A DNA stretch of 64,000 nucleotides from Methylomonas sp. (GTDB taxonomy: Bacteria > Pseudomonadota > Gammaproteobacteria > Methylococcales > Methylomonadaceae), in NCBI GenBank assembly GCA_026988155.1, contig JALSLW010000026.1:1-64000 (forward strand). The letters are read 5' to 3'. Below are positions 1-64,000 of this stretch, one piece after another. The notes beneath the pieces are model-generated. The model did not search any database, was not told the origin of the DNA, and saw nothing but the letters and a program-made list of their open reading frames with translations. Within the stretch, counting starts at the first letter, position 1; every line of letters starts with the position of its first letter. Both the position numbers and the translations under genes were made by a program.

Positions 1-2
1 TA

Positions 3-95
3 GTCGCAGGGTTTAAAGAATCCATGCGAATTGTATTTGATGAGCATCTGAAACTATGGAATTATGTTGCTGTTCCAAAGAACGGAAATTTTTAA
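3..95 (+). pseudogene. C-terminal tail of a + strand ORF entering from the left edge (VAGFKESMRIVFDEHLKLWNYVAVPKNGNF*), probably a transposase
   Basis: Open frame 3-95 ending in TAA directly before an IS-end-like sequence (about 96-128) that also occurs near 24660-24696; it lies antisense to the last codons of truncated cas2-3. Confidence 0.4.
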
Positions 96-1859
96 GTTGT
101 CGAAGTTATTTCGTGCACGTTCCTTAGGGGTAGCGGAAACTAATAATGCGTTGGCTTTTTTACCTTGTAGTTTTTTGCAGGCGATTAATTCGGCAAACAG
201 CAGGTTAAAAGCTGGCATCGCTATGTATTCATGATATTCATCAAACACTACATGAGCATTCATATATTGCACTAGCCCTGTTACTTTCGTGTGCGTGGTG
301 ATGGTATTAATCACTTGATCTATAGTGGTTAATACTATGTCGCCTGAAAACTCCTGGTTTTCGGGGGTGTCATTTTTTTCACCGTTTTGATAGATCGTTT
401 TAAACTCACCTGTACAAATTTCAATTTTGGTATTGGGTAAGTATTCATTGCTAATCAAATCATTAACTAGACCTTGGCACACTTGTACTCTGGGGCAAAC
501 CCAGATTATTTTTCTGGCACTGGTATTGGCTGCCCACTCTAAGGCTATTTTGGTTTTACCACAGCCTGCTGGTCCTTTTAAGACACCTACAGATAATTCT
601 TCATCCGCTAACTCTAACGCGACTGCTTTTTGTTGCTTGTTTCTATCGCTCTCTGGATATTTCTCTTCAAACCCTTGCAAGCACGTTTGAATATCTGTTT
701 TTAGCCCCCTGTCTGTTAATAGGGCTTCTCTAAGTAATTCGTCTAACGAGGCTTCTTCAATGTGCTGATTAAGCCGTTCAGCACTTAAACTTGAAATTAA
801 TCGGTCAGCCGTAATCACGGCTGTTCTGGCAATATTATTTTTAGCATTTTCTAAAACATTCGCTTGGTATGCATTAACAGTTAATTTTTCTGCATAGCCT
901 TTATATTTCGGTAGCCTAGCTTCTTCAATTTCACTGGTTTTTTCTTCTTTTGGCGCTGAGTATGAGCGATCAATTAACATACTTTCATCATTTAGATAGC
1001 TTTCTGAAATTTTATTAATTTGATGGGTTAAGACTCTTGTCACCTCAAACATTTTTTTTAAATTTTCAACGCCTACTTGGTTTATAATTTTTTCTTGAAC
1101 CATATCAAGGCTAAAACTGGTCAGTTTTCCATTTTTTTCCACCCCTCTAAACCATTTATCATGGTGCCAATAAATGGCATGTTCTGCCTGTTTTTTAGAA
1201 TTTGGATTTGGGAATTTTTGTTTGTTTAACAAATAAAAGAGTAACAGCGAAACCTCATTGTGCCTTGGATAGTTTTTGGATTTTTTATCATCATGCTGCC
1301 CTGTTTCTGGTATGTCTAAATCCAAAGCACCTTTCTTTTTTAGTTCTTTAGTTAACCAGCTTTGAAAACCGGGGTCTATCTTCCCCATATCATGCCAACA
1401 GCCTGCCACAAATACTGAGTGGGCCAGTTTGTCATCATCCACTAATTCTCTGGATAATAAATAAGCGAGATAACCTACGGCAAATAAGTGTTGTTCTAAA
1501 GGCTGCTGTTTTGTATTGGCAAACTGTTGTTCCATTATCATTTCTCCTAAAAAAATATTTTTTTGAGTATAGTTTACTGGCACGATGCCTTCAGTATTAA
1601 ATTTGTCTTGCTTGCCCACCACCCATAAAAATTCACTGCGACTACGGCTTCTAATCCAATGACAAGACACCGCTGTATTTTTAGTCGCCGTTTTTCTTAA
1701 TAATTTTTTAACCGCTTGCAAGCCTTCATCCGTTATAACGGTTTGCCATGTTCGGGAGCCTAAACGATTGGCAAAGGCATCTAATACGCGCCGTGTTCTA
1801 TTTAGGGCTTTATGCTCACATTGGGAGACAAAAGTGACCATCATGGGTAACACCTCCAT
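54..1859 (-). pseudogene. cas3: Type I-F CRISPR-associated Cas2-3 fusion (Cas2-like N-terminus, HD nuclease, helicase), truncated after the SAT motif
   Basis: N-terminus RTWQTVITDEGLQAVKKLLRKTATKNTAVSCHWIRSRSRSEFLWVVG is typical of I-F Cas2-3; HD region (HLFAVGYLA...CWHDMGKIDPGFQSWL); Walker A GPAGCGKTK; DEYH box; ends soon after LLVSATP at 601 aa, well short of the ~1000+ aa expected. Confidence 0.85.
96..128. mobile_element. Putative IS terminal sequence (gttgtcgaagttatttcgtgcacgttccttag)
   Basis: Near-match to 24664-24696 (gttgttcaagttattacgtgcacgtacattag); located where Cas3 similarity ends. Confidence 0.45.
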
Positions 1860-1996
1860 TTTTGGTAGTTATGGAGATTTGAGCTCATGTATATACATAT
1901 AAATATATACATGAGGTGCAATATGGTGACTACATGAGAGAATTCAGTCGCGTTGAAAATTTGAATATTGAAAATTGGGGCAGTGAATAAGTGACA

Positions 1997-2953
1997 TTAA
2001 CTTTTCTCATTATCTACCTCACTTAAAGCAACCTCTTTAACCACGTCAAACATAAAATCCAACGCTTTATGCTGGGTAAAATTTTGCAGACATTGCTGTC
2101 TAAATTCCTGTTCCGTTGCTTGTTCTTTAGCGCAGATAAACGCCCACGGTAGAATGAGCGTGTCTTTGATTAAATCAGCAACATCAAAGACTAATGCACC
2201 TCGCCTAGTTTTTCCATGCATCACTGCAAACCCGTGAGGTATGCCTAGCACCCAAAGTGTGGTTGCTGCCAGTCCGTAGGCTAAATAATTTCCATGATTT
2301 AAAAAGGCATTAGCATCGTCCATGCTGTCGTGCTGGCGTACAAAGCCTTTTTGTTTAGTTTGGGTGGCTGCTATTTTATAAAGGGATTTGGTGAGTTGCG
2401 CCTCTATTAACAATAAGTTGTTAACATCTTGGCAGTTTTCTATTTTTGATAAAAAGTTTGATAGGGCTTTTTCTATATGGCTATCATCTAACGTAAAGCC
2501 TTCGTTTTTCAAGTCGTTGTCTTTTCCCCATACTTTTTGCAAGTAGATGATGCGCTGCTGCTGAAATTGTTTGGCAACTTTGAGGCGTTTTTCCGCATCA
2601 AACCAGAATGACATCCAGCCTTGCACATATTCTGTGGGGCGATATTCACTCTGCGGTGAAAGCCATTCTATTTCATTGGCGGCAATAAGCGGTGTCCCTC
2701 CGCTACCGCTAAAACCGATCAGTACCCCGGCCGATGCCAGCATTCTTACTGCCGCCTGGGTAATGGAAGTACCTGTACCCAATAGAATTACGGTTGTGTT
2801 GGCTATTGGAATATTCCAATATTGTTTTTCGGTATCTGCTTCGGTTAAGTAAAGCACTCTGCCATTTTTTTGCATGACCCGGCATTTGTCCAGATAATAT
2901 ATATTGGCGCGTTTGGAATGCAAGATGGCTTTTAAATCTGTAAGCTGTTCCAT
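1997..2953 (-). CDS. cas1: CRISPR-associated endonuclease Cas1, type I-F
   Basis: 318 aa; LKAILHSKRANIYYLDKCRVMQKNGRVLYLTE... and LASAGVLIGFSGSGGTPL..., characteristic of I-F Cas1; directly upstream of cas2-3. Confidence 0.9.
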   Translation of the reverse strand: MEQLTDLKAILHSKRANIYYLDKCRVMQKNGRVLYLTEADTEKQYWNIPIANTTVILLGTGTSITQAAVRMLASAGVLIGFSGSGGTPLIAANEIEWLSPQSEYRPTEYVQGWMSFWFDAEKRLKVAKQFQQQRIIYLQKVWGKDNDLKNEGFTLDDSHIEKALSNFLSKIENCQDVNNLLLIEAQLTKSLYKIAATQTKQKGFVRQHDSMDDANAFLNHGNYLAYGLAATTLWVLGIPHGFAVMHGKTRRGALVFDVADLIKDTLILPWAFICAKEQATEQEFRQQCLQNFTQHKALDFMFDVVKEVALSEVDNEKS

Positions 2954-2991
2954 AATTTTTTCTATTGATAAATTTATTCTCAGCGTATGTT

Positions 2992-3049
2992 AGGCAACTC
3001 GCAATAAATAACCCACCAATCTGGGTAGGTTATTTAATGCGCGTTACCT
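2992..3049. repeat. Short (58 bp) internally deleted copy of the MITE-like element seen at 10003-10163 and 11531-11689
   Basis: aggcaactcgcaataaataacccaccaat...ctgggtaggttatttaatgcgcgttacct: both ends kept, centre missing. Confidence 0.75.
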
Positions 3050-3097
3050 TATTTATGTGCATAGAAACAAGAAGAGCAATAGCTGCAACTAGGGCTT

Positions 3098-4633
3098 CTA
3101 TTCGTATAGCCCCCATAAATCGGACTGTTTCCTAACTCCTAAAACCTTTTGCACGGCTTGCACCCCTGAGACACTTACGCCATAAATCCCGCCGCCTGGC
3201 GATGTCCAATGACCAGCAAAAAATAAACTTTTAATTGGCGATTGATTCTGTATTCTAGCTGGGCCTATTTGCTTTGGCGTTACATCCCAGCCATAGGCTG
3301 ATCCCTGGTGGTTCTGTGTATAGCGGTGCATGGTTGCCGGTGATCCGCCTTCTATAAATAAGATATGCTTTTCTAAGTTGGGGATTGTCTGTCCTGCAAG
3401 TTCTAGCATGGTTTGCATGGCAATAGGCTTTTGCTGTTTCCATGTCTCGGCTGTCTGATAAGGCAGCAATGTCGTCAGCATCAGTAGGTGCTGTCCTTGT
3501 GGTGCCAGGTCTGGGTCAACTAGACTGGGTACTGTAATGCTTATCCATGATATATCGCCCTGCCGGGTTCTTGAAAAGTTTTTATCATGATCAAAATCCT
3601 GGTAGCAAAAGGACTCATGGCCAATGTTGATGGCTGTTAAATCCAGGTCTGTAGCTATATAGACTGCAAATATAGATAGCGAGTGCTGCATTTTTTTTAT
3701 TCGCTGCAAATAGCGCTTAGGAAAATACTGTTCGCCTACCATCTGATAAACGGTTTGCTTAAAGTCAGCGTTAGAAATGACTGTAGAGGCGCTGATCTTT
3801 TGACTGTTAACTTTTACCCCAGCTACCTGTCCGTGCTCTATGATAATTTTTTCTACAGCCGATTTATATTGAATCTGGCCGCCAAAACGGACTAGCCCTT
3901 TGACCAGGGTATTGGCCAATTGCTGAAATCCTCCTTTGCAGTAATAGGCTCCATCGACCATGTAGCCGATCAGCATGGTACTCCAGTATACAAATGAGAC
4001 TTGTGAGGGCGGCAGACCTAAATAAGGCCAGTTGCTGGCAAAAACGGCTAATAGTTTTGGGTCTTTAATAAACTGCCTGGCTACTTCTGCCAATGTTGAT
4101 TTCCTATACTTGAATAAGGCTGGCATAAGCTGCTGAGCCTGTTCAAGGTCAACTTCTGCCATTAATTCATCGGCTATGGTGATCTCTTCCGACAGCTGCA
4201 GACAAAGTTCAGTCAATGCCTTTAGTCCTTCGGTCTCAGTTGGAAACTGTTTAGATAATGTTTCTACAAAATCACCTATGCCTTGTGGCAAACCAATGCT
4301 AAAACCCGGAAAAAGGGCTTGGCTGAAGGGATTGATGCTGATAAATTCAATTTCATCTAACAGCTCTAGCGCTTGCAAGGTTTTATAAATGACCTGCCCA
4401 CCGCAATAGCCTTGCTCACCACAGCCGCTGATTAAATGTACGCCTGAATCAAAATGATATTTTTTGCGTTTAAACCCATGTGCATAGCCGCCGGGTCTAT
4501 CGTGCGCTTCCAATACCAGTACAGATTTTCCTGATTTTGCTAACAGGGCTGCTGATGTTAAACCGCCTATGCCACTGCCGATCACGATAACATCATAATC
4601 ACTCACGGCTTCTTTAGCCCCAGCTTTTCCCAT
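3098..4633 (-). CDS. FAD/NAD(P)-dependent oxidoreductase, phytoene desaturase/carotenoid isomerase-like, in aryl-polyene-type operon
   Basis: DVIVIGSGIGGLTSAALLAKSGKSVLVLEAHDRPGGYAHGF Rossmann/FAD motif; C-terminal FFAGHWTSPGGGIYGVSVSG; overlaps upstream gene. Confidence 0.8.
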   Translation of the reverse strand: MGKAGAKEAVSDYDVIVIGSGIGGLTSAALLAKSGKSVLVLEAHDRPGGYAHGFKRKKYHFDSGVHLISGCGEQGYCGGQVIYKTLQALELLDEIEFISINPFSQALFPGFSIGLPQGIGDFVETLSKQFPTETEGLKALTELCLQLSEEITIADELMAEVDLEQAQQLMPALFKYRKSTLAEVARQFIKDPKLLAVFASNWPYLGLPPSQVSFVYWSTMLIGYMVDGAYYCKGGFQQLANTLVKGLVRFGGQIQYKSAVEKIIIEHGQVAGVKVNSQKISASTVISNADFKQTVYQMVGEQYFPKRYLQRIKKMQHSLSIFAVYIATDLDLTAINIGHESFCYQDFDHDKNFSRTRQGDISWISITVPSLVDPDLAPQGQHLLMLTTLLPYQTAETWKQQKPIAMQTMLELAGQTIPNLEKHILFIEGGSPATMHRYTQNHQGSAYGWDVTPKQIGPARIQNQSPIKSLFFAGHWTSPGGGIYGVSVSGVQAVQKVLGVRKQSDLWGLYE

Positions 4634-5025
4634 AGAATGGCAGGCGACTCATAACACATTTCTTCTGTCATCATATCAATAGCTACTTGATAGGTGTGAC
4701 CTCGGGTCAGTCGTGTCCCTGTCAGCTTATCGACTATTTTATAATTGATTTTCAATCGGTTTTCCCACTCGCTAATTTCTGCGTGTACGATAATTTTCTG
4801 GCCAAATTTTGCTGACCTGGCATAACGTAGGCGAATATCTATGACTGGCCAGGCATAGCCAGATTCACGCATTTGCATGTAGTTGTAGCCAATTTTATCT
4901 AACAGCACACAGCGTGCTATTTCAAAATATTTAACGTAATGTCCATGCCAGACTATTTCCATTAAATCAACGTCAAAAAAGGGGACTTCAATTTCTACTT
5001 CACAGGCTGCGATGGCTTTATTCAT
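4603..5025 (-). CDS. Hotdog-fold acyl-CoA thioesterase (4-hydroxybenzoyl-CoA thioesterase-like, ApeK-like)
   Basis: VPFFDVDLMEIVWHGHYVKYFEIARCVLLDKIG motif; operon overlap. Confidence 0.75.
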   Translation of the reverse strand: MNKAIAACEVEIEVPFFDVDLMEIVWHGHYVKYFEIARCVLLDKIGYNYMQMRESGYAWPVIDIRLRYARSAKFGQKIIVHAEISEWENRLKINYKIVDKLTGTRLTRGHTYQVAIDMMTEEMCYESPAILWEKLGLKKP

Positions 5026-6550
5026 AAAGACTCCAATGCCTTTTACGAATTAACTGTATACAAAGCCGCAGTTCTTGTTCCATTGCTCTGTCTGTTTCCA
5101 GGAAACTGATTTTAGCCCTAAGCTGTTTAACTGTCGTTTGCAGTTCAGCACTGAGCAATTCTTGGTTTCCATGCAATTCAACCCCCTGAACCACTGCAAT
5201 TAATACAGCTGCAGCCACCTGCTCCGTTAGTTCTAATACCCTAATGCAATCTCTGGCTGCAATAGTACCCATGCTTACCTTGTCTTGATTATGACATTCG
5301 GTTGAGCGGGAAAACACGCTGGCTGGCATGGTGTTTTTTAATGCTTCCGCTGTCCAGGCTGAAACGGCTATCTGTACAGCTTTAAATCCATGATTCAGCA
5401 TAGCCTGTTCAGCTGATGCGCCTGACAAATTGGCTGGCAGGCCATGATTAAATTTGGTATCAACCAATTGGGCCATTTGCCTGTCCATTAAATCAGCCAG
5501 ATTGGCTATAGCGGTTTTCATGCTATCCATAGCAAAGGCTATATGTCCGCCATAAAAATGTCCGCCGTGCAAAACATGTTCCCCTTCGGCATCAATAATG
5601 GGATTATCGTTAGCGCTATTCAGTTCATTTTCTATAAATTGTCTAAACCAGGGCAAAGCGTCCTCCAGCACACCGATTACATGCGGTGCACAGCGCAGTG
5701 AATAGCGATCCTGCAACCGGCTGTCATTTCGCGGCGCTTCAGCTGACAATTGCAAATCAGCCCGTATTCTCTGGGCCACTTTTATTTGCCCATTGTGCGG
5801 TTTTACTGAAAACAGTTTCTCATCAAAATGATAGGCATTGCCTTTTAATGCAATGGAGGCCAGGCTGCTGATCCGGGTACATAACTGAGATAAATAGGCT
5901 GCCCGCTGATAAGCCAGACAGGCTATAGCCGTCATCACTGCGGTACCGTTCATTATTGCCAGCCCTTCTTTAGGCTTCAATACTAAGGGTGTAATTTTTA
6001 ATTGAGCAAAAACGTCTGCGGTAGGCCGTACTTTATTCTGATAAAGCACTTCTCTTTCTCCTGCTAGTACGGCAGCCAAATAAGATAATGGCGTTAAATC
6101 TCCACTGGCACCTACAGACCCTTCTTCTGGAATTAAAGGCAAAATATCCTGCTTTAATAGCGTGGCTATCTGTTGCAACAGTAAATAACGCACCCCAGAA
6201 TAACCTTGCGCCAAGCTATTTAAACGCACCATCAAAATAGCCCGGGTCTGCTGACTGTCAAAATGCCGGCCTAAGCCACAGCCATGAAAGGTGTATAGGT
6301 GCCTGGGCAGTTCGGCTACATTTTGCAGGGGAACTGATACATTACAGGAATCACCGTAGCCTGTGGTAACGCCATACACACAGCCTTCTTCCTGTAACAG
6401 TGCATCTATAAATTCGGCACCTTTATCAATCCGTTTAACAAATGCGCTGTCAGTGCTTAAAGCTGGCGTTTGATTTTGTTCGGCTATTGCACAAATGTTT
6501 TCTATTGTTAATGCCTGTCCACTGACTACTACGGGATGTTTACTGGTCAT
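5018..6550 (-). CDS. Aromatic amino acid (histidine/tyrosine-type) ammonia-lyase of aryl-polyene-type clusters
   Basis: MIO-forming ASG in GSVGASGDLTPLSYLAAVLAGE; GVTTGYGDS; QDRYSLRCAPHVIG; NSANDNPI. Confidence 0.88.
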   Translation of the reverse strand: MTSKHPVVVSGQALTIENICAIAEQNQTPALSTDSAFVKRIDKGAEFIDALLQEEGCVYGVTTGYGDSCNVSVPLQNVAELPRHLYTFHGCGLGRHFDSQQTRAILMVRLNSLAQGYSGVRYLLLQQIATLLKQDILPLIPEEGSVGASGDLTPLSYLAAVLAGEREVLYQNKVRPTADVFAQLKITPLVLKPKEGLAIMNGTAVMTAIACLAYQRAAYLSQLCTRISSLASIALKGNAYHFDEKLFSVKPHNGQIKVAQRIRADLQLSAEAPRNDSRLQDRYSLRCAPHVIGVLEDALPWFRQFIENELNSANDNPIIDAEGEHVLHGGHFYGGHIAFAMDSMKTAIANLADLMDRQMAQLVDTKFNHGLPANLSGASAEQAMLNHGFKAVQIAVSAWTAEALKNTMPASVFSRSTECHNQDKVSMGTIAARDCIRVLELTEQVAAAVLIAVVQGVELHGNQELLSAELQTTVKQLRAKISFLETDRAMEQELRLCIQLIRKRHWSLYE

Positions 6551-7466
6551 CTATTTGCCAAAAGTCGTAAAAATTAAACCACTGCATAGGTGCTTTAGCA
6601 CAATAATGTTGCAGTCTTTCTGCAAACTTTTCTACATATTGCTGGATCACTGCTGTTCTTTGTTTTCTAGGAACACCCTGAGCATCACTGAAATGATCAA
6701 AATAAATCACCTGTTTATCCTGCTCCTTTATGCAGAATAAAGTGAAAACTGGGCATTTTAGCAATAATGCCAGTATAAAGGGGCCTTGGGGAAATGATGC
6801 AGGCTGTCCTAAAAAACTTGCCTGGGCAACTCTGCCAGTTGCGCCTACAGGCGTTCTGTCGGCAGCAATAATAACCATCTCCCCTGCATCAATTTTATCC
6901 TGAAGCAGCATTGCGGTTGATGCATTGACGCTAGTAACCTGTATCAGATTCAGTTTTCCTGAGTCAGCATATTTATTCAGCAAGGTATTAAATTTCTCTG
7001 TATGTTTGGTATGCACTAATACATTAATGGTAACCTTGCTTCTTAACTTAGCAATTACTCTGCATACTTCTAAATTGCCTAGGTGCGAACCAAAAAGCAA
7101 CACCCCCTGCCCTTTATCAATATGGCTGATAACTGCATCCCTTCCGTGATATTCTATATCATCTAGGCTCAAGGTTCCGCTCCAGGCAGCTAATTTGTCA
7201 ATTAATGCATTGGCAAAACTGATGAAATGCAGGTAGCTGCCTTTTAAACTGCCCTTAATGGATGGGTCATCTTTAAAAGCCGAGATTCTGTCTAAATATT
7301 CTCGGCTTGCGCGCCTTCCTTTGCCATTGAGCAGCCAATAATAACTGACGACAGGGTATAAAAAAAACTGCAGAACTTTTCGCCCAAAAATGAGATACAC
7401 TTTTAATAAAAAGGCCATCCCCCAGACTAGGCCGCGCTCTTCAATTTGTGACCAATGACTCCTCAA
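6540..7466 (-). CDS. LpxL/HtrB-like lysophospholipid acyltransferase (ApeJ-type acyltransferase)
   Basis: GVLLFGSHLGNLEVCR; AADRTPVGATGRVAQASFLGQPASFPQGPF. Confidence 0.8.
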   Translation of the reverse strand: MRSHWSQIEERGLVWGMAFLLKVYLIFGRKVLQFFLYPVVSYYWLLNGKGRRASREYLDRISAFKDDPSIKGSLKGSYLHFISFANALIDKLAAWSGTLSLDDIEYHGRDAVISHIDKGQGVLLFGSHLGNLEVCRVIAKLRSKVTINVLVHTKHTEKFNTLLNKYADSGKLNLIQVTSVNASTAMLLQDKIDAGEMVIIAADRTPVGATGRVAQASFLGQPASFPQGPFILALLLKCPVFTLFCIKEQDKQVIYFDHFSDAQGVPRKQRTAVIQQYVEKFAERLQHYCAKAPMQWFNFYDFWQIDDQ

Positions 7467-8197
7467 CTCAACTTCCTCAATAATAAGACGGGCAATCGCC
7501 TCAACATACCAAAAAAGAGCTGGGTATGCTTTTTAGATATTAATAGGTTGTCCTGCAGCATATTAAAATGCGAAACGCCATCCAATGGGTATTGAACTTC
7601 TGTAGGTATATTAATTATCTTTACTCCCTGCCAGTATAAACGGACAACAATATCTATATCAAAATCCATTCTCTGCCCAAGCTCAGCCGTTTGCAATAGC
7701 TGATCGACTGCCACTAATGGATAGCAGCGAAAACCGCACATGCCATCTTTTATCGAAAATGACAGCGTGTTAATCCAAATCCATAGATTGGTAAACTTTC
7801 GCCCATACAGTCTTTTTTTGGGAACCGATACATCAAAAATAGGCTGTCCTAAAACCATCCGTTCAGGATATTTCTCGCTGGCCTGTAAAAAACAGTTAAT
7901 ATCATCAAATTGATGCTGTCCATCGGCATCAATTTGAATGGCATGACTAAAGCCTTTATTAATTGCTAACTTTAATCCATCAACTACGGCTGCACCTTTG
8001 CCGCCATTTTTTTTCCGTTCAAGCAAGGTAACCCATTCACTATGCTGCCGCCCTATATGTCGCAATACATTTGAACACTCAGGCGAACTGCCATCGTTTA
8101 TCAAAAAGCATCGCAAGCCAAGAGGTTCAAGATGCCCAATCACTTTAGCAATGGCATGCTGATGATTATAGACAGGTACAATAATGCAGGCCTTCAT
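7463..8197 (-). CDS. Family 2 glycosyltransferase
   Basis: ACIIVPVYNHQHAIAKVI...CFLINDGSS...KNGGKGAAVVDGL...HAIQIDADGQHQFDDI. Confidence 0.85.
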   Translation of the reverse strand: MKACIIVPVYNHQHAIAKVIGHLEPLGLRCFLINDGSSPECSNVLRHIGRQHSEWVTLLERKKNGGKGAAVVDGLKLAINKGFSHAIQIDADGQHQFDDINCFLQASEKYPERMVLGQPIFDVSVPKKRLYGRKFTNLWIWINTLSFSIKDGMCGFRCYPLVAVDQLLQTAELGQRMDFDIDIVVRLYWQGVKIINIPTEVQYPLDGVSHFNMLQDNLLISKKHTQLFFGMLRRLPVLLLRKLS

Positions 8198-9960
8198 TCA
8201 TTTTCTCCATACACCATTCGTCCAGAACTATGAACTTGGGTCGCTGATGCTATTTCAAAATATAATTTCCCGCTATCTGCTTTCCAGCTTAGGTTAATAG
8301 TAATAATAGCTCCTGGCTGAATGATTTTTTTAAATTTGATTACTTCCATCCGCAAAAAAGGTGCGTTAATGGCAAAAAACAGTTTAGCCAACTGTTCTGC
8401 CCAAGCCAATTGTGCAACGCCTGGCAATATTGGCTGATCAGGGAAATGGCCTGAAAAATATATTAAACTGGGCAATACCTTACATTGCAGTTCAACTGTT
8501 TGCTGATGAATATTGCAATACAGTATTTGCGGGGAACTGTGCGAGTCTAAAGAAAACACCTGAACCAGCAACTCTCTATTAATCTTGCCTAGAGCAGAAA
8601 GAGGCAAAGCTTGCATAAACAGCCATTTTTTTGGCAAAACCACGGTTTCAAAACTATCCATCAGCTGCTTCCTTAACTGCTTAATCAGACTTGCCCTGCC
8701 ATGGCGCTGAAAATACTCGTGTCCACTATCAGTTAATACTAAGGCGCTGGCAATTTTATCTCTTTTATCCGTTACTAATAGAGCATAGGCCTGCTTAATC
8801 CAGCCACTGCTTTCTAAAGCCTGTTCCAGTTCGTCTAATGACAATCTCTTTTCTTCCATTTTCACTATCCGGTCGAGTCGCCCCTGCAGTTCAAACTGGC
8901 CGTTTGCTAGCAGTTTAATTTTATCATCCATTTTGTAGGCATTTATATTTGTATAATCTCCCTTTATTCTACCTTTCCTAAGAAGGAGACTTTTGTCACT
9001 TGGCTGTTTTGTTAAATAGGGAGAGGATAAATAACTTTGGCCCATATCATCTACTGAAATGTTAATGCCATCAAATGCTGTCCATAAAGCATCATCTACG
9101 CTTTGTCTCCAGGCAATGCCGCCTGTCTCAGAACTGCCGTATATTTCTATCACTTTTTGCTGGCCGTACTGAAAGAGCTGCATCGCTGATTCTGAGGGCA
9201 AAGCACCGCCTGAACTAAACAGTGCCTTCATTTTTGACACCTCTTGCCATGGGGTCATGTCATCCAGTCTCTTTAACTGTGCAGGACTGGCAACCCAGCA
9301 GGCAGAAATATCCATTGCAGCCTTTAATAAAGGCTCAGGGCTAAGATACATTTCACTATAAAAACACCGTCCAGTGGCTAATGGCCATAGCACTCGAAAT
9401 AATAAGCCATAGATATGCTGGTGACTGACTGTCGCCAAAACTTGGGCATCGCCAAGCGCAGCCCCCCAGCATTGCTCTAAAGTTTCTATTTCAGTTTGAA
9501 ATTGCTGAAGTGTTTTGGGGATTTCCTTAGCTTGACCGCTAGAGCCAGAAGTAAAAATAATTATGGCCGACTTTTTTAGATCAAGAGGCTCCAGTTCAAA
9601 ATCCCCGGATTCAATGGCCTCAACAGAAGCCTCATTACCTTTCCAATCGCCTAACAGTAAACAGCCCCGCTCAGTTAGCTGTGCAGCTGTTGCAGACTTA
9701 CTGTTAGGTGCAATCCAGATTTTTTTGCCGCAATGCAATAATGCAAACAGACTGACTGAAAAGGGATAAGCCTGCTCATAATAAAGTGCGAATTTACGTT
9801 TTTTTAATTTAGAAAGAGAAGCCGCCAATTGTTTAACTTCAGCACTAAACTTTTCATTGTCTATTGTCTCGCAGCCATAAACAGCTAAAGGATATTGTCT
9901 GTTAGAGGATAATGCACAGCAGGAAAGTGAAGGAATAACAGCTCTATGTTTAAATGTCAT
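8194..9960 (-). CDS. AMP-dependent acyl ligase fused to C-terminal hotdog dehydratase (ApeH-ApeI-like fusion)
   Basis: AMP-binding motif IIIFTSGSSGQAKEIPKT; C-terminus FSGHFPDQPILPGVAQLAWAEQLAK (FabZ/ApeI-like hotdog). Confidence 0.8.
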   Translation of the reverse strand: MTFKHRAVIPSLSCCALSSNRQYPLAVYGCETIDNEKFSAEVKQLAASLSKLKKRKFALYYEQAYPFSVSLFALLHCGKKIWIAPNSKSATAAQLTERGCLLLGDWKGNEASVEAIESGDFELEPLDLKKSAIIIFTSGSSGQAKEIPKTLQQFQTEIETLEQCWGAALGDAQVLATVSHQHIYGLLFRVLWPLATGRCFYSEMYLSPEPLLKAAMDISACWVASPAQLKRLDDMTPWQEVSKMKALFSSGGALPSESAMQLFQYGQQKVIEIYGSSETGGIAWRQSVDDALWTAFDGINISVDDMGQSYLSSPYLTKQPSDKSLLLRKGRIKGDYTNINAYKMDDKIKLLANGQFELQGRLDRIVKMEEKRLSLDELEQALESSGWIKQAYALLVTDKRDKIASALVLTDSGHEYFQRHGRASLIKQLRKQLMDSFETVVLPKKWLFMQALPLSALGKINRELLVQVFSLDSHSSPQILYCNIHQQTVELQCKVLPSLIYFSGHFPDQPILPGVAQLAWAEQLAKLFFAINAPFLRMEVIKFKKIIQPGAIITINLSWKADSGKLYFEIASATQVHSSGRMVYGENE

Positions 9961-10002
9961 GAACTCAGCAGAATAGCCGTTACGAATATATTTTTAGGTA
10001 AT

Positions 10003-10163
10003 AAGGCAACTCGCAATAAATAACCCACCAATCTTGCTTGTCTTTTTATCCGTCTTCAGCGTTGCAATTTCGGTCAAATAGCTTGCTATGCTCCCTTCGT
10101 TGCGCCTTGAAGACGAATAAAAATCCTGCGCAATCTGGGTAGCTTATTTAATGCGCGTTACCT
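10003..10163. repeat. MITE-like element, copy A (~160 bp, imperfect terminal inverted repeats)
   Basis: aaggcaactcgcaataaataacccacc...gggtagcttatttaatgcgcgttacct; nearly identical to 11531-11689; interior is itself an inverted repeat (ccgtcttcagcgttgcaa / ttgcgccttgaagacg). Confidence 0.85.
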
Positions 10164-10376
10164 AACATGATATTAAAACTAATTCTGCCATTTTTTACCC
10201 TTCCATAATTGGCTAAACCTTAATGGAAGCTACAAAACAAAAGAGGCTTAAATCGCCCATTGATCAGCCATATTTTTATGAATGGCAAACTGATATTTTC
10301 TAAGGAATTCAGCTTAGGCAGTGATATAGTAAAGTTATTTAGAAAAAGATACAAGTAAGTCAGTTCACAACTGATT

Positions 10377-10392
10377 TGTGATTAAAATCACA
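10377..10392. promoter_or_regulatory. CRP-like palindrome TGTGATTAAAATCACA
   Basis: Perfect TGTGA-N6-TCACA. Confidence 0.5.
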
Positions 10393-10460
10393 CAATTCCC
10401 TTTTAGATTATCTTCTAAGTGGTTATTACAAATAATAAATGTGAAGTTGCACACAGTTTC

Positions 10461-10469
10461 TGTGGATAA
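10461..10469 (-). promoter_or_regulatory. Consensus DnaA box TTATCCACA (as tgtggataa), repeat 1; a second near-consensus box tgtggatta at 10473-10481
   Basis: Exact 9-mer match. Confidence 0.6.
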
Positions 10470-10854
10470 CTCTGTGGATTACTCGTTCAAAAAACCTCTT
10501 AGTCCATGAATTTATTACAGTCACATTACTTTGCATTTTTTTTATACATAAAAATATATCTTACAAATTCAGTTACTTATATATAAAAATAGCTATTTAA
10601 AAAACAATAAATAAAATATTTTTCTCACTCGGGTTGGAGGAGAATTACTTGTGGATTAAATTGTGAAACAAATCACATTTATGCAAATACCTTGGTAAAT
10701 AATATATTTTATGCTTATGCACCAAGCATCTTTTTCCCCGTGTTTTAATCAGCCTGCTAATGGAAAAACGGTTTCCTTTAAAATCAGACCTTTAACCTTT
10801 TTTAACTGGCAATTAGATATTTAATAAAATAAATGTGAAGTTGCACACAGTTTC

Positions 10855-10863
10855 TGTGGATAA
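10855..10863 (-). promoter_or_regulatory. Consensus DnaA box TTATCCACA (as tgtggataa), repeat 2
   Basis: Exact 9-mer match. Confidence 0.6.
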
Positions 10864-11258
10864 CTCTGTGAGTTTCTCGTTTAAAAAACACCTTAGTACA
10901 TGAATTCATTACCGTTACATTAATTTGCGCCTTTTTTATACACAAAATTATCTTAATTAAAATCATAAGCTTAACTACGCCAATAGCTATTTTTTGATAT
11001 ATCAAAAAAAAATTTCTTAATTGAATTTTAAAAAAAAACAAATTGTGGATTAAATTGTGAAACAAATCACATTTATGCAAATACCTTGGTAAAAAATCAT
11101 ACCTCTGCTTACACAGCAAATATCACTTATCTCTTCCTCCATGTTTTAAACAGATTGCTAATGAAAAAATCTGTTCCTTTTAAAATCAAATATTTAACTT
11201 TTTATTTAACTGCCAACTAGATATTTCATAAAATAAATGTGAAGTTGCACACAGTTTC

Positions 11259-11267
11259 TGTGGATAA
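11259..11267 (-). promoter_or_regulatory. Consensus DnaA box TTATCCACA (as tgtggataa), repeat 3
   Basis: Exact 9-mer match. Confidence 0.6.
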
Positions 11268-11530
11268 CTCTGTGAGTTTCTCGTTTAAAAAACATCTTAG
11301 TTCATGAATTTATTACCGTTGCATTAATTTGCGCCTTTTTTATACACAAAATTATTTTAATTGAAATCATAATCTTAACTACGTCAACAGCTATTTTTTA
11401 AAATATCAAAATAAAATTTTCTTAATCAAATTTGAAAAAAAACAACTTGTGGATTAAATTGTGAAACAAATCACATTTATGCAAATATCTTGGTAAAAAA
11501 ACAATCATCTCTTTTCCGCGTTTTAACCTA

Positions 11531-11689
11531 AGGCAACGCGCAATAAATAACCCACCAATCTTGCTTGTCTTTTATCCGTCTTCAGCGTTGCAACTTCGGT
11601 CACATAGCTTGCTATGCTCCCTTCGTTGCGCCTTGAAGACGAATAAAAATCCTGCGCAATATGGGTAGGTTATTTAATGCGCGTTACCT
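11531..11689. repeat. MITE-like element, copy B (same orientation as copy A)
   Basis: aggcaacgcgcaataaataacccacc...gggtaggttatttaatgcgcgttacct. Confidence 0.85.
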
Positions 11690-11986
11690 AAATAAATCCG
11701 TGAAGCGTAATACATTCCCTCATCTGGTGAATAGTGCAAAACTGGATTAAACAGTTTATTTAACAAGTTACAGTTAAACTAAGCGTTTAACTGATTTATT
11801 TATTTAACCAAATTGCTCATAGTCAGATAGAAAGTAGAGAGGCTCCGAGCAATACTTTTAAGACACTGCTTATTAAATTAGCACTGCTTAAGGAAGCAAC
11901 ATAGCATTAGGGTTAGATAGAATTTACTGTTAAACTTAAATTTCTGTAACTACTCAGCATATTGTTATTGGAATAATTAATTGCAC

Positions 11987-12070
11987 TGTCATTTCGACCA
12001 TCGGGAGAAATCTTGATCATTGTATGATGAAAATCCTAGTGCAAGATTCCTCGTTCCACTCGGAATGACA
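11987..12070. repeat. Short inverted-repeat element (TGTCATTTCGACC ... CACTCGGAATGACA)
   Basis: Imperfect terminal inverted repeats with internal gagaaatctt / aagattcctc; class of short dispersed intergenic repeat. Confidence 0.6.
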
Positions 12071-12208
12071 AATTATGCTGACTAGCTACAAATTTCTTAT
12101 CTCCTTCCCTCTCCATTTCCATAGGAAGACGCTAAAAACAGATAGCTGTCGAAGTTTTAAGAGAAAACCGTAAGCAACTAATATTTATAGATTTAAAGGT
12201 TAAATATT

Positions 12209-13534
12209 TTGAAAAATATAAACGCATATAGATCTGTCAATCTGAACTGTCGCATTTTGATACCCATCGGTATCGGGCTTATTTTATTGCTTTGCATTGG
12301 CATCTATCTTTCTCAGAAACAGTTCGAAGCATCGCTGGAAAAACATGTTTCACAACGCATAGAAATGGCGACAAAGGAATATAGCCGAAAAATTGAACAA
12401 CAAACCGATATTCTGGAATCCACTTTACAGTTGCTAAGTAACAACCCCACCCTGATCAATACTTTTACTGCCAGAAACAGGTCTGCACTAATAAAACTGG
12501 TCAGCCCTATATATCAGAGACTGGCCAAACAGCTGCATATCAGTCATATTTACTTTAGTGATCCGCAGCGAGTTGTCTTTTTACGTGCACATAACTCAAA
12601 AAGCTATGGTGATACTATAAACCGGCAAACAACTTTATCTGCTGAACAAACGAATGCCATGGTAACTGGTGTTGATCTAGGCGTTTTAGGAACGCTAACT
12701 TTACGCTCAGTAACACCATGGCATGATAAAAATGGAAATAAAATCGGCTTTATCGAGTTTGGGATCAGAATAAACCAAATACTTAAAGAAATATCAGATT
12801 TGAATGAGTTCGGTTTATTCCTAGCCATTCAGAAATCTAAATTATCTCAGGATCAATGGGAAGAAGGTCAGCACATATTTGGTGGCCTGTCTATTTGGCA
12901 TCAATATAAAAACTTTGCCGTTTCAAATAAATTTAGGCTAAGCGAAAATCTATTTAACAGTACACCGAACCTTGACCTTATTCTGCAAGCAAAGCCAGGC
13001 CAGGGGCCTAAACAGTCATTCTCAGGAAAAACCTATCAATGGCAGCACATTCCGTTAGATTCTCTTGATCAAAAAAATATTGGTCAAATTTTTATTGCTG
13101 TAGACATAAGTGACTGGATAACCGGCCATCAAAAAAATACCGTCAATTTTATTGCTCTATACCTTTTAACATCCTTTCTCTTGATACTGATTCTTTATCG
13201 GTTTACTAATCGTGCCCAGTTTGCTGAAAAAAAGCTGCACAATTCAATGCTGCGGCTCAGCCAAATGTCAAGCAACCTTGAAACTGCTCAGCGTATTGCA
13301 AACATTGGCAGCTGGGAACTGGAAATTCCATCTAATAAAATGCACTGGTCAGATGAAGTCTTTCAAATTTTCCATATTGATAAAAATAATTTTGATGCAT
13401 CGTATGATGCATTTCTTGAGGCAATACACCCCGAAGATAGGGAGAAAATAAAAAGGGCTTATACCAATTCACTAAAGAATAAGAAACCTTATGTGTATAG
13501 TTTCACCACTTTATACCAGATTTTTCTAGCTTAA
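12209..13534 (+). pseudogene. Membrane sensor (periplasmic Cache-like domain + TM + PAS) lacking any output domain
   Basis: N-terminal TM, ~270-aa periplasmic segment, second TM (VNFIALYLLTSFLLILILYRF), PAS start (RIANIGSWELEIPSNKMHWSDEVFQIF); stops within the PAS fold (YVYSFTTLYQIFLA*). Confidence 0.65.
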
Positions 13535-13554
13535 AAAATAGTGATGTCTTCTGT

Positions 13555-14373
13555 CTACTCAGTTACAGCCATCTTTACCTCATAACCGGTAAATTTACGG
13601 ATATTGATAACTCCTGTATCAAATAGCAAATATTGGCCCTTTATACCTTGCAATACGCCCGAAACCTCAGGTGTTTTATCAAAATTAAAAGATTTCACTT
13701 TTAACGGATATGTTTCTACAGGGAAATCAATATCCACACAGGGTTCATCTAAAAACTCAATGGAACCGCTACCGAACCGTTTAGAAATTTCATTTATTTC
13801 AGCCTCACATACCACCAGTAATTCATCGCGTTTTTTCTTTAAATCAACAGCTTCAACCTGATTTTTCAACATCCGCTGCCAACTGGTTTTATCACTCACA
13901 TGCTGGGCAATAACAACTTCAGCCAAACCTGAAATATAACGGGATTTTACCTTTAAAATAGGCAAGGCCTGAATAGCACCCTGATCTATCCAGCGGGTGG
14001 GTATCTGAGTTCCCCGGGTAATTCCCACCTTAATTCCCGAGGAATTTGCCAGATAAACGTAATGTGGCTGAAAGCAAAACGCCTCTGCCCATGAAGGTTC
14101 TCTGCAAGTCCCTGCTTCAAAGTGGCAGGTTTCCGGCTTCATAATGCACATATCGCATTGTGCCAATGAAATAAAACAGGGATAGCAATAGCCTTGGTTA
14201 AAACTTTTTTTCATTGAACGCTCACAATAGACACAGGAAATATTTCCTGTGAATGTTAGCTTTATCATTTTCCCAATCAAAGGGTTAAGTTCTACAAGCT
14301 GATCCCCCAGTCGCAATTGATATTTAGCTGGACTATCCAGTTGTACCTGCATTTTTCTTAAATTACCCTGCAC
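13555..14373 (-). CDS. DUF2797 domain-containing protein
   Basis: CVYCERSMKKSFNQGYCYPCFISLAQCDMCIMKPETCHFEAGTCREPSWAEAFCFQPHYVYLANSSGIKVGITR. Confidence 0.8.
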   Translation of the reverse strand: MQGNLRKMQVQLDSPAKYQLRLGDQLVELNPLIGKMIKLTFTGNISCVYCERSMKKSFNQGYCYPCFISLAQCDMCIMKPETCHFEAGTCREPSWAEAFCFQPHYVYLANSSGIKVGITRGTQIPTRWIDQGAIQALPILKVKSRYISGLAEVVIAQHVSDKTSWQRMLKNQVEAVDLKKKRDELLVVCEAEINEISKRFGSGSIEFLDEPCVDIDFPVETYPLKVKSFNFDKTPEVSGVLQGIKGQYLLFDTGVINIRKFTGYEVKMAVTE

Positions 14374-14516
14374 TTAGCCTCTCCGCTCATTTTCTTAATT
14401 GAAAGCAGTATTCTACCAAATGTCCTACTTCATTCATCTGTTTATAAAAACCAGTAGCATTAATCGGGTTTTTATAGCATGATTAGTAAAAAATAATAAT
14501 AATTTGGAGGATTTTA

Positions 14517-16541
14517 ATGAATATTGATTTTTTTGCCAGCATAGGCCCCTTTTTTGGTATCGCCGGACTGGTTATCGCCTATCTTATCTATCGTGGCATT
14601 CTGTCTCATGATGTTGGCACTGAAAAAATGCGAGATATTTCTGAACTGATACATGATGGTGCCATGGTTTTTCTAGGTGCTGAATATAAAATCTTATCCA
14701 TTTTTGTCATTATCGTTGCTGTACTGATTTTTTTCTTAATCGGCCATAGTACCGCCTATGCCTTTTTAGGCGGGGCATCCTGTTCAATGTCTGCCGGTTT
14801 TTTTGGTATGAAAGCGGCGACACGCGCCAATGTCCGCACTTCTGCAGCAGCCAATAAAGAAGGTATGGGTGCGGCGCTTATGGTTGCATTTGGCGGCGGC
14901 TCAGTGATGGGACTGGCTGTCGCTTCACTTGGGCTAGCAGGGATCTCCATAGCATTTTCGTTAATTGACTCGTCAAATGCGGCAAACTATACGGTGTTAA
15001 GCGGTTTTGCAATGGGAGCTTCTTCTATCGCCTTATTTGCCCGCATTGGCGGTGGAATTTACACTAAAGCGGCTGATGTCGGTGCTGACCTGGTAGGTAA
15101 AGTTGAAGCCAATATCCCAGAAGATGACCCTCGCAACCCTGCAACCATTGCCGACAATGTCGGAGATAATGTCGGTGATACTGCAGGTATGGGAGCAGAT
15201 ATTTTTGAGTCTTATGTCGGTTCAGTAATCGCCACTATCGCTATCGCTGCTACGGCAACAAACTTTATTGATATATCAATGCAAAGCAATGCTTTACTGT
15301 TGCCTATTGCACTGATTATTGTCGGCTTAGTTGCTTCAGTTGCCGGTGTTTTTTGTATGCGTTTATTAAAAGACATTAACCCTGCACATGCTTTAGAGGG
15401 TGTGACATGGATTTCAGCACTGCTGTTCTTGGTTCTTGCCTATATTATTATCCGGGCGTTTGCAATCCAGTTCAATATTGACGGTGAAATAACATCGGTC
15501 AATGGTCCGTTTTATGCCCTATTAGGTGGCACCGCCGTAGGCATATTTATTGGTCGCGTCACTGATTACTACACATCAAAAGCACCTGTAGAGGCCATTG
15601 CTTCTGCCTCTAAGTTTGGCCCTGCTACGAATATTATTGCAGGTCTGGGCATTGGCATGCGCTCAACCGTTTTACCGATATTAGGCATTTGCATAGCCAT
15701 TTTTGTCGCCTACCACTCTGCTGGATTATACGGCATAGGCATTGCGGCAGTTGGAATGCTGGCAACAACCGGTGTCACCATGTCTGTTGATGCCTATGGA
15801 CCAATTGCTGATAATGCCGGAGGCATCAGCGAAATGGCTGAACTGGGGCCGGAAACTCGCGCTATTACAGATTCATTAGATGCTATCGGCAATACCACTG
15901 CAGCAGTAGGCAAAGGATTCGCCATCGGTTCAGCGGCATTAACTGCTCTAGCCTTATTTTCTGCTTATGCGGCGGCATCTCACTTAAAAGCAATTGATCT
16001 TCTGGACCCTCTAGTCGTTATAGGACTATTTCTTGGCGGCTGCATTCCTTTTCTTGTGGCAGCCATGACCATGGATTCCGTAGGAAAAGCTGCTCAGGAT
16101 ATGGTTGAAGAAGTTCGCCGTCAATTTCGTGATATTCCAGGGTTAATGGAAGGAACTACCCCGCCAGATTCGGCTCGCTGTATTGAAATATCAACAAAAG
16201 CCTCATTACGGGAAATGATTCTGCCAGGATTGGTAACCATCTCAGCACCTGTATTGGTAGGTTTTCTTCTAAACAAGGAAGCACTTGGCGGGTTACTGGC
16301 TGGCTCTTTGGTTTCAGGCGTATTAATGGCCTTATTTATGGCTAATGCCGGCGGTGCATGGGACAACGCAAAAAAACTGATTGAAGGCGGGGCTTATGGT
16401 GGCAAAGGAACAGACATCCATAAAGCGGCTATTTGCGGCGATACTGTTGGCGACCCTTTTAAAGATACTTCAGGTCCTGCATTAAATATTGTGGTTAAAT
16501 TAATGTCCGTTGTTTCTCTGGTTATTGCACCATTATTATAA
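14517..16541 (+). CDS. hppA: Membrane-bound ion-translocating pyrophosphatase, K+-dependent subtype by signature
   Basis: [94 protein letters not shown]. Confidence 0.95.
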
Positions 16542-16567
16542 ATAACATAAATAACATAAATAACAGC

Positions 16568-16601
16568 AAGAACCCAAGGTTATCGATACCATTGGGTTCT
16601 T
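16568..16601 (+). terminator. Stem-loop downstream of hppA (AAGAACCCAA...TTGGGTTCTT)
   Basis: 10-bp perfect stem; weak T tract. Confidence 0.5.
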
Positions 16602-16688
16602 ACCGTTAGCTACAAATTATTGCAAAAAATAAAAACAGCAAAATATGATACAATTTGTTCCCCAATTTATTAAAACAGGCTGTGTTTC

Positions 16689-17321
16689 GTGATCAATAAC
16701 ACTTCTCGCAAATCAGTAATGACCCTTTTTACCATATCAGATTGTGTCCAAAGCCATTGCGCCCGACTTGTTATGTATGAAAAAGGAGTGACAGCAGATA
16801 TTGAATTTTTTGACCCTGCCAAACCGCCTGAAGATTTGCTTGAACTCAACCCAACGGGTGTCTCACCCACATTAGTTGAGCGCAACCTGGTACTGTATGA
16901 TTCTCGGATCATTATGGAATATCTGGATGAACGTTTTCCGCATCCTCCTTTACACCAAATGGATCCCGTTTCGCGTGCTAATTCTCGTATGATAATTAAG
17001 CGCATCGACCAGGACTGGTATCAGCTATTAGATGAAATTTTAAATTCGGGCGAAAAAAAATCAGCCCGTGCAAAAAAGATGCTAAAAGAAAGTTTAATAG
17101 CCGCCACCCCTATTTTTGAATCACAGCCTTTTTTTATGAGTGACGAATACTCGCTAATTGACTGCGCCATGGCGCCTCTACTATGGCGACTGCCTCATTT
17201 AGGGATTGACCTAAGCTCACTAAGCCCTGCAATTGCATCTTATGCTAACCGCCTATTCTCTAGAGAAGCCTTCCAATCAAGCCTCAGCGAAAAAGAAAAA
17301 GATATGGCCGAAAGAAAATGA
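16689..17321 (+). CDS. sspA: Stringent starvation protein A (GST-fold)
   Basis: MTLFTISDCVQSHCARLVMYEKGV...ELNPTGVSPTLVERNLVLYDSRIIMEYLDERFPHPPL; followed by sspB. Confidence 0.9.
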   Translation: MINNTSRKSVMTLFTISDCVQSHCARLVMYEKGVTADIEFFDPAKPPEDLLELNPTGVSPTLVERNLVLYDSRIIMEYLDERFPHPPLHQMDPVSRANSRMIIKRIDQDWYQLLDEILNSGEKKSARAKKMLKESLIAATPIFESQPFFMSDEYSLIDCAMAPLLWRLPHLGIDLSSLSPAIASYANRLFSREAFQSSLSEKEKDMAERK

Positions 17322-17695
17322 CATCATTAAAACCCTATTTAATCCGCTCAATTTATGACTGGATCATAGACAACCAACTCACCCCCCACCTGCTAGTTGA
17401 TGCAGAAAATACTGATGCCATTTTGCCTCAGGATTACATTGAAGATGGCAAAATCATTCTGAACCTGCGTCCTGAAGCTATCCAGGGTCTTACCTTGGAT
17501 AATGAAGAGATTCAGTTTAATGCCCGCTTTTCCGGAACTGCCATGCAGATCTTCGTCCCAACAGTTGCCGTCCTTGCAATTTATGCAAAAGAAAATGGCA
17601 AAGGCATGATGTTTGATCCAGAAGAATACGATAATGAAGCCCCACCTCCCGCAACAAAAAAACCTGAAAAACCGCACCTAAGAGTCATCAAATAG
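17318..17695 (+). CDS. sspB: ClpXP protease specificity-enhancing factor SspB
   Basis: MTSLKPYLIRSIYDWIIDNQLTPHLLVDA...GKIILNLRPEAIQGLTLDNEEIQFNARFSG; C-terminal PHLRVIK. Confidence 0.92.
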   Translation: MTSLKPYLIRSIYDWIIDNQLTPHLLVDAENTDAILPQDYIEDGKIILNLRPEAIQGLTLDNEEIQFNARFSGTAMQIFVPTVAVLAIYAKENGKGMMFDPEEYDNEAPPPATKKPEKPHLRVIK

Positions 17696-17849
17696 TTACC
17701 GCATAACTATAATTCCGCGGGGTATTTTTTAACTTAAAGCTCAATGGACTTCTAACGCATTTTTCTACTAACTCCCTTTGCCTAGGTACAATCATTTGCC
17801 CACCTTTTTCTACAATAAGAAATTACCTACCTTATATTTATAAATCCCT

Positions 17850-18179
17850 CTATTTTTTCTCAGGCATATACAGGGAAGATACATTCCCTACCGGTTTCGA
17901 CGACCGTTCAGATGAAACAATCTTTGCTGTACCGCGCCTTTCAACTTGATCAATTCGAATAATTTCATGGAGAGGAATAAACGAACGCTTAACGCCTTCA
18001 AATTCAGACCTGATTTTTTCTTCACCGGGATCAATTACGATTGCACTTTTCTCACCAAAAACAAGCTCCTCAACAATTATAAAGCCATACATATCCCCCT
18101 GATAGACACTTTTGGCATAGATTTCATAAACCTCCTCTCTATTAATAAAGACAACCTTGTAAACATGTTTTTCTGACAT
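17850..18179 (-). CDS. DUF1820 family protein
   Basis: YKVVFINREEVYEIYAKSVYQGDMYGFIIVEELVFGEKSAIVIDPGEEKIRSEFEGVKRSFIPLHEIIRIDQVERRG. Confidence 0.8.
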   Translation of the reverse strand: MSEKHVYKVVFINREEVYEIYAKSVYQGDMYGFIIVEELVFGEKSAIVIDPGEEKIRSEFEGVKRSFIPLHEIIRIDQVERRGTAKIVSSERSSKPVGNVSSLYMPEKK

Positions 18180-18236
18180 TGCGAGTTAGATCCAGTTAAA
18201 ATACCCTGTATTGTACCAATAAACACATCACATATT

Positions 18237-18680
18237 ATGTCTTATACAATTTATCTATCTGGAGAAATCCATTCTGACTGGCGTGAGAAAATCAGCTTGG
18301 GCATTGCCGAAAACCGACTGGATATAGACGTTTTAGCCCCTATTACTGATCATGACAGCAGCGACAATGTCGGCCCGGAGATTCTAGGTGAAGAAACCAA
18401 TAATTTCTGGAAAGATCATAAATCTGCCAAAATCAATGCACTGCGCACTAACAGCTATATTAGCCGGTCAGATATAGTCATTATTAAATTTGGTGATAAA
18501 TACAGGCAATGGAATGCCGCTTTTGATGCGGGCATCGCCACGGGCTTAGGAATACCTATTATTACCTTGCACAGCCCCGAATTAACCCATCCTCTTAAAG
18601 AGATCGATGCAGCTGCACTTGCTGTTACAGAAAGCCCTCAGCAAGTGATTGACATTTTAAAATATATCAGCCGGCCGTAG
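18237..18680 (+). CDS. YtoQ family protein
   Basis: YTIYLSGEIHSDWREKI...DVLAPITDHDSSDNVG...DIVIIKFGDKYRQWNAAFDAG. Confidence 0.8.
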   Translation: MSYTIYLSGEIHSDWREKISLGIAENRLDIDVLAPITDHDSSDNVGPEILGEETNNFWKDHKSAKINALRTNSYISRSDIVIIKFGDKYRQWNAAFDAGIATGLGIPIITLHSPELTHPLKEIDAAALAVTESPQQVIDILKYISRP

Positions 18681-18979
18681 CTAGCGCTCTGTCAGGTTTA
18701 GTTTGATGGGTAAAACTCTAACCCGTCATCTCTAAAGTCTCTAATCGCCCCTCCCCCCATAGATGATTTCCGATTAGAGACTTCAGTAGCAACATCCTTT
18801 AGGGGGGGGGTGGATATAAATAATCCTCCATTTTTCCCAAACATACTGATAGGTGACTGAGTCAGTCGCGTCTTAAATTCAGCATTTTCCACACCGGTTG
18901 AACTATTGCAACCCATTTACACTCTTAGAAAATCAGCAAATTTATCAGTTTTGTTTACATCTGGAGATTTATTTTACCT

Positions 18980-21106
18980 ATGCCCTATTCATTCAGCTCC
19001 GCCCCGCCCGTACCTATTAAAGAAACCTCTTTATCAGCTGACGACCTATGCATCAGACAGTTAAAGCAAATCTGGTTTTGTAGGAGTCTGCTATTTTGCA
19101 ATGGAGCTAGACACCTCGCTAAAGATCGGTTTCATCAGGATGAAATCCCTGAATTACTGGGACTGGACGAAAGCGAATTTGAAGATAAAAAACCCTCTGC
19201 ACTTTATAAACTCATTAAAAAACGCGCCAAAAAACTGACAGGAATGTCTGTTATCCGTCAAGGTCCTTTATTTACAAACCTTGAACAAATCAACCATCAC
19301 TTTGGTTTAAGCAAAATAGAAACAGATATTATACTTTTTGCAACGCTTTTAGAATTAGATAGCTCCTATGGGAATTGCTATGATTTATATAGCACCTATG
19401 GCAATAGAGACTTCCATCTCTTTTTGGCACATGTTCTTAATGCAACCGCCAAACAAATTTTAGAAGCTCTGAATAAAGAAGGCGTACTCTATCAGTCTGG
19501 CCTGTTAAAATTGCATCCGGCAAGCCGTGAAGTTGATCAAAAATTCGATTTATTGAAAAGCTTCTGCCATGCACTAGACACACCGCAGCAAACCATAGAA
19601 TCTTTATTTTCTGATTTTATAATGTCAGCACCTACAGCCAACTTAACGCCCCAGCATTATAAGCATATAGAAAAAGACTATGCCCGGTTATCAAGATACC
19701 TAGAAACAATCTGCGATAAAAAAATAAAGGGGGCCAATATACTGATTTATGGGCCGCCAGGCACGGGTAAGACACAATGGGTACGCACACTGGCAGATGA
19801 TCTTAACATCAAGCTTTACGAAATAAGTGTCGAAGATGCCGAGGGAGATATTTTATCCGGCAAAGAAAGAGTAACTGCCTGTCAGCTGGCTCAAAAACTA
19901 TTAGAAAAAGGTTCACAGCAGGCTCTTTTGTTTGATGAAATTGAAGATCTATTTCAAACTGACATGTTTGCACAGTTTAGCGGGAATAGCCACAGAAATT
20001 CACATACAAACAAGGGCTGGATTAACCAGCTATTGGAAAACAATGCAGTGCCTACTTTTTGGCTATCAAATGATATAGGCAGTATGAACGATGCCTTTTT
20101 ACGGCGTTTTGACTTGATTTTTGAACTGCCCGCTCCGCCCCATTCCGTTAGAAAAAAAATGCTAAGCGAAGCGCTCAATAAAACGCCTGTCAGTGAAAAA
20201 TGGATTGACCGCATGTCTCATTTAGAGCATCTTCCTCCGGCCATAATTAACCGAGCCACCCGAGTAAATGAAATTATTGGCGAATCGGACCCTCATTTAA
20301 TTGAAAATACCCTGGAACAGATTATGGGGAGCACTCTTAAGGCAATGGGGCATCGACATAAGGCGATCAACCCCGTTACCTCAAACTTTTATGATCCGGC
20401 ATTAATCAATACCAAAGCACCATTAGAAAAGATATCTCACGGATTAAATGCCACCCGCACAGGCAGACTATGCTTTTTTGGCCCTCCTGGAACAGGCAAA
20501 AGTGCCTATGCAAAATACCTGGCCAGCTATTTGGAAATCCCGCTGATAGCAAAACGTGCCTCAGATATTATTGACTGCTACCTTGGCAATACAGAAAAAA
20601 ATATTGCTAACATGTTTGAACAGGCGACTAAAGAAAAAGCACTGCTATTGCTTGATGAAGCAGACAGTTTTTTACGTGACAGAAAAGCCAGTCGCCACAG
20701 CTGGGAAACAACCCAGGTCAATGAGCTATTAGTGCAAATGGAAAATTTTGACGGCATTTTTATCTGCTCTACCAATCTAATGAATGATTTGGATAAAGCG
20801 GCTTTAAGACGCTTTGATTTTAAACTGGAGTTTACCTATCTAAAAACCGAGCAAGCCTGGCTATTATTAAATGGTTTCTTAGCTGAAGCCGTCAACCGCT
20901 TAACTGCCACCAAACAAACACAGCTAAAAAAGCAATTGGCTAGCCTACAGCTGCTAACCCCAGGGGACTTTGCTACCATTAAAAGAAAACTCACATTATT
21001 AGACGAACTGGATAATGCTGAGCTATTCGTAAAAGAGCTGCAACAGGAAGTCAATTTTAAAAATGAAAGTTCAAAGCGTGCTATTGGATTTTCTGCGAAA
21101 TTTTAG
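18980..21106 (+). CDS. Tandem AAA+ ATPase (two AAA modules, SpoVK/Vps4-like) of unknown function
   Basis: Two Walker A motifs (IYGPPGTGKTQW, FFGPPGTGKSAY) and two Walker B motifs (ALLFDEIEDLF, LLLLDEADSFL); 708 aa. Confidence 0.8.
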   Translation: MPYSFSSAPPVPIKETSLSADDLCIRQLKQIWFCRSLLFCNGARHLAKDRFHQDEIPELLGLDESEFEDKKPSALYKLIKKRAKKLTGMSVIRQGPLFTNLEQINHHFGLSKIETDIILFATLLELDSSYGNCYDLYSTYGNRDFHLFLAHVLNATAKQILEALNKEGVLYQSGLLKLHPASREVDQKFDLLKSFCHALDTPQQTIESLFSDFIMSAPTANLTPQHYKHIEKDYARLSRYLETICDKKIKGANILIYGPPGTGKTQWVRTLADDLNIKLYEISVEDAEGDILSGKERVTACQLAQKLLEKGSQQALLFDEIEDLFQTDMFAQFSGNSHRNSHTNKGWINQLLENNAVPTFWLSNDIGSMNDAFLRRFDLIFELPAPPHSVRKKMLSEALNKTPVSEKWIDRMSHLEHLPPAIINRATRVNEIIGESDPHLIENTLEQIMGSTLKAMGHRHKAINPVTSNFYDPALINTKAPLEKISHGLNATRTGRLCFFGPPGTGKSAYAKYLASYLEIPLIAKRASDIIDCYLGNTEKNIANMFEQATKEKALLLLDEADSFLRDRKASRHSWETTQVNELLVQMENFDGIFICSTNLMNDLDKAALRRFDFKLEFTYLKTEQAWLLLNGFLAEAVNRLTATKQTQLKKQLASLQLLTPGDFATIKRKLTLLDELDNAELFVKELQQEVNFKNESSKRAIGFSAKF

Positions 21107-21412
21107 AATCCGCACATTTATCCTAGCAGTCTGGCACAGTAATTTGATGGATATAATTCTAAAATTGAAAAATGCGGCCTATCCTTGTCATCTCAACGAT
21201 AGGAGAGATTTCTGTAATGGAAATGGTACAAAGGAACTGATGATTTATGCAAACTTGGGGACTTAATTTACAAGGGACATAAAGAACCGTATGAAGTGAA
21301 AGTTTCAAGTTGTCAGGTTTCACGACGTTATACCATGATTTTTTAAAAGGTCAGCTCCAAATCAGAGCATACATTTGCCCAATACCAGAAAATTAAAATA
21401 CATTACCCTCTC

Positions 21413-21640
21413 ATTTTCCAAAAGAATCGTGTTTCTGTAAATAGGTTAGCCGTGGCCATTTCAGCACGATAGGCAATCATTGTTAGTATCGAAGAAATGT
21501 TTGCTTTGAGTGCTCAGTTGCTCGAACTGTTTTTTCTCAGAGAAATCTTTCACTTTAGTGTGATGGGCTGCCTGCTTGCGCTGTTCTTTGAGCATCTTGA
21601 TCTGTTCCCAGTAAAGGGACTGCTTTGAAAGCAAAAAAGT
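21413..21640 (-). pseudogene. Degraded transposase-like remnant
   Basis: Minus-strand fragments SKQSLYWEQIKMLKEQRKQAAHHTKVKDFSEKKQFEQL and, in a second frame, MIAYRAEMATANL; frame broken. Confidence 0.45.
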
Positions 21641-21849
21641 ATCAAGTACTTGGTTAATGCCCCCCCCCCTGATATAAACTTTTTAACTCTACTTGCCACA
21701 TTTCTTTAGTCTTTTTTATTTACCCCCCCTACCGCAACAAGTTAGTTCCATTGAAAATCATTTTATCTCGACTTAAATGCAATAAATGAGATATACATCA
21801 CAAAAAAATTGCTTTTAAGCACTGTCTTATGTATATTAAATATTGTTTT

Positions 21850-21865
21850 TGTGACGAACATCACA
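21850..21865. promoter_or_regulatory. CRP-like palindrome TGTGACGAACATCACA
   Basis: Perfect TGTGA-N6-TCACA upstream of the 22273 gene. Confidence 0.55.
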
Positions 21866-22003
21866 AAAATATTTAGCTCAAAAAGCAAATTTGACTTTGA
21901 TAAAGCCCGCTCTTTTCAGTGAAACGAAGCTTTATTCTGGTCATTCTGCCTAATTTTCTTTTAGATTCATCCATTCATAATTTTAAAATTTAAGGAGGAA
22001 TAC

Positions 22004-22057
22004 GTGATCAGCTGTTTAAGCAGTACTGGTAAGCAGCTTCTTAAATCTGTGGATTAA
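22004..22057 (+). CDS. Possible 17-aa leader peptide MISCLSSTGKQLLKSVD
   Basis: Strong SD (TAAGGAGG) 5 nt before GTG start; a decayed homologous stretch occurs in the second copy of this leader region (~25095-25140). Confidence 0.35.
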   Translation: MISCLSSTGKQLLKSVD

Positions 22058-22272
22058 CAAGGGTTCAAATTAATTGTAAGTTTAAATTGCTTTTTATTAA
22101 GATTATTCCGATTAAGTCCAATTATTCAGCCAATCACTGGGCACTTGATTATTAAGGGTATCAATGAAACTTTAAAGCATGTGCGAAATAAACTTCATAA
22201 CAATTCATATAGCTCTGACCATATACAGTTTAAATGTATTCCAAAATTATTTTTATAACCGAGGTAAGTAAT

Positions 22273-24476
22273 ATGAAAGATCATAAGAAATTCCCGTTTA
22301 GCAAAGCTATTCCCACTCTGAGTTTAGCGTTATCCATATCAGTTTTATTTACACCTCAAGTTGGCTTCACTGCCTCAACTGATAGAGTCCATGCATTCTA
22401 TGCAGATGAGCACAATACCGCCCCATCTAGTCCTACAGGCAATAGAGTAATAGAGATAGATATTGAGAATATGAGTCTGGTCAATACCTTAGATGTGCCG
22501 GGCATTACAAATCATCATTCAGATAATGGCTATTACAGTAAGCTTTATGCAGTTCCAAAAGGGTCTGGTTATGTCAATGTTGTAGATCTGCGCAAAGATG
22601 CGTATGGAACAACATCTATGAAGCTTGTCCAACAGATTGACCTTATCCATTGTCAATGGCCAAAATAATTGAGCCAGTTTTGGCCATCCATAAGCCACGT
22701 TCTGGCGATGCATATAACGAAAAGTTTGACGTGATACTTATGGCTGCTCGAAACCGCCCAATGGGTTCGTTCATAAATGTTAAAACTGATAAGGTTGTAG
22801 GCACAATTGGTGAGAATGTTGATTGTGAATTAACTGACGGTACTTATTTGCTAGACCATGCCGATGCCAACACAATTTCTGGTGCCACAAAATATCAATG
22901 TGAGCATTCAGATTATGGCGGAGACCAAATTAGCGGCCACCCTTATTGGTTGACACCTGATTATGCAGCCATAGTTGATCGTACCAATCGCCAGATATCA
23001 GTCTATTATGTTTGGGAAGAAAATGACCAGCTTAAAAGTAGGCTGGTAAATCACCTTAAGACTCGTACCTCTGTCCATCAGATAATTCCTCGTGATAGAA
23101 CTTCACTACCATACAATAAACAAGCTGATTTCTATGCAGTTGAAGAAGGAAATCGCGGAGGATATGATACCTATGGAATACCTAATGCCCTAATTAAAAT
23201 GAAGCTAACCCCAGAAGGCCTAGAACTTATCAGCCGTATTGATTTAGCACGTAGCAAGGGAAGAAGCTCTTATGTTGCAAACACAATTTCTAGGAAATGT
23301 GTTGAAATTAACCGTTTTTATGGTGAAGAGTCAGGATACCCGGCCTGGGTTAGACGCGGAAAGTATAAGAACCTGTTTTGGTGGGCAAATTTAACACCTT
23401 ATAAAAATCAGGATTCAAACGTTGAGTTTCCTGTTGAATGTCTAAGCGCTAAAGTAAGTGGTGGCCACAATGCAGATTTTGCACCAGATAATAAACGCTT
23501 GTATGTAGGTTCTGACCGTGGATATATGCATATCATCAATGACGATCGCTGGAAGATAGAAAATACTGTTAATACAGGTGGAATTTCATATGGAAGTAAA
23601 AGTGTTACGGCAGGCTCAGGGCATACATGTTTTGCAGCTGATAGAGGATTAGCGATAGTCACAAATCATACTGCTAAGTACAACACAATTATAGACCTGA
23701 CAACTCAAAGAAAAATCAAAAATGTGAAACTGCCTTTCGCGAATGAAGGAATCTTTAATGCCAACCAGTCACATACCTGTTATGTAGATGATGCTCAGGA
23801 CTACTATTACAACTTTTGGACGGATGGCGGGGTTTTTTATAAAATTGATCTTTATGACCTAACGTTAGCAGATTCTTTATATACAGGCGGAATCCCGATT
23901 CAGGGAAGCTATATCTCTTTAAGTAATATTCAAACTGTAGATCCAGCAGAACCATTAGTCGAGAATAAAGACACAGCATCATCTGCAGGTGAAGAAATTA
24001 CGATTGATGTGCTTGCAAATGATACGGGGGTTGATCTTAGCATTGGTTTGTATGATACCCCTAATAACGGTACCGCAGCTGTTTCAAACGGAATGCTGGT
24101 ATATACGCCAAATGCAGGATTTACTGGAACAGAAGATTTCTGGTATGAAATTAGAGACCCATCTGGCCAAACAGCCTGGGGCAATGTTGTTGTGACAGTA
24201 GACAGTGGTGGAGCAGCCACTTTAGTCGCCAATAATGATATTGCAGAAGTGTCAAAATACGGCACAGTTACAATTGATGTGTTGGCCAATGATGAAGGAA
24301 CAGATATAAGGCTAGCCTATCTGGATGATACCTTGACTGGCAGTGCCAAAATAGTAAATAACAAGATTGAGTATACAGCGGATGACCAAGCCACTGATGA
24401 CCTTGAATTATGGTACGGCATTTTAGACTCAAATGGAAATGAAGAGTGGGCTAAAGTTACTATTACTATCCACTAA
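22273..24476 (+). pseudogene. Secreted beta-propeller-like protein with two C-terminal Ig/cadherin-like repeats; apparent frameshift near 22640-22668
   Basis: ORF 22234-22668 (signal peptide MKDHKKFPFSKAIPTLSLALSISVLFTPQVGFTAS) runs into ORF 22650-24476 in another frame, with no SD visible for the second; C-terminal repeats (ITIDVLANDTGVD..., VTIDVLANDEGTD...). Confidence 0.65.
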
Positions 24477-24491
24477 AATGTAGCCGCTCAG

Positions 24492-24523
24492 ATCTGACAG
24501 TTACCCGTTAGTATCTGTCAGAT
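24492..24523 (+). terminator. Stem-loop after the beta-propeller gene (ATCTGACAG...CTGTCAGAT)
   Basis: 9-bp perfect stem just after the stop codon. Confidence 0.5.
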
Positions 24524-24659
24524 TATATTATGGGATCGCGCACGGGATAACTTGAGCAAATGTCGTAGAGTTTTTGAGTATATTTAAGACTTAGAAATAG
24601 TTACATAGCTGATTATGAAACTATTTCTACAGTGCAAAATACGTACAAAAAAAAAAGTC

Positions 24660-24696
24660 AGTTGTTCAAGTTATTACGTGCACGTACATTAGTTAG
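24660..24696. mobile_element. Solo IS-end-like sequence matching the one at 96-128
   Basis: gtcagttgttcaagttattacgtgcacgtacattag; no transposase alongside. Confidence 0.4.
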
Positions 24697-24906
24697 TTTT
24701 TTCCACCCGACAACCAGTTTTCCCTGCACCTATTGCACAGCCACACCTATACAGCCAAGAATAAATGTTAGACTAAATTAGCTCATATTCTGAGGCAGGG
24801 CTACTCTGTGCTCGATCATAAATAAATATTCTGCTCTACGTTAACATGATAAATATCAAAAACACTTGCCTTTAAAACCCTCTTTATGTATATTTAATAT
24901 TGTTTT

Positions 24907-24922
24907 TGTGACGAACATCACA
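24907..24922. promoter_or_regulatory. CRP-like palindrome TGTGACGAACATCACA
   Basis: Identical to 21850-21865, with similar flanks (tatgtatatttaatattgttttTGTGACGAACATCACAaaaa). Confidence 0.55.
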
Positions 24923-25241
24923 AAAACTACATAAAAAAAGGAAAATTACCCTTGACAAACCTTAGCTTTCTTTTTTAGGTAACTGTATTACGGTTATTTA
25001 ATCTACCTTTACTTAAAGTAATAGGATTTTTCAAGCTCTTGCATTCATCCTCCTATTTTTTCTTTAAAGTTTAATAAGCAATAAATAAGTATATTTAACA
25101 ATAGCTTAAGAAGTACTGTTTAGCTACCTTCTGAATCTGTTTGTGCATGTGAGCAATTAATCACGAAACAATTCATTTGGCACTCTAACCACCTATAGCT
25201 TAAACCCATTTCAAAAAATTTTTATAGACGAGGTAAATATT

Positions 25242-26084
25242 ATGAAGTCCCTTAGCACCCCACTCTTTAGCGATACCATTTCCAAACCGAAATCGGCATT
25301 ATCCATATCAGTTTCATTTACACCTCAAGCCGGGGTTTCCGGCTCAAGCGATAACGCTCATACATTATTTTCAAATAGACGATATAAATCTAAAATGGCA
25401 AATAAAAAATCATTTTCATTTCATTTAAACCATACTGTTTGGCTGCCAATCTGGGCACTGCTAATTTTTTTTAGCGGGCCATCCTTTGCATCAATTACCT
25501 ATCTAAGTGACAATAGACAAGATATGTCTGCAGGTGCCGAAGGTGATGGTCAGGGGTATTATCACAACACCTACACGCCAGATGCTCCTTTCGCTTACTT
25601 TGCACACCAACAATCAAGCTTAACCCCTACTGAATTTTCAGCTCACGGCACTGGCCACCAATATTCAGATTACGGCTATTCGCTCAGCGAATCCGTATTT
25701 GATATCACATTCAACCTAGCTAGCCAAAATAGGATAAACCTTACAAGCACCCTGAGCGGCCTTGGAGAATATGTGCCTTCTGCATCTATATCTCTTTACC
25801 GCGGTTTAGATATAGACCCTGACAACCTTCTATTTAGCGAATCTTTATCTTACTCTGATTCAGAGTATGGCTATGGCTACTCTGTATCACCAACTTTAGA
25901 GTCTATATTAACGGCAGGAAATTATCGCATTATTGCTAAAGCCGATGGTGGCAGTTATGTACAGTCTGACTCAAGTTACACAGTTAATGCTGAGTTCACA
26001 ACAGTAGTTCCTGCTCCAACAGCCTTGTTGCTATTAGGATCAGGTCTTTTCTCTTTAATTAGCGTAAGGAAACGTAAAGCCTAA
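25242..26084 (+). CDS. Secreted PEP-CTERM-type (VPAP variant) surface protein
   Basis: C-terminal VVPAPTALLLLGSGLFSLISVRKRKA; internal signal peptide at 25395 (MANKKSFSFHLNHTVWLPIWALLIFFSGPSFAS) preceded by ~50 aa resembling the N-terminus of the 22273 protein. Confidence 0.7.
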   Translation: MKSLSTPLFSDTISKPKSALSISVSFTPQAGVSGSSDNAHTLFSNRRYKSKMANKKSFSFHLNHTVWLPIWALLIFFSGPSFASITYLSDNRQDMSAGAEGDGQGYYHNTYTPDAPFAYFAHQQSSLTPTEFSAHGTGHQYSDYGYSLSESVFDITFNLASQNRINLTSTLSGLGEYVPSASISLYRGLDIDPDNLLFSESLSYSDSEYGYGYSVSPTLESILTAGNYRIIAKADGGSYVQSDSSYTVNAEFTTVVPAPTALLLLGSGLFSLISVRKRKA

Positions 26085-26099
26085 AATTATGCCAGATAA

Positions 26100-26145
26100 T
26101 TAGTGGGTGTAAAGTAATGAGGTTTACACTCACTAATTTTCTTCT
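26100..26145 (+). terminator. Rho-independent terminator after the PEP-CTERM gene
   Basis: TTAGTGGGTGTAAA...TTTACACTCACTAA followed by TTTTCTTCTTTT. Confidence 0.7.
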
Positions 26146-26302
26146 TTTCTTATTACTACCAAGGAGTTTTACATAGCAATTCACATAAAAATCAATAAAA
26201 GAAAACCTCGCTCACATTTCTAATATTTTGCTGAAACTAGCTCTTTTCAGGTTACTCTACAAGAGCGTATGATCATTATTAATTTAAAAAAAGGAGACAC
26301 TC

Positions 26303-26554
26303 ATGATTACCAGCCCATCATCAAGCGCACTCAATCTGATTAATAGCGCTCAGTATAAAGCTGCCGATGCAGCCCATACCATTGCAACATTGCCAGTTGC
26401 CAAAGACGAAGTTGGAAGTACAAATTTTAATTCCAAAGATATACTTAAACCCATTTTAAGCCTGAAAGAAGCTGAACTGGAATCATCTGCCGCCGTTAAA
26501 ATTTTAGAAACTGAAAAAGAAACCACAGGATCCCTTTTTGATGCTATGGTGTAA
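26303..26554 (+). CDS. Hypothetical 83-aa protein
   Basis: AAAAGGAG SD before ATG; helical C-terminus LKEAELESSAAVKILETEKETTGSLFDAM loosely like flagellar rod C-terminal regions. Confidence 0.6.
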   Translation: MITSPSSSALNLINSAQYKAADAAHTIATLPVAKDEVGSTNFNSKDILKPILSLKEAELESSAAVKILETEKETTGSLFDAMV

Positions 26555-26558
26555 CCCC

Positions 26559-27449
26559 TTATACAGCAACGCTAACGCTATATCCCAACTGTATAAGTCT
26601 ATCAGCAAATAGTCGCATCATTCGTGCATCCGCTTTTTTTAACTGTTTTGCTTCTGGCTGCAAAGAGGGTCTGGCAAGGGTATATAGCATCACCTGCTTA
26701 ACTTTAAGCTCATTTTTCTGAAGCATCTCAATATAGGCCTGGCGCTCCTGTTCTGCATTCTTAGCAGTCAAAAAATCCAGCATACAAGTTTGCAGGCTAG
26801 TTTCACACAGCTCAGTGGATATCTTTAAATTATCTAACATCTTCTCCGTGCTCTGTTTACTGTTATTAATTTTCTTTCTGCCCAGAGCAGTTGCACTATC
26901 CAGCTTAAACCACACCTGACCGCCATATTCATTAAAACACTTTAGTCCTGCCTGAACCTGTGCGTGATGCATCAAACTGCCGTTGGTAATCAAAACAAAT
27001 TTACTTTTTGGCAGCACATGCATTTCAGCAGCTATTTTGCCAATTAATTCTATTGCCTGTTCAAATCCTTTCAAACTAGTTGGCTCACCATTTCCTGAAA
27101 TGGCAATATCCTTTATTGCACGGTATTGTTCCGGCACTTCATATTGCTGATAAAAATCACCAGTGAGCACTTTATTTAAAAAAAATATTAATTCCTGCTC
27201 CAATAATTGAAAATCCATTTCTGGGGCTGATCCTCGCAACAGATCAGGTACCTGACAATACACGCATCGCCAATTGCAGGCATTATTAGTATTAAAATTA
27301 ATGCCTATAGACAGCCCGCCGGCTCTTCTAGAAATAACAGGATAAACATACTTTAAACCTGCAATATCTCGACTGTGATCGGTTGTAGATAATTTTTGAC
27401 TCATGGCTATTAAGAAACTGGAAAATTCATGGTATTCTAACCGCTTCAA
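26559..27449 (-). CDS. Radical SAM protein, divergent from fae
   Basis: CNWRCVYC (CxxxCxxC) motif; ISGNGEPTSLKGFEQAIE; possible internal start at 27404. Confidence 0.8.
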   Translation of the reverse strand: MKRLEYHEFSSFLIAMSQKLSTTDHSRDIAGLKYVYPVISRRAGGLSIGINFNTNNACNWRCVYCQVPDLLRGSAPEMDFQLLEQELIFFLNKVLTGDFYQQYEVPEQYRAIKDIAISGNGEPTSLKGFEQAIELIGKIAAEMHVLPKSKFVLITNGSLMHHAQVQAGLKCFNEYGGQVWFKLDSATALGRKKINNSKQSTEKMLDNLKISTELCETSLQTCMLDFLTAKNAEQERQAYIEMLQKNELKVKQVMLYTLARPSLQPEAKQLKKADARMMRLFADRLIQLGYSVSVAV

Positions 27450-27476
27450 ATTTATTATGCCTATGGAGTTATTATT

Positions 27477-28025
27477 ATGAGCGAAAGAATTGTATTGCGT
27501 ACTGGCGAAGCACTTGTTGCCGGCGGGCCACCAGGAACAGCAGCTGAGCCGGAAATTGTTATTGGCGAATTAGACGGTCCAGTAGGAACAGCACTGGCAA
27601 CGTTAACAGGTGACCAGGCTAGTGGCCACTCAAAAGTTTTTGCTATTTTAAATACCGACATTCAAGTCCGGCCTGTGACTTTAATGGTCAGCAAAGTAAC
27701 CGTTAAAAGTACGCGCTACACAAATATTTTAATGGGTACGGTTCAGGCTGCCATTGCTAACGGTGTTTTAGATGCTGTTCGTGCCGGTGACATTCCAAAA
27801 GAAAAAGCCAATGATTTAGGCATTATCTGCTCTGTCTGGCTAAACCCAAGCGTTGCACAAGACGGTGATCTAGACCACCAGATCTTATTTGACATTCATC
27901 GCAAAGCGACAGCCCAGGCTATCCATAAAGCCATGAATAATAAGCCGGATATTGACTGGCTATTGGACAATCAAGATAAAATCATCCACAAATATTTTCA
28001 AATGGGATTAGACGGTAAGATTTAA
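27477..28025 (+). CDS. fae: Formaldehyde-activating enzyme
   Basis: 182 aa; GEALVAGGPPGTAAEPEIVIGELDGPVGTALATLTGDQASGHSKVFAILNTDIQVRPVTLMVSKVTVKS...QMGLDGKI. Confidence 0.93.
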   Translation: MSERIVLRTGEALVAGGPPGTAAEPEIVIGELDGPVGTALATLTGDQASGHSKVFAILNTDIQVRPVTLMVSKVTVKSTRYTNILMGTVQAAIANGVLDAVRAGDIPKEKANDLGIICSVWLNPSVAQDGDLDHQILFDIHRKATAQAIHKAMNNKPDIDWLLDNQDKIIHKYFQMGLDGKI

Positions 28026-28037
28026 ACCGTTAGATTT

Positions 28038-28063
28038 TTCGCTCCTAATTCGTTAGGAGCGAA
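28038..28063. terminator. Bidirectional stem-loop (TTCGCTCCTAA-TTCG-TTAGGAGCGAA) between convergent fae and gspE-like gene
   Basis: 11-bp perfect stem with UUCG tetraloop. Confidence 0.75.
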
Positions 28064-28066
28064 GCT

Positions 28067-29845
28067 TTACTGACCCAAATTCTCTGGAGCTACCCGCAAC
28101 ACCTCTTCAATAGAAGTAATTCCCTCCATAACCTTTTCAACCCCACTCATTCGCAAAGTTTTCATTCCATCCTTTATAGCAAGCTTAGCAATATGCCTGG
28201 CATCGCAATTTTCTGTCATCTGTTTTTGAATCAATGATGTACTTTTAAATACCTCATAAATGCCAATTCTCCCCAAATACCCCGTATTACGGCATTCAAC
28301 GCATCCCTTCGCCTGAAAAATCAGCGCTGGTTTTTTAATGCTAAATGGCTCTACTACTCCTTGCCATTGATCGTCGGTAACATCATGCTGCCTTTTACAG
28401 TGCGGACATAAAGTCCTGATTAAGCGCTGAGCCATCACCCCAAGCAAGGTCAATTTGACCAGATAAGGCTTTACACCCAGTTCCAGCAAACGCGTTATCG
28501 CCGAAGGTGCATCATTAGTATGCAAGGTTGATAAAACCAAATGGCCTGTTAAAGAAGCCTGAATCGCCATTTCGGCCGTTTCCAGATCACGGATCTCACC
28601 GACCATGATAATATCAGGGTCTTGCCGCATCAGAGTTCTGATCCCTGTGGCAAAATTTAACCCGATTTTATTATCTACCTGCATTTGATTGAAGCTGGGT
28701 TCAATCAATTCAATAGGATCCTCTACAGTACATAAATTGACCTCAGGAGTAGCCAGGTGCTTTAAAGTTGAATAAAGAGTAGTTGTTTTACCTGATCCGG
28801 TTGGTCCCGTCACCAAAATAATGCCATGTGCCTGCTGGCTCATATCCGACCATACCTGCCTTTCCCATTTATTAAAGCCTAATGCCTTAAAATCTTTTAG
28901 CAGCACTTCCGGATCAAAAATACGCATCACCACCTTTTCACCGAAGGCAGTTGGCATGCTAGACAATCGCAGCTCAATCTCCTGCTCATTATTCAGCGTT
29001 TTAAGTCTGCCATCCTGAGGGCGGCGCTTTTCAGCAATATCCATCCGCCCCAAAATTTTAATCCGGCTGATTACTGCACCCATCACAGCGGTGGGGATTT
29101 GATAGACTTGATGCATCACTCCATCAATGCGAAACCTTACATTACTTTGGTCACGCCTGGGCTCTAGATGAATATCGCTGGCCCGCTGGTCAAAAGCATA
29201 TTGGAATAGCCAGCTAACTAAATTGACAATATGCTGATTATTAACTTCTAAATCACTTTTTTTGCCCAGTTCAACTAGCTGCTCAAGGTTATTTAACTGT
29301 CCATTGTACTTTTCGGATTTTTTGGAAGCACTCCTGACTGATTTTGAAAAATCATATAGTTCAGTGATATAGCGTTTGATATTTTTTGCATCGGCAAATA
29401 CGCGTTTAAATTCCTTATTATGCAGATGTTTAAGATCTTTCTCCCATTCACGTATAAAGGGCTCAGAAACAGCCACCGTAATAACGTTATCTGCAACCTT
29501 AACTGGCAAGATATTAAACCGTTCTGCATAGGGCTGAGTACAGATTGAAGTGACAGCTGCCACATCAATTTTTAAAGGGTCAATATGAAATAACGGTAAA
29601 CTGACTTTTGAAGCTAGCCATTCAGAAAGTTTTTCTCGGCTAAAATTTTTATTTAAGCGGGTATCTTTTTCTGCCTGAAAATCACAGACAATATCAACAA
29701 TTCCTTTATCTCTATTTTCCCATCGGCCAGAATACACTCTAATAGCTTCTTCTTCCGCCATTGAAATCAGCTGGTCTCTATTCAGCCAGCTTAAAACCTC
29801 ATCGACTGTTAATTTTCTTTCAGAACTTAAATTATCTAATGGCAT
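28067..29845 (-). CDS. GspE/PilB-family secretion ATPase
   Basis: QRASDIHLEPRRDQSNVRFRIDGVMHQV; GPTGSGKTTTLYSTLK; MVGEIRDLETAEMAIQASLTGHLVLSTLHTNDA; CPHC/CVEC zinc motif. Confidence 0.92.
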   Translation of the reverse strand: MPLDNLSSERKLTVDEVLSWLNRDQLISMAEEEAIRVYSGRWENRDKGIVDIVCDFQAEKDTRLNKNFSREKLSEWLASKVSLPLFHIDPLKIDVAAVTSICTQPYAERFNILPVKVADNVITVAVSEPFIREWEKDLKHLHNKEFKRVFADAKNIKRYITELYDFSKSVRSASKKSEKYNGQLNNLEQLVELGKKSDLEVNNQHIVNLVSWLFQYAFDQRASDIHLEPRRDQSNVRFRIDGVMHQVYQIPTAVMGAVISRIKILGRMDIAEKRRPQDGRLKTLNNEQEIELRLSSMPTAFGEKVVMRIFDPEVLLKDFKALGFNKWERQVWSDMSQQAHGIILVTGPTGSGKTTTLYSTLKHLATPEVNLCTVEDPIELIEPSFNQMQVDNKIGLNFATGIRTLMRQDPDIIMVGEIRDLETAEMAIQASLTGHLVLSTLHTNDAPSAITRLLELGVKPYLVKLTLLGVMAQRLIRTLCPHCKRQHDVTDDQWQGVVEPFSIKKPALIFQAKGCVECRNTGYLGRIGIYEVFKSTSLIQKQMTENCDARHIAKLAIKDGMKTLRMSGVEKVMEGITSIEEVLRVAPENLGQ

Positions 29846-29961
29846 AATTACCTAAGCATAATTAATTTTAAACAGCATTTTTAACATTATATAATTAGTA
29901 CATTACAGACTACAGCAAAGATGTGCGTCTTGCCTCAGCACAGTTTTGCATGTTTCATACA

Positions 29962-29991
29962 GAAAAGCCTCACTAACAAGTGAGGCTTTTC
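29962..29991 (-). terminator. Stem-loop downstream of sulP (GAAAAGCCTCAC...GTGAGGCTTTTC)
   Basis: 12-bp perfect stem with T tract. Confidence 0.8.
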
Positions 29992-29994
29992 TGC

Positions 29995-31707
29995 TTAATT
30001 CATATTAATTAAATTCCAAACTATCTCTTTATCTTTATTCGGGTCTGGTTTAACTTCCCCTGCCTCCAGTGCTTTAATGCAAGATGGAAAATCTTTAAAT
30101 AAATGTTCTTCCGGTATCAGGTTAGGGATTAAACCTACATTTTCCAGCATATCTTTTGGCTGCTCCTGAATACCTGTTATTAAAACAACCATACCTCTTT
30201 CCTTTAGAGCGATCACCGCATCTTCAATGGCATAAATACCTGACTGATCAATATAGGGAACTAATGGCATACGCATAATAACTACCGTAATTTCCGGTAA
30301 AGAGACCACCATATCCTGGAGCTTGTTAACAAAGCCAAAAAAGATAGGACCATCAAAATGTTTTATATAAACCTGTTTGCGTACTTTTTCTGAAATGCCG
30401 GCTTCATCATCCCACGCTTCCTCCCTGGCAAAACCCTCTACCGAGCCTGTATAAGAACGCTGCTCTGCTATGTCACTCATTTTTTTCATAAACAATATAG
30501 ATGCCATCACCATACCGACAGCAACTGCCTGCAGCAGATCAACAAACACAGTCATGCCTAATACTATCAGCATAATAATTGAATCCTCCTTCGGCACATG
30601 CGGAATGTGCTTTAGACCTTTGTAATCAATAATGCCGATGCCAACTGTAATTAATATGCCTGCCAGCACAGGAAGCGGAATCAATTTAGCATAAGCGCCT
30701 GCACCCAGCAAAACAATAAGCAGTGCCAACCCATGTATAACACCAGACAGCCGGGTTTTGCCACCCGAGTTGATATTCACAACTGTCCGCATTGTTGCAC
30801 CTGCACCTGGAATTCCGCCAATCATAGCTGCGCCTATATTGCCCAGCCCCTGTCCAATTAACTCTTTATTGCTATCATGTCGAGTTTTAGTCATATTGTC
30901 TGCGACAATTGAAGTCAATAAGGAATCGATTGTACCTAAAGCGGCCAAAGTTAAAGCTGGGATAATCAGCAGCATCGGATGATGGAAATCAACCCAGCTT
31001 AATGAACCCAGCTGTAGTGCAGGCAAGCCTTCAGGAATATCTCCAATAATTTTGACATCAAGCCCCATCACAGTAGAAATAACCGTTAAAGCAATCAGAG
31101 CAACTAATGCACTAGGAATCAACTTTGTAAGCCGTGGGAATAAATAAATGGTTGCAATAGTCGCTATCGCTAAAAAGACTGAATCCAGGTTAATATCATT
31201 AATAATGCTAGGCAGCTGCGAAAAAATATCCAATATTTTTTTTGGTGAAGAATGCCCCAAAAAGGGAAATATCTGCAACACAATAATAATAACGCCAATC
31301 CCGCTCATAAACCCAGAGACCACAGGATAAGGCATATAGCGTATATATTGGCCGATCTTAAAAATGCCTAGCAATATTTGAAAAACCCCCGAAAGCAGGA
31401 AGATGGCAATAATACTTCCTAAAGCCGTTTCCAGGTCTCCTCCGTTCGCCTCTATTGCTGTTGAAATAACAACTGCCGAAACTACCGTCATGGGCCCAGT
31501 AGGCCCACTAATTTGCGTAGGCGTACCGCCAAACCAAGCAGCAATAATGCCTATTGCAATAGCACCATATAATCCAGCTATTGCCCCCATGCCAGACTGT
31601 AAACCGAAGGCTAAAGCTAAAGGCAGAGCAACAACACCTGCGGTTAATCCACCGAAAAAATCTCCTCTTAAATTTGAGGTCGCCCCGCTTATATTCTCAT
31701 CATTCAT
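29995..31707 (-). CDS. SulP family anion transporter with STAS domain
   Basis: GLTAGVVALPLALAFGLQSGMGAIAGLYGAI...GPTGPMTVV; C-terminal STAS region VVIMRMPLVPYIDQSGIYAIEDAV. Confidence 0.88.
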   Translation of the reverse strand: MNDENISGATSNLRGDFFGGLTAGVVALPLALAFGLQSGMGAIAGLYGAIAIGIIAAWFGGTPTQISGPTGPMTVVSAVVISTAIEANGGDLETALGSIIAIFLLSGVFQILLGIFKIGQYIRYMPYPVVSGFMSGIGVIIIVLQIFPFLGHSSPKKILDIFSQLPSIINDINLDSVFLAIATIATIYLFPRLTKLIPSALVALIALTVISTVMGLDVKIIGDIPEGLPALQLGSLSWVDFHHPMLLIIPALTLAALGTIDSLLTSIVADNMTKTRHDSNKELIGQGLGNIGAAMIGGIPGAGATMRTVVNINSGGKTRLSGVIHGLALLIVLLGAGAYAKLIPLPVLAGILITVGIGIIDYKGLKHIPHVPKEDSIIMLIVLGMTVFVDLLQAVAVGMVMASILFMKKMSDIAEQRSYTGSVEGFAREEAWDDEAGISEKVRKQVYIKHFDGPIFFGFVNKLQDMVVSLPEITVVIMRMPLVPYIDQSGIYAIEDAVIALKERGMVVLITGIQEQPKDMLENVGLIPNLIPEEHLFKDFPSCIKALEAGEVKPDPNKDKEIVWNLINMN

Positions 31708-32437
31708 CTTATTTTCTATTCAGGTAAAAAGAGTATTGGCTACCAATTGCATAAGTCTTGCCTTATCAGCAATTGTTTTACATCCATCACAATATCCAAA
31801 TATCTTATTATTAAAAATTATTCAACAAAACTGATAATTCTACCGTATCTTTGCTTATAGCGTCTTAACATTTGCAAGATCCTTTACTGCACCTAACTCC
31901 TATCGGTTAAATCGTTTTTATTACATCAAATAGAGACCACATTTTTTTCTGCCAGGGTCCTTGCTCTTTCATTTAATCGCTGTCTGTCCCCTGTTTTTAT
32001 TCTTATTCCTCATTAATTAAAGGGGAGTGTCTGAATGCCATTAAGTTAAGCGGTTTATATAGCTAATTAAGCTTGGAGATAGGGCTTTAGCCCCGTATTT
32101 TTTAGGGACTAAACCCCACCTCTGAATATTTTATGCTTAATTTAACAACACTGGACCCCCTACCCTTTTGCCCCGCGAATGGCACCTGAATAAGCCTCAA
32201 TCGTTTTGGGTTGCAGTCCTTGAAGTTTTAAATGTTTGCAGTGGAGAGAACAATAATGGTTGTATTTTGATTCGAGAGATGATGTCATATGCGAGCAACC
32301 TCTCTGCTGGTTTAATAAGCTTGCAGGTTACCTTCATATGAGAATAGAAGGAAGTGAGGTTACACTTTTAATTATCGGCGTGGCGACGCTTTTTCTCCGC
32401 GTTAGCGACTTCGTCCAACAGAGACCCCTCAGCAAAC

Positions 32438-33902
32438 ATGTTCGAACAAAAATATAGACGACATTCTCCATAAAGACGCAGGCTGTTCTAGCGAGCTGGA
32501 TTACACCGAGCAAACCTCATGGATGTTATTCCTTAAATATCTGGATGATCTGGAATATGAAAAATCATTAGGAGCTGAATTACTAGGCAAACAATACGAC
32601 TATATAATTGACAAACAACACCGCTGGGGCAACTGGGCAGCGCCAAAAGATGCAAACGGCAATTTTGACCACAACAGCGCCTTAACCGGTGATGATTTAA
32701 TGGATTATGTCGATGGAGAACTGTTCCCCTATCTCAAAGCCTTTAAACAACGCGCCGATAATGCCAACACCATTGAATATAAAATTGGTGAAATCTTTGG
32801 TGAAATTAAAAACAAAATTCAAAGCGGTTATTCGCTGCGCGATGCCTTAGAAAAAGTCGATGAACTGCGCTTTCGCAGCCAAGCCGAAAAACATGAACTC
32901 TCGCACCTGTATGAAAGCAAAATAAAAAACATGGGCAATGCCGGGCACAATGGCGGCGAATATTACACCCCGCGCCCCTTAATTCGCGCCATGATTGATG
33001 TCTTGCAACCGCAAATAGGCGAAACCATTTACGATGGCGCGGCAGGCTCAGCCGGCTTTTTATGTGAAGCCTATGAATACTTACGCCAAGGCGGCAAAGA
33101 TAAAACACAACTGTCCACCAGTGATTTAACCACACTACAAGAACACACCTTTTACGCCAAAGAGAAAAAGTCACTCGCCTATGTGATTGCCATCATGAAT
33201 ATGATATTACATGGCATAGAGGCGCCCAATGTCCTACACACCAACACCTTGGCTGAAAACTTAGCTGATATTCAACCCAGCCAGCAACAGGATATTATTC
33301 TCGCCAACCCACCGTTTGGCGGCAAAGAGCGTAAAGAAGTGCAACAAAACTTCGCCATTAAAACAGGGGAAACCGCTTTTCTGTTCCTGCAACACTTTAT
33401 CAAAATGCTCAAGCCCGGTGGCCGCGCCGCCATAGTCATTAAAAACACCTTTTTATCCAACACCGATAATGCCGCCATTGCCCTGCGTAAAGAACTGCTA
33501 GAAAATTGTAATCTACACACCATATTAGATTGCCCCGCCAAAACCTTTTTAGGCGCAGGGGTTAAAACCGTGGTGTTATTTTTCACTAAAGGCGAGCCGA
33601 CCCAAAAAATCTGGTATTACCAGCTAGATCCCGGGCGTAGCTTAGGCAAAACCAATCCGCTAAATGATGCTGATTTAAAAGAATTTGTGGAGTTGCAAAA
33701 AACCTTTGCAGATTCTGACCAGTCATGGACTATCCCCGTCCCTGAGCTTGCCGAAGGGGCAGAATGGGATCTATCCGTCAAAAACCCCAATGCACCAGAA
33801 GCCGCACCGCTACGCGACCCCGCAGCGATTATTGAAGAAATCATCGCCTTAGATAAAGAGAGCGAAGTGATACTTGGGCGTATTCAGGGGCTACTGGGAT
33901 GA
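32438..33902 (+). pseudogene. hsdM: Type I restriction-modification methyltransferase subunit HsdM, apparently frameshifted at the N-terminus
   Basis: NPPFGGKE; GEYYTPRPLIRAMIDVLQPQIGETIYDGAAGSAGFL; the conserved NIDDILHKDAGCSSELDYTEQTSW frame (from 32451) has no start codon and is +1 to the MFEQ start at 32438. Confidence 0.75.
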
Positions 33903-33953
33903 GGCTGATTAAACACAATAAACACAACGGCAATAAACACAACGGCAACAACT

Positions 33954-33979
33954 GGTTCCCACGCGCCTGCGTGGTAACC
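33954..33979. repeat. Degenerate REP-like palindrome
   Basis: GGTTCCCACGCGCCTGCGTGGTAACC. Confidence 0.6.
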
Positions 33980-33992
33980 CAAAGTGCGGTAT

Positions 33993-34021
33993 GCATTCCC
34001 ACGCAGGAGCATGGGAACGAG
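33993..34021 (+). repeat. REP palindrome (gcattcccacgcaggagcatgggaacgag)
   Basis: Matches the repeated 29-mer in this locus. Confidence 0.85.
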
Positions 34022-34056
34022 ACAGTGGTGCTTAGGTGTGTTTGGGGGGTGTTGTG

Positions 34057-35307
34057 ATGGGGTGGAGAAAAGAAAAGCTTGATCGGCTTTGTGAGTTTAA
34101 AAATGGACTTTGGAAGGGGAAAAAAGAGCCATTTATTCATGTGGGAGTAATAAGAAATACAAACTTCACAAAGGGTGGGATTTTAGATGACTCTGATATT
34201 GCTTATCTTGATGTAGAAGAGAAACAATATAAAACCCGCAAGTTAGAATTTGGAGATTTAATTCTTGAGAAATCTGGTGGTGGACCAAAGCAGCCAGTTG
34301 GAAGAGTGATTGCTTTTGAAAAAAGGAAAGGTGACTTTTCTTTTAGTAACTTTACTTCTATTATTCGTATAAAGGATAAGGATTGTTTAAATCATTCATA
34401 TTTACACAAGTTTTTACATTATTTGTATGAAACTGGTGCAACAGAGTCTATGCAGCGGCAATCAACAGGAATTAGAAATTTACAGCTTAAAGAATACAAG
34501 TTGGTTGACGTACCACTCCCCCCCATCCCCGAACAAAAACGTATCGTCGCTATTCTCGACCAAGCCTTTGCGGAAATCGACCAAGCCCGCGCCAATGCAC
34601 AACAAAACATCAACAATGCCCGTGAACTGTTTGAAAGCTATTTACAGCAAGTCTTTAGCCAGCCCACTAAAAGTATTGAATTTAGCGAGATTATTGATGT
34701 GCTTACAGATTATCATGCCAATGGTAGTTATAAAATTTTAAAACAACATGTGGAACTTAAAGAAAATGAAGATTTTGCATGGATGGTAAGAAGCACTGAT
34801 TTTGAGAAACAGTTTAAAAATAATAAACGCTTTATATCTGAACATGCCTACCATTATTTAACAAAAAGCAAGTTATTTGGCGGGGAAATTATCATGAGTA
34901 AAATAGGAAATGCTGGAAAGGTATATTTTATGCCTGAAACAGATCGTCCCTGTTCATTAGCTATGAATTTATTTTTAATTCGCCTTGACCGAACTAGAGC
35001 AAATAATGAATATGTGTACCGCTATTTAAATTCTAGCAGTGGTAAGACTCAAATTGAACCTAAACTTAAAGGGGCTGCGACTCAAACCATTACAAAAGAT
35101 AATGTCCGAAGTCTTATGATACCAATAGTTTCTCTGGATAGTCAGAAAGAGAGAGTTGAGGCGCTCAAGCAGTTGGAGAATCAAGTAAAATCATTAGAAG
35201 TTCTTTATTTAAATAAGCTTCATAAGATTGAAGAGCTTAAAAAATCCATCCTACAAAAAGCCTTCACCGGTGAGCTGACCAAAGAAAACAAAGGCGTGGC
35301 GACATAA
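34057..35307 (+). CDS. hsdS: Type I restriction-modification specificity subunit HsdS
   Basis: Two target-recognition-like halves; conserved repeats VPLPPIPEQKRIVAILDQAFAEIDQA and ...ILQKAFTGELT; ORF track starts at 34036. Confidence 0.88.
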   Translation: MGWRKEKLDRLCEFKNGLWKGKKEPFIHVGVIRNTNFTKGGILDDSDIAYLDVEEKQYKTRKLEFGDLILEKSGGGPKQPVGRVIAFEKRKGDFSFSNFTSIIRIKDKDCLNHSYLHKFLHYLYETGATESMQRQSTGIRNLQLKEYKLVDVPLPPIPEQKRIVAILDQAFAEIDQARANAQQNINNARELFESYLQQVFSQPTKSIEFSEIIDVLTDYHANGSYKILKQHVELKENEDFAWMVRSTDFEKQFKNNKRFISEHAYHYLTKSKLFGGEIIMSKIGNAGKVYFMPETDRPCSLAMNLFLIRLDRTRANNEYVYRYLNSSSGKTQIEPKLKGAATQTITKDNVRSLMIPIVSLDSQKERVEALKQLENQVKSLEVLYLNKLHKIEELKKSILQKAFTGELTKENKGVAT

Positions 35308-35372
35308 TGCAAACTTGCGCCAATCAACATAAAGCCAAGCCCTGTGTGGCGATAATCAGGGCGAGTCGGCGG

Positions 35373-35401
35373 GCATTCCCACGCAGGAGTATGGGAACGA
35401 G
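35373..35401 (+). repeat. REP palindrome
   Basis: gcattcccacgcaggagtatgggaacgag. Confidence 0.85.
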
Positions 35402-35533
35402 GAAATCCATCCTACAAAAAGCCTTCACCGGTGAGCTGACTAAAGAAAGCAAAGGGGTGGCGGCATAATGCAAGCTTGCGTCAATCAACATAAAGCCAAG
35501 CCCAGAGTGGCGATAAGCAGGGCAAGTCGGCAG

Positions 35534-35562
35534 GCATTCCCACGCAGGAGCGCGGGAACGAG
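35534..35562 (+). repeat. REP palindrome
   Basis: gcattcccacgcaggagcgcgggaacgag. Confidence 0.85.
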
Positions 35563-35690
35563 GCGGTGTGGTTTTGTCGATTCCACGCGGCCTTCCACTC
35601 TCGATTCAACTCGCCCAGCCACGTTCGTTCCCGTGCTCCTTGCCACCCTCGTTGCTCCCAGCCACTCTCGATCCCACGCTCCTTTCCCTT

Positions 35691-35719
35691 CTCGTTCCCA
35701 CGCTCCTGCGTGGGAATGC
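35691..35719 (-). repeat. REP palindrome, inverted orientation
   Basis: ctcgttcccacgctcctgcgtgggaatgc. Confidence 0.85.
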
Positions 35720-35732
35720 ATAGGCTAAACAA

Positions 35733-36263
35733 ATGGGCAGAAGCCGCTATAAATTCATCCAAGCCGATCAGCCGCATTTTATGACGCTGACCATTCTCCA
35801 CTGGATCCCCGTATTCACACAAAAGGCAACGGTAGACATCCTACTCGATTCACTACGCCATCTAAGTGCAGAAGGCTTACAATTACATGCTTATGTTATT
35901 TTAGAAAATCATCTACACTTAATTGCACAAAGTGACGCATTAGATAAAGACATCGCCCGTTTTAAATCCTATACGGCGCGGCAAATTCTAGCCTATTTGC
36001 AACAGAAAAATATAAAGACAATTCTGGATCAGTTAGCTTTTTATAAAAAAGCCCATAAAACAGATCGGCAACATCAATTCTGGCAAGAGGGCGTTCACCC
36101 AGAGTTGATACAGTCGGATGAGATGATGCGACAAAAAATTGATTATATTCATCATAATCCTGTTAAACGAGGTTATGTTGATATGGCGGAGCATTGGCGT
36201 TATTCGAGTGCGAGAGATTATGCTGGGCAGGATGGTTTGTTGGAGGTTGTGCGGGTATGGTAG
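35733..36263 (+). mobile_element. REP-associated tyrosine transposase (RAYT / Y1 HUH transposase), copy 1
   Basis: HAYVILENHLHLIAQ (HUH motif); YIHHNPVKRGYV; W.YSSARDY; flanked by REPs. Confidence 0.9.
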
Positions 36264-36277
36264 TTGGTATGACGTAT

Positions 36278-36306
36278 GCATTCCCACGCAGGAGCATGGG
36301 AACGAG
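36278..36306 (+). repeat. REP palindrome
   Basis: gcattcccacgcaggagcatgggaacgag. Confidence 0.85.
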
Positions 36307-36415
36307 GCGGTGTGGTTTTGTCGATTCCACGCAGCCTTCCACTCTCGATTCAACTCGCCCAGCCACGCTCGTTCCCGTGCTCCCAGCCACTCTCGATCCC
36401 ACGCTCCTTTCCTTT

Positions 36416-36444
36416 CTCGTTCCCACGCTCCTGCGTGGGAATGC
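36416..36444 (-). repeat. REP palindrome, inverted orientation
   Basis: ctcgttcccacgctcctgcgtgggaatgc. Confidence 0.85.
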
Positions 36445-36457
36445 ATAGGCTAAACAA

Positions 36458-36988
36458 ATGGGCAGAAGCCGCTATAAATTCATCCAAGCCGATCAGCCGC
36501 ATTTTATGACGCTGACCATTCTCCACTGGATCCCCGTATTCACACAAAAGGCAACGGTAGACATCCTACTCGATTCACTACGCCATCTAAGTGCAGAAGG
36601 CTTACAATTACATGCTTATGTTATTTTAGAAAATCATCTACACTTAATTGCACAAAGTGACGCATTAGATAAAGACATCGCCCGCTTTAAATCCTATACG
36701 GCGCGGCAAATCCTAGCCTATTTGCAGCAGAAAAATATAAAGACAATTCTGGATCAGTTGGCTTTTTATAAAAAAGCCCATAAAACAGATCGGCAACATC
36801 AATTCTGGCAAGAGGGCGTTCACCCTGAGTTGATCCAGTCGGATGAGATGATGCGACAAAAAATTGATTATATTCATCATAATCCTGTTAAACGGGGTTA
36901 TGTTGATATGGCGGAGCATTGGCGTTATTCGAGTGCGAGAGATTATGCTGGGCAGGATGGTTTGTTGGAGGTTGTGCGGGTATGGTAG
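36458..36988 (+). mobile_element. RAYT transposase, copy 2 (protein identical to copy 1)
   Basis: Same 176-aa product as 35733-36263. Confidence 0.9.
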
Positions 36989-37002
36989 TTGGTATGACGT
37001 AT

Positions 37003-37031
37003 GCATTCCCACGCAGGAGCGTGGGAACGAG
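37003..37031 (+). repeat. REP palindrome
   Basis: gcattcccacgcaggagcgtgggaacgag. Confidence 0.85.
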
Positions 37032-37121
37032 AAGGGAAAGGAGCGCGGGAACAAGAATATTTTCGCGTGGGAACGAGTTAATTCGATTGGTGATGACAAT
37101 GTTGGCTAAGGAACCCTAATC

Positions 37122-39612
37122 ATGACACAACGCAATGAAGCAGACACACGGGCGGAGTTAATTGACCCTAAACTTAAAGCCGATGGCTGGGGCGAGGTGG
37201 CAGAGAGCTTTATTCGCCGTGAGGTGATTTGTCCGGGGCGTATTTTAACGGGTGGCAAACGCGGTGCGCAGGTCGCTAGTGATTATGTGTTGGTCTATAA
37301 AGGCCGCAAGTTAGCTGCGGTTGAAGCTAAAAAAGAAGCCTTGAGTTATAGCGAAGGCGTGCGCCAAGCCAAAGATTATGCCGCGCGTTTGCAGTGTCGC
37401 ATTGCGTATGCCACGAATGGCCATGAGATTTATCAAATTGATAGACTGACAGGTGAAGAATCATTAGTTGAGCACTATTTATCGCCACAGGCGTTATGGT
37501 CTTTGACGTTTGACCAGCAAGATAAACAGGCACCAGCGTTTAAAACTATTTGGCGTGATCGTTTTTCGACTATTCCGTTTGAATGTAAAGGCGATTGGAC
37601 ACCGCGTTATTATCAAGAAAATGCCATTAATAATGCACTGGATGCAATTGCCGCAGGCCAGCAACGACTTTTATTGACCTTGGCAACGGGAACGGGAAAA
37701 ACCTGTATTGCTTTTCAAATCGCATGGAAGTTATTTCATAGTCGCTGGAGTTTGTCGGCACAGACAGCGCCCGATAATGCCAAACGCCGGCCACGTATTT
37801 TATTTTTAGCCGATCGTAATATTTTAGCCAATCAAGCGTTTAATGATTTCGCCCCGTTTGGGGATGATGCCATTGTGCGGATTGAGCCGAGTGAGATTAA
37901 AAAGAAAGGCCGTGTGCCTAAAAATGCCAGTGTGTTTTTTACGATTTTTCAAACCTTTATGTCAGGCACCGATGAGGCGGGGAATGATGCACCGTATTTC
38001 GGTGAATATCCTGAAGACTTTTTTGATTTCATCATTATTGATGAGTGTCACCGAGGCGGGGCGAATGATGAGGGCAACTGGCGAGGGATTTTAGATTATT
38101 TTTCACCTGCGGTTCAATTGGGTTTAACCGCAACGCCTAAACGCAAGGATAATGTGGATACCTATGCCTATTTTGGTGAAGCGGTTTATAGCTATACACT
38201 AAAAGAAGGCATTAATGATGGCTTTTTAACGCCATTTAAGGTGTATCCCATTGTAGGCACGATGGATGAGTATATTTATACGCCCGGTGATGGTGTGGTC
38301 GTGCAAGGTGAGCCTGAAGCGGGAAAATTGTATAAAGAAGGTGATTTTAATCGCGTTATTACCATTCCTTCGCGTGAACAAAAACGTGTGCATTATTGGA
38401 TGGATCGCGTTAATCCTAATGATAAAACGTTGGTGTTTTGTGCCACCCAAGCTCATGCAGGTGTGGTGCGAGACTACATCAATCAATATGCAGTGAAAAG
38501 AGGCTGGACGACTAACAGCAATTATTGTGTGCGGGTGACGGCAAATGATGGCGCGGCAGGTGAGAATGATTTAAAAGTATTTCAGGATAATGAGAAAACC
38601 ATTCCGACCGTTTTAACTACCTCACGCAAGCTTTCGACAGGAGTGGATGCCCGTAGTGTTGATGCGCCCTTGTAATAATATGATTGAGTTTAAGCAGATC
38701 ATTGGCCGAGGTACGCGGATGTATGACGGTAAAGAGTTTTTCACAATTTTTGATTTCGTAAAGGCGCATTATAATTTTTCTGATCCTGAATGGGATGGTG
38801 AACCGTTGCCTTGTGGTGTGTGTGGTGATGCGCCGTGTAGCTGTGGCGATGAAATGTGTAAGGTGTGTGGTTTTCAACCCTGCAATTGTCCAAAAGTGTG
38901 TTCAAAATGCGCGGTTGAGCCGTGTGTTTGTGAGCCTGATCTTTGCCCTCAATGTGAGGCGTTCCCCTGTATTTGTGAGGCGGTTGAATGTGCTGATTGT
39001 GGCAGCACGCCTTGTGTGTGCGAAAAAGTTGAAAAAATTGTTATTAAACTCAGTGATGGCAAAATACGGCAAATTCAACATATCTCATCAGTGATGTATT
39101 GGAGCGCAGACGGTAAACCGATTACGGCAAAAGAATTTCTCGAACGCATGTTTGATGATTTGCCTCAGTTCTTTGAAAATGAAGATAAGCTCCGCGAGAT
39201 TTGGAGTGATCCTGATACCCGTGAGAAATTGCTGCACGACTTGGCAGAAGCAGGCTATGACAGTGAAAAACTCGATAGCATGAAAGAGTTGATTGATGCG
39301 CGAGATAGCGATGTTTATGATGTATTGGCGTATGTAGCTTATGCCGCTAAAACACAATCACGTAATCAACGGGTATCACACGCTAAGCCAGCAATTAATC
39401 AGCATTATAAAGAGTATCACCAGCAAGCTTTTATCGATTTTATTTTAGAGCGCTATGTTGCTGAAGGGGTGAGCGAATTAGCGGTCGGCAAGATGAAAAG
39501 CATGATTGAGCTTAAATATAATACCATTAGTGATGCGGCGGTTGAGTTTGGTTCTGCCAAGGTAATTAGAGACGTATATGTTGGGTTTCAGCAGTATTTG
39601 TATCGGGATTGA
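37122..39612 (+). pseudogene. hsdR: Type I restriction endonuclease subunit HsdR (EcoEI-like), frameshifted near 38650-38675
   Basis: ORF1 37122-38675: LATGTGKTCIAFQIAWKLF, FIIIDECHRGG, LGLTATPKR, TTSRKLSTGVDARS; ORF2 38647-39612 resumes VVLMRPCNNMIEFKQIIGRGTRMYDGKEFFTIFDFVKAHYNF in another frame. Confidence 0.88.
38812..39021 (+). other. Cysteine-rich repeat module in HsdR: five 11-aa C-x2-C-x4-C-x-C units
   Basis: CGVCGDAPCSC-GDEM-CKVCGFQPCNC-PKV-CSKCAVEPCVC-EPDL-CPQCEAFPCIC-EAVE-CADCGSTPCVC. Confidence 0.9.
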
Positions 39613-39664
39613 ATATATTATCGGGCTAATTAGAAACACACACAGAATAAATTAGACCACTAGA

Positions 39665-39894
39665 GCAGGTTTTTTTCATATTCAAGGCGTATAGACTAGA
39701 AGACCATAGGGTTGTTATTAAAACAACTGAAAGTCGTTTTGTTTAGCAAAGCAAGGTGTCGCTTGCGATACTGTTTTAATGCTAAAGCCTTGCACTGAAA
39801 GTGCATAGTTTTAGACTAGCGTACCCTGAAAATAAATAGTTACGTAGCTCGCTATGCGCCTATTTATTCAGGGCCTAAAATGAAAAAACCTTGC
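39665..39894. repeat. MITE-like inverted-repeat element (~230 bp)
   Basis: Left GCAGGTTTTTTTCATATTCAAGGC vs right reverse complement GCAAGGTTTTTTCATTTTAGGC; internal stem aataaatag...ctatttatt. Confidence 0.55.
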
Positions 39895-40020
39895 GTAAAA
39901 CTATTAAATTAATTTTACTTGGGTACTTGGATGTATAATTAATACGCACTTCTTCAGTGCCAAAAGTTCAGCTATAAAAACATAGCCGAACATTAAACTA
40001 TTAATAATTAGAGGAAAGCC

Positions 40021-40680
40021 ATGGCTAACCCAAACACAGACAAACTGCTAGAAAACAATAAACTATATGCAAGCGGTCAACAGGTGCATAATTCATCTCA
40101 TCCCGGAGAGCAGCCAATCAACCCAGCCAAACATGTGGCAGTTGTTGCTTGTATGGATGCCCGCCTTGATGTTGAAGACTTACTCGGCTTACAAACTGGA
40201 GATGCTCATATTATTCGTAATGCCGGGGGCGTTATAACCGATGATGCAATCCGTTGCCTGATTATCTCGCATCATCTGCTCAATACTAATGAAATTATAT
40301 TAATCCATCATACCCGCTGCGGTATGTTAGCTTTTACCGATGACCTGCTTAAGGCTGGATTAGAAGGTGATCCAGCTGCTGAGGAACTTCTTGGGCAGGC
40401 TACAGGGCGAAAATTTACAAGTTGCAACCATAGCTCTTCAACACCGGCTCAATTCCATGCCTTCCGTGGTCCACTTGAGGCACTTGACTCACCTCGCAAT
40501 GAGCAGCAAATTGAACGTCTTAGCTGGGATGTCAGACGGTCAATATCCAGAGTTATGAATCATCCATGGATTCCAACCGAAGGCCCTGATGCATCAACGG
40601 TACGCGGGTTCATCTACGATGTTGATACGGGTAAACTTGAAGAAGTAAGCTACCCAGGAGCAATGGGGACTTTTGGGTAA
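40021..40680 (+). CDS. Beta-class carbonic anhydrase
   Basis: [46 protein letters not shown]...[10 protein letters not shown]. Confidence 0.9.
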
Positions 40681-40850
40681 CGGTCTTTTTTAGGCATTGA
40701 CAGCCCAAATAAAAGAAAATTATACGGGAGAGCGAGCTAGGATTCGTTCTCCCATTGCTAACAGTCTGCAGTAATGTAAAATCAGCTGTCACAAGACTTC
40801 AGCATCCTTAAGAATCATCTTACAAACAGTGTTAATGCTACTGGAATTAT

Positions 40851-41522
40851 CTATTGATAGCGTGTAGGGTCTTCCACCTGAGCTTCTTTAAATCCAATTT
40901 TCCTCAGCCTGCATGCATCGCAAACACCACAAGCCCTGCCCTGCTTATCAGCAGAGTAACATGAAACCGTTGCTTTATAGTCAACCCCTAACGCTATGCC
41001 CTGCTTTATAATTTCAGTTTTAGAAAGCTGAATCAGAGGAGCATGTATTTTAATTTCTGTGCCCTCGACTCCAGCCTTTGTAGCCAAATTAGCCAACCTT
41101 TGAAAAGCCTCAATAAAAGCCGGCCGACAATCAGGATAGCCTGAATAGTCAACGGCATTCACTCCGATAAAAATATCGTACGCACCTATAACCTCAGCCC
41201 AGCCTAACGCAATAGATAAAAAAACAGTATTTCTTGCGGGCACATAAGTAACTGGAATACCTTGCTGCGGTGTATCTGGAACGGCAATATGATCATCAGT
41301 TAATGCGGATCCGCCAATGTCTCCTAAACCTAAATTGATCACTTTATGCATTTCGACCTGATAATTCTGTGCAATTTTTTTTGACGCATCAAGTTCTGCA
41401 TTGTGTCGCTGCCCATAATCATAACTTAAGGCATAACACTGATACCCTTGCTGTTTTGCTTTGGCTAGAACGGTAATTGAATCCAGTCCTCCAGATAATA
41501 GGATTATTGCTTTTTTTTGCAT
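40851..41522 (-). CDS. queC: 7-cyano-7-deazaguanine synthase
   Basis: [37 protein letters not shown]-terminal [20 protein letters not shown]. Confidence 0.95.
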
Positions 41523-41540
41523 GGTTTGTTTTATCAGCTT

Positions 41541-42185
41541 TTATTTCCCTTGGGCATCATCCCAAAGATATTTATGTAATTGAATTTGGAACCGCACAGG
41601 CAAGTTATCTCTAATAATGCTTTCAGCCAGAACAGTGGGGTTCATTTTACCCATTACAGGCGAAAATAAAATTTGGCAGCGATTTTCTAGACTATATTGC
41701 TGCATAATTGATTTTGACCACTGATAATCAACATCATCGGCAATAACAAATTTTACCTGATCCTGTACGGATAAATACTCAATATTTTGATAGATATTTT
41801 TGTCCATCTCCATAGATGAGGGCGTTTTTAGATCCATTACCTTAATCGCCCTGGCATCAACTGATGAAATATCAATGGCACCGCTAGTTTCCAAAGAAAC
41901 AGCATAGCCTTTGTCGAGGAGCATCGTCATTAAATCATGACAAACCGGCTGAGCTAAAGGTTCGCCCCCCGTCACCGTAATATATTTAGCTTTAAATTGA
42001 TCAACCTGTTCAATAATGGATGCTAAACCCTGCTTCACTCCGCCGGAAAAAGCATATGCTGTATCGCAATAGCTACACCTGAGCGGACATCCTGTCAGCC
42101 TTATAAATACCGTAGGCAAACCTACTGTATTGCTTTCGCCCTGTAATGAATAAAAAATCTCTGTAATTCTTAAAGATTTTTCCAT
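41541..42185 (-). CDS. queE: 7-carboxy-7-deazaguanine synthase
   Basis: FYSLQGESNTVGLPTVFIRLTGCPLRCSYCDTAYAF; VTGGEPL. Confidence 0.93.
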   Translation of the reverse strand: MEKSLRITEIFYSLQGESNTVGLPTVFIRLTGCPLRCSYCDTAYAFSGGVKQGLASIIEQVDQFKAKYITVTGGEPLAQPVCHDLMTMLLDKGYAVSLETSGAIDISSVDARAIKVMDLKTPSSMEMDKNIYQNIEYLSVQDQVKFVIADDVDYQWSKSIMQQYSLENRCQILFSPVMGKMNPTVLAESIIRDNLPVRFQIQLHKYLWDDAQGK

Positions 42186-43048
42186 TAAAACTGCATGCCT
42201 TCCATTTGCATTAATTTCTTTGCCGCAAGATGAGCTGCTGTAGTATCAGGATAAGTTACCGTTAAGTGAGTTAAGTAGTCTCGTGCTTTAGCCATATTTT
42301 TCTGTTCAAACTCAATATAGCCTATTTTTAATAGAGCATCTGGCACTTTTGGGCTGTCAGAATAGTCTTTTAGCAACGTAAGAAAGGCCTGTTTTGCCAT
42401 TCCCAGCTTTTGGTTCACTTTATAAGCTTCACCTAGCCAATATTGGGAATTATCAGCATACTCACTTGTCGGCGAATCTGCCAATAAAGCTTTAAATTCA
42501 GATATTGCCCGGCTATTATGCCCGTTTCTTAATAATTCATACGCTGACTGATAGCGAGCTTTATCAGTCATAGTGATAGCGGGGGCATTATCTGCAACGA
42601 CTGTTTCAGAAGGACTGTAATCAGCATCCCTTGGTTTCGACCGGACCTGCTCTTCCGCAGAAGCAACTGCTTTTGGTGATACGGTTAATGAAGAATCTGC
42701 TGTTTCAAGATTTTGTTCAACTGAATCAATTGCGACAGTTCCAGTTTTTACACCCGTGATTTCCTGTAAGCGCAAATCCAGATCAGAATATATATTTCTC
42801 TGACGTTTTTTTAAATCATCAATCGTCTGAGACTGTTCTTCAACCATCCCTCTAAGCTGCTGAACTTCAAGCTGCAATTGCTCTAATCGACCTAGCATCT
42901 CAAACATTGCATTTGCAGATGGTGCAGCTGAACCATTACTGGAAGACCCGCCGGGATAAATTGAATTATCAACCACCGGTGGCAATACTCTGGATTCAGC
43001 ATAAACACTGGAACAGGCTAGTAGCATTACAAGCAGTATCTTGTTCAT
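42185..43048 (-). CDS. cpoB: Tol-Pal system protein CpoB/YbgF
   Basis: Signal peptide, coiled coil, TPR-like YQSAYELLRNGHNSRAISEFKALLADSPTSEYADNSQYWLGEAYKV; in tol-pal operon. Confidence 0.92.
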   Translation of the reverse strand: MNKILLVMLLACSSVYAESRVLPPVVDNSIYPGGSSSNGSAAPSANAMFEMLGRLEQLQLEVQQLRGMVEEQSQTIDDLKKRQRNIYSDLDLRLQEITGVKTGTVAIDSVEQNLETADSSLTVSPKAVASAEEQVRSKPRDADYSPSETVVADNAPAITMTDKARYQSAYELLRNGHNSRAISEFKALLADSPTSEYADNSQYWLGEAYKVNQKLGMAKQAFLTLLKDYSDSPKVPDALLKIGYIEFEQKNMAKARDYLTHLTVTYPDTTAAHLAAKKLMQMEGMQF

Positions 43049-43624
43049 TTACTGCACCCGATAGGCTATTTCAACTCGACGGTTTAGCTGCAGGGAGGCC
43101 AGATCCATTCCTTCTGCAACTGGCTTTTCTTCGCCATAACTGACAATTTCCAACTGATTGCCAGAAACGCCCTGTACTTTCATCATTCTAAAAACTGCTT
43201 TAGCCCGCTGTTCGCCCAAAGCAATATTATATTCACGGGAGCCCAGCTCATCCGTATGCCCTTCCAGGATAACTTTTTGTCCAGGATGACTCAATAAATA
43301 CTGTGCATGTGCCGCTATAATCGGTATAAATTCTTGCTGTATCTGACTGCTATCATGCATAAAATAGATAGTACGCTTTGACAGCGGATTGGCAGGATCA
43401 CTAAATTCAGCTCCTAAACGGTTCATGTCAAAATCACCAGAGGCATCCAATCCCTCAGTTGCCAATGCATTGCCCTCTCTGTTTAAGTCACCTTCTAACA
43501 GGCCACTCTTTTTATCTGTTGAGCTACAACCTGACAGGATTGCAGTACCTACTACTAAAACTAACGTTATTATATTGATTTTCATTTCTAATCTCTTTGC
43601 TGGAAGTACTTTAATTTTAAACAC
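43049..43624 (-). CDS. pal: Peptidoglycan-associated lipoprotein
   Basis: Lipobox ILSGCSS; OmpA-like VILEGHTDELGSREYNIALGEQRAKAV. Confidence 0.93.
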   Translation of the reverse strand: MFKIKVLPAKRLEMKINIITLVLVVGTAILSGCSSTDKKSGLLEGDLNREGNALATEGLDASGDFDMNRLGAEFSDPANPLSKRTIYFMHDSSQIQQEFIPIIAAHAQYLLSHPGQKVILEGHTDELGSREYNIALGEQRAKAVFRMMKVQGVSGNQLEIVSYGEEKPVAEGMDLASLQLNRRVEIAYRVQ

Positions 43625-43640
43625 AAGGGCTTAATGAAGT

Positions 43641-44933
43641 TTAAGGCGACCACGCTGGCTCACGTACATCGCCACTGTCGAAGGTGAAACTCTGCTGCAT
43701 TCTACCATCCACTGACACAGCGGATAAAACACTTTTCCTGCCCCTTTTTGAGGCATATAAAACCATGTCTCCATTACCTGAAAAGCTTGGTGATTCATCA
43801 TATTTTCCAGCCGTCAAGACATTTACAGTATGCGTTGCAATATCCATCACCGCAATTCTATAGTCACCTCTATTGGCATGAACCATAGCGATGCTTTTTC
43901 CATCCGATGAAAATTGTCCCCTGGCATTATAATCGCCTTCAAAAGTCAACCTTTTGGCTACCCCGCCCTGACTGGGGATAGTATACAGCTGAGGCTTACC
44001 GCCACGATTGGAAGTATAGACAATCGTCTTTCCATCAGGTGACCAGGTTGGTTCCGTATCAATTGCATAGCTTTTTGTCACCCTCAACAGCAGTTTATTG
44101 CTCAAGTTTAATACATAGATATCTGGACTGCCATCTTTAGACAAGGTTAAAGCAAGCCGTGTGCCATCAGGAGAAAAGGCGGGGGCTCCATTAATGCCTT
44201 TATAAGAAGAAACTTTAATTCTTTTGCCACTTGCAAGAGTTTGAATATAAATGGCTGAACGCTTGCTCTCAAAAGAAACGTAAGCAATTTTTTTGCCGTC
44301 AGGCGACCAGGCAGGGGACATTAATGGCTCTCTGGAAGAGGCTATCGATCTTGGGTTAAAGCCATCTGCATCCGCAATTAGCAATTTATAGCGTTTCTTT
44401 TTGCTGGCCTGGTCTTTAGTAGTTGTAACATAGGCAATCCGACTGCTAAAAACACCCGGTTTACCCGTTAATTTTTCATAAACCAGATCACTGATATGAT
44501 GTGCAGTCCGTCTCAATTCATGCTTTGCAACCATTAACTGATAACCCTGCAAACGCTCACGCTTATAAACATCAAACAGCTGAAACCGTACCTGATATTG
44601 ATCTGCTATTTCATTCACCTGTCCGATAAGCAAATATTCCTGCCCTAAAGCCTGCCAGTTTCTAAACCTGACCTTATCCGCTTCTGTTGGTTTAGTCAGC
44701 ATATCCCGTTCCAGCAAGGTCTTAAACAGCCCGCTTCGCGTCAAATCGGCTTTAACAACAGCAGACAAGTCAACGGGTGCCTGCGCAGCAGCACCCTGCC
44801 AGCCAAATGGGACCACTGCGATGGGTACTGCTGTTTCATCACCTTTGGTTATTTCTATTGTCAATTCAGCCTGAGCTAAAGAAACAAAGAAAATGGCAAA
44901 ACTAATGAATAAAATTTTTTTAAATAGATACAT
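43641..44933 (-). CDS. tolB: Tol-Pal system beta-propeller TolB
   Basis: WSPDGKKIAYVSFESKRSAIYIQ and repeated PxWSPDGK propeller motifs. Confidence 0.95.
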   Translation of the reverse strand: MYLFKKILFISFAIFFVSLAQAELTIEITKGDETAVPIAVVPFGWQGAAAQAPVDLSAVVKADLTRSGLFKTLLERDMLTKPTEADKVRFRNWQALGQEYLLIGQVNEIADQYQVRFQLFDVYKRERLQGYQLMVAKHELRRTAHHISDLVYEKLTGKPGVFSSRIAYVTTTKDQASKKKRYKLLIADADGFNPRSIASSREPLMSPAWSPDGKKIAYVSFESKRSAIYIQTLASGKRIKVSSYKGINGAPAFSPDGTRLALTLSKDGSPDIYVLNLSNKLLLRVTKSYAIDTEPTWSPDGKTIVYTSNRGGKPQLYTIPSQGGVAKRLTFEGDYNARGQFSSDGKSIAMVHANRGDYRIAVMDIATHTVNVLTAGKYDESPSFSGNGDMVLYASKRGRKSVLSAVSVDGRMQQSFTFDSGDVREPAWSP

Positions 44934-44995
44934 CGTATTTAATTATATATTGATAATAGATCATTCTTACATTAAGCATGAGAACTGTAAATTGA

Positions 44996-45925
44996 TTATT
45001 CCGGTTTAAACTGAAACGCAAATACCCTGAATTTTTTTGTAAACAATGCTCTATCCCTAGGTACAGGCAAGGGAGATGCTTTACGTACAGCATTCTCTGC
45101 AGAGCGGTCAAAAAGGCTGTCTCCGCTGCTCCTGATAATTTCCGCATCCATTACATCGCCACTCGGCAATAATTTAACGCGTATAGTACAGCTTAATCCC
45201 CTGGCTGAGGCAATTGGCTTGATCCAGCTGTTAATCACTTTACGCTGAATAGCTCTTGCAGCAGAAGATGCGGCCTGTTTATTTTGAGCTGCTCTTGCTC
45301 TTGCATCCGCGATCCGCTGTTTAATCAAGGCTTCTTTTCTTGCCTTATCAGCTTTACGTTTTTTTGCCTGCGCTTTTTGCTTTGCCAATATTGCCTGCTG
45401 TTTTTTCTGTTTTGCCAGCCGCTCTGCTTCGAGCTTTTTTACCTCCGCTTTTCGCAGTTTCTCTGCCTTCAATTCATCAGCTTTTTTTTGTGCTTTAATT
45501 TTTGCTTGCCGAGCGGCTTCTTCCGCTCTTAGCTTATTTATTTCTTCCCGCTTTTGCTTTTCTTTTTTCGCGAGTTCTTTACGTTTTTTTTCCAGCTCTT
45601 TTGTCTTTTTTTCTTCCTGCAATCTTTGCTTCTTAAGATTGTCTAAACGCTTCTGTTCTGTTTTTAGCTTATTTTCCAGTGTTTTTTGCTTTTCCTGCTG
45701 AGCTATTTTTTTGTTTCTTTCCTCATCCTTTAAGCGTTCAGCTTCTCGCTCAATTTTTCCATCATCAAGCATGGATGCCTTAATAATTTCAGGAAGGGGC
45801 GTTTGCTTAACAATTTCCATTTTGGAAGCGTCATTAAAAAAACTTATTCCAAACATCGCTAAAATAGCAAAGTGCAATGCCAAGGCTAGAACAAAAGATG
45901 CCGTATATTTTTGATAACTCTTCAT
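44996..45925 (-). CDS. tolA: Cell envelope integrity protein TolA
   Basis: N-terminal TM, long Lys/Glu/Ala-rich helix, C-terminal CTIRVKLLPSGDVMDAEIIRSSGDSLFDRSAENAVRKASPLP. Confidence 0.93.
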   Translation of the reverse strand: MKSYQKYTASFVLALALHFAILAMFGISFFNDASKMEIVKQTPLPEIIKASMLDDGKIEREAERLKDEERNKKIAQQEKQKTLENKLKTEQKRLDNLKKQRLQEEKKTKELEKKRKELAKKEKQKREEINKLRAEEAARQAKIKAQKKADELKAEKLRKAEVKKLEAERLAKQKKQQAILAKQKAQAKKRKADKARKEALIKQRIADARARAAQNKQAASSAARAIQRKVINSWIKPIASARGLSCTIRVKLLPSGDVMDAEIIRSSGDSLFDRSAENAVRKASPLPVPRDRALFTKKFRVFAFQFKPE

Positions 45926-45932
45926 ATTCTAT

Positions 45933-46358
45933 TTATTTATCATATGAACGGGTCATTAAACCGACACTGGGTACTCCGGCATTTTTCAAAGCAGCCATCA
46001 CGGTTACTACTTTGCCATAGGCAACAGTATGGTCGCCCCTGATATACACTTGAGTTTTAGGCTTGTTTCTTAACACGGCGGCGACTCTATATAGCAAAAC
46101 TTCTGCAGTAACCGGTTCATCGGTATGTTCGCCAATATCAATAAAATACTGTCCCTGGCTATCAACAGAAACAATTAGCGGCAATTCCTCCTGATCCACC
46201 GAAGAAGTATCTGCCTGAGGCAAGTCAACCTCAACACCAGTTGGTACAAGCGGTGCTGTAATCATAAAAATAATCAGCAAAACCAAGGTGACATCAATGT
46301 AGGGCACCACATTAATTTCAGCCATAGGCTTTCTGCGCTTATCTCTTCTGCCAGCCAT
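45933..46358 (-). CDS. tolR: TolR
   Basis: ExbD/TolR: RRKPMAEINVVPYIDVTLVLLIIFMITAPLV. Confidence 0.95.
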   Translation of the reverse strand: MAGRRDKRRKPMAEINVVPYIDVTLVLLIIFMITAPLVPTGVEVDLPQADTSSVDQEELPLIVSVDSQGQYFIDIGEHTDEPVTAEVLLYRVAAVLRNKPKTQVYIRGDHTVAYGKVVTVMAALKNAGVPSVGLMTRSYDK

Positions 46359-47032
46359 TAGCCGTGCGCCTGTCTCTGCAGCAGCACTGTAAATTCATCC
46401 ACAAACAGTTCATACCGTCCAGCCAATTTATCAAGCCTTGTTGAAAACCGGTTATAGGCAACGACTGCAGGAATAGCAGCAAATAGCCCAATGGCTGTCG
46501 CAATTAATGCCTCTGCAATCCCCGGGGCGACAAGCGCCAAGGTTGCCTGTTTAACATCTCCTAATGCGCGAAATGAATTCATAATTCCCCAAACAGTTCC
46601 AAATAAGCCGACATAAGGGCTGGTAGAACCTACTGTTGCCAAAAACGGCAATGTTTCATCCAGCCGATCCAGTTCACGCGTCATTTCAATATTCATCACC
46701 CGCTGTGCACTTTCTACCTGCACTGCTGCCGGCACAGTTTCCTTTTGTCGCATTTTAGAAAACTCTTTGTAGCCGGCTAGAAATATTTTTTCTATGCCTT
46801 CTGCTTCAAAGCCATTTTCAGATAATTTTTTATACAGTTCAGATAAATCCTTTCCTGACCAAAATTCCTGCTCAAATTCGTCAGTCACTTCAAAAGCCTG
46901 CTCAAACGCTTTACGCTTAGAAAAAATAAAGGTCCAGGAAATAACCGAAGCGGCTAATAAAATAAACATTACAAACTGCACAACAAAGCCGGCATTTGCT
47001 ACCAGATGGAAAATTGATAAATCGTTAGTCAT
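46358..47032 (-). CDS. tolQ: TolQ
   Basis: ExbB/TolQ: LPFLATVGSTSPYVGLFGTVWGIMNSF...APGIAEALIATAIGLFAAIPAVVAYN. Confidence 0.95.
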   Translation of the reverse strand: MTNDLSIFHLVANAGFVVQFVMFILLAASVISWTFIFSKRKAFEQAFEVTDEFEQEFWSGKDLSELYKKLSENGFEAEGIEKIFLAGYKEFSKMRQKETVPAAVQVESAQRVMNIEMTRELDRLDETLPFLATVGSTSPYVGLFGTVWGIMNSFRALGDVKQATLALVAPGIAEALIATAIGLFAAIPAVVAYNRFSTRLDKLAGRYELFVDEFTVLLQRQAHG

Positions 47033-47426
47033 ATTTTAACTGCTGCATTAAAGTTTCTGGAATTGTTTTAGGTCTCATATGTATTGCATCTAGACAGGCA
47101 ATGCGAATATTTGCTTTACACAGGAGTTCATCATCTCGGACTGCCCTTTGCTCAAAACTGAGACTGACTTTTTTCGCCTGCGTTACCTGTGCACTTACAT
47201 CAAGCAAATCATTAAAACGAGCCGGCTTTAAATAATCAACTTGAACTGATCTGACTACAAAAATCAAATTTTGTTCTGCAAGCAGCTGGTCTTGCTCAAA
47301 ACCCATGTCCCGCAGCATTTCAGTTCTTGCCCGCTCAAAAAACTTTAAATAATTGGCGTAGAATACAACACCGCCGGCATCGGTATCTTCATAGTAAACT
47401 CTGACAGGCCAATGAAAAATAGTCAT
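47025..47426 (-). CDS. ybgC: Acyl-CoA thioesterase YbgC
   Basis: [35 protein letters not shown]. Confidence 0.93.
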
Positions 47427-48481
47427 ATTTTTAAACTGTTTTCCTTTGTCATAAATAGATCATCGCATATCGGTTCCTTATCGGGCGCTTTCAAACCAAA
47501 ATGCAGATAAGCTTTTTGAGTTACCACCCGTCCCCTTGGCGTTCGCATAATAAATCCTTGCTGCAGCAAATACGGCTCCAGCACATCCTCAATAGTTCCC
47601 CGTTCTTCACTGATGGCGGCGGCTAAAGTATCCAGCCCAACCGGGCCACCCTCAAAGTTATCTATCATTGTTAATAGAAGCTTTCTATCTAAAGAATCAA
47701 AGCCATTATGATCAATTTTCAGCATTTTTAATGCCTGAGACGCAATATCACTGGATACGATGCCATTCCCCTTTACTTCTGCATAGTCGCGTACCCGTCG
47801 CAATAGGCGGTTGGCAATACGCGGCGTTCCACGCGAACGTCTGGCAATTTCATTTGCTCCAGTTGGCTCAATGCTTATTCCCAGAACCTTAGCTGAACGT
47901 GCGGCAATCGTTGACAGCTCTTCTTCAGTGTAAAATTCCAGCCGTTGCACAATTCCAAAACGGTCTCGCAAAGGGGATGTCAGCAATCCTGCCCGAGTCG
48001 TCGCTCCCACTAAAGTAAAAGGCGGTAAATCCAATTTTATGGACCGAGCTGCCGGGCCTTCACCGATCATAATGTCAATCTGATAATCTTCCATAGCAGG
48101 GTACAGAATTTCTTCAACCGCTGGACTCAAACGGTGAATCTCATCAATAAACAGTACATCATGGGCTTCAAGGTTGGTCAATAGAGCGGCAAGGTCACCC
48201 GCCTTATCTAAAACTGGCCCTGAAGTTTGACGAATATTAACTCCCATTTCAGTCGCTATAATATTTGAAAGCGTAGTTTTCCCCAACCCTGGCGGACCAA
48301 AGATTAATACATGATCTAAAGCCTCGCTTCTTGCTGTTGCCGCTTTGATAAAAATTTCCATTTGCAAACACAATTCTTTTTGCCCGACATAGTCATCTAA
48401 GCGTTTAGGTCGAATCGCCCTATCTTGCCGTTCTTCATCCAATGCACTGCCAGAAGAAATAAGACGGTCACTTTCTATCAT
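47423..48481 (-). CDS. ruvB: Holliday junction helicase RuvB
   Basis: [59 protein letters not shown]. Confidence 0.97.
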
Positions 48482-49080
48482 CTAGCAACGGCTCCCTGCA
48501 ATGCCATTTTGATAATTTCTTCGCAGCTGTTACCTTCCTGAGAAATATGTTGCACCATTTTACTTGCATCCTGTGGCTTATATCCTAATGCGCATAGAGC
48601 GCTTATTGCTTCCTGTCTGGGATTGCCAGCTACCTGGCTTGCCAAAACGCTTTCACCTGGCACTGAAGACTCGGCATTTTTAGGCAATCTATCTCGCATT
48701 TCTATTATCAAACGTTCTGCAGTTTTCTTGCCTATGCCTGGCAAGCGTACCAAAGCCTGTACATCATTATCATGAATGCAGCGATGAAACTCTTCAGCAC
48801 TTTGCCCGGAAAGAATCGTTAAGGCCAATTTAGGCCCTACCCCATTCACTTTAATTAAAGCTCTGAACATTTTTCGATCTGTTTCTGCCGAAAATGCAAA
48901 CAGAATATGTGCATCGTCCCTAATTACCAGATGAGTATATAGCAACAGCTCTTCACCTAAAGCAGGAAGGTCATAAAAGGTAGTCATGGGGGCTTCCACC
49001 TCATAACCAACACCTTGTACATCGACCACTAATTGAGGCGGTGTTTTAGAAAATAATTTACCGCGTATAAAACCGATCAT
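48478..49080 (-). CDS. ruvA: Holliday junction complex subunit RuvA
   Basis: [47 protein letters not shown]. Confidence 0.96.
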
Positions 49081-49577
49081 AAGCTATTCTGTTTCAATCT
49101 TTGTGCAGTTTGCTGATAATGTGAATGGCAAAGGCTAATCCCCAGTGCATCACTGGCATCCATTTGCAGCTCACCTTGAATGCACAGCAATATTTTTACC
49201 ATATGCTGCACCTGAGGTTTATCAGCACTGCCCTTGCCTACTAAGGCTTGCTTTACCTGGCGGGCAGCATATTCAGAAACCGGTAATCCTGCAACCATTG
49301 ATGCACAGATAGCAGCGCCCCTGGCTTGACCTAACTTTAAAGCAGAATCTGCATTTTTATGCATAAATACCTGTTCTATGGCCATTTCTGTGGGCTGATA
49401 TAAAGCAATAACCTCAGTAACTCCATCAAATATCTGTTTTAACCGTTCGGGAAATGCATCTGCTTTAACACGGATGCTGCCACTGGCTATATATTTATTG
49501 CTGCCTCGGCTGGTTTCTTCAATGATCCCGTATCCTGTTATTCTAGAACCTGGGTCTATGCCTAAAATTCTTGTCAA
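49077..49577 (-). CDS. ruvC: Holliday junction resolvase RuvC
   Basis: [40 protein letters not shown]. Confidence 0.96.
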
Positions 49578-49666
49578 CTTATTCTCTATAATAAAATCCT
49601 ATGTTCTGCACCATTGCTAGTTAAGGCAACTGAAAATAAAAATCTTCTTGATGTCTATCGCAAACT

Positions 49667-50419
49667 TTACATCTCAGCGACTTGTGCCATCACCTCTTCA
49701 GAAATATCCGCATTGGAATAAACATCCTGCACATCATCCAAATCTTCCAGCACATCGATTAAACGCAATATTTTTTCAGCATTATTGGCATCCAGTGCAA
49801 TTTTGTTTTCAGCATCCATTGTTACTTCGGAGTTTTCAGGCTCAAATCCTGCTGCAACCATCGCTTCTTTTACTGACAGGTAATCATCCGGCGAAGTCAT
49901 TACATCAACCGAGCCATCATCATGTGTCACAATATCTTCAGCTCCCGCTTCCAATGCCGCTTCCATCACAGCATCTTCATCAACAGAATCCGAGTAGCTG
50001 ATAATGCCTGTTTTATTAAACATGAAAGAAACCGAACCGCTAGTCCCCAGGTTGCCGCCCGCTTTCGTTAACGCGTGCCTTACTTCTGCTACCGTGCGAT
50101 TACGATTATCGGTTAAACAGTCAACCATAATTGCTGTTCCGCCGGGACCATACCCTTCATACCGGACCTCTTCATAATCAATTCCTTCCATTGCACCCGT
50201 CGCTTTTTTTATGGTGTTATCAATGGTATCTCTTTTCATATTTGCGCCTAGCGCCTTATCAATCACCGAACGCAGACTTGGGTTATTGGCCGGGTCGCCG
50301 CCTCCTGTTTTGGCCGCAACAGATATTTCACGTATTATCTTAGTGAAAATTTTTCCCCGTTTAGCATCCTGAGCACCCTTACGATGCTTTATATTTGCCC
50401 ACTTACTATGTCCTGCCAT
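49667..50419 (-). CDS. yebC: YebC/PmpR family protein
   Basis: [32 protein letters not shown]. Confidence 0.96.
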
Positions 50420-50479
50420 GTTAATCTCTCTACAACATATTTATTGAATATTGTCGGATTGCGCTATCGCTCATCCAAC

Positions 50480-51127
50480 CTATAAACTTATCAAATGAGG
50501 CAATACAGCCGTCAAAGAATTCTCATTTACAAAAATGTCTGCTTGCGCCACAACAATGTCCCTTTGCATCACGCCGCCAAAACCAATAACAGTAGCACCT
50601 GCCTGCTTAGCTTCCAGGTCAGTCTTGCCATCACCAATCATTGCCATTGAGCGCCCCTGCTTTTGTATCGCCTTGCAAATAACAGCTTTACCTCCCGTTC
50701 TGGCAAGCGGGGACTGCCGGTCAAAATCCCTATAGCTTCCATCTGCATTAAACAGAACATCAACTGCATGTACTTGATCAGCTGGTATACCAAGCTTTTC
50801 AGCCAATGGCAAAATAGCCTGACGAATGCCGCCGCTAATAATATGTACCTGTTTGCCCTGAGCAAGCAGAGCACTAAAGACCTCTTCAACGCCCTCAACC
50901 ATTTTAGTAATATACAAATCAGCTAGACTGTCCATCTGTGCTTTATCTGGTTTGATCAGAGCAAGACGCTTTCCATAAACATCTTCTAAAGCCAGTTCGC
51001 CATTCATGGCCGCATTAGTCAATGCGGCCAGTTCATCAAACAGGCCTGATTGCCTGCCTAATTCATCAATGCCCTCAATTTTGCTCAAGGTACTGTCACA
51101 GTCAAAACAGACTATATCAAAACTCAT
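50480..51127 (-). CDS. serB: Phosphoserine phosphatase (HAD family)
   Basis: VCFDCDSTLSKIEGIDELG; ISGGIRQAILPLAEKLGI; MIGDGKTDLEAK; next to serA. Confidence 0.85.
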   Translation of the reverse strand: MSFDIVCFDCDSTLSKIEGIDELGRQSGLFDELAALTNAAMNGELALEDVYGKRLALIKPDKAQMDSLADLYITKMVEGVEEVFSALLAQGKQVHIISGGIRQAILPLAEKLGIPADQVHAVDVLFNADGSYRDFDRQSPLARTGGKAVICKAIQKQGRSMAMIGDGKTDLEAKQAGATVIGFGGVMQRDIVVAQADIFVNENSLTAVLPHLISL

Positions 51128-52716
51128 AAATTAATCTGAATCGCACAATTAACAAAAGAAAGATCTCTTATTTTTTCCAGTATATCAGCTGGCAAAGGAC
51201 TGGAAACACTGATTACTGCCATAGCCTTATCATTAGTATCGGGAACGCCAACCTGCATTCTTGAGATATTGATATTGGATTCACCTAGAATGGAGCTGAT
51301 TGCAGAAATAACGCCCGGCTTATCATTATGCTCAGTTACCAGCAAAGAGCCTTCAGGAATTACTTCAATTTCAAACTGATTGACATTAACAATACGGGGA
51401 TGATGATCACCTAATAAAGTACCTACAACCGAAACAGTTTTACCTGCACAGATGGCTGTCAATTTAACTAAAGAGACATAGCCTTCAGCTGTTTCTTCAG
51501 TTTTAGATTCAACCAAAGCAATACCCTGTTTTTTGGCGATATTTTCAGCATTGACGCTATTGACAGGCGTAGACATCTGTCCCGCTAAAATCCCTACCAA
51601 TGCTTCAACTGACACAGGTCTAATTTCTGCGTCCGCAGCAGCCTTGCCGAATAAAGATACTTCTAACGTTTTGATAGGCTCGCCAGCCAAATCAACTAGC
51701 ATTTTACCCATCACTTTTGCCAGCATCATAAATGGACGTGATTTTTTCAACTCTTCTGCTGAAATCTTGGTAGACAAGTTTAATGCGTTAATCGCTTCAC
51801 CTGTTTTTAAATAGGTAACAGCCTGTCTTGCAATCTCAACACTCACTGCAACCTGAGCTTCACGTGTTGAAGCGCCTAAATGCGGTGTAAAGGTAATATT
51901 ATCTAACTCAAATAATGGAGATTCTTTAGGTGGTTCCTGCTCATATACATCCAGTGCAGCTTTAGCAATCTCACCATTTTTAAGCGCATTATACAAAGCA
52001 GCTTCATCAACCAGACCGCCACGGGCGCAGTTTATTAGCATTGCAGTGTTCTTCATCGCCTTTAACTGCTCAGCACCAATTATGCCACGGGTTTTATCAA
52101 TCATCGGGCAATGCAAGGTCAGGTAATCAGCCTCTTTCACCAATGTATCCAAATCGACAGATTCTGCTCCGCATTCTTCAAAAATTTCAGGCGTAACAAA
52201 TGGGTCATAGGCAATCACTCGCATACCTAAACCCACGGCACGTTTAGCTGCCAGCCTCCCAATGGTGCCAAAGCCTAATATGGCAAAGGTTTTATGGTTA
52301 ATTTCTGCCCCGACCAATTTTGCACGTTCCCATTTTCCATCACGGACAGAGACACTGGCTTCAGGCAAATTACGGCTTAAAGAAAACATATGAGCAATGG
52401 CCAGCTCTGCAGTTGTTGTAGCATTGGCATCCGGTGTATTCATCACTATGACACCTTGCTCAGTCGCAGCTGGGATATCCACATTATCTACCCCGATACC
52501 CGCACGGCCAACAACTTTTAAATTAGCCGCAGCCTGAAGCACTTTTTTAGTGACTTTAGTATCACTCCTGATTAATAATGCATCATAGTCTCCTATAATT
52601 TTACAAAGCTCATCCTCATTCATTCCCACCTGAATATGAACCTGAATATCAGTCTGCTCATTTAAAAAGTTAATGCCGTCATCGGCTAATTTGTCGGAAA
52701 CAAGAATTTTTTTCAT
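51124..52716 (-). CDS. serA: D-3-phosphoglycerate dehydrogenase with C-terminal ACT domain
   Basis: [63 protein letters not shown]; 530 aa. Confidence 0.95.
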
Positions 52717-52954
52717 GCTTTTTGAAGTTGTTTAAAGTTTTGTAAAATAAACCGCATAGTTTATCAGCTTTGGAGAAATTCTAATAATTCTATAGCAAAA
52801 AATGCGCCTATCGTTTTAACAAAAGGTTTTTGAACAGGCGTTTTAATTAAAAGCATTTTTCAATAGGGAAAATAAAATTCATTAGCCCTCAAATAAGAAC
52901 TTAACCAAAAAACCAGATCAAAGCCTCTAAATGGCATTTTTTAAAAAAATGAGC

Positions 52955-53176
52955 CTACGAATCTTCCAATTCTTCTAAAGCATTAACTTTATCGACATAA
53001 TTATAAAAATCATCGCGCAGATAAGTTTCATAACTATCATCTTTCAAAAAAAGATCTAACGCATCCGATAACTTGCCTCTATTGCCTTCCGTTTGTCTTT
53101 TTCCGTATTTTTTCAATACATAGTTCAATTCATGCTCCTGTTTTGAAATACGGTCTCTATCAGATGGAATCGCCAT
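52955..53176 (-). CDS. Hypothetical 73-aa protein
   Basis: AGGAG SD upstream of ATG; charged composition. Confidence 0.55.
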   Translation of the reverse strand: MAIPSDRDRISKQEHELNYVLKKYGKRQTEGNRGKLSDALDLFLKDDSYETYLRDDFYNYVDKVNALEELEDS

Positions 53177-53257
53177 GCTTTTCTCCTGTTTATCATTTAT
53201 AAAAAATACGCCTATTAAGTTTAGCAGAGGATAAAAGAATCAACTGCCAATCAAGCA

Positions 53258-55060
53258 CTATTTTTTGCTCAGGCTTTCTACTGCATCAACAGTTTGAAAA
53301 TAAACTTGTCCGGGGCTTAACTGCTCTAGAAAGTTTGTTTCTCTTAGCTTGTCATTAACGGGGCCTTTTACTTCTGCTAAATGCAATAGGATATTTTTAT
53401 TTTTTAATGTTGTTATCAGGTTCTTCAATGCTTCAAATGCTGTGCTATCAATGTGACTGACAGATGAAAAAATTAGCACGACATGTTTTAAGTCTAAATT
53501 ATTGCCTGTTTCATTTTCTATAAAATCAATAATATAGTTTACATTGGCAAAGCTAATGTTCTCATCTATTCTGATCAACACTAAATGTTTCCAAGTTTCC
53601 ACTTGATGACGCTTAATATTTCTAAAATGTTCAGTGTCTTTTATCTGGCCGACAACGGCAATATGGGGGCGACTGGTCCGGCGCAAATAGCTTACAATGG
53701 TAATGGCCACGCCCAGGGCAATGCCTTCTTCAATGCCCAATGCAAGCACCCCCAATAAAGTGATCAATTCTGCAATGCCATCACTTTTATCGTATTTCCA
53801 TGTTGCTATGATGCCGCGCAATTTTACTAATGGAAAAATTGCAATAAGAATAACGGCTGCCAAAGCCGCCTTAGGAATGCTGGTAAATTGCTCAGCAAAA
53901 AACATAACAGCTATACTGAGCAACAGCACTGCTATCAACATAGCCATTTGTGTCCGTGCACCCGCCGAGAAATTAACCATGGTCCGGCTAAATCCTCCCG
54001 CGACTGACATTCCTCCCGAAAATGCTGTCGCCAAGTTGGCCGCACCTAAGGCTATCAGCTCTTGATTTGGGTCTATTGTTTTATTTGTCAAATTTGCTGT
54101 AACTTTAGCAATGGCGACACTTTCAACATAGGCAATGACTGCAACAAATGAAGCACTGGGCAATAACGTTTTCCATTGCTCAGCATTACTTATAAAAGAA
54201 AAACTGATTTTAGGCAGGCCCGACTGAATTTCCCCAACAATAGAAACCTGATGATATTCAGGCAGCAGATAAACTTTAACCAGAATAGTCGTTATGATAA
54301 TAACCAGTAACGGTGCGGATTTACTGATCCCAGTGATAATATTTTTTTTAACATCAAACCGTTTAAGAAGTCTTGATAACGGTAAACCAAAAGATAATAA
54401 AAGCATAATGCTAAAAAGGCTTAGCCCCACTGTAAACCAGTTTATCTGTTGCAGATAATCGCCATAGCAAGCCAACCCAACACCGCACGGATTTTTTGAC
54501 AGTCCCAATAAATGGGGAATCTGACTCAATATAATTAATATGGCCGCTCCGCTGGTAAACCCCGCAAGAACAGGATGACTGATAAAATTTACCAGCCCGC
54601 CCATCCGCAATGCGGCCATCAGCAATAAAATTAAACCGCCTTCCGCCGCTAAGATGATTGCGTTTTCAACCGGGCTTCCCAGCGCCATAATGTCTGGTGC
54701 TGATAATGCACTGGCTATCATAATAGCTGCGATAGAAACTGGGCCAACAGATAAAGTCCGGCTAGTTCCTAAAAAAGCGTAAATTGCAGGCGGCAAAATG
54801 CTTGCATATAGACCGACTTGAGCAGGAAGTCCCGCTAACATAGCATAAGCAATGCCCTGGGGAACCAGTAAAATAGCAGTAATGATACCCGCAAAAACAT
54901 CACCATTCAGATCTTCTTTGGTATAACTTTTTAACCAAATAGTAATAGGGAAATATTTATTAATCCAACTGCCAGTTTGCTGTGAAATCATGAAATTATT
55001 GGTGTTAAAGTCCATGCCGAAGCATTTTGCATTGAATAAACGCAGATGGAATAGCTTCAA
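53258..55060 (-). CDS. SulP family sulfate permease with STAS domain; start may be internal
   Basis: GIITAILLVPQGIAYAMLAGLPAQVGLYASILPPAIYAFLGTSRTLSVGPVSIAAIM; STAS ...HIDSTAFEALKNLI. Confidence 0.88.
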   Translation of the reverse strand: MKLFHLRLFNAKCFGMDFNTNNFMISQQTGSWINKYFPITIWLKSYTKEDLNGDVFAGIITAILLVPQGIAYAMLAGLPAQVGLYASILPPAIYAFLGTSRTLSVGPVSIAAIMIASALSAPDIMALGSPVENAIILAAEGGLILLLMAALRMGGLVNFISHPVLAGFTSGAAILIILSQIPHLLGLSKNPCGVGLACYGDYLQQINWFTVGLSLFSIMLLLSFGLPLSRLLKRFDVKKNIITGISKSAPLLVIIITTILVKVYLLPEYHQVSIVGEIQSGLPKISFSFISNAEQWKTLLPSASFVAVIAYVESVAIAKVTANLTNKTIDPNQELIALGAANLATAFSGGMSVAGGFSRTMVNFSAGARTQMAMLIAVLLLSIAVMFFAEQFTSIPKAALAAVILIAIFPLVKLRGIIATWKYDKSDGIAELITLLGVLALGIEEGIALGVAITIVSYLRRTSRPHIAVVGQIKDTEHFRNIKRHQVETWKHLVLIRIDENISFANVNYIIDFIENETGNNLDLKHVVLIFSSVSHIDSTAFEALKNLITTLKNKNILLHLAEVKGPVNDKLRETNFLEQLSPGQVYFQTVDAVESLSKK

Positions 55061-55200
55061 CTTGCGAAGCTATTCTGGCCAGCGGGAAGAACCTGAATCT
55101 TAACATGTTTTGAGTTGACAATATTTCTAGGCAATCCCCCTCGATTGCTCTGCCCTTATAGCCGTACCATTCATCAAAACTAAATCATTAAATCTTCTCT

Positions 55201-56298
55201 TTATACCTTATGCAGCTGCTTCCATGCTTCAAATCCTCCAGCAATTGATAGAACATTGGTATAGCCCATATTTTGCATTGTATTTGCCGATAAAGCAGAG
55301 CGCTTACCACTGTGACAATAAACAATAATTGTCGCTGATTTATCAGAAAGCTCAGGTATTGTATGAATTTTAAATTCCAGCACACCTCTTGGCAGCAAGA
55401 TGGCATTTTCAATATTGCCCGAATTAAATTCATTCTCTTCTCTTACATCGACAATGATGACGCTATCATTGGACATAATCTCTTTAGCCTTTTTCGGGTG
55501 AATTTCAGTGATATTTTGAATCGCCTGATCAATATAGTCATCCATACTTGATACTTTACCTATGGAGCCATCCTCTTCTGCACGTGGCTCTGCATCCTGA
55601 TTTGCCCGTTCTTCGTCAATACCGCAATAGCGGTTAGCCGGAACGGCCATATCAATTAGCTTTGGTTTTGGCAAGTTTAAGTTTGCCATAATATCGACAA
55701 ATTCTTCTCTAGTTTTTCCTGCTAACCTAGGATTCTCAGTCCGTTCCTGAATAATGCAACTAATCCAGCGACCTTTATAGTCATGTCCCGGATAAACAAC
55801 AGTCTCATCAGGCAGCGAAAATAACCGCTGGGTAATGCTATCGTATTGAGCTTCTGAACTGCCACCTTGAAAATCTGTACGCCCACATCCACCGATCAAC
55901 AAAGCATCGCCGGTGAACACTCTATCCCTCCATAAAAAAGAAACGCTTCCTGGCGTATGTCCAGGAGTCGCAATAACTTTGATGCTCTCATTATTGCCAA
56001 ATTCAAATACATCGCCGTCTTGAATTTGAATATCCGCAGTACTAGCACCGCATAGCGAACTGACAGCTGTTTTCGCCCCCAGCTTTTGCCTTAACAGGCC
56101 GCTTGCTGTGACATGATCAGCATGAACATGCGTTTCCAGCGAATATTTTAAAATAAGGTCATATTCCTTTAACAAATTGAGATAGACCTCCAGCTGTGTA
56201 TCAACCGGATCTATTAAAATAGCCTCTCTATTGCTTAAATCGGCAATCAGATAGGTATAGGTACAGCTTTCTTTGTCAAATAATTGTTTAAATAGCAT
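55201..56298 (-). CDS. Persulfide dioxygenase-like metallo-beta-lactamase fold protein fused to rhodanese domain
   Basis: ETHVHADHVTASGLLRQKLGAKTAVS; ATPGHTPGSVSFLW; TGDALLIGGCGRTDFQGG; rhodanese VIIVDVREENEFNSGNI...IVYCHSGKRSA. Confidence 0.85.
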   Translation of the reverse strand: MLFKQLFDKESCTYTYLIADLSNREAILIDPVDTQLEVYLNLLKEYDLILKYSLETHVHADHVTASGLLRQKLGAKTAVSSLCGASTADIQIQDGDVFEFGNNESIKVIATPGHTPGSVSFLWRDRVFTGDALLIGGCGRTDFQGGSSEAQYDSITQRLFSLPDETVVYPGHDYKGRWISCIIQERTENPRLAGKTREEFVDIMANLNLPKPKLIDMAVPANRYCGIDEERANQDAEPRAEEDGSIGKVSSMDDYIDQAIQNITEIHPKKAKEIMSNDSVIIVDVREENEFNSGNIENAILLPRGVLEFKIHTIPELSDKSATIIVYCHSGKRSALSANTMQNMGYTNVLSIAGGFEAWKQLHKV

Positions 56299-56395
56299 GA
56301 GGATAACTCCAGATAGTGAGGTTCTAATGGCCCATAATATAATAAAATACTAATATTTAAAATATTTTAATGATCTATGCTCTTTTTTGCTCAGG

Positions 56396-56419
56396 CAGGG
56401 GCTTAAAGCCCCTGTTTTT
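56396..56419. terminator. Stem-loop CAGGGGCTT/AAAGCCCCTG + T tract
   Basis: Inverted repeat followed by GTTTTTC. Confidence 0.5.
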
Positions 56420-56559
56420 CGTGCATAGTTCACAATAAAGTCAAATTCATACCACTTTTGCAAGTCTGATGAACACTCTGTGATCCTTATCATGATTTTT
56501 GTTAACCCTCTTCGCTATAGTTTACTCCAACAGACAACTAAACACATTGGACAATTATT

Positions 56560-56718
56560 ATGACTGAGTTAAAAAAAGATATTTTTATAAGCGGACTATT
56601 TATGGGAGGTATATTTGGATTTGTAAGTGGTGCATATGTTGTTTCTTCAGCTTTATTTGTAACCGTAGCTGTTGTTAACAACCTTCATTATAGCTATAGA
56701 GAAACGGAAGGAGTTTAA
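56560..56718 (+). CDS. Possible 52-aa small membrane protein
   Basis: MTELKKDIFISGLFMGGIFGFVSGAYVVSSALFVTVAVVNNLHYSYRETEGV; not in supplied ORF track; weak SD. Confidence 0.4.
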   Translation: MTELKKDIFISGLFMGGIFGFVSGAYVVSSALFVTVAVVNNLHYSYRETEGV

Positions 56719-56973
56719 GCTTTATTTATTGAATTTATAGTCGCAGATGACTATTCAGCTATCACGAATATAATAAAAGGAAAAAACGTAAAAACTAACA
56801 CCCTTTTAAAACAGCCTTACGGAGTAAATACATTAAACAACGTAAAACAATATTCGAACATTGAAATTTATTTCAAATAAAGTCTAAAAATAGATGACTT
56901 ATCTAAACAGAGTATAGACCGTCAGCTTCATTTAGTTAGCGGTCTATCTCTCATAATTTTCTCATCCCTTCTG

Positions 56974-57201
56974 CTAAAACAGTCTAGCCAGCGAACCCAG
57001 GCTATTTTCTATATGCGCCCATGTCCACCAGGCACCCTGAATAAAGGTCATATTCAGGCTCATTGAAGCAAAGGTAGCCCCTGCAAGCACTGTAGCAATA
57101 ACAATCGAGAGAAGAGTATATAATTTTGACCTAATGCTCCCCCTCAATAATTTTTTCCACAAATATCTCTGTACAAAAAGAAAAATAGCTCTTTGAATCA
57201 T
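56974..57201 (-). CDS. Hypothetical 75-aa membrane protein
   Basis: One predicted TM (YTLLSIVIATVLAGATFASMSL); directly upstream of the RNase gene's 5' end. Confidence 0.4.
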   Translation of the reverse strand: MIQRAIFLFVQRYLWKKLLRGSIRSKLYTLLSIVIATVLAGATFASMSLNMTFIQGAWWTWAHIENSLGSLARLF

Positions 57202-57226
57202 AGGCTCTCAAATATAAGCGGTAAAT

Positions 57227-59026
57227 TTATCTGCTTTCTACAGACTGTTCAATTGAAAAAATCCAGCGATGTCTAGCTTGATCTTTATCGGCAACACAGA
57301 CATCTACCTCATCTCCAAGACGTATTAAATGCATCTGGTTTTTACTGTTAACCAGCGATAGCTGATCCTGATCTATAGTAAGCGGCATTTTCCACAGCCG
57401 TTCTAAAGGGCGAATATATAATTTTATTTCAATAGAAATATCATCAAGCAAAATATAAAGCTTATCTCGACCCAAACCGATCACCGTTCCCTTATGTAAC
57501 GGTATACGTCCATCTGCGGATTCAAATTCGGCGGTAAAAACTTGATCCAGAACCAGTAAATTCGCTTCATTAGTCAATTGACGCTGAATGCCTTTTGAGC
57601 GGTTAGCCGCCAGAATTATCTGCTGTCTAAGCATTTCGTCCTGATCTTCTGAACAGCCAGAGTGGTAGCCGACAATTTTTTCCATCAGTTCTTTGTGCAG
57701 GAATACACCTACGATTTCCCTCATTGGTGCGGAGAACCTAGCATACACATCGGCTCCCACACCATAATGCCTGCCCGGTTTTTCTGAAAAGGAAGACCTG
57801 GCATTCATTAGCAGAGCCTGCCGATGAATAGCCTGGGAAATTCTGCTTTCAGTGCCGGTTTTTGGCAGCTTTCTTAAATACTCGGATAATGTTTCATTCC
57901 CATTGTGCAGCCATTGCCAATAGCTAGCTTTTAATCCATGAGCTTTAATAAGCCGACTTATTGCAAGCTCAAATTCTTTTAATTTTTCATTGGCTGGCGG
58001 AGGATGTACTTTGTAGATCGGCTGAATAAATTTTGCAAAAGATTCGCCTCTATCTGCCAGCAGCTTGGCTCCTGCAATATTGCACAGCAATGAAAACTGT
58101 TCGTTATAAAGTTCAACCGGATTTCTGACGTTATCTAACAAATTAAAAACCAAACCATCATGACCAAGTTTAACATTCACTTCTGTTCGGTGAAAACGTG
58201 CAATATTTCGCTCTTCTGCAAGCTTTAGCCTTAACAGTCCAACTTGCTGAAAATATTTTAGGCTTTCTGACAAATGCTCATCATTCCTGATTAAGCTAGC
58301 CGGCTCAGCAAGAAAATTCTCTACTTCTTTAAAAGACAGCTTACCTCGGCTTCTTATTCGAGAGCGTACAATATTAGTCTCTATATGATGCCCATCATGA
58401 TTTAAAAAAATCTCAAATACTACAGCTCTCCGAGAGACATCTTCATTTAATGAAATTACATCTACACATAATTCGCGAGGCAGCATTGGTATCATCAGCC
58501 CTGGCAAATAAAAGCTAGTTCCACGCTTTAATGCTTCATCAAACAGCGCCGAACCAGGCTTAACATAATAAGCTGCGTCTGCAATAGCATATCTTACGGT
58601 AAACCCGGAATGAGTTTTTTCAACCTGCAGCGCCTGATCAAGATCCATTGTATCAGCACCATCAATTGTACAAAATGCTAATGCCTCCAAATTTTCCAGT
58701 CCGGGATCTTCTATTCCTGGATTGCTAAGAATCAGTTCCACTTCAGCTTGAACTGATGAGGAAAAAAATGGCGTCAACTGTCTTTTTGCAGCAATTTTAT
58801 ATATTTGAGCATGAACACTAGCACCAGAAGCTATTATCGTCACCTCCATAGGAACATTTTTTATCAAAACAAACTGTACAATTTGTCCTTTTGATAAACG
58901 GGGATGTTTTGCTTTGTCCGAGATTAAATAGGTTTTATCTGAATATAAATCAGCTATGCAAATCTCTTGATCATCAATAAAGTCAATTTCACCTAATAAA
59001 AAATGCAATTGCATATTTTTTTTCAT
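57227..59026 (-). CDS. RNB-domain exoribonuclease (RNase II/R family)
   Basis: FCTIDGADTMDLDQALQVEK; GTSFYLPGLMIPMLPRELCVDVISLNEDVSRRAVVFEI; RFSAPMREIVGVFLHKEL. Confidence 0.88.
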   Translation of the reverse strand: MKKNMQLHFLLGEIDFIDDQEICIADLYSDKTYLISDKAKHPRLSKGQIVQFVLIKNVPMEVTIIASGASVHAQIYKIAAKRQLTPFFSSSVQAEVELILSNPGIEDPGLENLEALAFCTIDGADTMDLDQALQVEKTHSGFTVRYAIADAAYYVKPGSALFDEALKRGTSFYLPGLMIPMLPRELCVDVISLNEDVSRRAVVFEIFLNHDGHHIETNIVRSRIRSRGKLSFKEVENFLAEPASLIRNDEHLSESLKYFQQVGLLRLKLAEERNIARFHRTEVNVKLGHDGLVFNLLDNVRNPVELYNEQFSLLCNIAGAKLLADRGESFAKFIQPIYKVHPPPANEKLKEFELAISRLIKAHGLKASYWQWLHNGNETLSEYLRKLPKTGTESRISQAIHRQALLMNARSSFSEKPGRHYGVGADVYARFSAPMREIVGVFLHKELMEKIVGYHSGCSEDQDEMLRQQIILAANRSKGIQRQLTNEANLLVLDQVFTAEFESADGRIPLHKGTVIGLGRDKLYILLDDISIEIKLYIRPLERLWKMPLTIDQDQLSLVNSKNQMHLIRLGDEVDVCVADKDQARHRWIFSIEQSVESR

Positions 59027-59075
59027 ATAGCGGCTATATTTGGCAAACCATTAAAGAGGCTTATGGAAAAAGCAT

Positions 59076-59768
59076 CTACGCATCAGCCTGCTGCTCCAAT
59101 TCTGCTATCAAATCCGGTGCCAAATCCAATGCCTGGGATAACTGCTTTAAATATTGACGCTCTTTTTCATTGTCTAAATTAAGAGTCATTCTGGAAACCA
59201 GATAAATCTCGGCGGCTGCTTCAGGTGAATCGGCTCCGGCAGCTACATCTTTAGCATCCAATGCTACAGTTAATTCATTTCTAATAAAATCAGCAATTGA
59301 AGCATTAAGCCCCAGTTTCTCGGCATGCTGCGCAATAATATCTTTTTCCTGCTCATCAATATGGCCATCCGCTTTTGCAGAAGCAATCATTGCTTTCAGT
59401 ATGGCTCTGCTACGACTTTCACTCGCATCACCCGTCAGCTTATTCACTGGCTGCCCCCTAGTTGCAACTTGTCTGTCAGACTGCTGACTTTGCCAGTTTT
59501 CAAAGGCTTTATAGGCTATGCCGCCGATGGCGGCAAGACTGCCTAGTTTAAGTGTAGCTCCCGTCACCTTGCGTCCACCCTGGGTTCCTAGCAATACTGC
59601 CAGAGCACCTGTTATTAAAGCACCTTTACCGGCACCAGCCAGCATTGCCTCACGTTTTTCAGCATCATCAGGAATATCCAATTTGGCTTCAGCCAAGGTT
59701 ACTCCTTTTTCAACCAGTTCTTTACCAGAATTAAGCAGCGCATCTAAAATTTGTTGAGCATTCATCAC
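59076..59768 (-). CDS. DUF533 / TerB-like (YebE family) protein
   Basis: KGALITGALAVLLGTQGGRKVTGATLKLGSLAAIGGIAYKAFENWQ; SRAILKAMIASAKADGHIDEQEKDII. Confidence 0.85.
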   Translation of the reverse strand: MMNAQQILDALLNSGKELVEKGVTLAEAKLDIPDDAEKREAMLAGAGKGALITGALAVLLGTQGGRKVTGATLKLGSLAAIGGIAYKAFENWQSQQSDRQVATRGQPVNKLTGDASESRSRAILKAMIASAKADGHIDEQEKDIIAQHAEKLGLNASIADFIRNELTVALDAKDVAAGADSPEAAAEIYLVSRMTLNLDNEKERQYLKQLSQALDLAPDLIAELEQQADA

Positions 59769-59831
59769 TTTATCTCCTGAATAATAATTGGGAACGGCTT
59801 ATTATAACCACAATTTCACATTTACATTAAG

Positions 59832-60317
59832 CTAAGAAGCCATTTGCCAGGATTGCAAAGAATTACTGATCCCTGGCTCCAAAACCCCAAAAAAACGACA
59901 GCACTCAACCTCCATCAAACGGGCAAATAAATGATAGGCAGAGTTGCTGTTAGTGATGGGCATACCAAATAGTCCAAAAGGCGAATAATGAATATCCCTC
60001 TGATTTAGAGACTCAATCTGACCACTAGCTTTGTTCCAGCGCACCAGTGCATCTTCTTTTTCACCTTGAAAAACGGTAGTGAACTGCTGAGTCTTTGAAA
60101 TGAAAGTCGGGGCATTTTCTGCTGTTTTAAATTCGTAAAACCCAAGCCTGTCTGAAAAAAAACCGATTGGCTTAAAACGGTTAGTTTTACGATCCGTTGC
60201 CAGGCCGTGTAATTGAGCAACCGCTTCTCCTTCGCCATTACGCAGCACCCAAAAATTATGAGACGCAATGCCAATTAGTTCATAGCTTCTTGCTTCGATT
60301 GTGTAGGTTTTTCTCAT
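59832..60317 (-). CDS. Hypothetical 161-aa protein
   Basis: Complete ORF with balanced composition (YTIEARSYELIGIASHNFWVLRNGEGEAVAQLHGLATD). Confidence 0.6.
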   Translation of the reverse strand: MRKTYTIEARSYELIGIASHNFWVLRNGEGEAVAQLHGLATDRKTNRFKPIGFFSDRLGFYEFKTAENAPTFISKTQQFTTVFQGEKEDALVRWNKASGQIESLNQRDIHYSPFGLFGMPITNSNSAYHLFARLMEVECCRFFGVLEPGISNSLQSWQMAS

Positions 60318-60521
60318 ATTTAGACAGAATAGCTAAAACCCAGCCATTGAGCAACACATAAAGGTTTAGCTATCTCCACCTAAAAGCTATTTTCTAGGAG
60401 CTATCATAAGTTTAATTGCTCTTGCTTTAGTCCGATTGTAATGCTATATATTGCATTCGGACTGTTATTTTGATCCCATCAAAATAACCAGTCATTTTTT
60501 AAAAATAAATAAGGATTTAAC

Positions 60522-60725
60522 ATGTCTATCGCAAGAGTCACTGAAATTACAGCAGGTTCATCTAAAAGCTTTGATGATGCAGTTGAAAAAGGAATCAAAA
60601 GAGCCTCAAAAACAATCAGAAATATTGAAGGTGCTTGGATACAAGATCAAAAACTAGTTATAAAAAAGGGAAAGATTTCTGAATATCGCGTCAGCATGAA
60701 ACTGAGTTTTGTTCTTGATGATTAG
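60522..60725 (+). CDS. Dodecin family flavin-binding protein
   Basis: ARVTEITAGSSKSFDDAVEKGIKRASKTIRNIEGAWIQDQKLVIKKGKISEYRVSMKLSFVL. Confidence 0.92.
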   Translation: MSIARVTEITAGSSKSFDDAVEKGIKRASKTIRNIEGAWIQDQKLVIKKGKISEYRVSMKLSFVLDD

Positions 60726-60794
60726 AATACCATCAAAATCACACTAGATAACCAAGCATTCCAAATGTGCATTTGAAATGCTTGGACTGGTAAA

Positions 60795-61193
60795 TTACTT
60801 TTTCAGCAAATCTCTTATCTCAGTCAGCAGAACCTCTTCATTTGAAGGAGCAGGCTCTTCCTTTGGCACTTCTTCTTCCGCTTTTTTCATACTGTTCATT
60901 GCTTTGACAGCCACAAAAATAGCCATAGCAACGATTAAAAAGTCAATGATTGTTTGTATAAATGAGCCATAATTAATTGAAACGGCAGGAACATCTCCTG
61001 CAGCTTCCTGAATCACGACCGCCAGATCGGTAAAATCTACGCCCCCCATCGCTACGCCGATCGGCGGCATTATTACATCCTTAACAAAAGATGAAACAAT
61101 TTTACCAAATGCACCGCCAACAATAATACCGACAGCCATATCAACAACATTGCCTTTCATTGCAAAGTCTTTAAACTCAGATAGCATTCCCAT
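60795..61193 (-). CDS. mscL: Large-conductance mechanosensitive channel
   Basis: [46 protein letters not shown]; start set at 61193 rather than 61316 of the ORF track. Confidence 0.95.
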
Positions 61194-61742
61194 TTTTAAT
61201 TTCCCATAAAATTTACTTAGAAGATAAATACCGCCCCTAGCCTTCAGGGTGATTATTAATAATACTTCATACTTAACTAATAATAAAGACTTTAAATAAA
61301 AAAATAAACATTTCATTTGACAGATTAAATGTTACAAACAGGAAATAAATAAAACAAACTAAGAAACCAATAGACCCTTCAATAAAATTAAAGAGATTTG
61401 CCTCATACCTCAGAAGCATTTAAATATTTTTGACAAACCCCTAAAAATCAAAATCAATATTTTTTTTCAGCATAACGCCCTAGCCATTTAAACCCCTTAT
61501 TTTTCATGTAATTAGAAAAAACACAGCCATCAGTCCTCTATCAATGCCTACATTCAAATCGCTTTATCTATTGACATTTATTGCAAAATCATTCAATTTA
61601 CACATCTGGTACGGCTATTTATGATCTATTCTTATCAACCATAGAAAGAATAAAAATGAAAGTCATCCAAAACTAATATTAGTCTTAAAAATAACATAAC
61701 CCGTGCTCTGTACTAAAATACAGACTACATTGGAGGAAACAT

Positions 61743-63596
61743 ATGAAGAAGCCTTTAAAGAGCTTGCTGATTGCTTCAACTGTCGCCGCTCTGATTTCTG
61801 CACCTGCAGTATCAACTGCTAATAGCGATGTTGAAAGTTTAACAAAAAACCCTGCTAACTGGGCTACACCGCTAGGTAACTATGCCGGCACTCGTTACAG
61901 CAAACTAGATCAAATTAACTCTAAAAACGTTAAAAACTTACAGCCAGCATGGTCTTTTTCTACTGGCGTTCTTCGTGGACACGAAGGTGGCCCACTGGTT
62001 ATTGGTGATGTTATCTACATTCACACACCATTTCCCAATACTGTTTATGCGCTTGACCAGGCAACTCAATCAGTCATCTGGGAATACACGCCTACAATGG
62101 ATGCGGATGTAACAATTCCTGTTATGTGCTGCGACACTGTAAACCGTGGTTTATCCTATGGTGATGGAAAAATATTCCTACAGCAGTCTGATACTGTTTT
62201 AACTGCACTAGATGCTAAAACAGGAAAACGTGTATGGAGTGTACAAAACGGCGACCCTAAATTAGGCATGACCAACACTCAAGCACCTTTAGTTGTAAAA
62301 GACATGGTTATCACTGGTATCGCTGGCGGTGAGTTTGGTGTACGTGGCTTCTTGGCTGCATATGATATCCGTACAGGCCAGTTAAGATGGAAAGGTTACA
62401 GTATGGGCCCTGATGGTGATACTTTAATAAATCCTAGCAAAACAACAACTTGGGAAAACGGTAAAGTCACTAAAGTTGGTGCAGATTCAAGCCGTAAAAC
62501 TTGGGAAGGCGACCAATGGAAAATCGGTGGCGGTACAACTTGGGGCTGGTATTCTTATGATTCAGACCTAGATCTTATCTACTATGGTTCGGGCAATCCT
62601 TCTACATGGAACCCAACACAGCGTCCTGGCGACAACAAGTGGTCTATGTCTTTATGGGCTCGTGATGCTTCTACCGGTGAAGTTAAATGGGTTTATCAAA
62701 TGACTCCGCATGATGAGTGGGATTTTGACGGCATCAACGAAACAGTTTTAGTTGACCAAAAAATCAACGGTAAAATGCGCAAAATGCTTGTGCACTTTGA
62801 CCGTAATGGTTTTGGCTACACATTAGACCGTGTTACTGGTGAACTATTAGTTGCTGAAAAATTTGATAAAACAGTTAACTGGGCAACTCATGTAGACATG
62901 AAATCTGGCCGTCCACAAGTTGATCCAGCAATGAGTACTGAGCAAAATGGCGAAGATGTTAATACAGTGGGCGTATGTCCTGCTGCCTTAGGTGCTAAAA
63001 ACCAACAGCCAGTTTCTTTCTCTCCAAAAACTGGCTTGTTCTACATCTCTGGCAACCACTTATGCATGGAGTATGAACCTTTTGAAGTTTCATACACTGC
63101 AGGTCAGCCATATGTAGGCGCTACACTGTCTATGATGCCTGCTGGCGGCGATGTATTGACTGGTAAAAAAGACGGTTCAACCAACCTAGGACAATTCACT
63201 GCTTGGGATGCTACAACAGGTAAAATCAAATGGTCTAACAAAGAACAGTTCTCTGTTTGGTCTGGTTCTGTTGCTACAGCTGGTGACGTAGTATTCTACG
63301 GTACATTAGAAGGCTACTTGAAAGCAGTTGATGCTAACACTGGTAAAGAGTTATACAAATTCAAAACACCTTCTGGCATTATCGGCAACGTGAACACATG
63401 GGAATACAAAGGCAAGCAATATGTCGGCGTATTATCTGGCATTGGCGGCTGGGCTGGCATTGGTATCGCCGCCGGTCTTGATGACGGTTCTGATTCAACA
63501 AACAGCGAAGGTCTTGGTGCGGTTGGTGCATATAGAAGCTTAAGCTCTTTCACTAAATTAGGCGGTACATTTACTGTATTCTCTTTACCTAAATAA
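61743..63596 (+). CDS. xoxF: PQQ-dependent lanthanide-type methanol dehydrogenase XoxF
   Basis: [10 protein letters not shown] vicinal disulfide; [11 protein letters not shown] (extra Asp that coordinates Ln3+ in XoxF); GGAGGAAAC SD. Confidence 0.95.
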
Positions 63597-63630
63597 GCTG
63601 ATCTAACGATCACCTTTTATAGTGATTAAA

Positions 63631-63669
63631 AAGCCCCCGTTGATTACAAATCAACGGGGGCTTTTTTTT
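63631..63669 (+). terminator. Strong rho-independent terminator after xoxF
   Basis: AAAGCCCCCGTTGAT...ATCAACGGGGGCTTTTTTTTT, 15-bp perfect stem. Confidence 0.92.
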
Positions 63670-63763
63670 ACCAGACTTTTTGAGACATGCAACCAGATCC
63701 TTAAAAAACTTTAAATAAAATAAGTTATAATCGCATTTAGTACTTTAACCTGTAGAAACGCTA

Positions 63764-64000
63764 ATGAAACCACTTTTCAGTTTAAAAAAATTAATTTTCG
63801 GCTTAAGCCTTTCAGCACTATCCCTGCCAGCCATGTCTGAAGAAAAATTTAGAGTCTGCGCTGATCCTTTAAATCCTCCCTACTCTAGCAAAGCTCTCGA
63901 TGGCTTTGAAAACAAAATCGCAGCCTTATTTGCTACAGAATTAAATCAAAAGTTAGAGTATTACTGGTTTCCGCAGCGTATAGGCTTTATTCGTAACACC
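63764..64000 (+). CDS. xoxJ: Periplasmic substrate-binding-like protein, XoxJ/MxaJ-like (runs off window)
   Basis: MKPLFSLKKLIFGLSLSALSLPAMSEEKFRVCADPLNPPYSSKALDGFENKIAALFATEL; next to xoxF. Confidence 0.8.
   Translation, partial: MKPLFSLKKLIFGLSLSALSLPAMSEEKFRVCADPLNPPYSSKALDGFENKIAALFATELNQKLEYYWFPQRIGFIRNT

Follow-up and report, generated by a model that had tools for sequence, protein, structure and literature searches.

Introduction

DARS elements have been characterised mainly in E. coli, which carries two of them, DARS1 and DARS2, each in a single copy. Their core comprises three DnaA boxes, box I being opposed to boxes II and III, with equal spacing in DARS1 and DARS2 (PMC5742627, PMC8682772), and the two elements sit in the uvrB and mutH promoters (PMC5835720). 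Binding of ADP-DnaA head to head on boxes I and II leads to ADP release; DARS2 is activated by IHF and Fis, and additional DARS copies cause more initiation (PMC4245941, PMC8682772, PMC5742627, PMC5835720). DARS-like sequences have already been reported in many proteobacteria (PMC10380432), and the element described here is therefore of a known kind.

In E. coli K-12 we confirmed a −14/0/+12 geometry, counted from box II with box I inverted, for the DARS1 core in the bioD–uvrB gap (CAGTTATCCACTATTCCTGTGGATAACCATGTGTATTAGAG) and for the DARS2 core upstream of mutH (TTATTCACC...TGTGGATAG...TGTGAAGAA). Here we compare these elements with an array in the window, the whole stretch of 64,000 nucleotides of Methylomonas sp. 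DNA that was analysed. Judged from its sequence, this array is most probably (roughly 0.78) a tandem of three DARS-type elements with homology to both DARS1 and DARS2 of E. coli.

Results

Layout of the array and its flanks

The intergenic gap at 9960–12209 (2.2 kb) on contig C26 houses three direct repeats, each of about 400 bp, with start-to-start spacings of 394 and 404 bp. With unit 2 as reference, identity is 74% for unit 1 and 91% for unit 3, and the GC content of the array is 27%. The original prediction described three such tandem repeats, bracketed by two MITEs in one orientation, and placed in every repeat an exact DnaA box together with a near-consensus box and a CRP-like palindrome; every coordinate proved correct and the bracketing was confirmed. 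Matches to profile R1, described below, are given with the units.

10002–10165, + strand: MITE copy A, in the flank and outside the element
10404–10703, + strand: DARS-like unit 1 (direct-repeat family D1), the best preserved; R1 match at 10443–10583, 71.1 bits
10798–11097, + strand: DARS-like unit 2, direct repeat; R1 match at 10837–10976, 65.9 bits
11202–11501, + strand: DARS-like unit 3, direct repeat with its 3′ end cut by MITE B; R1 match at 11241–11380, 65.2 bits
11529–11691, + strand: MITE copy B, inserted in the 3′ end of unit 3

The two MITEs are 96% identical. They are about 163 bp long, with inverted ends of about 22 bp and apparent TAA target duplications (IS5/Tourist-like), and a MITE remnant lies at 2992–3049 of the window. 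To the left of the array, an aryl-polyene-like operon (flavin oxidase, thioesterase, aromatic lyase, acyltransferase and AMP ligase) reads leftwards from 9960; to the right, a dCache/PAS sensor gene reads rightwards from 12209. The operon is adjoined by Type I-F cas3 (with a fused Cas2 domain) and cas1 at 54–2953, the left end of the window. A scan of the gap for promoters and terminators gave results at or below chance, with 9 promoter-like matches against 12.1 in shuffled sequences.

DnaA boxes of the core

The exact DnaA box TGTGGATAA is found at 10461, 10855 and 11259, and these are the only exact boxes in the 64 kb, where 0.66 would be expected. The near-consensus box TGTGGATTA is found at 10473, 10650, 11044 and 11448, the first of which had been predicted as an extra box of repeat 1. 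The core has one form in all three units: box II, at 0, is preceded by an inverted box I at −14 and followed by box III at +12, a geometry absent from 40 simulated 64-kb sequences.

10447–10481, + strand: core of unit 1, geometry −14/0/+12
10447–10455, inverted: box I of unit 1, TTGCACACA, 3 mismatches
10461–10469: box II of unit 1, exact DnaA box
10473–10481: box III of unit 1, 1 mismatch
10841–10875, + strand: core of unit 2, box I with 3 mismatches and box II (10855–10863) exact
10867–10875: box III of unit 2, degenerate with 4 mismatches, marginal
11245–11279, + strand: core of unit 3, box I with 3 mismatches and box II (11259–11267) exact
11271–11279: box III of unit 3, degenerate with 4 mismatches, marginal

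Mismatches in boxes I, II and III thus number 3, 0 and 1 in unit 1 and 3, 0 and 4 in units 2 and 3. Since box I has three mismatches in every unit, and units 2 and 3 also have a degenerate box III, activity is possibly weak, especially in these two.

Homology to E. coli DARS

When 61 genomes were searched at the nucleotide level, 32 of them contained short stretches matching the box region, and the loci found in this way share one layout: an inverted box at −14, an exact box and a direct box at +12. Profile R1 is a sequence-only profile of 146 positions built from 23 Methylococcales copies; the window units and E. coli were left out of its training, and two of the 23 copies (on C8 and C77) come from the genome of the window. 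Besides the three units (71.1, 65.9 and 65.2 bits), R1 matched E. coli DARS1 over its full length (34.8 bits, positions 4–144) and DARS2 over positions 6–143 (18.0 bits). The scan gave no match to oriC and none in the dnaA region of contig C1, and E. coli datA was matched weakly (12 bits, a partial match of 37 bases).

IHF-type sites, distal boxes and host factors

Downstream of the core, each unit carries an IHF-type site and, further on, a distal DnaA box in the orientation of box II.

10567–10579, + strand: IHF-type site of unit 1 at +106, ATTCAGTTACTTA, 1 mismatch to WATCARNNNNTTR
10961–10973, + strand: IHF-type site of unit 2 at +106, AATCATAAGCTTA, 1 mismatch to WATCARNNNNTTR
11365–11377, + strand: IHF-type site of unit 3 at +106, AATCATAATCTTA, 1 mismatch to WATCARNNNNTTR
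10650–10658, + strand: distal DnaA box of unit 1, TGTGGATTA, offset +189
11044–11052, + strand: distal DnaA box of unit 2, TGTGGATTA, offset +189
11448–11456, + strand: distal DnaA box of unit 3, TGTGGATTA, offset +189

Among 28 Methylococcales copies, 26 have an IHF-type site (WATCARNNNNTTR, at most 1 mismatch) at +105–108, where about 0.05 would be expected per copy. A same-orientation distal box at +175–193 was found in 24 of the 35 loci of a second set, a few of which recur from the first (0.05 expected per copy), and a reverse-oriented one in 1 of 35. Distal-box offsets cluster at 178–181, 188–193 and 201, with steps of roughly one turn of the helix between clusters, a grouping that is descriptive only because the copies are related. 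The units share with DARS the core geometry, homology to the E. coli elements and an IHF-type site at a fixed distance, the last as in the DARS2 subtype.

The genome of the window encodes both IhfA (its gene adjoins pheT) and IhfB (adjoining rpsA), each above its NCBIfam cut-off, and a Fis-like protein scoring 87 bits, below the curated cut-off of 99. Matches to the Fis consensus in the array were not above those in shuffled sequence, which makes that scan uninformative.

CRP-like sites and sequence constraint

CRP-like palindromes with at most one mismatch number ten in the window, against 1.75 expected for the whole 64 kb, and seven of them (four perfect, three with one mismatch) fall in the 1.1 kb of the array. 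In each unit one overlaps box I, and a perfect TGTGA-N6-TCACA palindrome follows the distal box at +201.

10377–10392, no strand assigned: fourth perfect CRP palindrome, upstream of unit 1 and at the start of the predicted interval, TGTGATTAAAATCACA
10440–10455, no strand assigned: near-perfect CRP-like site on box I of unit 1, TGTGAAGTTGCACACA
10834–10849 and 11238–11253: TGTGAAGTTGCACACA overlapping box I of units 2 and 3
10662–10677, no strand assigned: perfect CRP palindrome beside the distal box of unit 1, TGTGAAACAAATCACA
11056–11071 and 11460–11475: TGTGAAACAAATCACA beside the distal box of units 2 and 3

Elsewhere in the window, two identical perfect CRP-type palindromes (TGTGACGAACATCACA) at 21850–21865 and 24907–24922 flank a gene with a Big_9 domain. 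CRP itself is encoded in the genome (equivalog NF008732, 295 bits against a cut-off of 266) and is 54% identical to the E. coli protein.

DnaA and CRP sites are conserved together in the array while the spacers have diverged. A run of 43 bp identical in all three units covers the CRP-like site together with boxes I and II and reaches into the beginning of box III; a second of 41 bp covers the distal box, the CRP palindrome and the bases that follow; positions outside these two blocks show 60% identity among units (Fisher p = 4e-11, an optimistic value because the block borders were picked after viewing the alignment). Local gene conversion is an alternative source of the two blocks, but it would need to end exactly at their borders.

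Two genomes of the same genus (G003 and G008) have no close CRP orthologue, and the DARS copies examined there lack perfect CRP palindromes; another genome (G021) possesses CRP, yet its examined DARS copy has no CRP site. The CRP sites therefore look particular to the array in the window. Conservation of the CRP/box I overlap across species was considered and rejected: an exact scan of about 85,000 species returned 11 loci in scattered taxa, and the overlap is not general because, on a rough estimate, chance gives a similar number with so many DARS cores. These 11 loci were reused as a check of the element architecture.

Distribution, copy number and genomic position

The original prediction had recognised repeats of DnaA boxes and CRP palindromes and a control locus, and its reading as a DnaA-binding or DnaA-control locus is supported at the sequence level; it had missed the inverted box I at −14 together with the CRP-like site on it, the IHF-type site at +106 and the corresponding loci in other genomes, and it had not named DARS. 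The search of related genomes that it proposed did find the same element in relatives. R1 matches 189 of the 201 Methylococcales genomes (E ≤ 1e-5) and 330 of 377 sampled Gammaproteobacteria genomes (E ≤ 1e-4), mostly with at least one or two copies, class-wide copy counts being lower bounds because at most eight candidates were scored per genome. Across 127 tallied genomes of the window's family the median is five copies and the maximum at least 15, the scoring cap; in the eight single-contig genomes checked outside the order there are two copies each, as in E. coli. One genus of the family (g13) gave no DARS-like match in its six listed genomes (G020, G163, G165, G176, G187 and G199); nearly all of its sister genera have several copies, and g13 offers a natural loss for comparison.

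The genome of the window holds five strong copies, three of them on C26 and one each on C8 and C77; C42 and C61 carry weaker matches. At 24549–26095 of C42 there is a cluster of DnaA boxes with R1 scores of 33.5 and 20.6 bits, which may represent either a DARS that has diverged or a datA-like locus. Tandem arrays recur in several genera, with four units in G008, three in G167 and two each in G013, G030 and G035.

A copy lies just upstream of priA on C77 (L040), in relatives (G013, G015, G018, G053), in G056 and in the more distant G234, G300, G527, G482 and G309, the priA-linked loci being L026, L033, L036, L039 and L040 and, further afield, L098, L102, L104, L106, L107 and L108. The position upstream of priA, shared by several Gammaproteobacteria families, seems to be a place for DARS throughout the class and differs from the uvrB and mutH sites of E. 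coli. In G015 the DARS next to priA is flanked on its other side by a divergent CHASE2/adenylate-guanylate cyclase gene (L033:3623–5854 and 6284–8233), a neighbour that is a second hint of a cyclic-nucleotide association, maybe by chance. In complete genomes, copies are biased toward dnaA, with a median distance of 0.35 of the half-chromosome in the family and 0.19 in the others (KS p 0.005 and 0.013, uncorrected for relatedness and with rounded genome sizes).

Discussion

Proposed mechanism

By analogy with E. coli, ADP-DnaA would bind head to head on boxes I and II; box III and the distal box would aid assembly, and an IHF bend at +106 would bring the distal-box region to the core. ADP would then be released and apo-DnaA would reload ATP, so that ATP-DnaA would rise with each copy and initiation at oriC, on the dnaA contig, would be favoured. 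Given the homology to DARS, the array should raise ATP-DnaA, and three copies would presumably multiply the dose. In this strain cAMP-CRP may gate the array in two ways, by contending with DnaA at box I and by occupying the site next to the distal box. Gating is suggested by the bases that the upstream CRP site has in common with box I, and it is the weakest step of the scheme. That tandem DARS with CRP sites at box I and the distal box would let cAMP-CRP gate ATP-DnaA regeneration, and so couple carbon and energy state to initiation in a methanotroph whose lineage has multiplied DARS elements, is a tentative proposal that we hold to be possible but on balance doubtful. Against a CRP role, CRP sites are not general among DARS copies elsewhere, and against the DARS reading itself stand the weak box I, the degenerate box III of units 2 and 3, the single mismatch of each IHF-type site, the Fis-consensus matches that do not exceed shuffles and the score of the Fis-like protein below its cut-off.

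Alternative readings

Exact DnaA boxes within AT-rich repeats of 27% GC had suggested an origin of replication: a second one on the chromosome, a relocated one, or that of an integrated plasmid. We consider all of these very improbable. The genome (G000; 3.40 Mb in 107 contigs, 99.97% complete) carries dnaA on another contig, C1, at about 42507–43829, as the proposed check of its location revealed; three exact DnaA boxes lie in or at the dnaA–dnaN gap, which is of origin type and is followed by dnaN, recF and gyrB (gene names on C1 other than dnaA were assigned by reading translations). An oriC is unique per chromosome and lies beside dnaA/dnaN or gidA, a place that C1 holds, whereas the element is multi-copy, and in relatives with one dnaA locus each genome has several copies at scattered positions. 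The genes scanned near the array include no rep gene, and the repeats are arranged as in DARS and not as in oriC. A dispersed, transposon-like repeat family, which the original prediction had set against its own reading, fits as far as dispersal goes; the repeat is a conserved regulatory element and not a transposon. We rejected a generic transposon-like repeat on the ground that one architecture is kept across the class while spacers diverge, only the flanking MITEs being mobile.

The weak box I and the degenerate box III of units 2 and 3, together with an exact box II and a distal box kept in all units, would also suit a DARS-derived array that now serves mainly as a DnaA titration locus, a sink binding DnaA without efficient nucleotide exchange. 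This is unlikely in our view, as the identical block covers the region of box I and not just box II, and the IHF-type site at +106 has been retained. Less probable still is a role chiefly in transcription control, in which CRP and DnaA would regulate the flanking operon or the dCache/PAS gene and the likeness to DARS would be secondary. The seven CRP-like sites, flanking genes that read away from the gap and the promoter location of E. coli DARS1 and DARS2 favour it; MITEs, however, stand between the array and both genes, promoter-like matches do not exceed those in shuffles, and DARS elements elsewhere adjoin different genes. A tandem array of DARS-type elements is the reading that we retain.

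Significance

In the majority of the Gammaproteobacteria sampled, R1 reveals a DARS-like element whose core, IHF-type site and distal box keep fixed distances and which often lies directly upstream of priA; in methane oxidisers it is amplified or tandem. The profile opens a way to study, in bacteria other than E. coli, how initiation is tuned by the number and position of DARS copies, and the array in the window offers a concrete, testable link from cAMP-CRP to DnaA reactivation. A literature search covering a minority of subscription papers gave no report of tandem DARS arrays, of amplification in a methanotroph family, of priA linkage or of CRP sites within DARS, which does not establish priority; it gave nothing pertinent joining CRP with DARS, and no paper joining Methylococcales with DnaA boxes.

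Comparison with known systems

The titration reading of the original prediction, a datA-like locus, was near in spirit, and E. coli datA does resemble the units in combining DnaA boxes and an IHF site outside oriC. Its geometry disagrees, being an opposed box pair 12 bp apart and not a 14/12 triplet, and with a partial R1 match of 12 bits we rejected identity with datA. E. coli DARS1 has the same core geometry as the units and a full-length R1 match; unlike the array it is a single copy without CRP sites, and it lacks a clear match to the IHF consensus where the units have their IHF-type site.

E. coli DARS2 is likewise a single copy, with boxes I and III less degenerate than in the array and a distal box that is exact but in reverse orientation. 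Its Fis sites (FBS2-3) are essential, whereas consensus matches in the window are not above shuffles, and it has one near-CRP palindrome only, against several in the array. That palindrome (CGTGACCCAGGTCACA, L045:289–304) is one mismatch from a perfect CRP palindrome, lies between the IHF region and the distal box and overlaps a Fis-consensus match; we found no mention of it in the literature. In its overall plan DARS2 matches the units: a three-box core with equal spacing and orientations, a downstream IHF-like site (+95 in DARS2, +106 in the window) and a further DnaA box (+197 in DARS2, +189 in the window).
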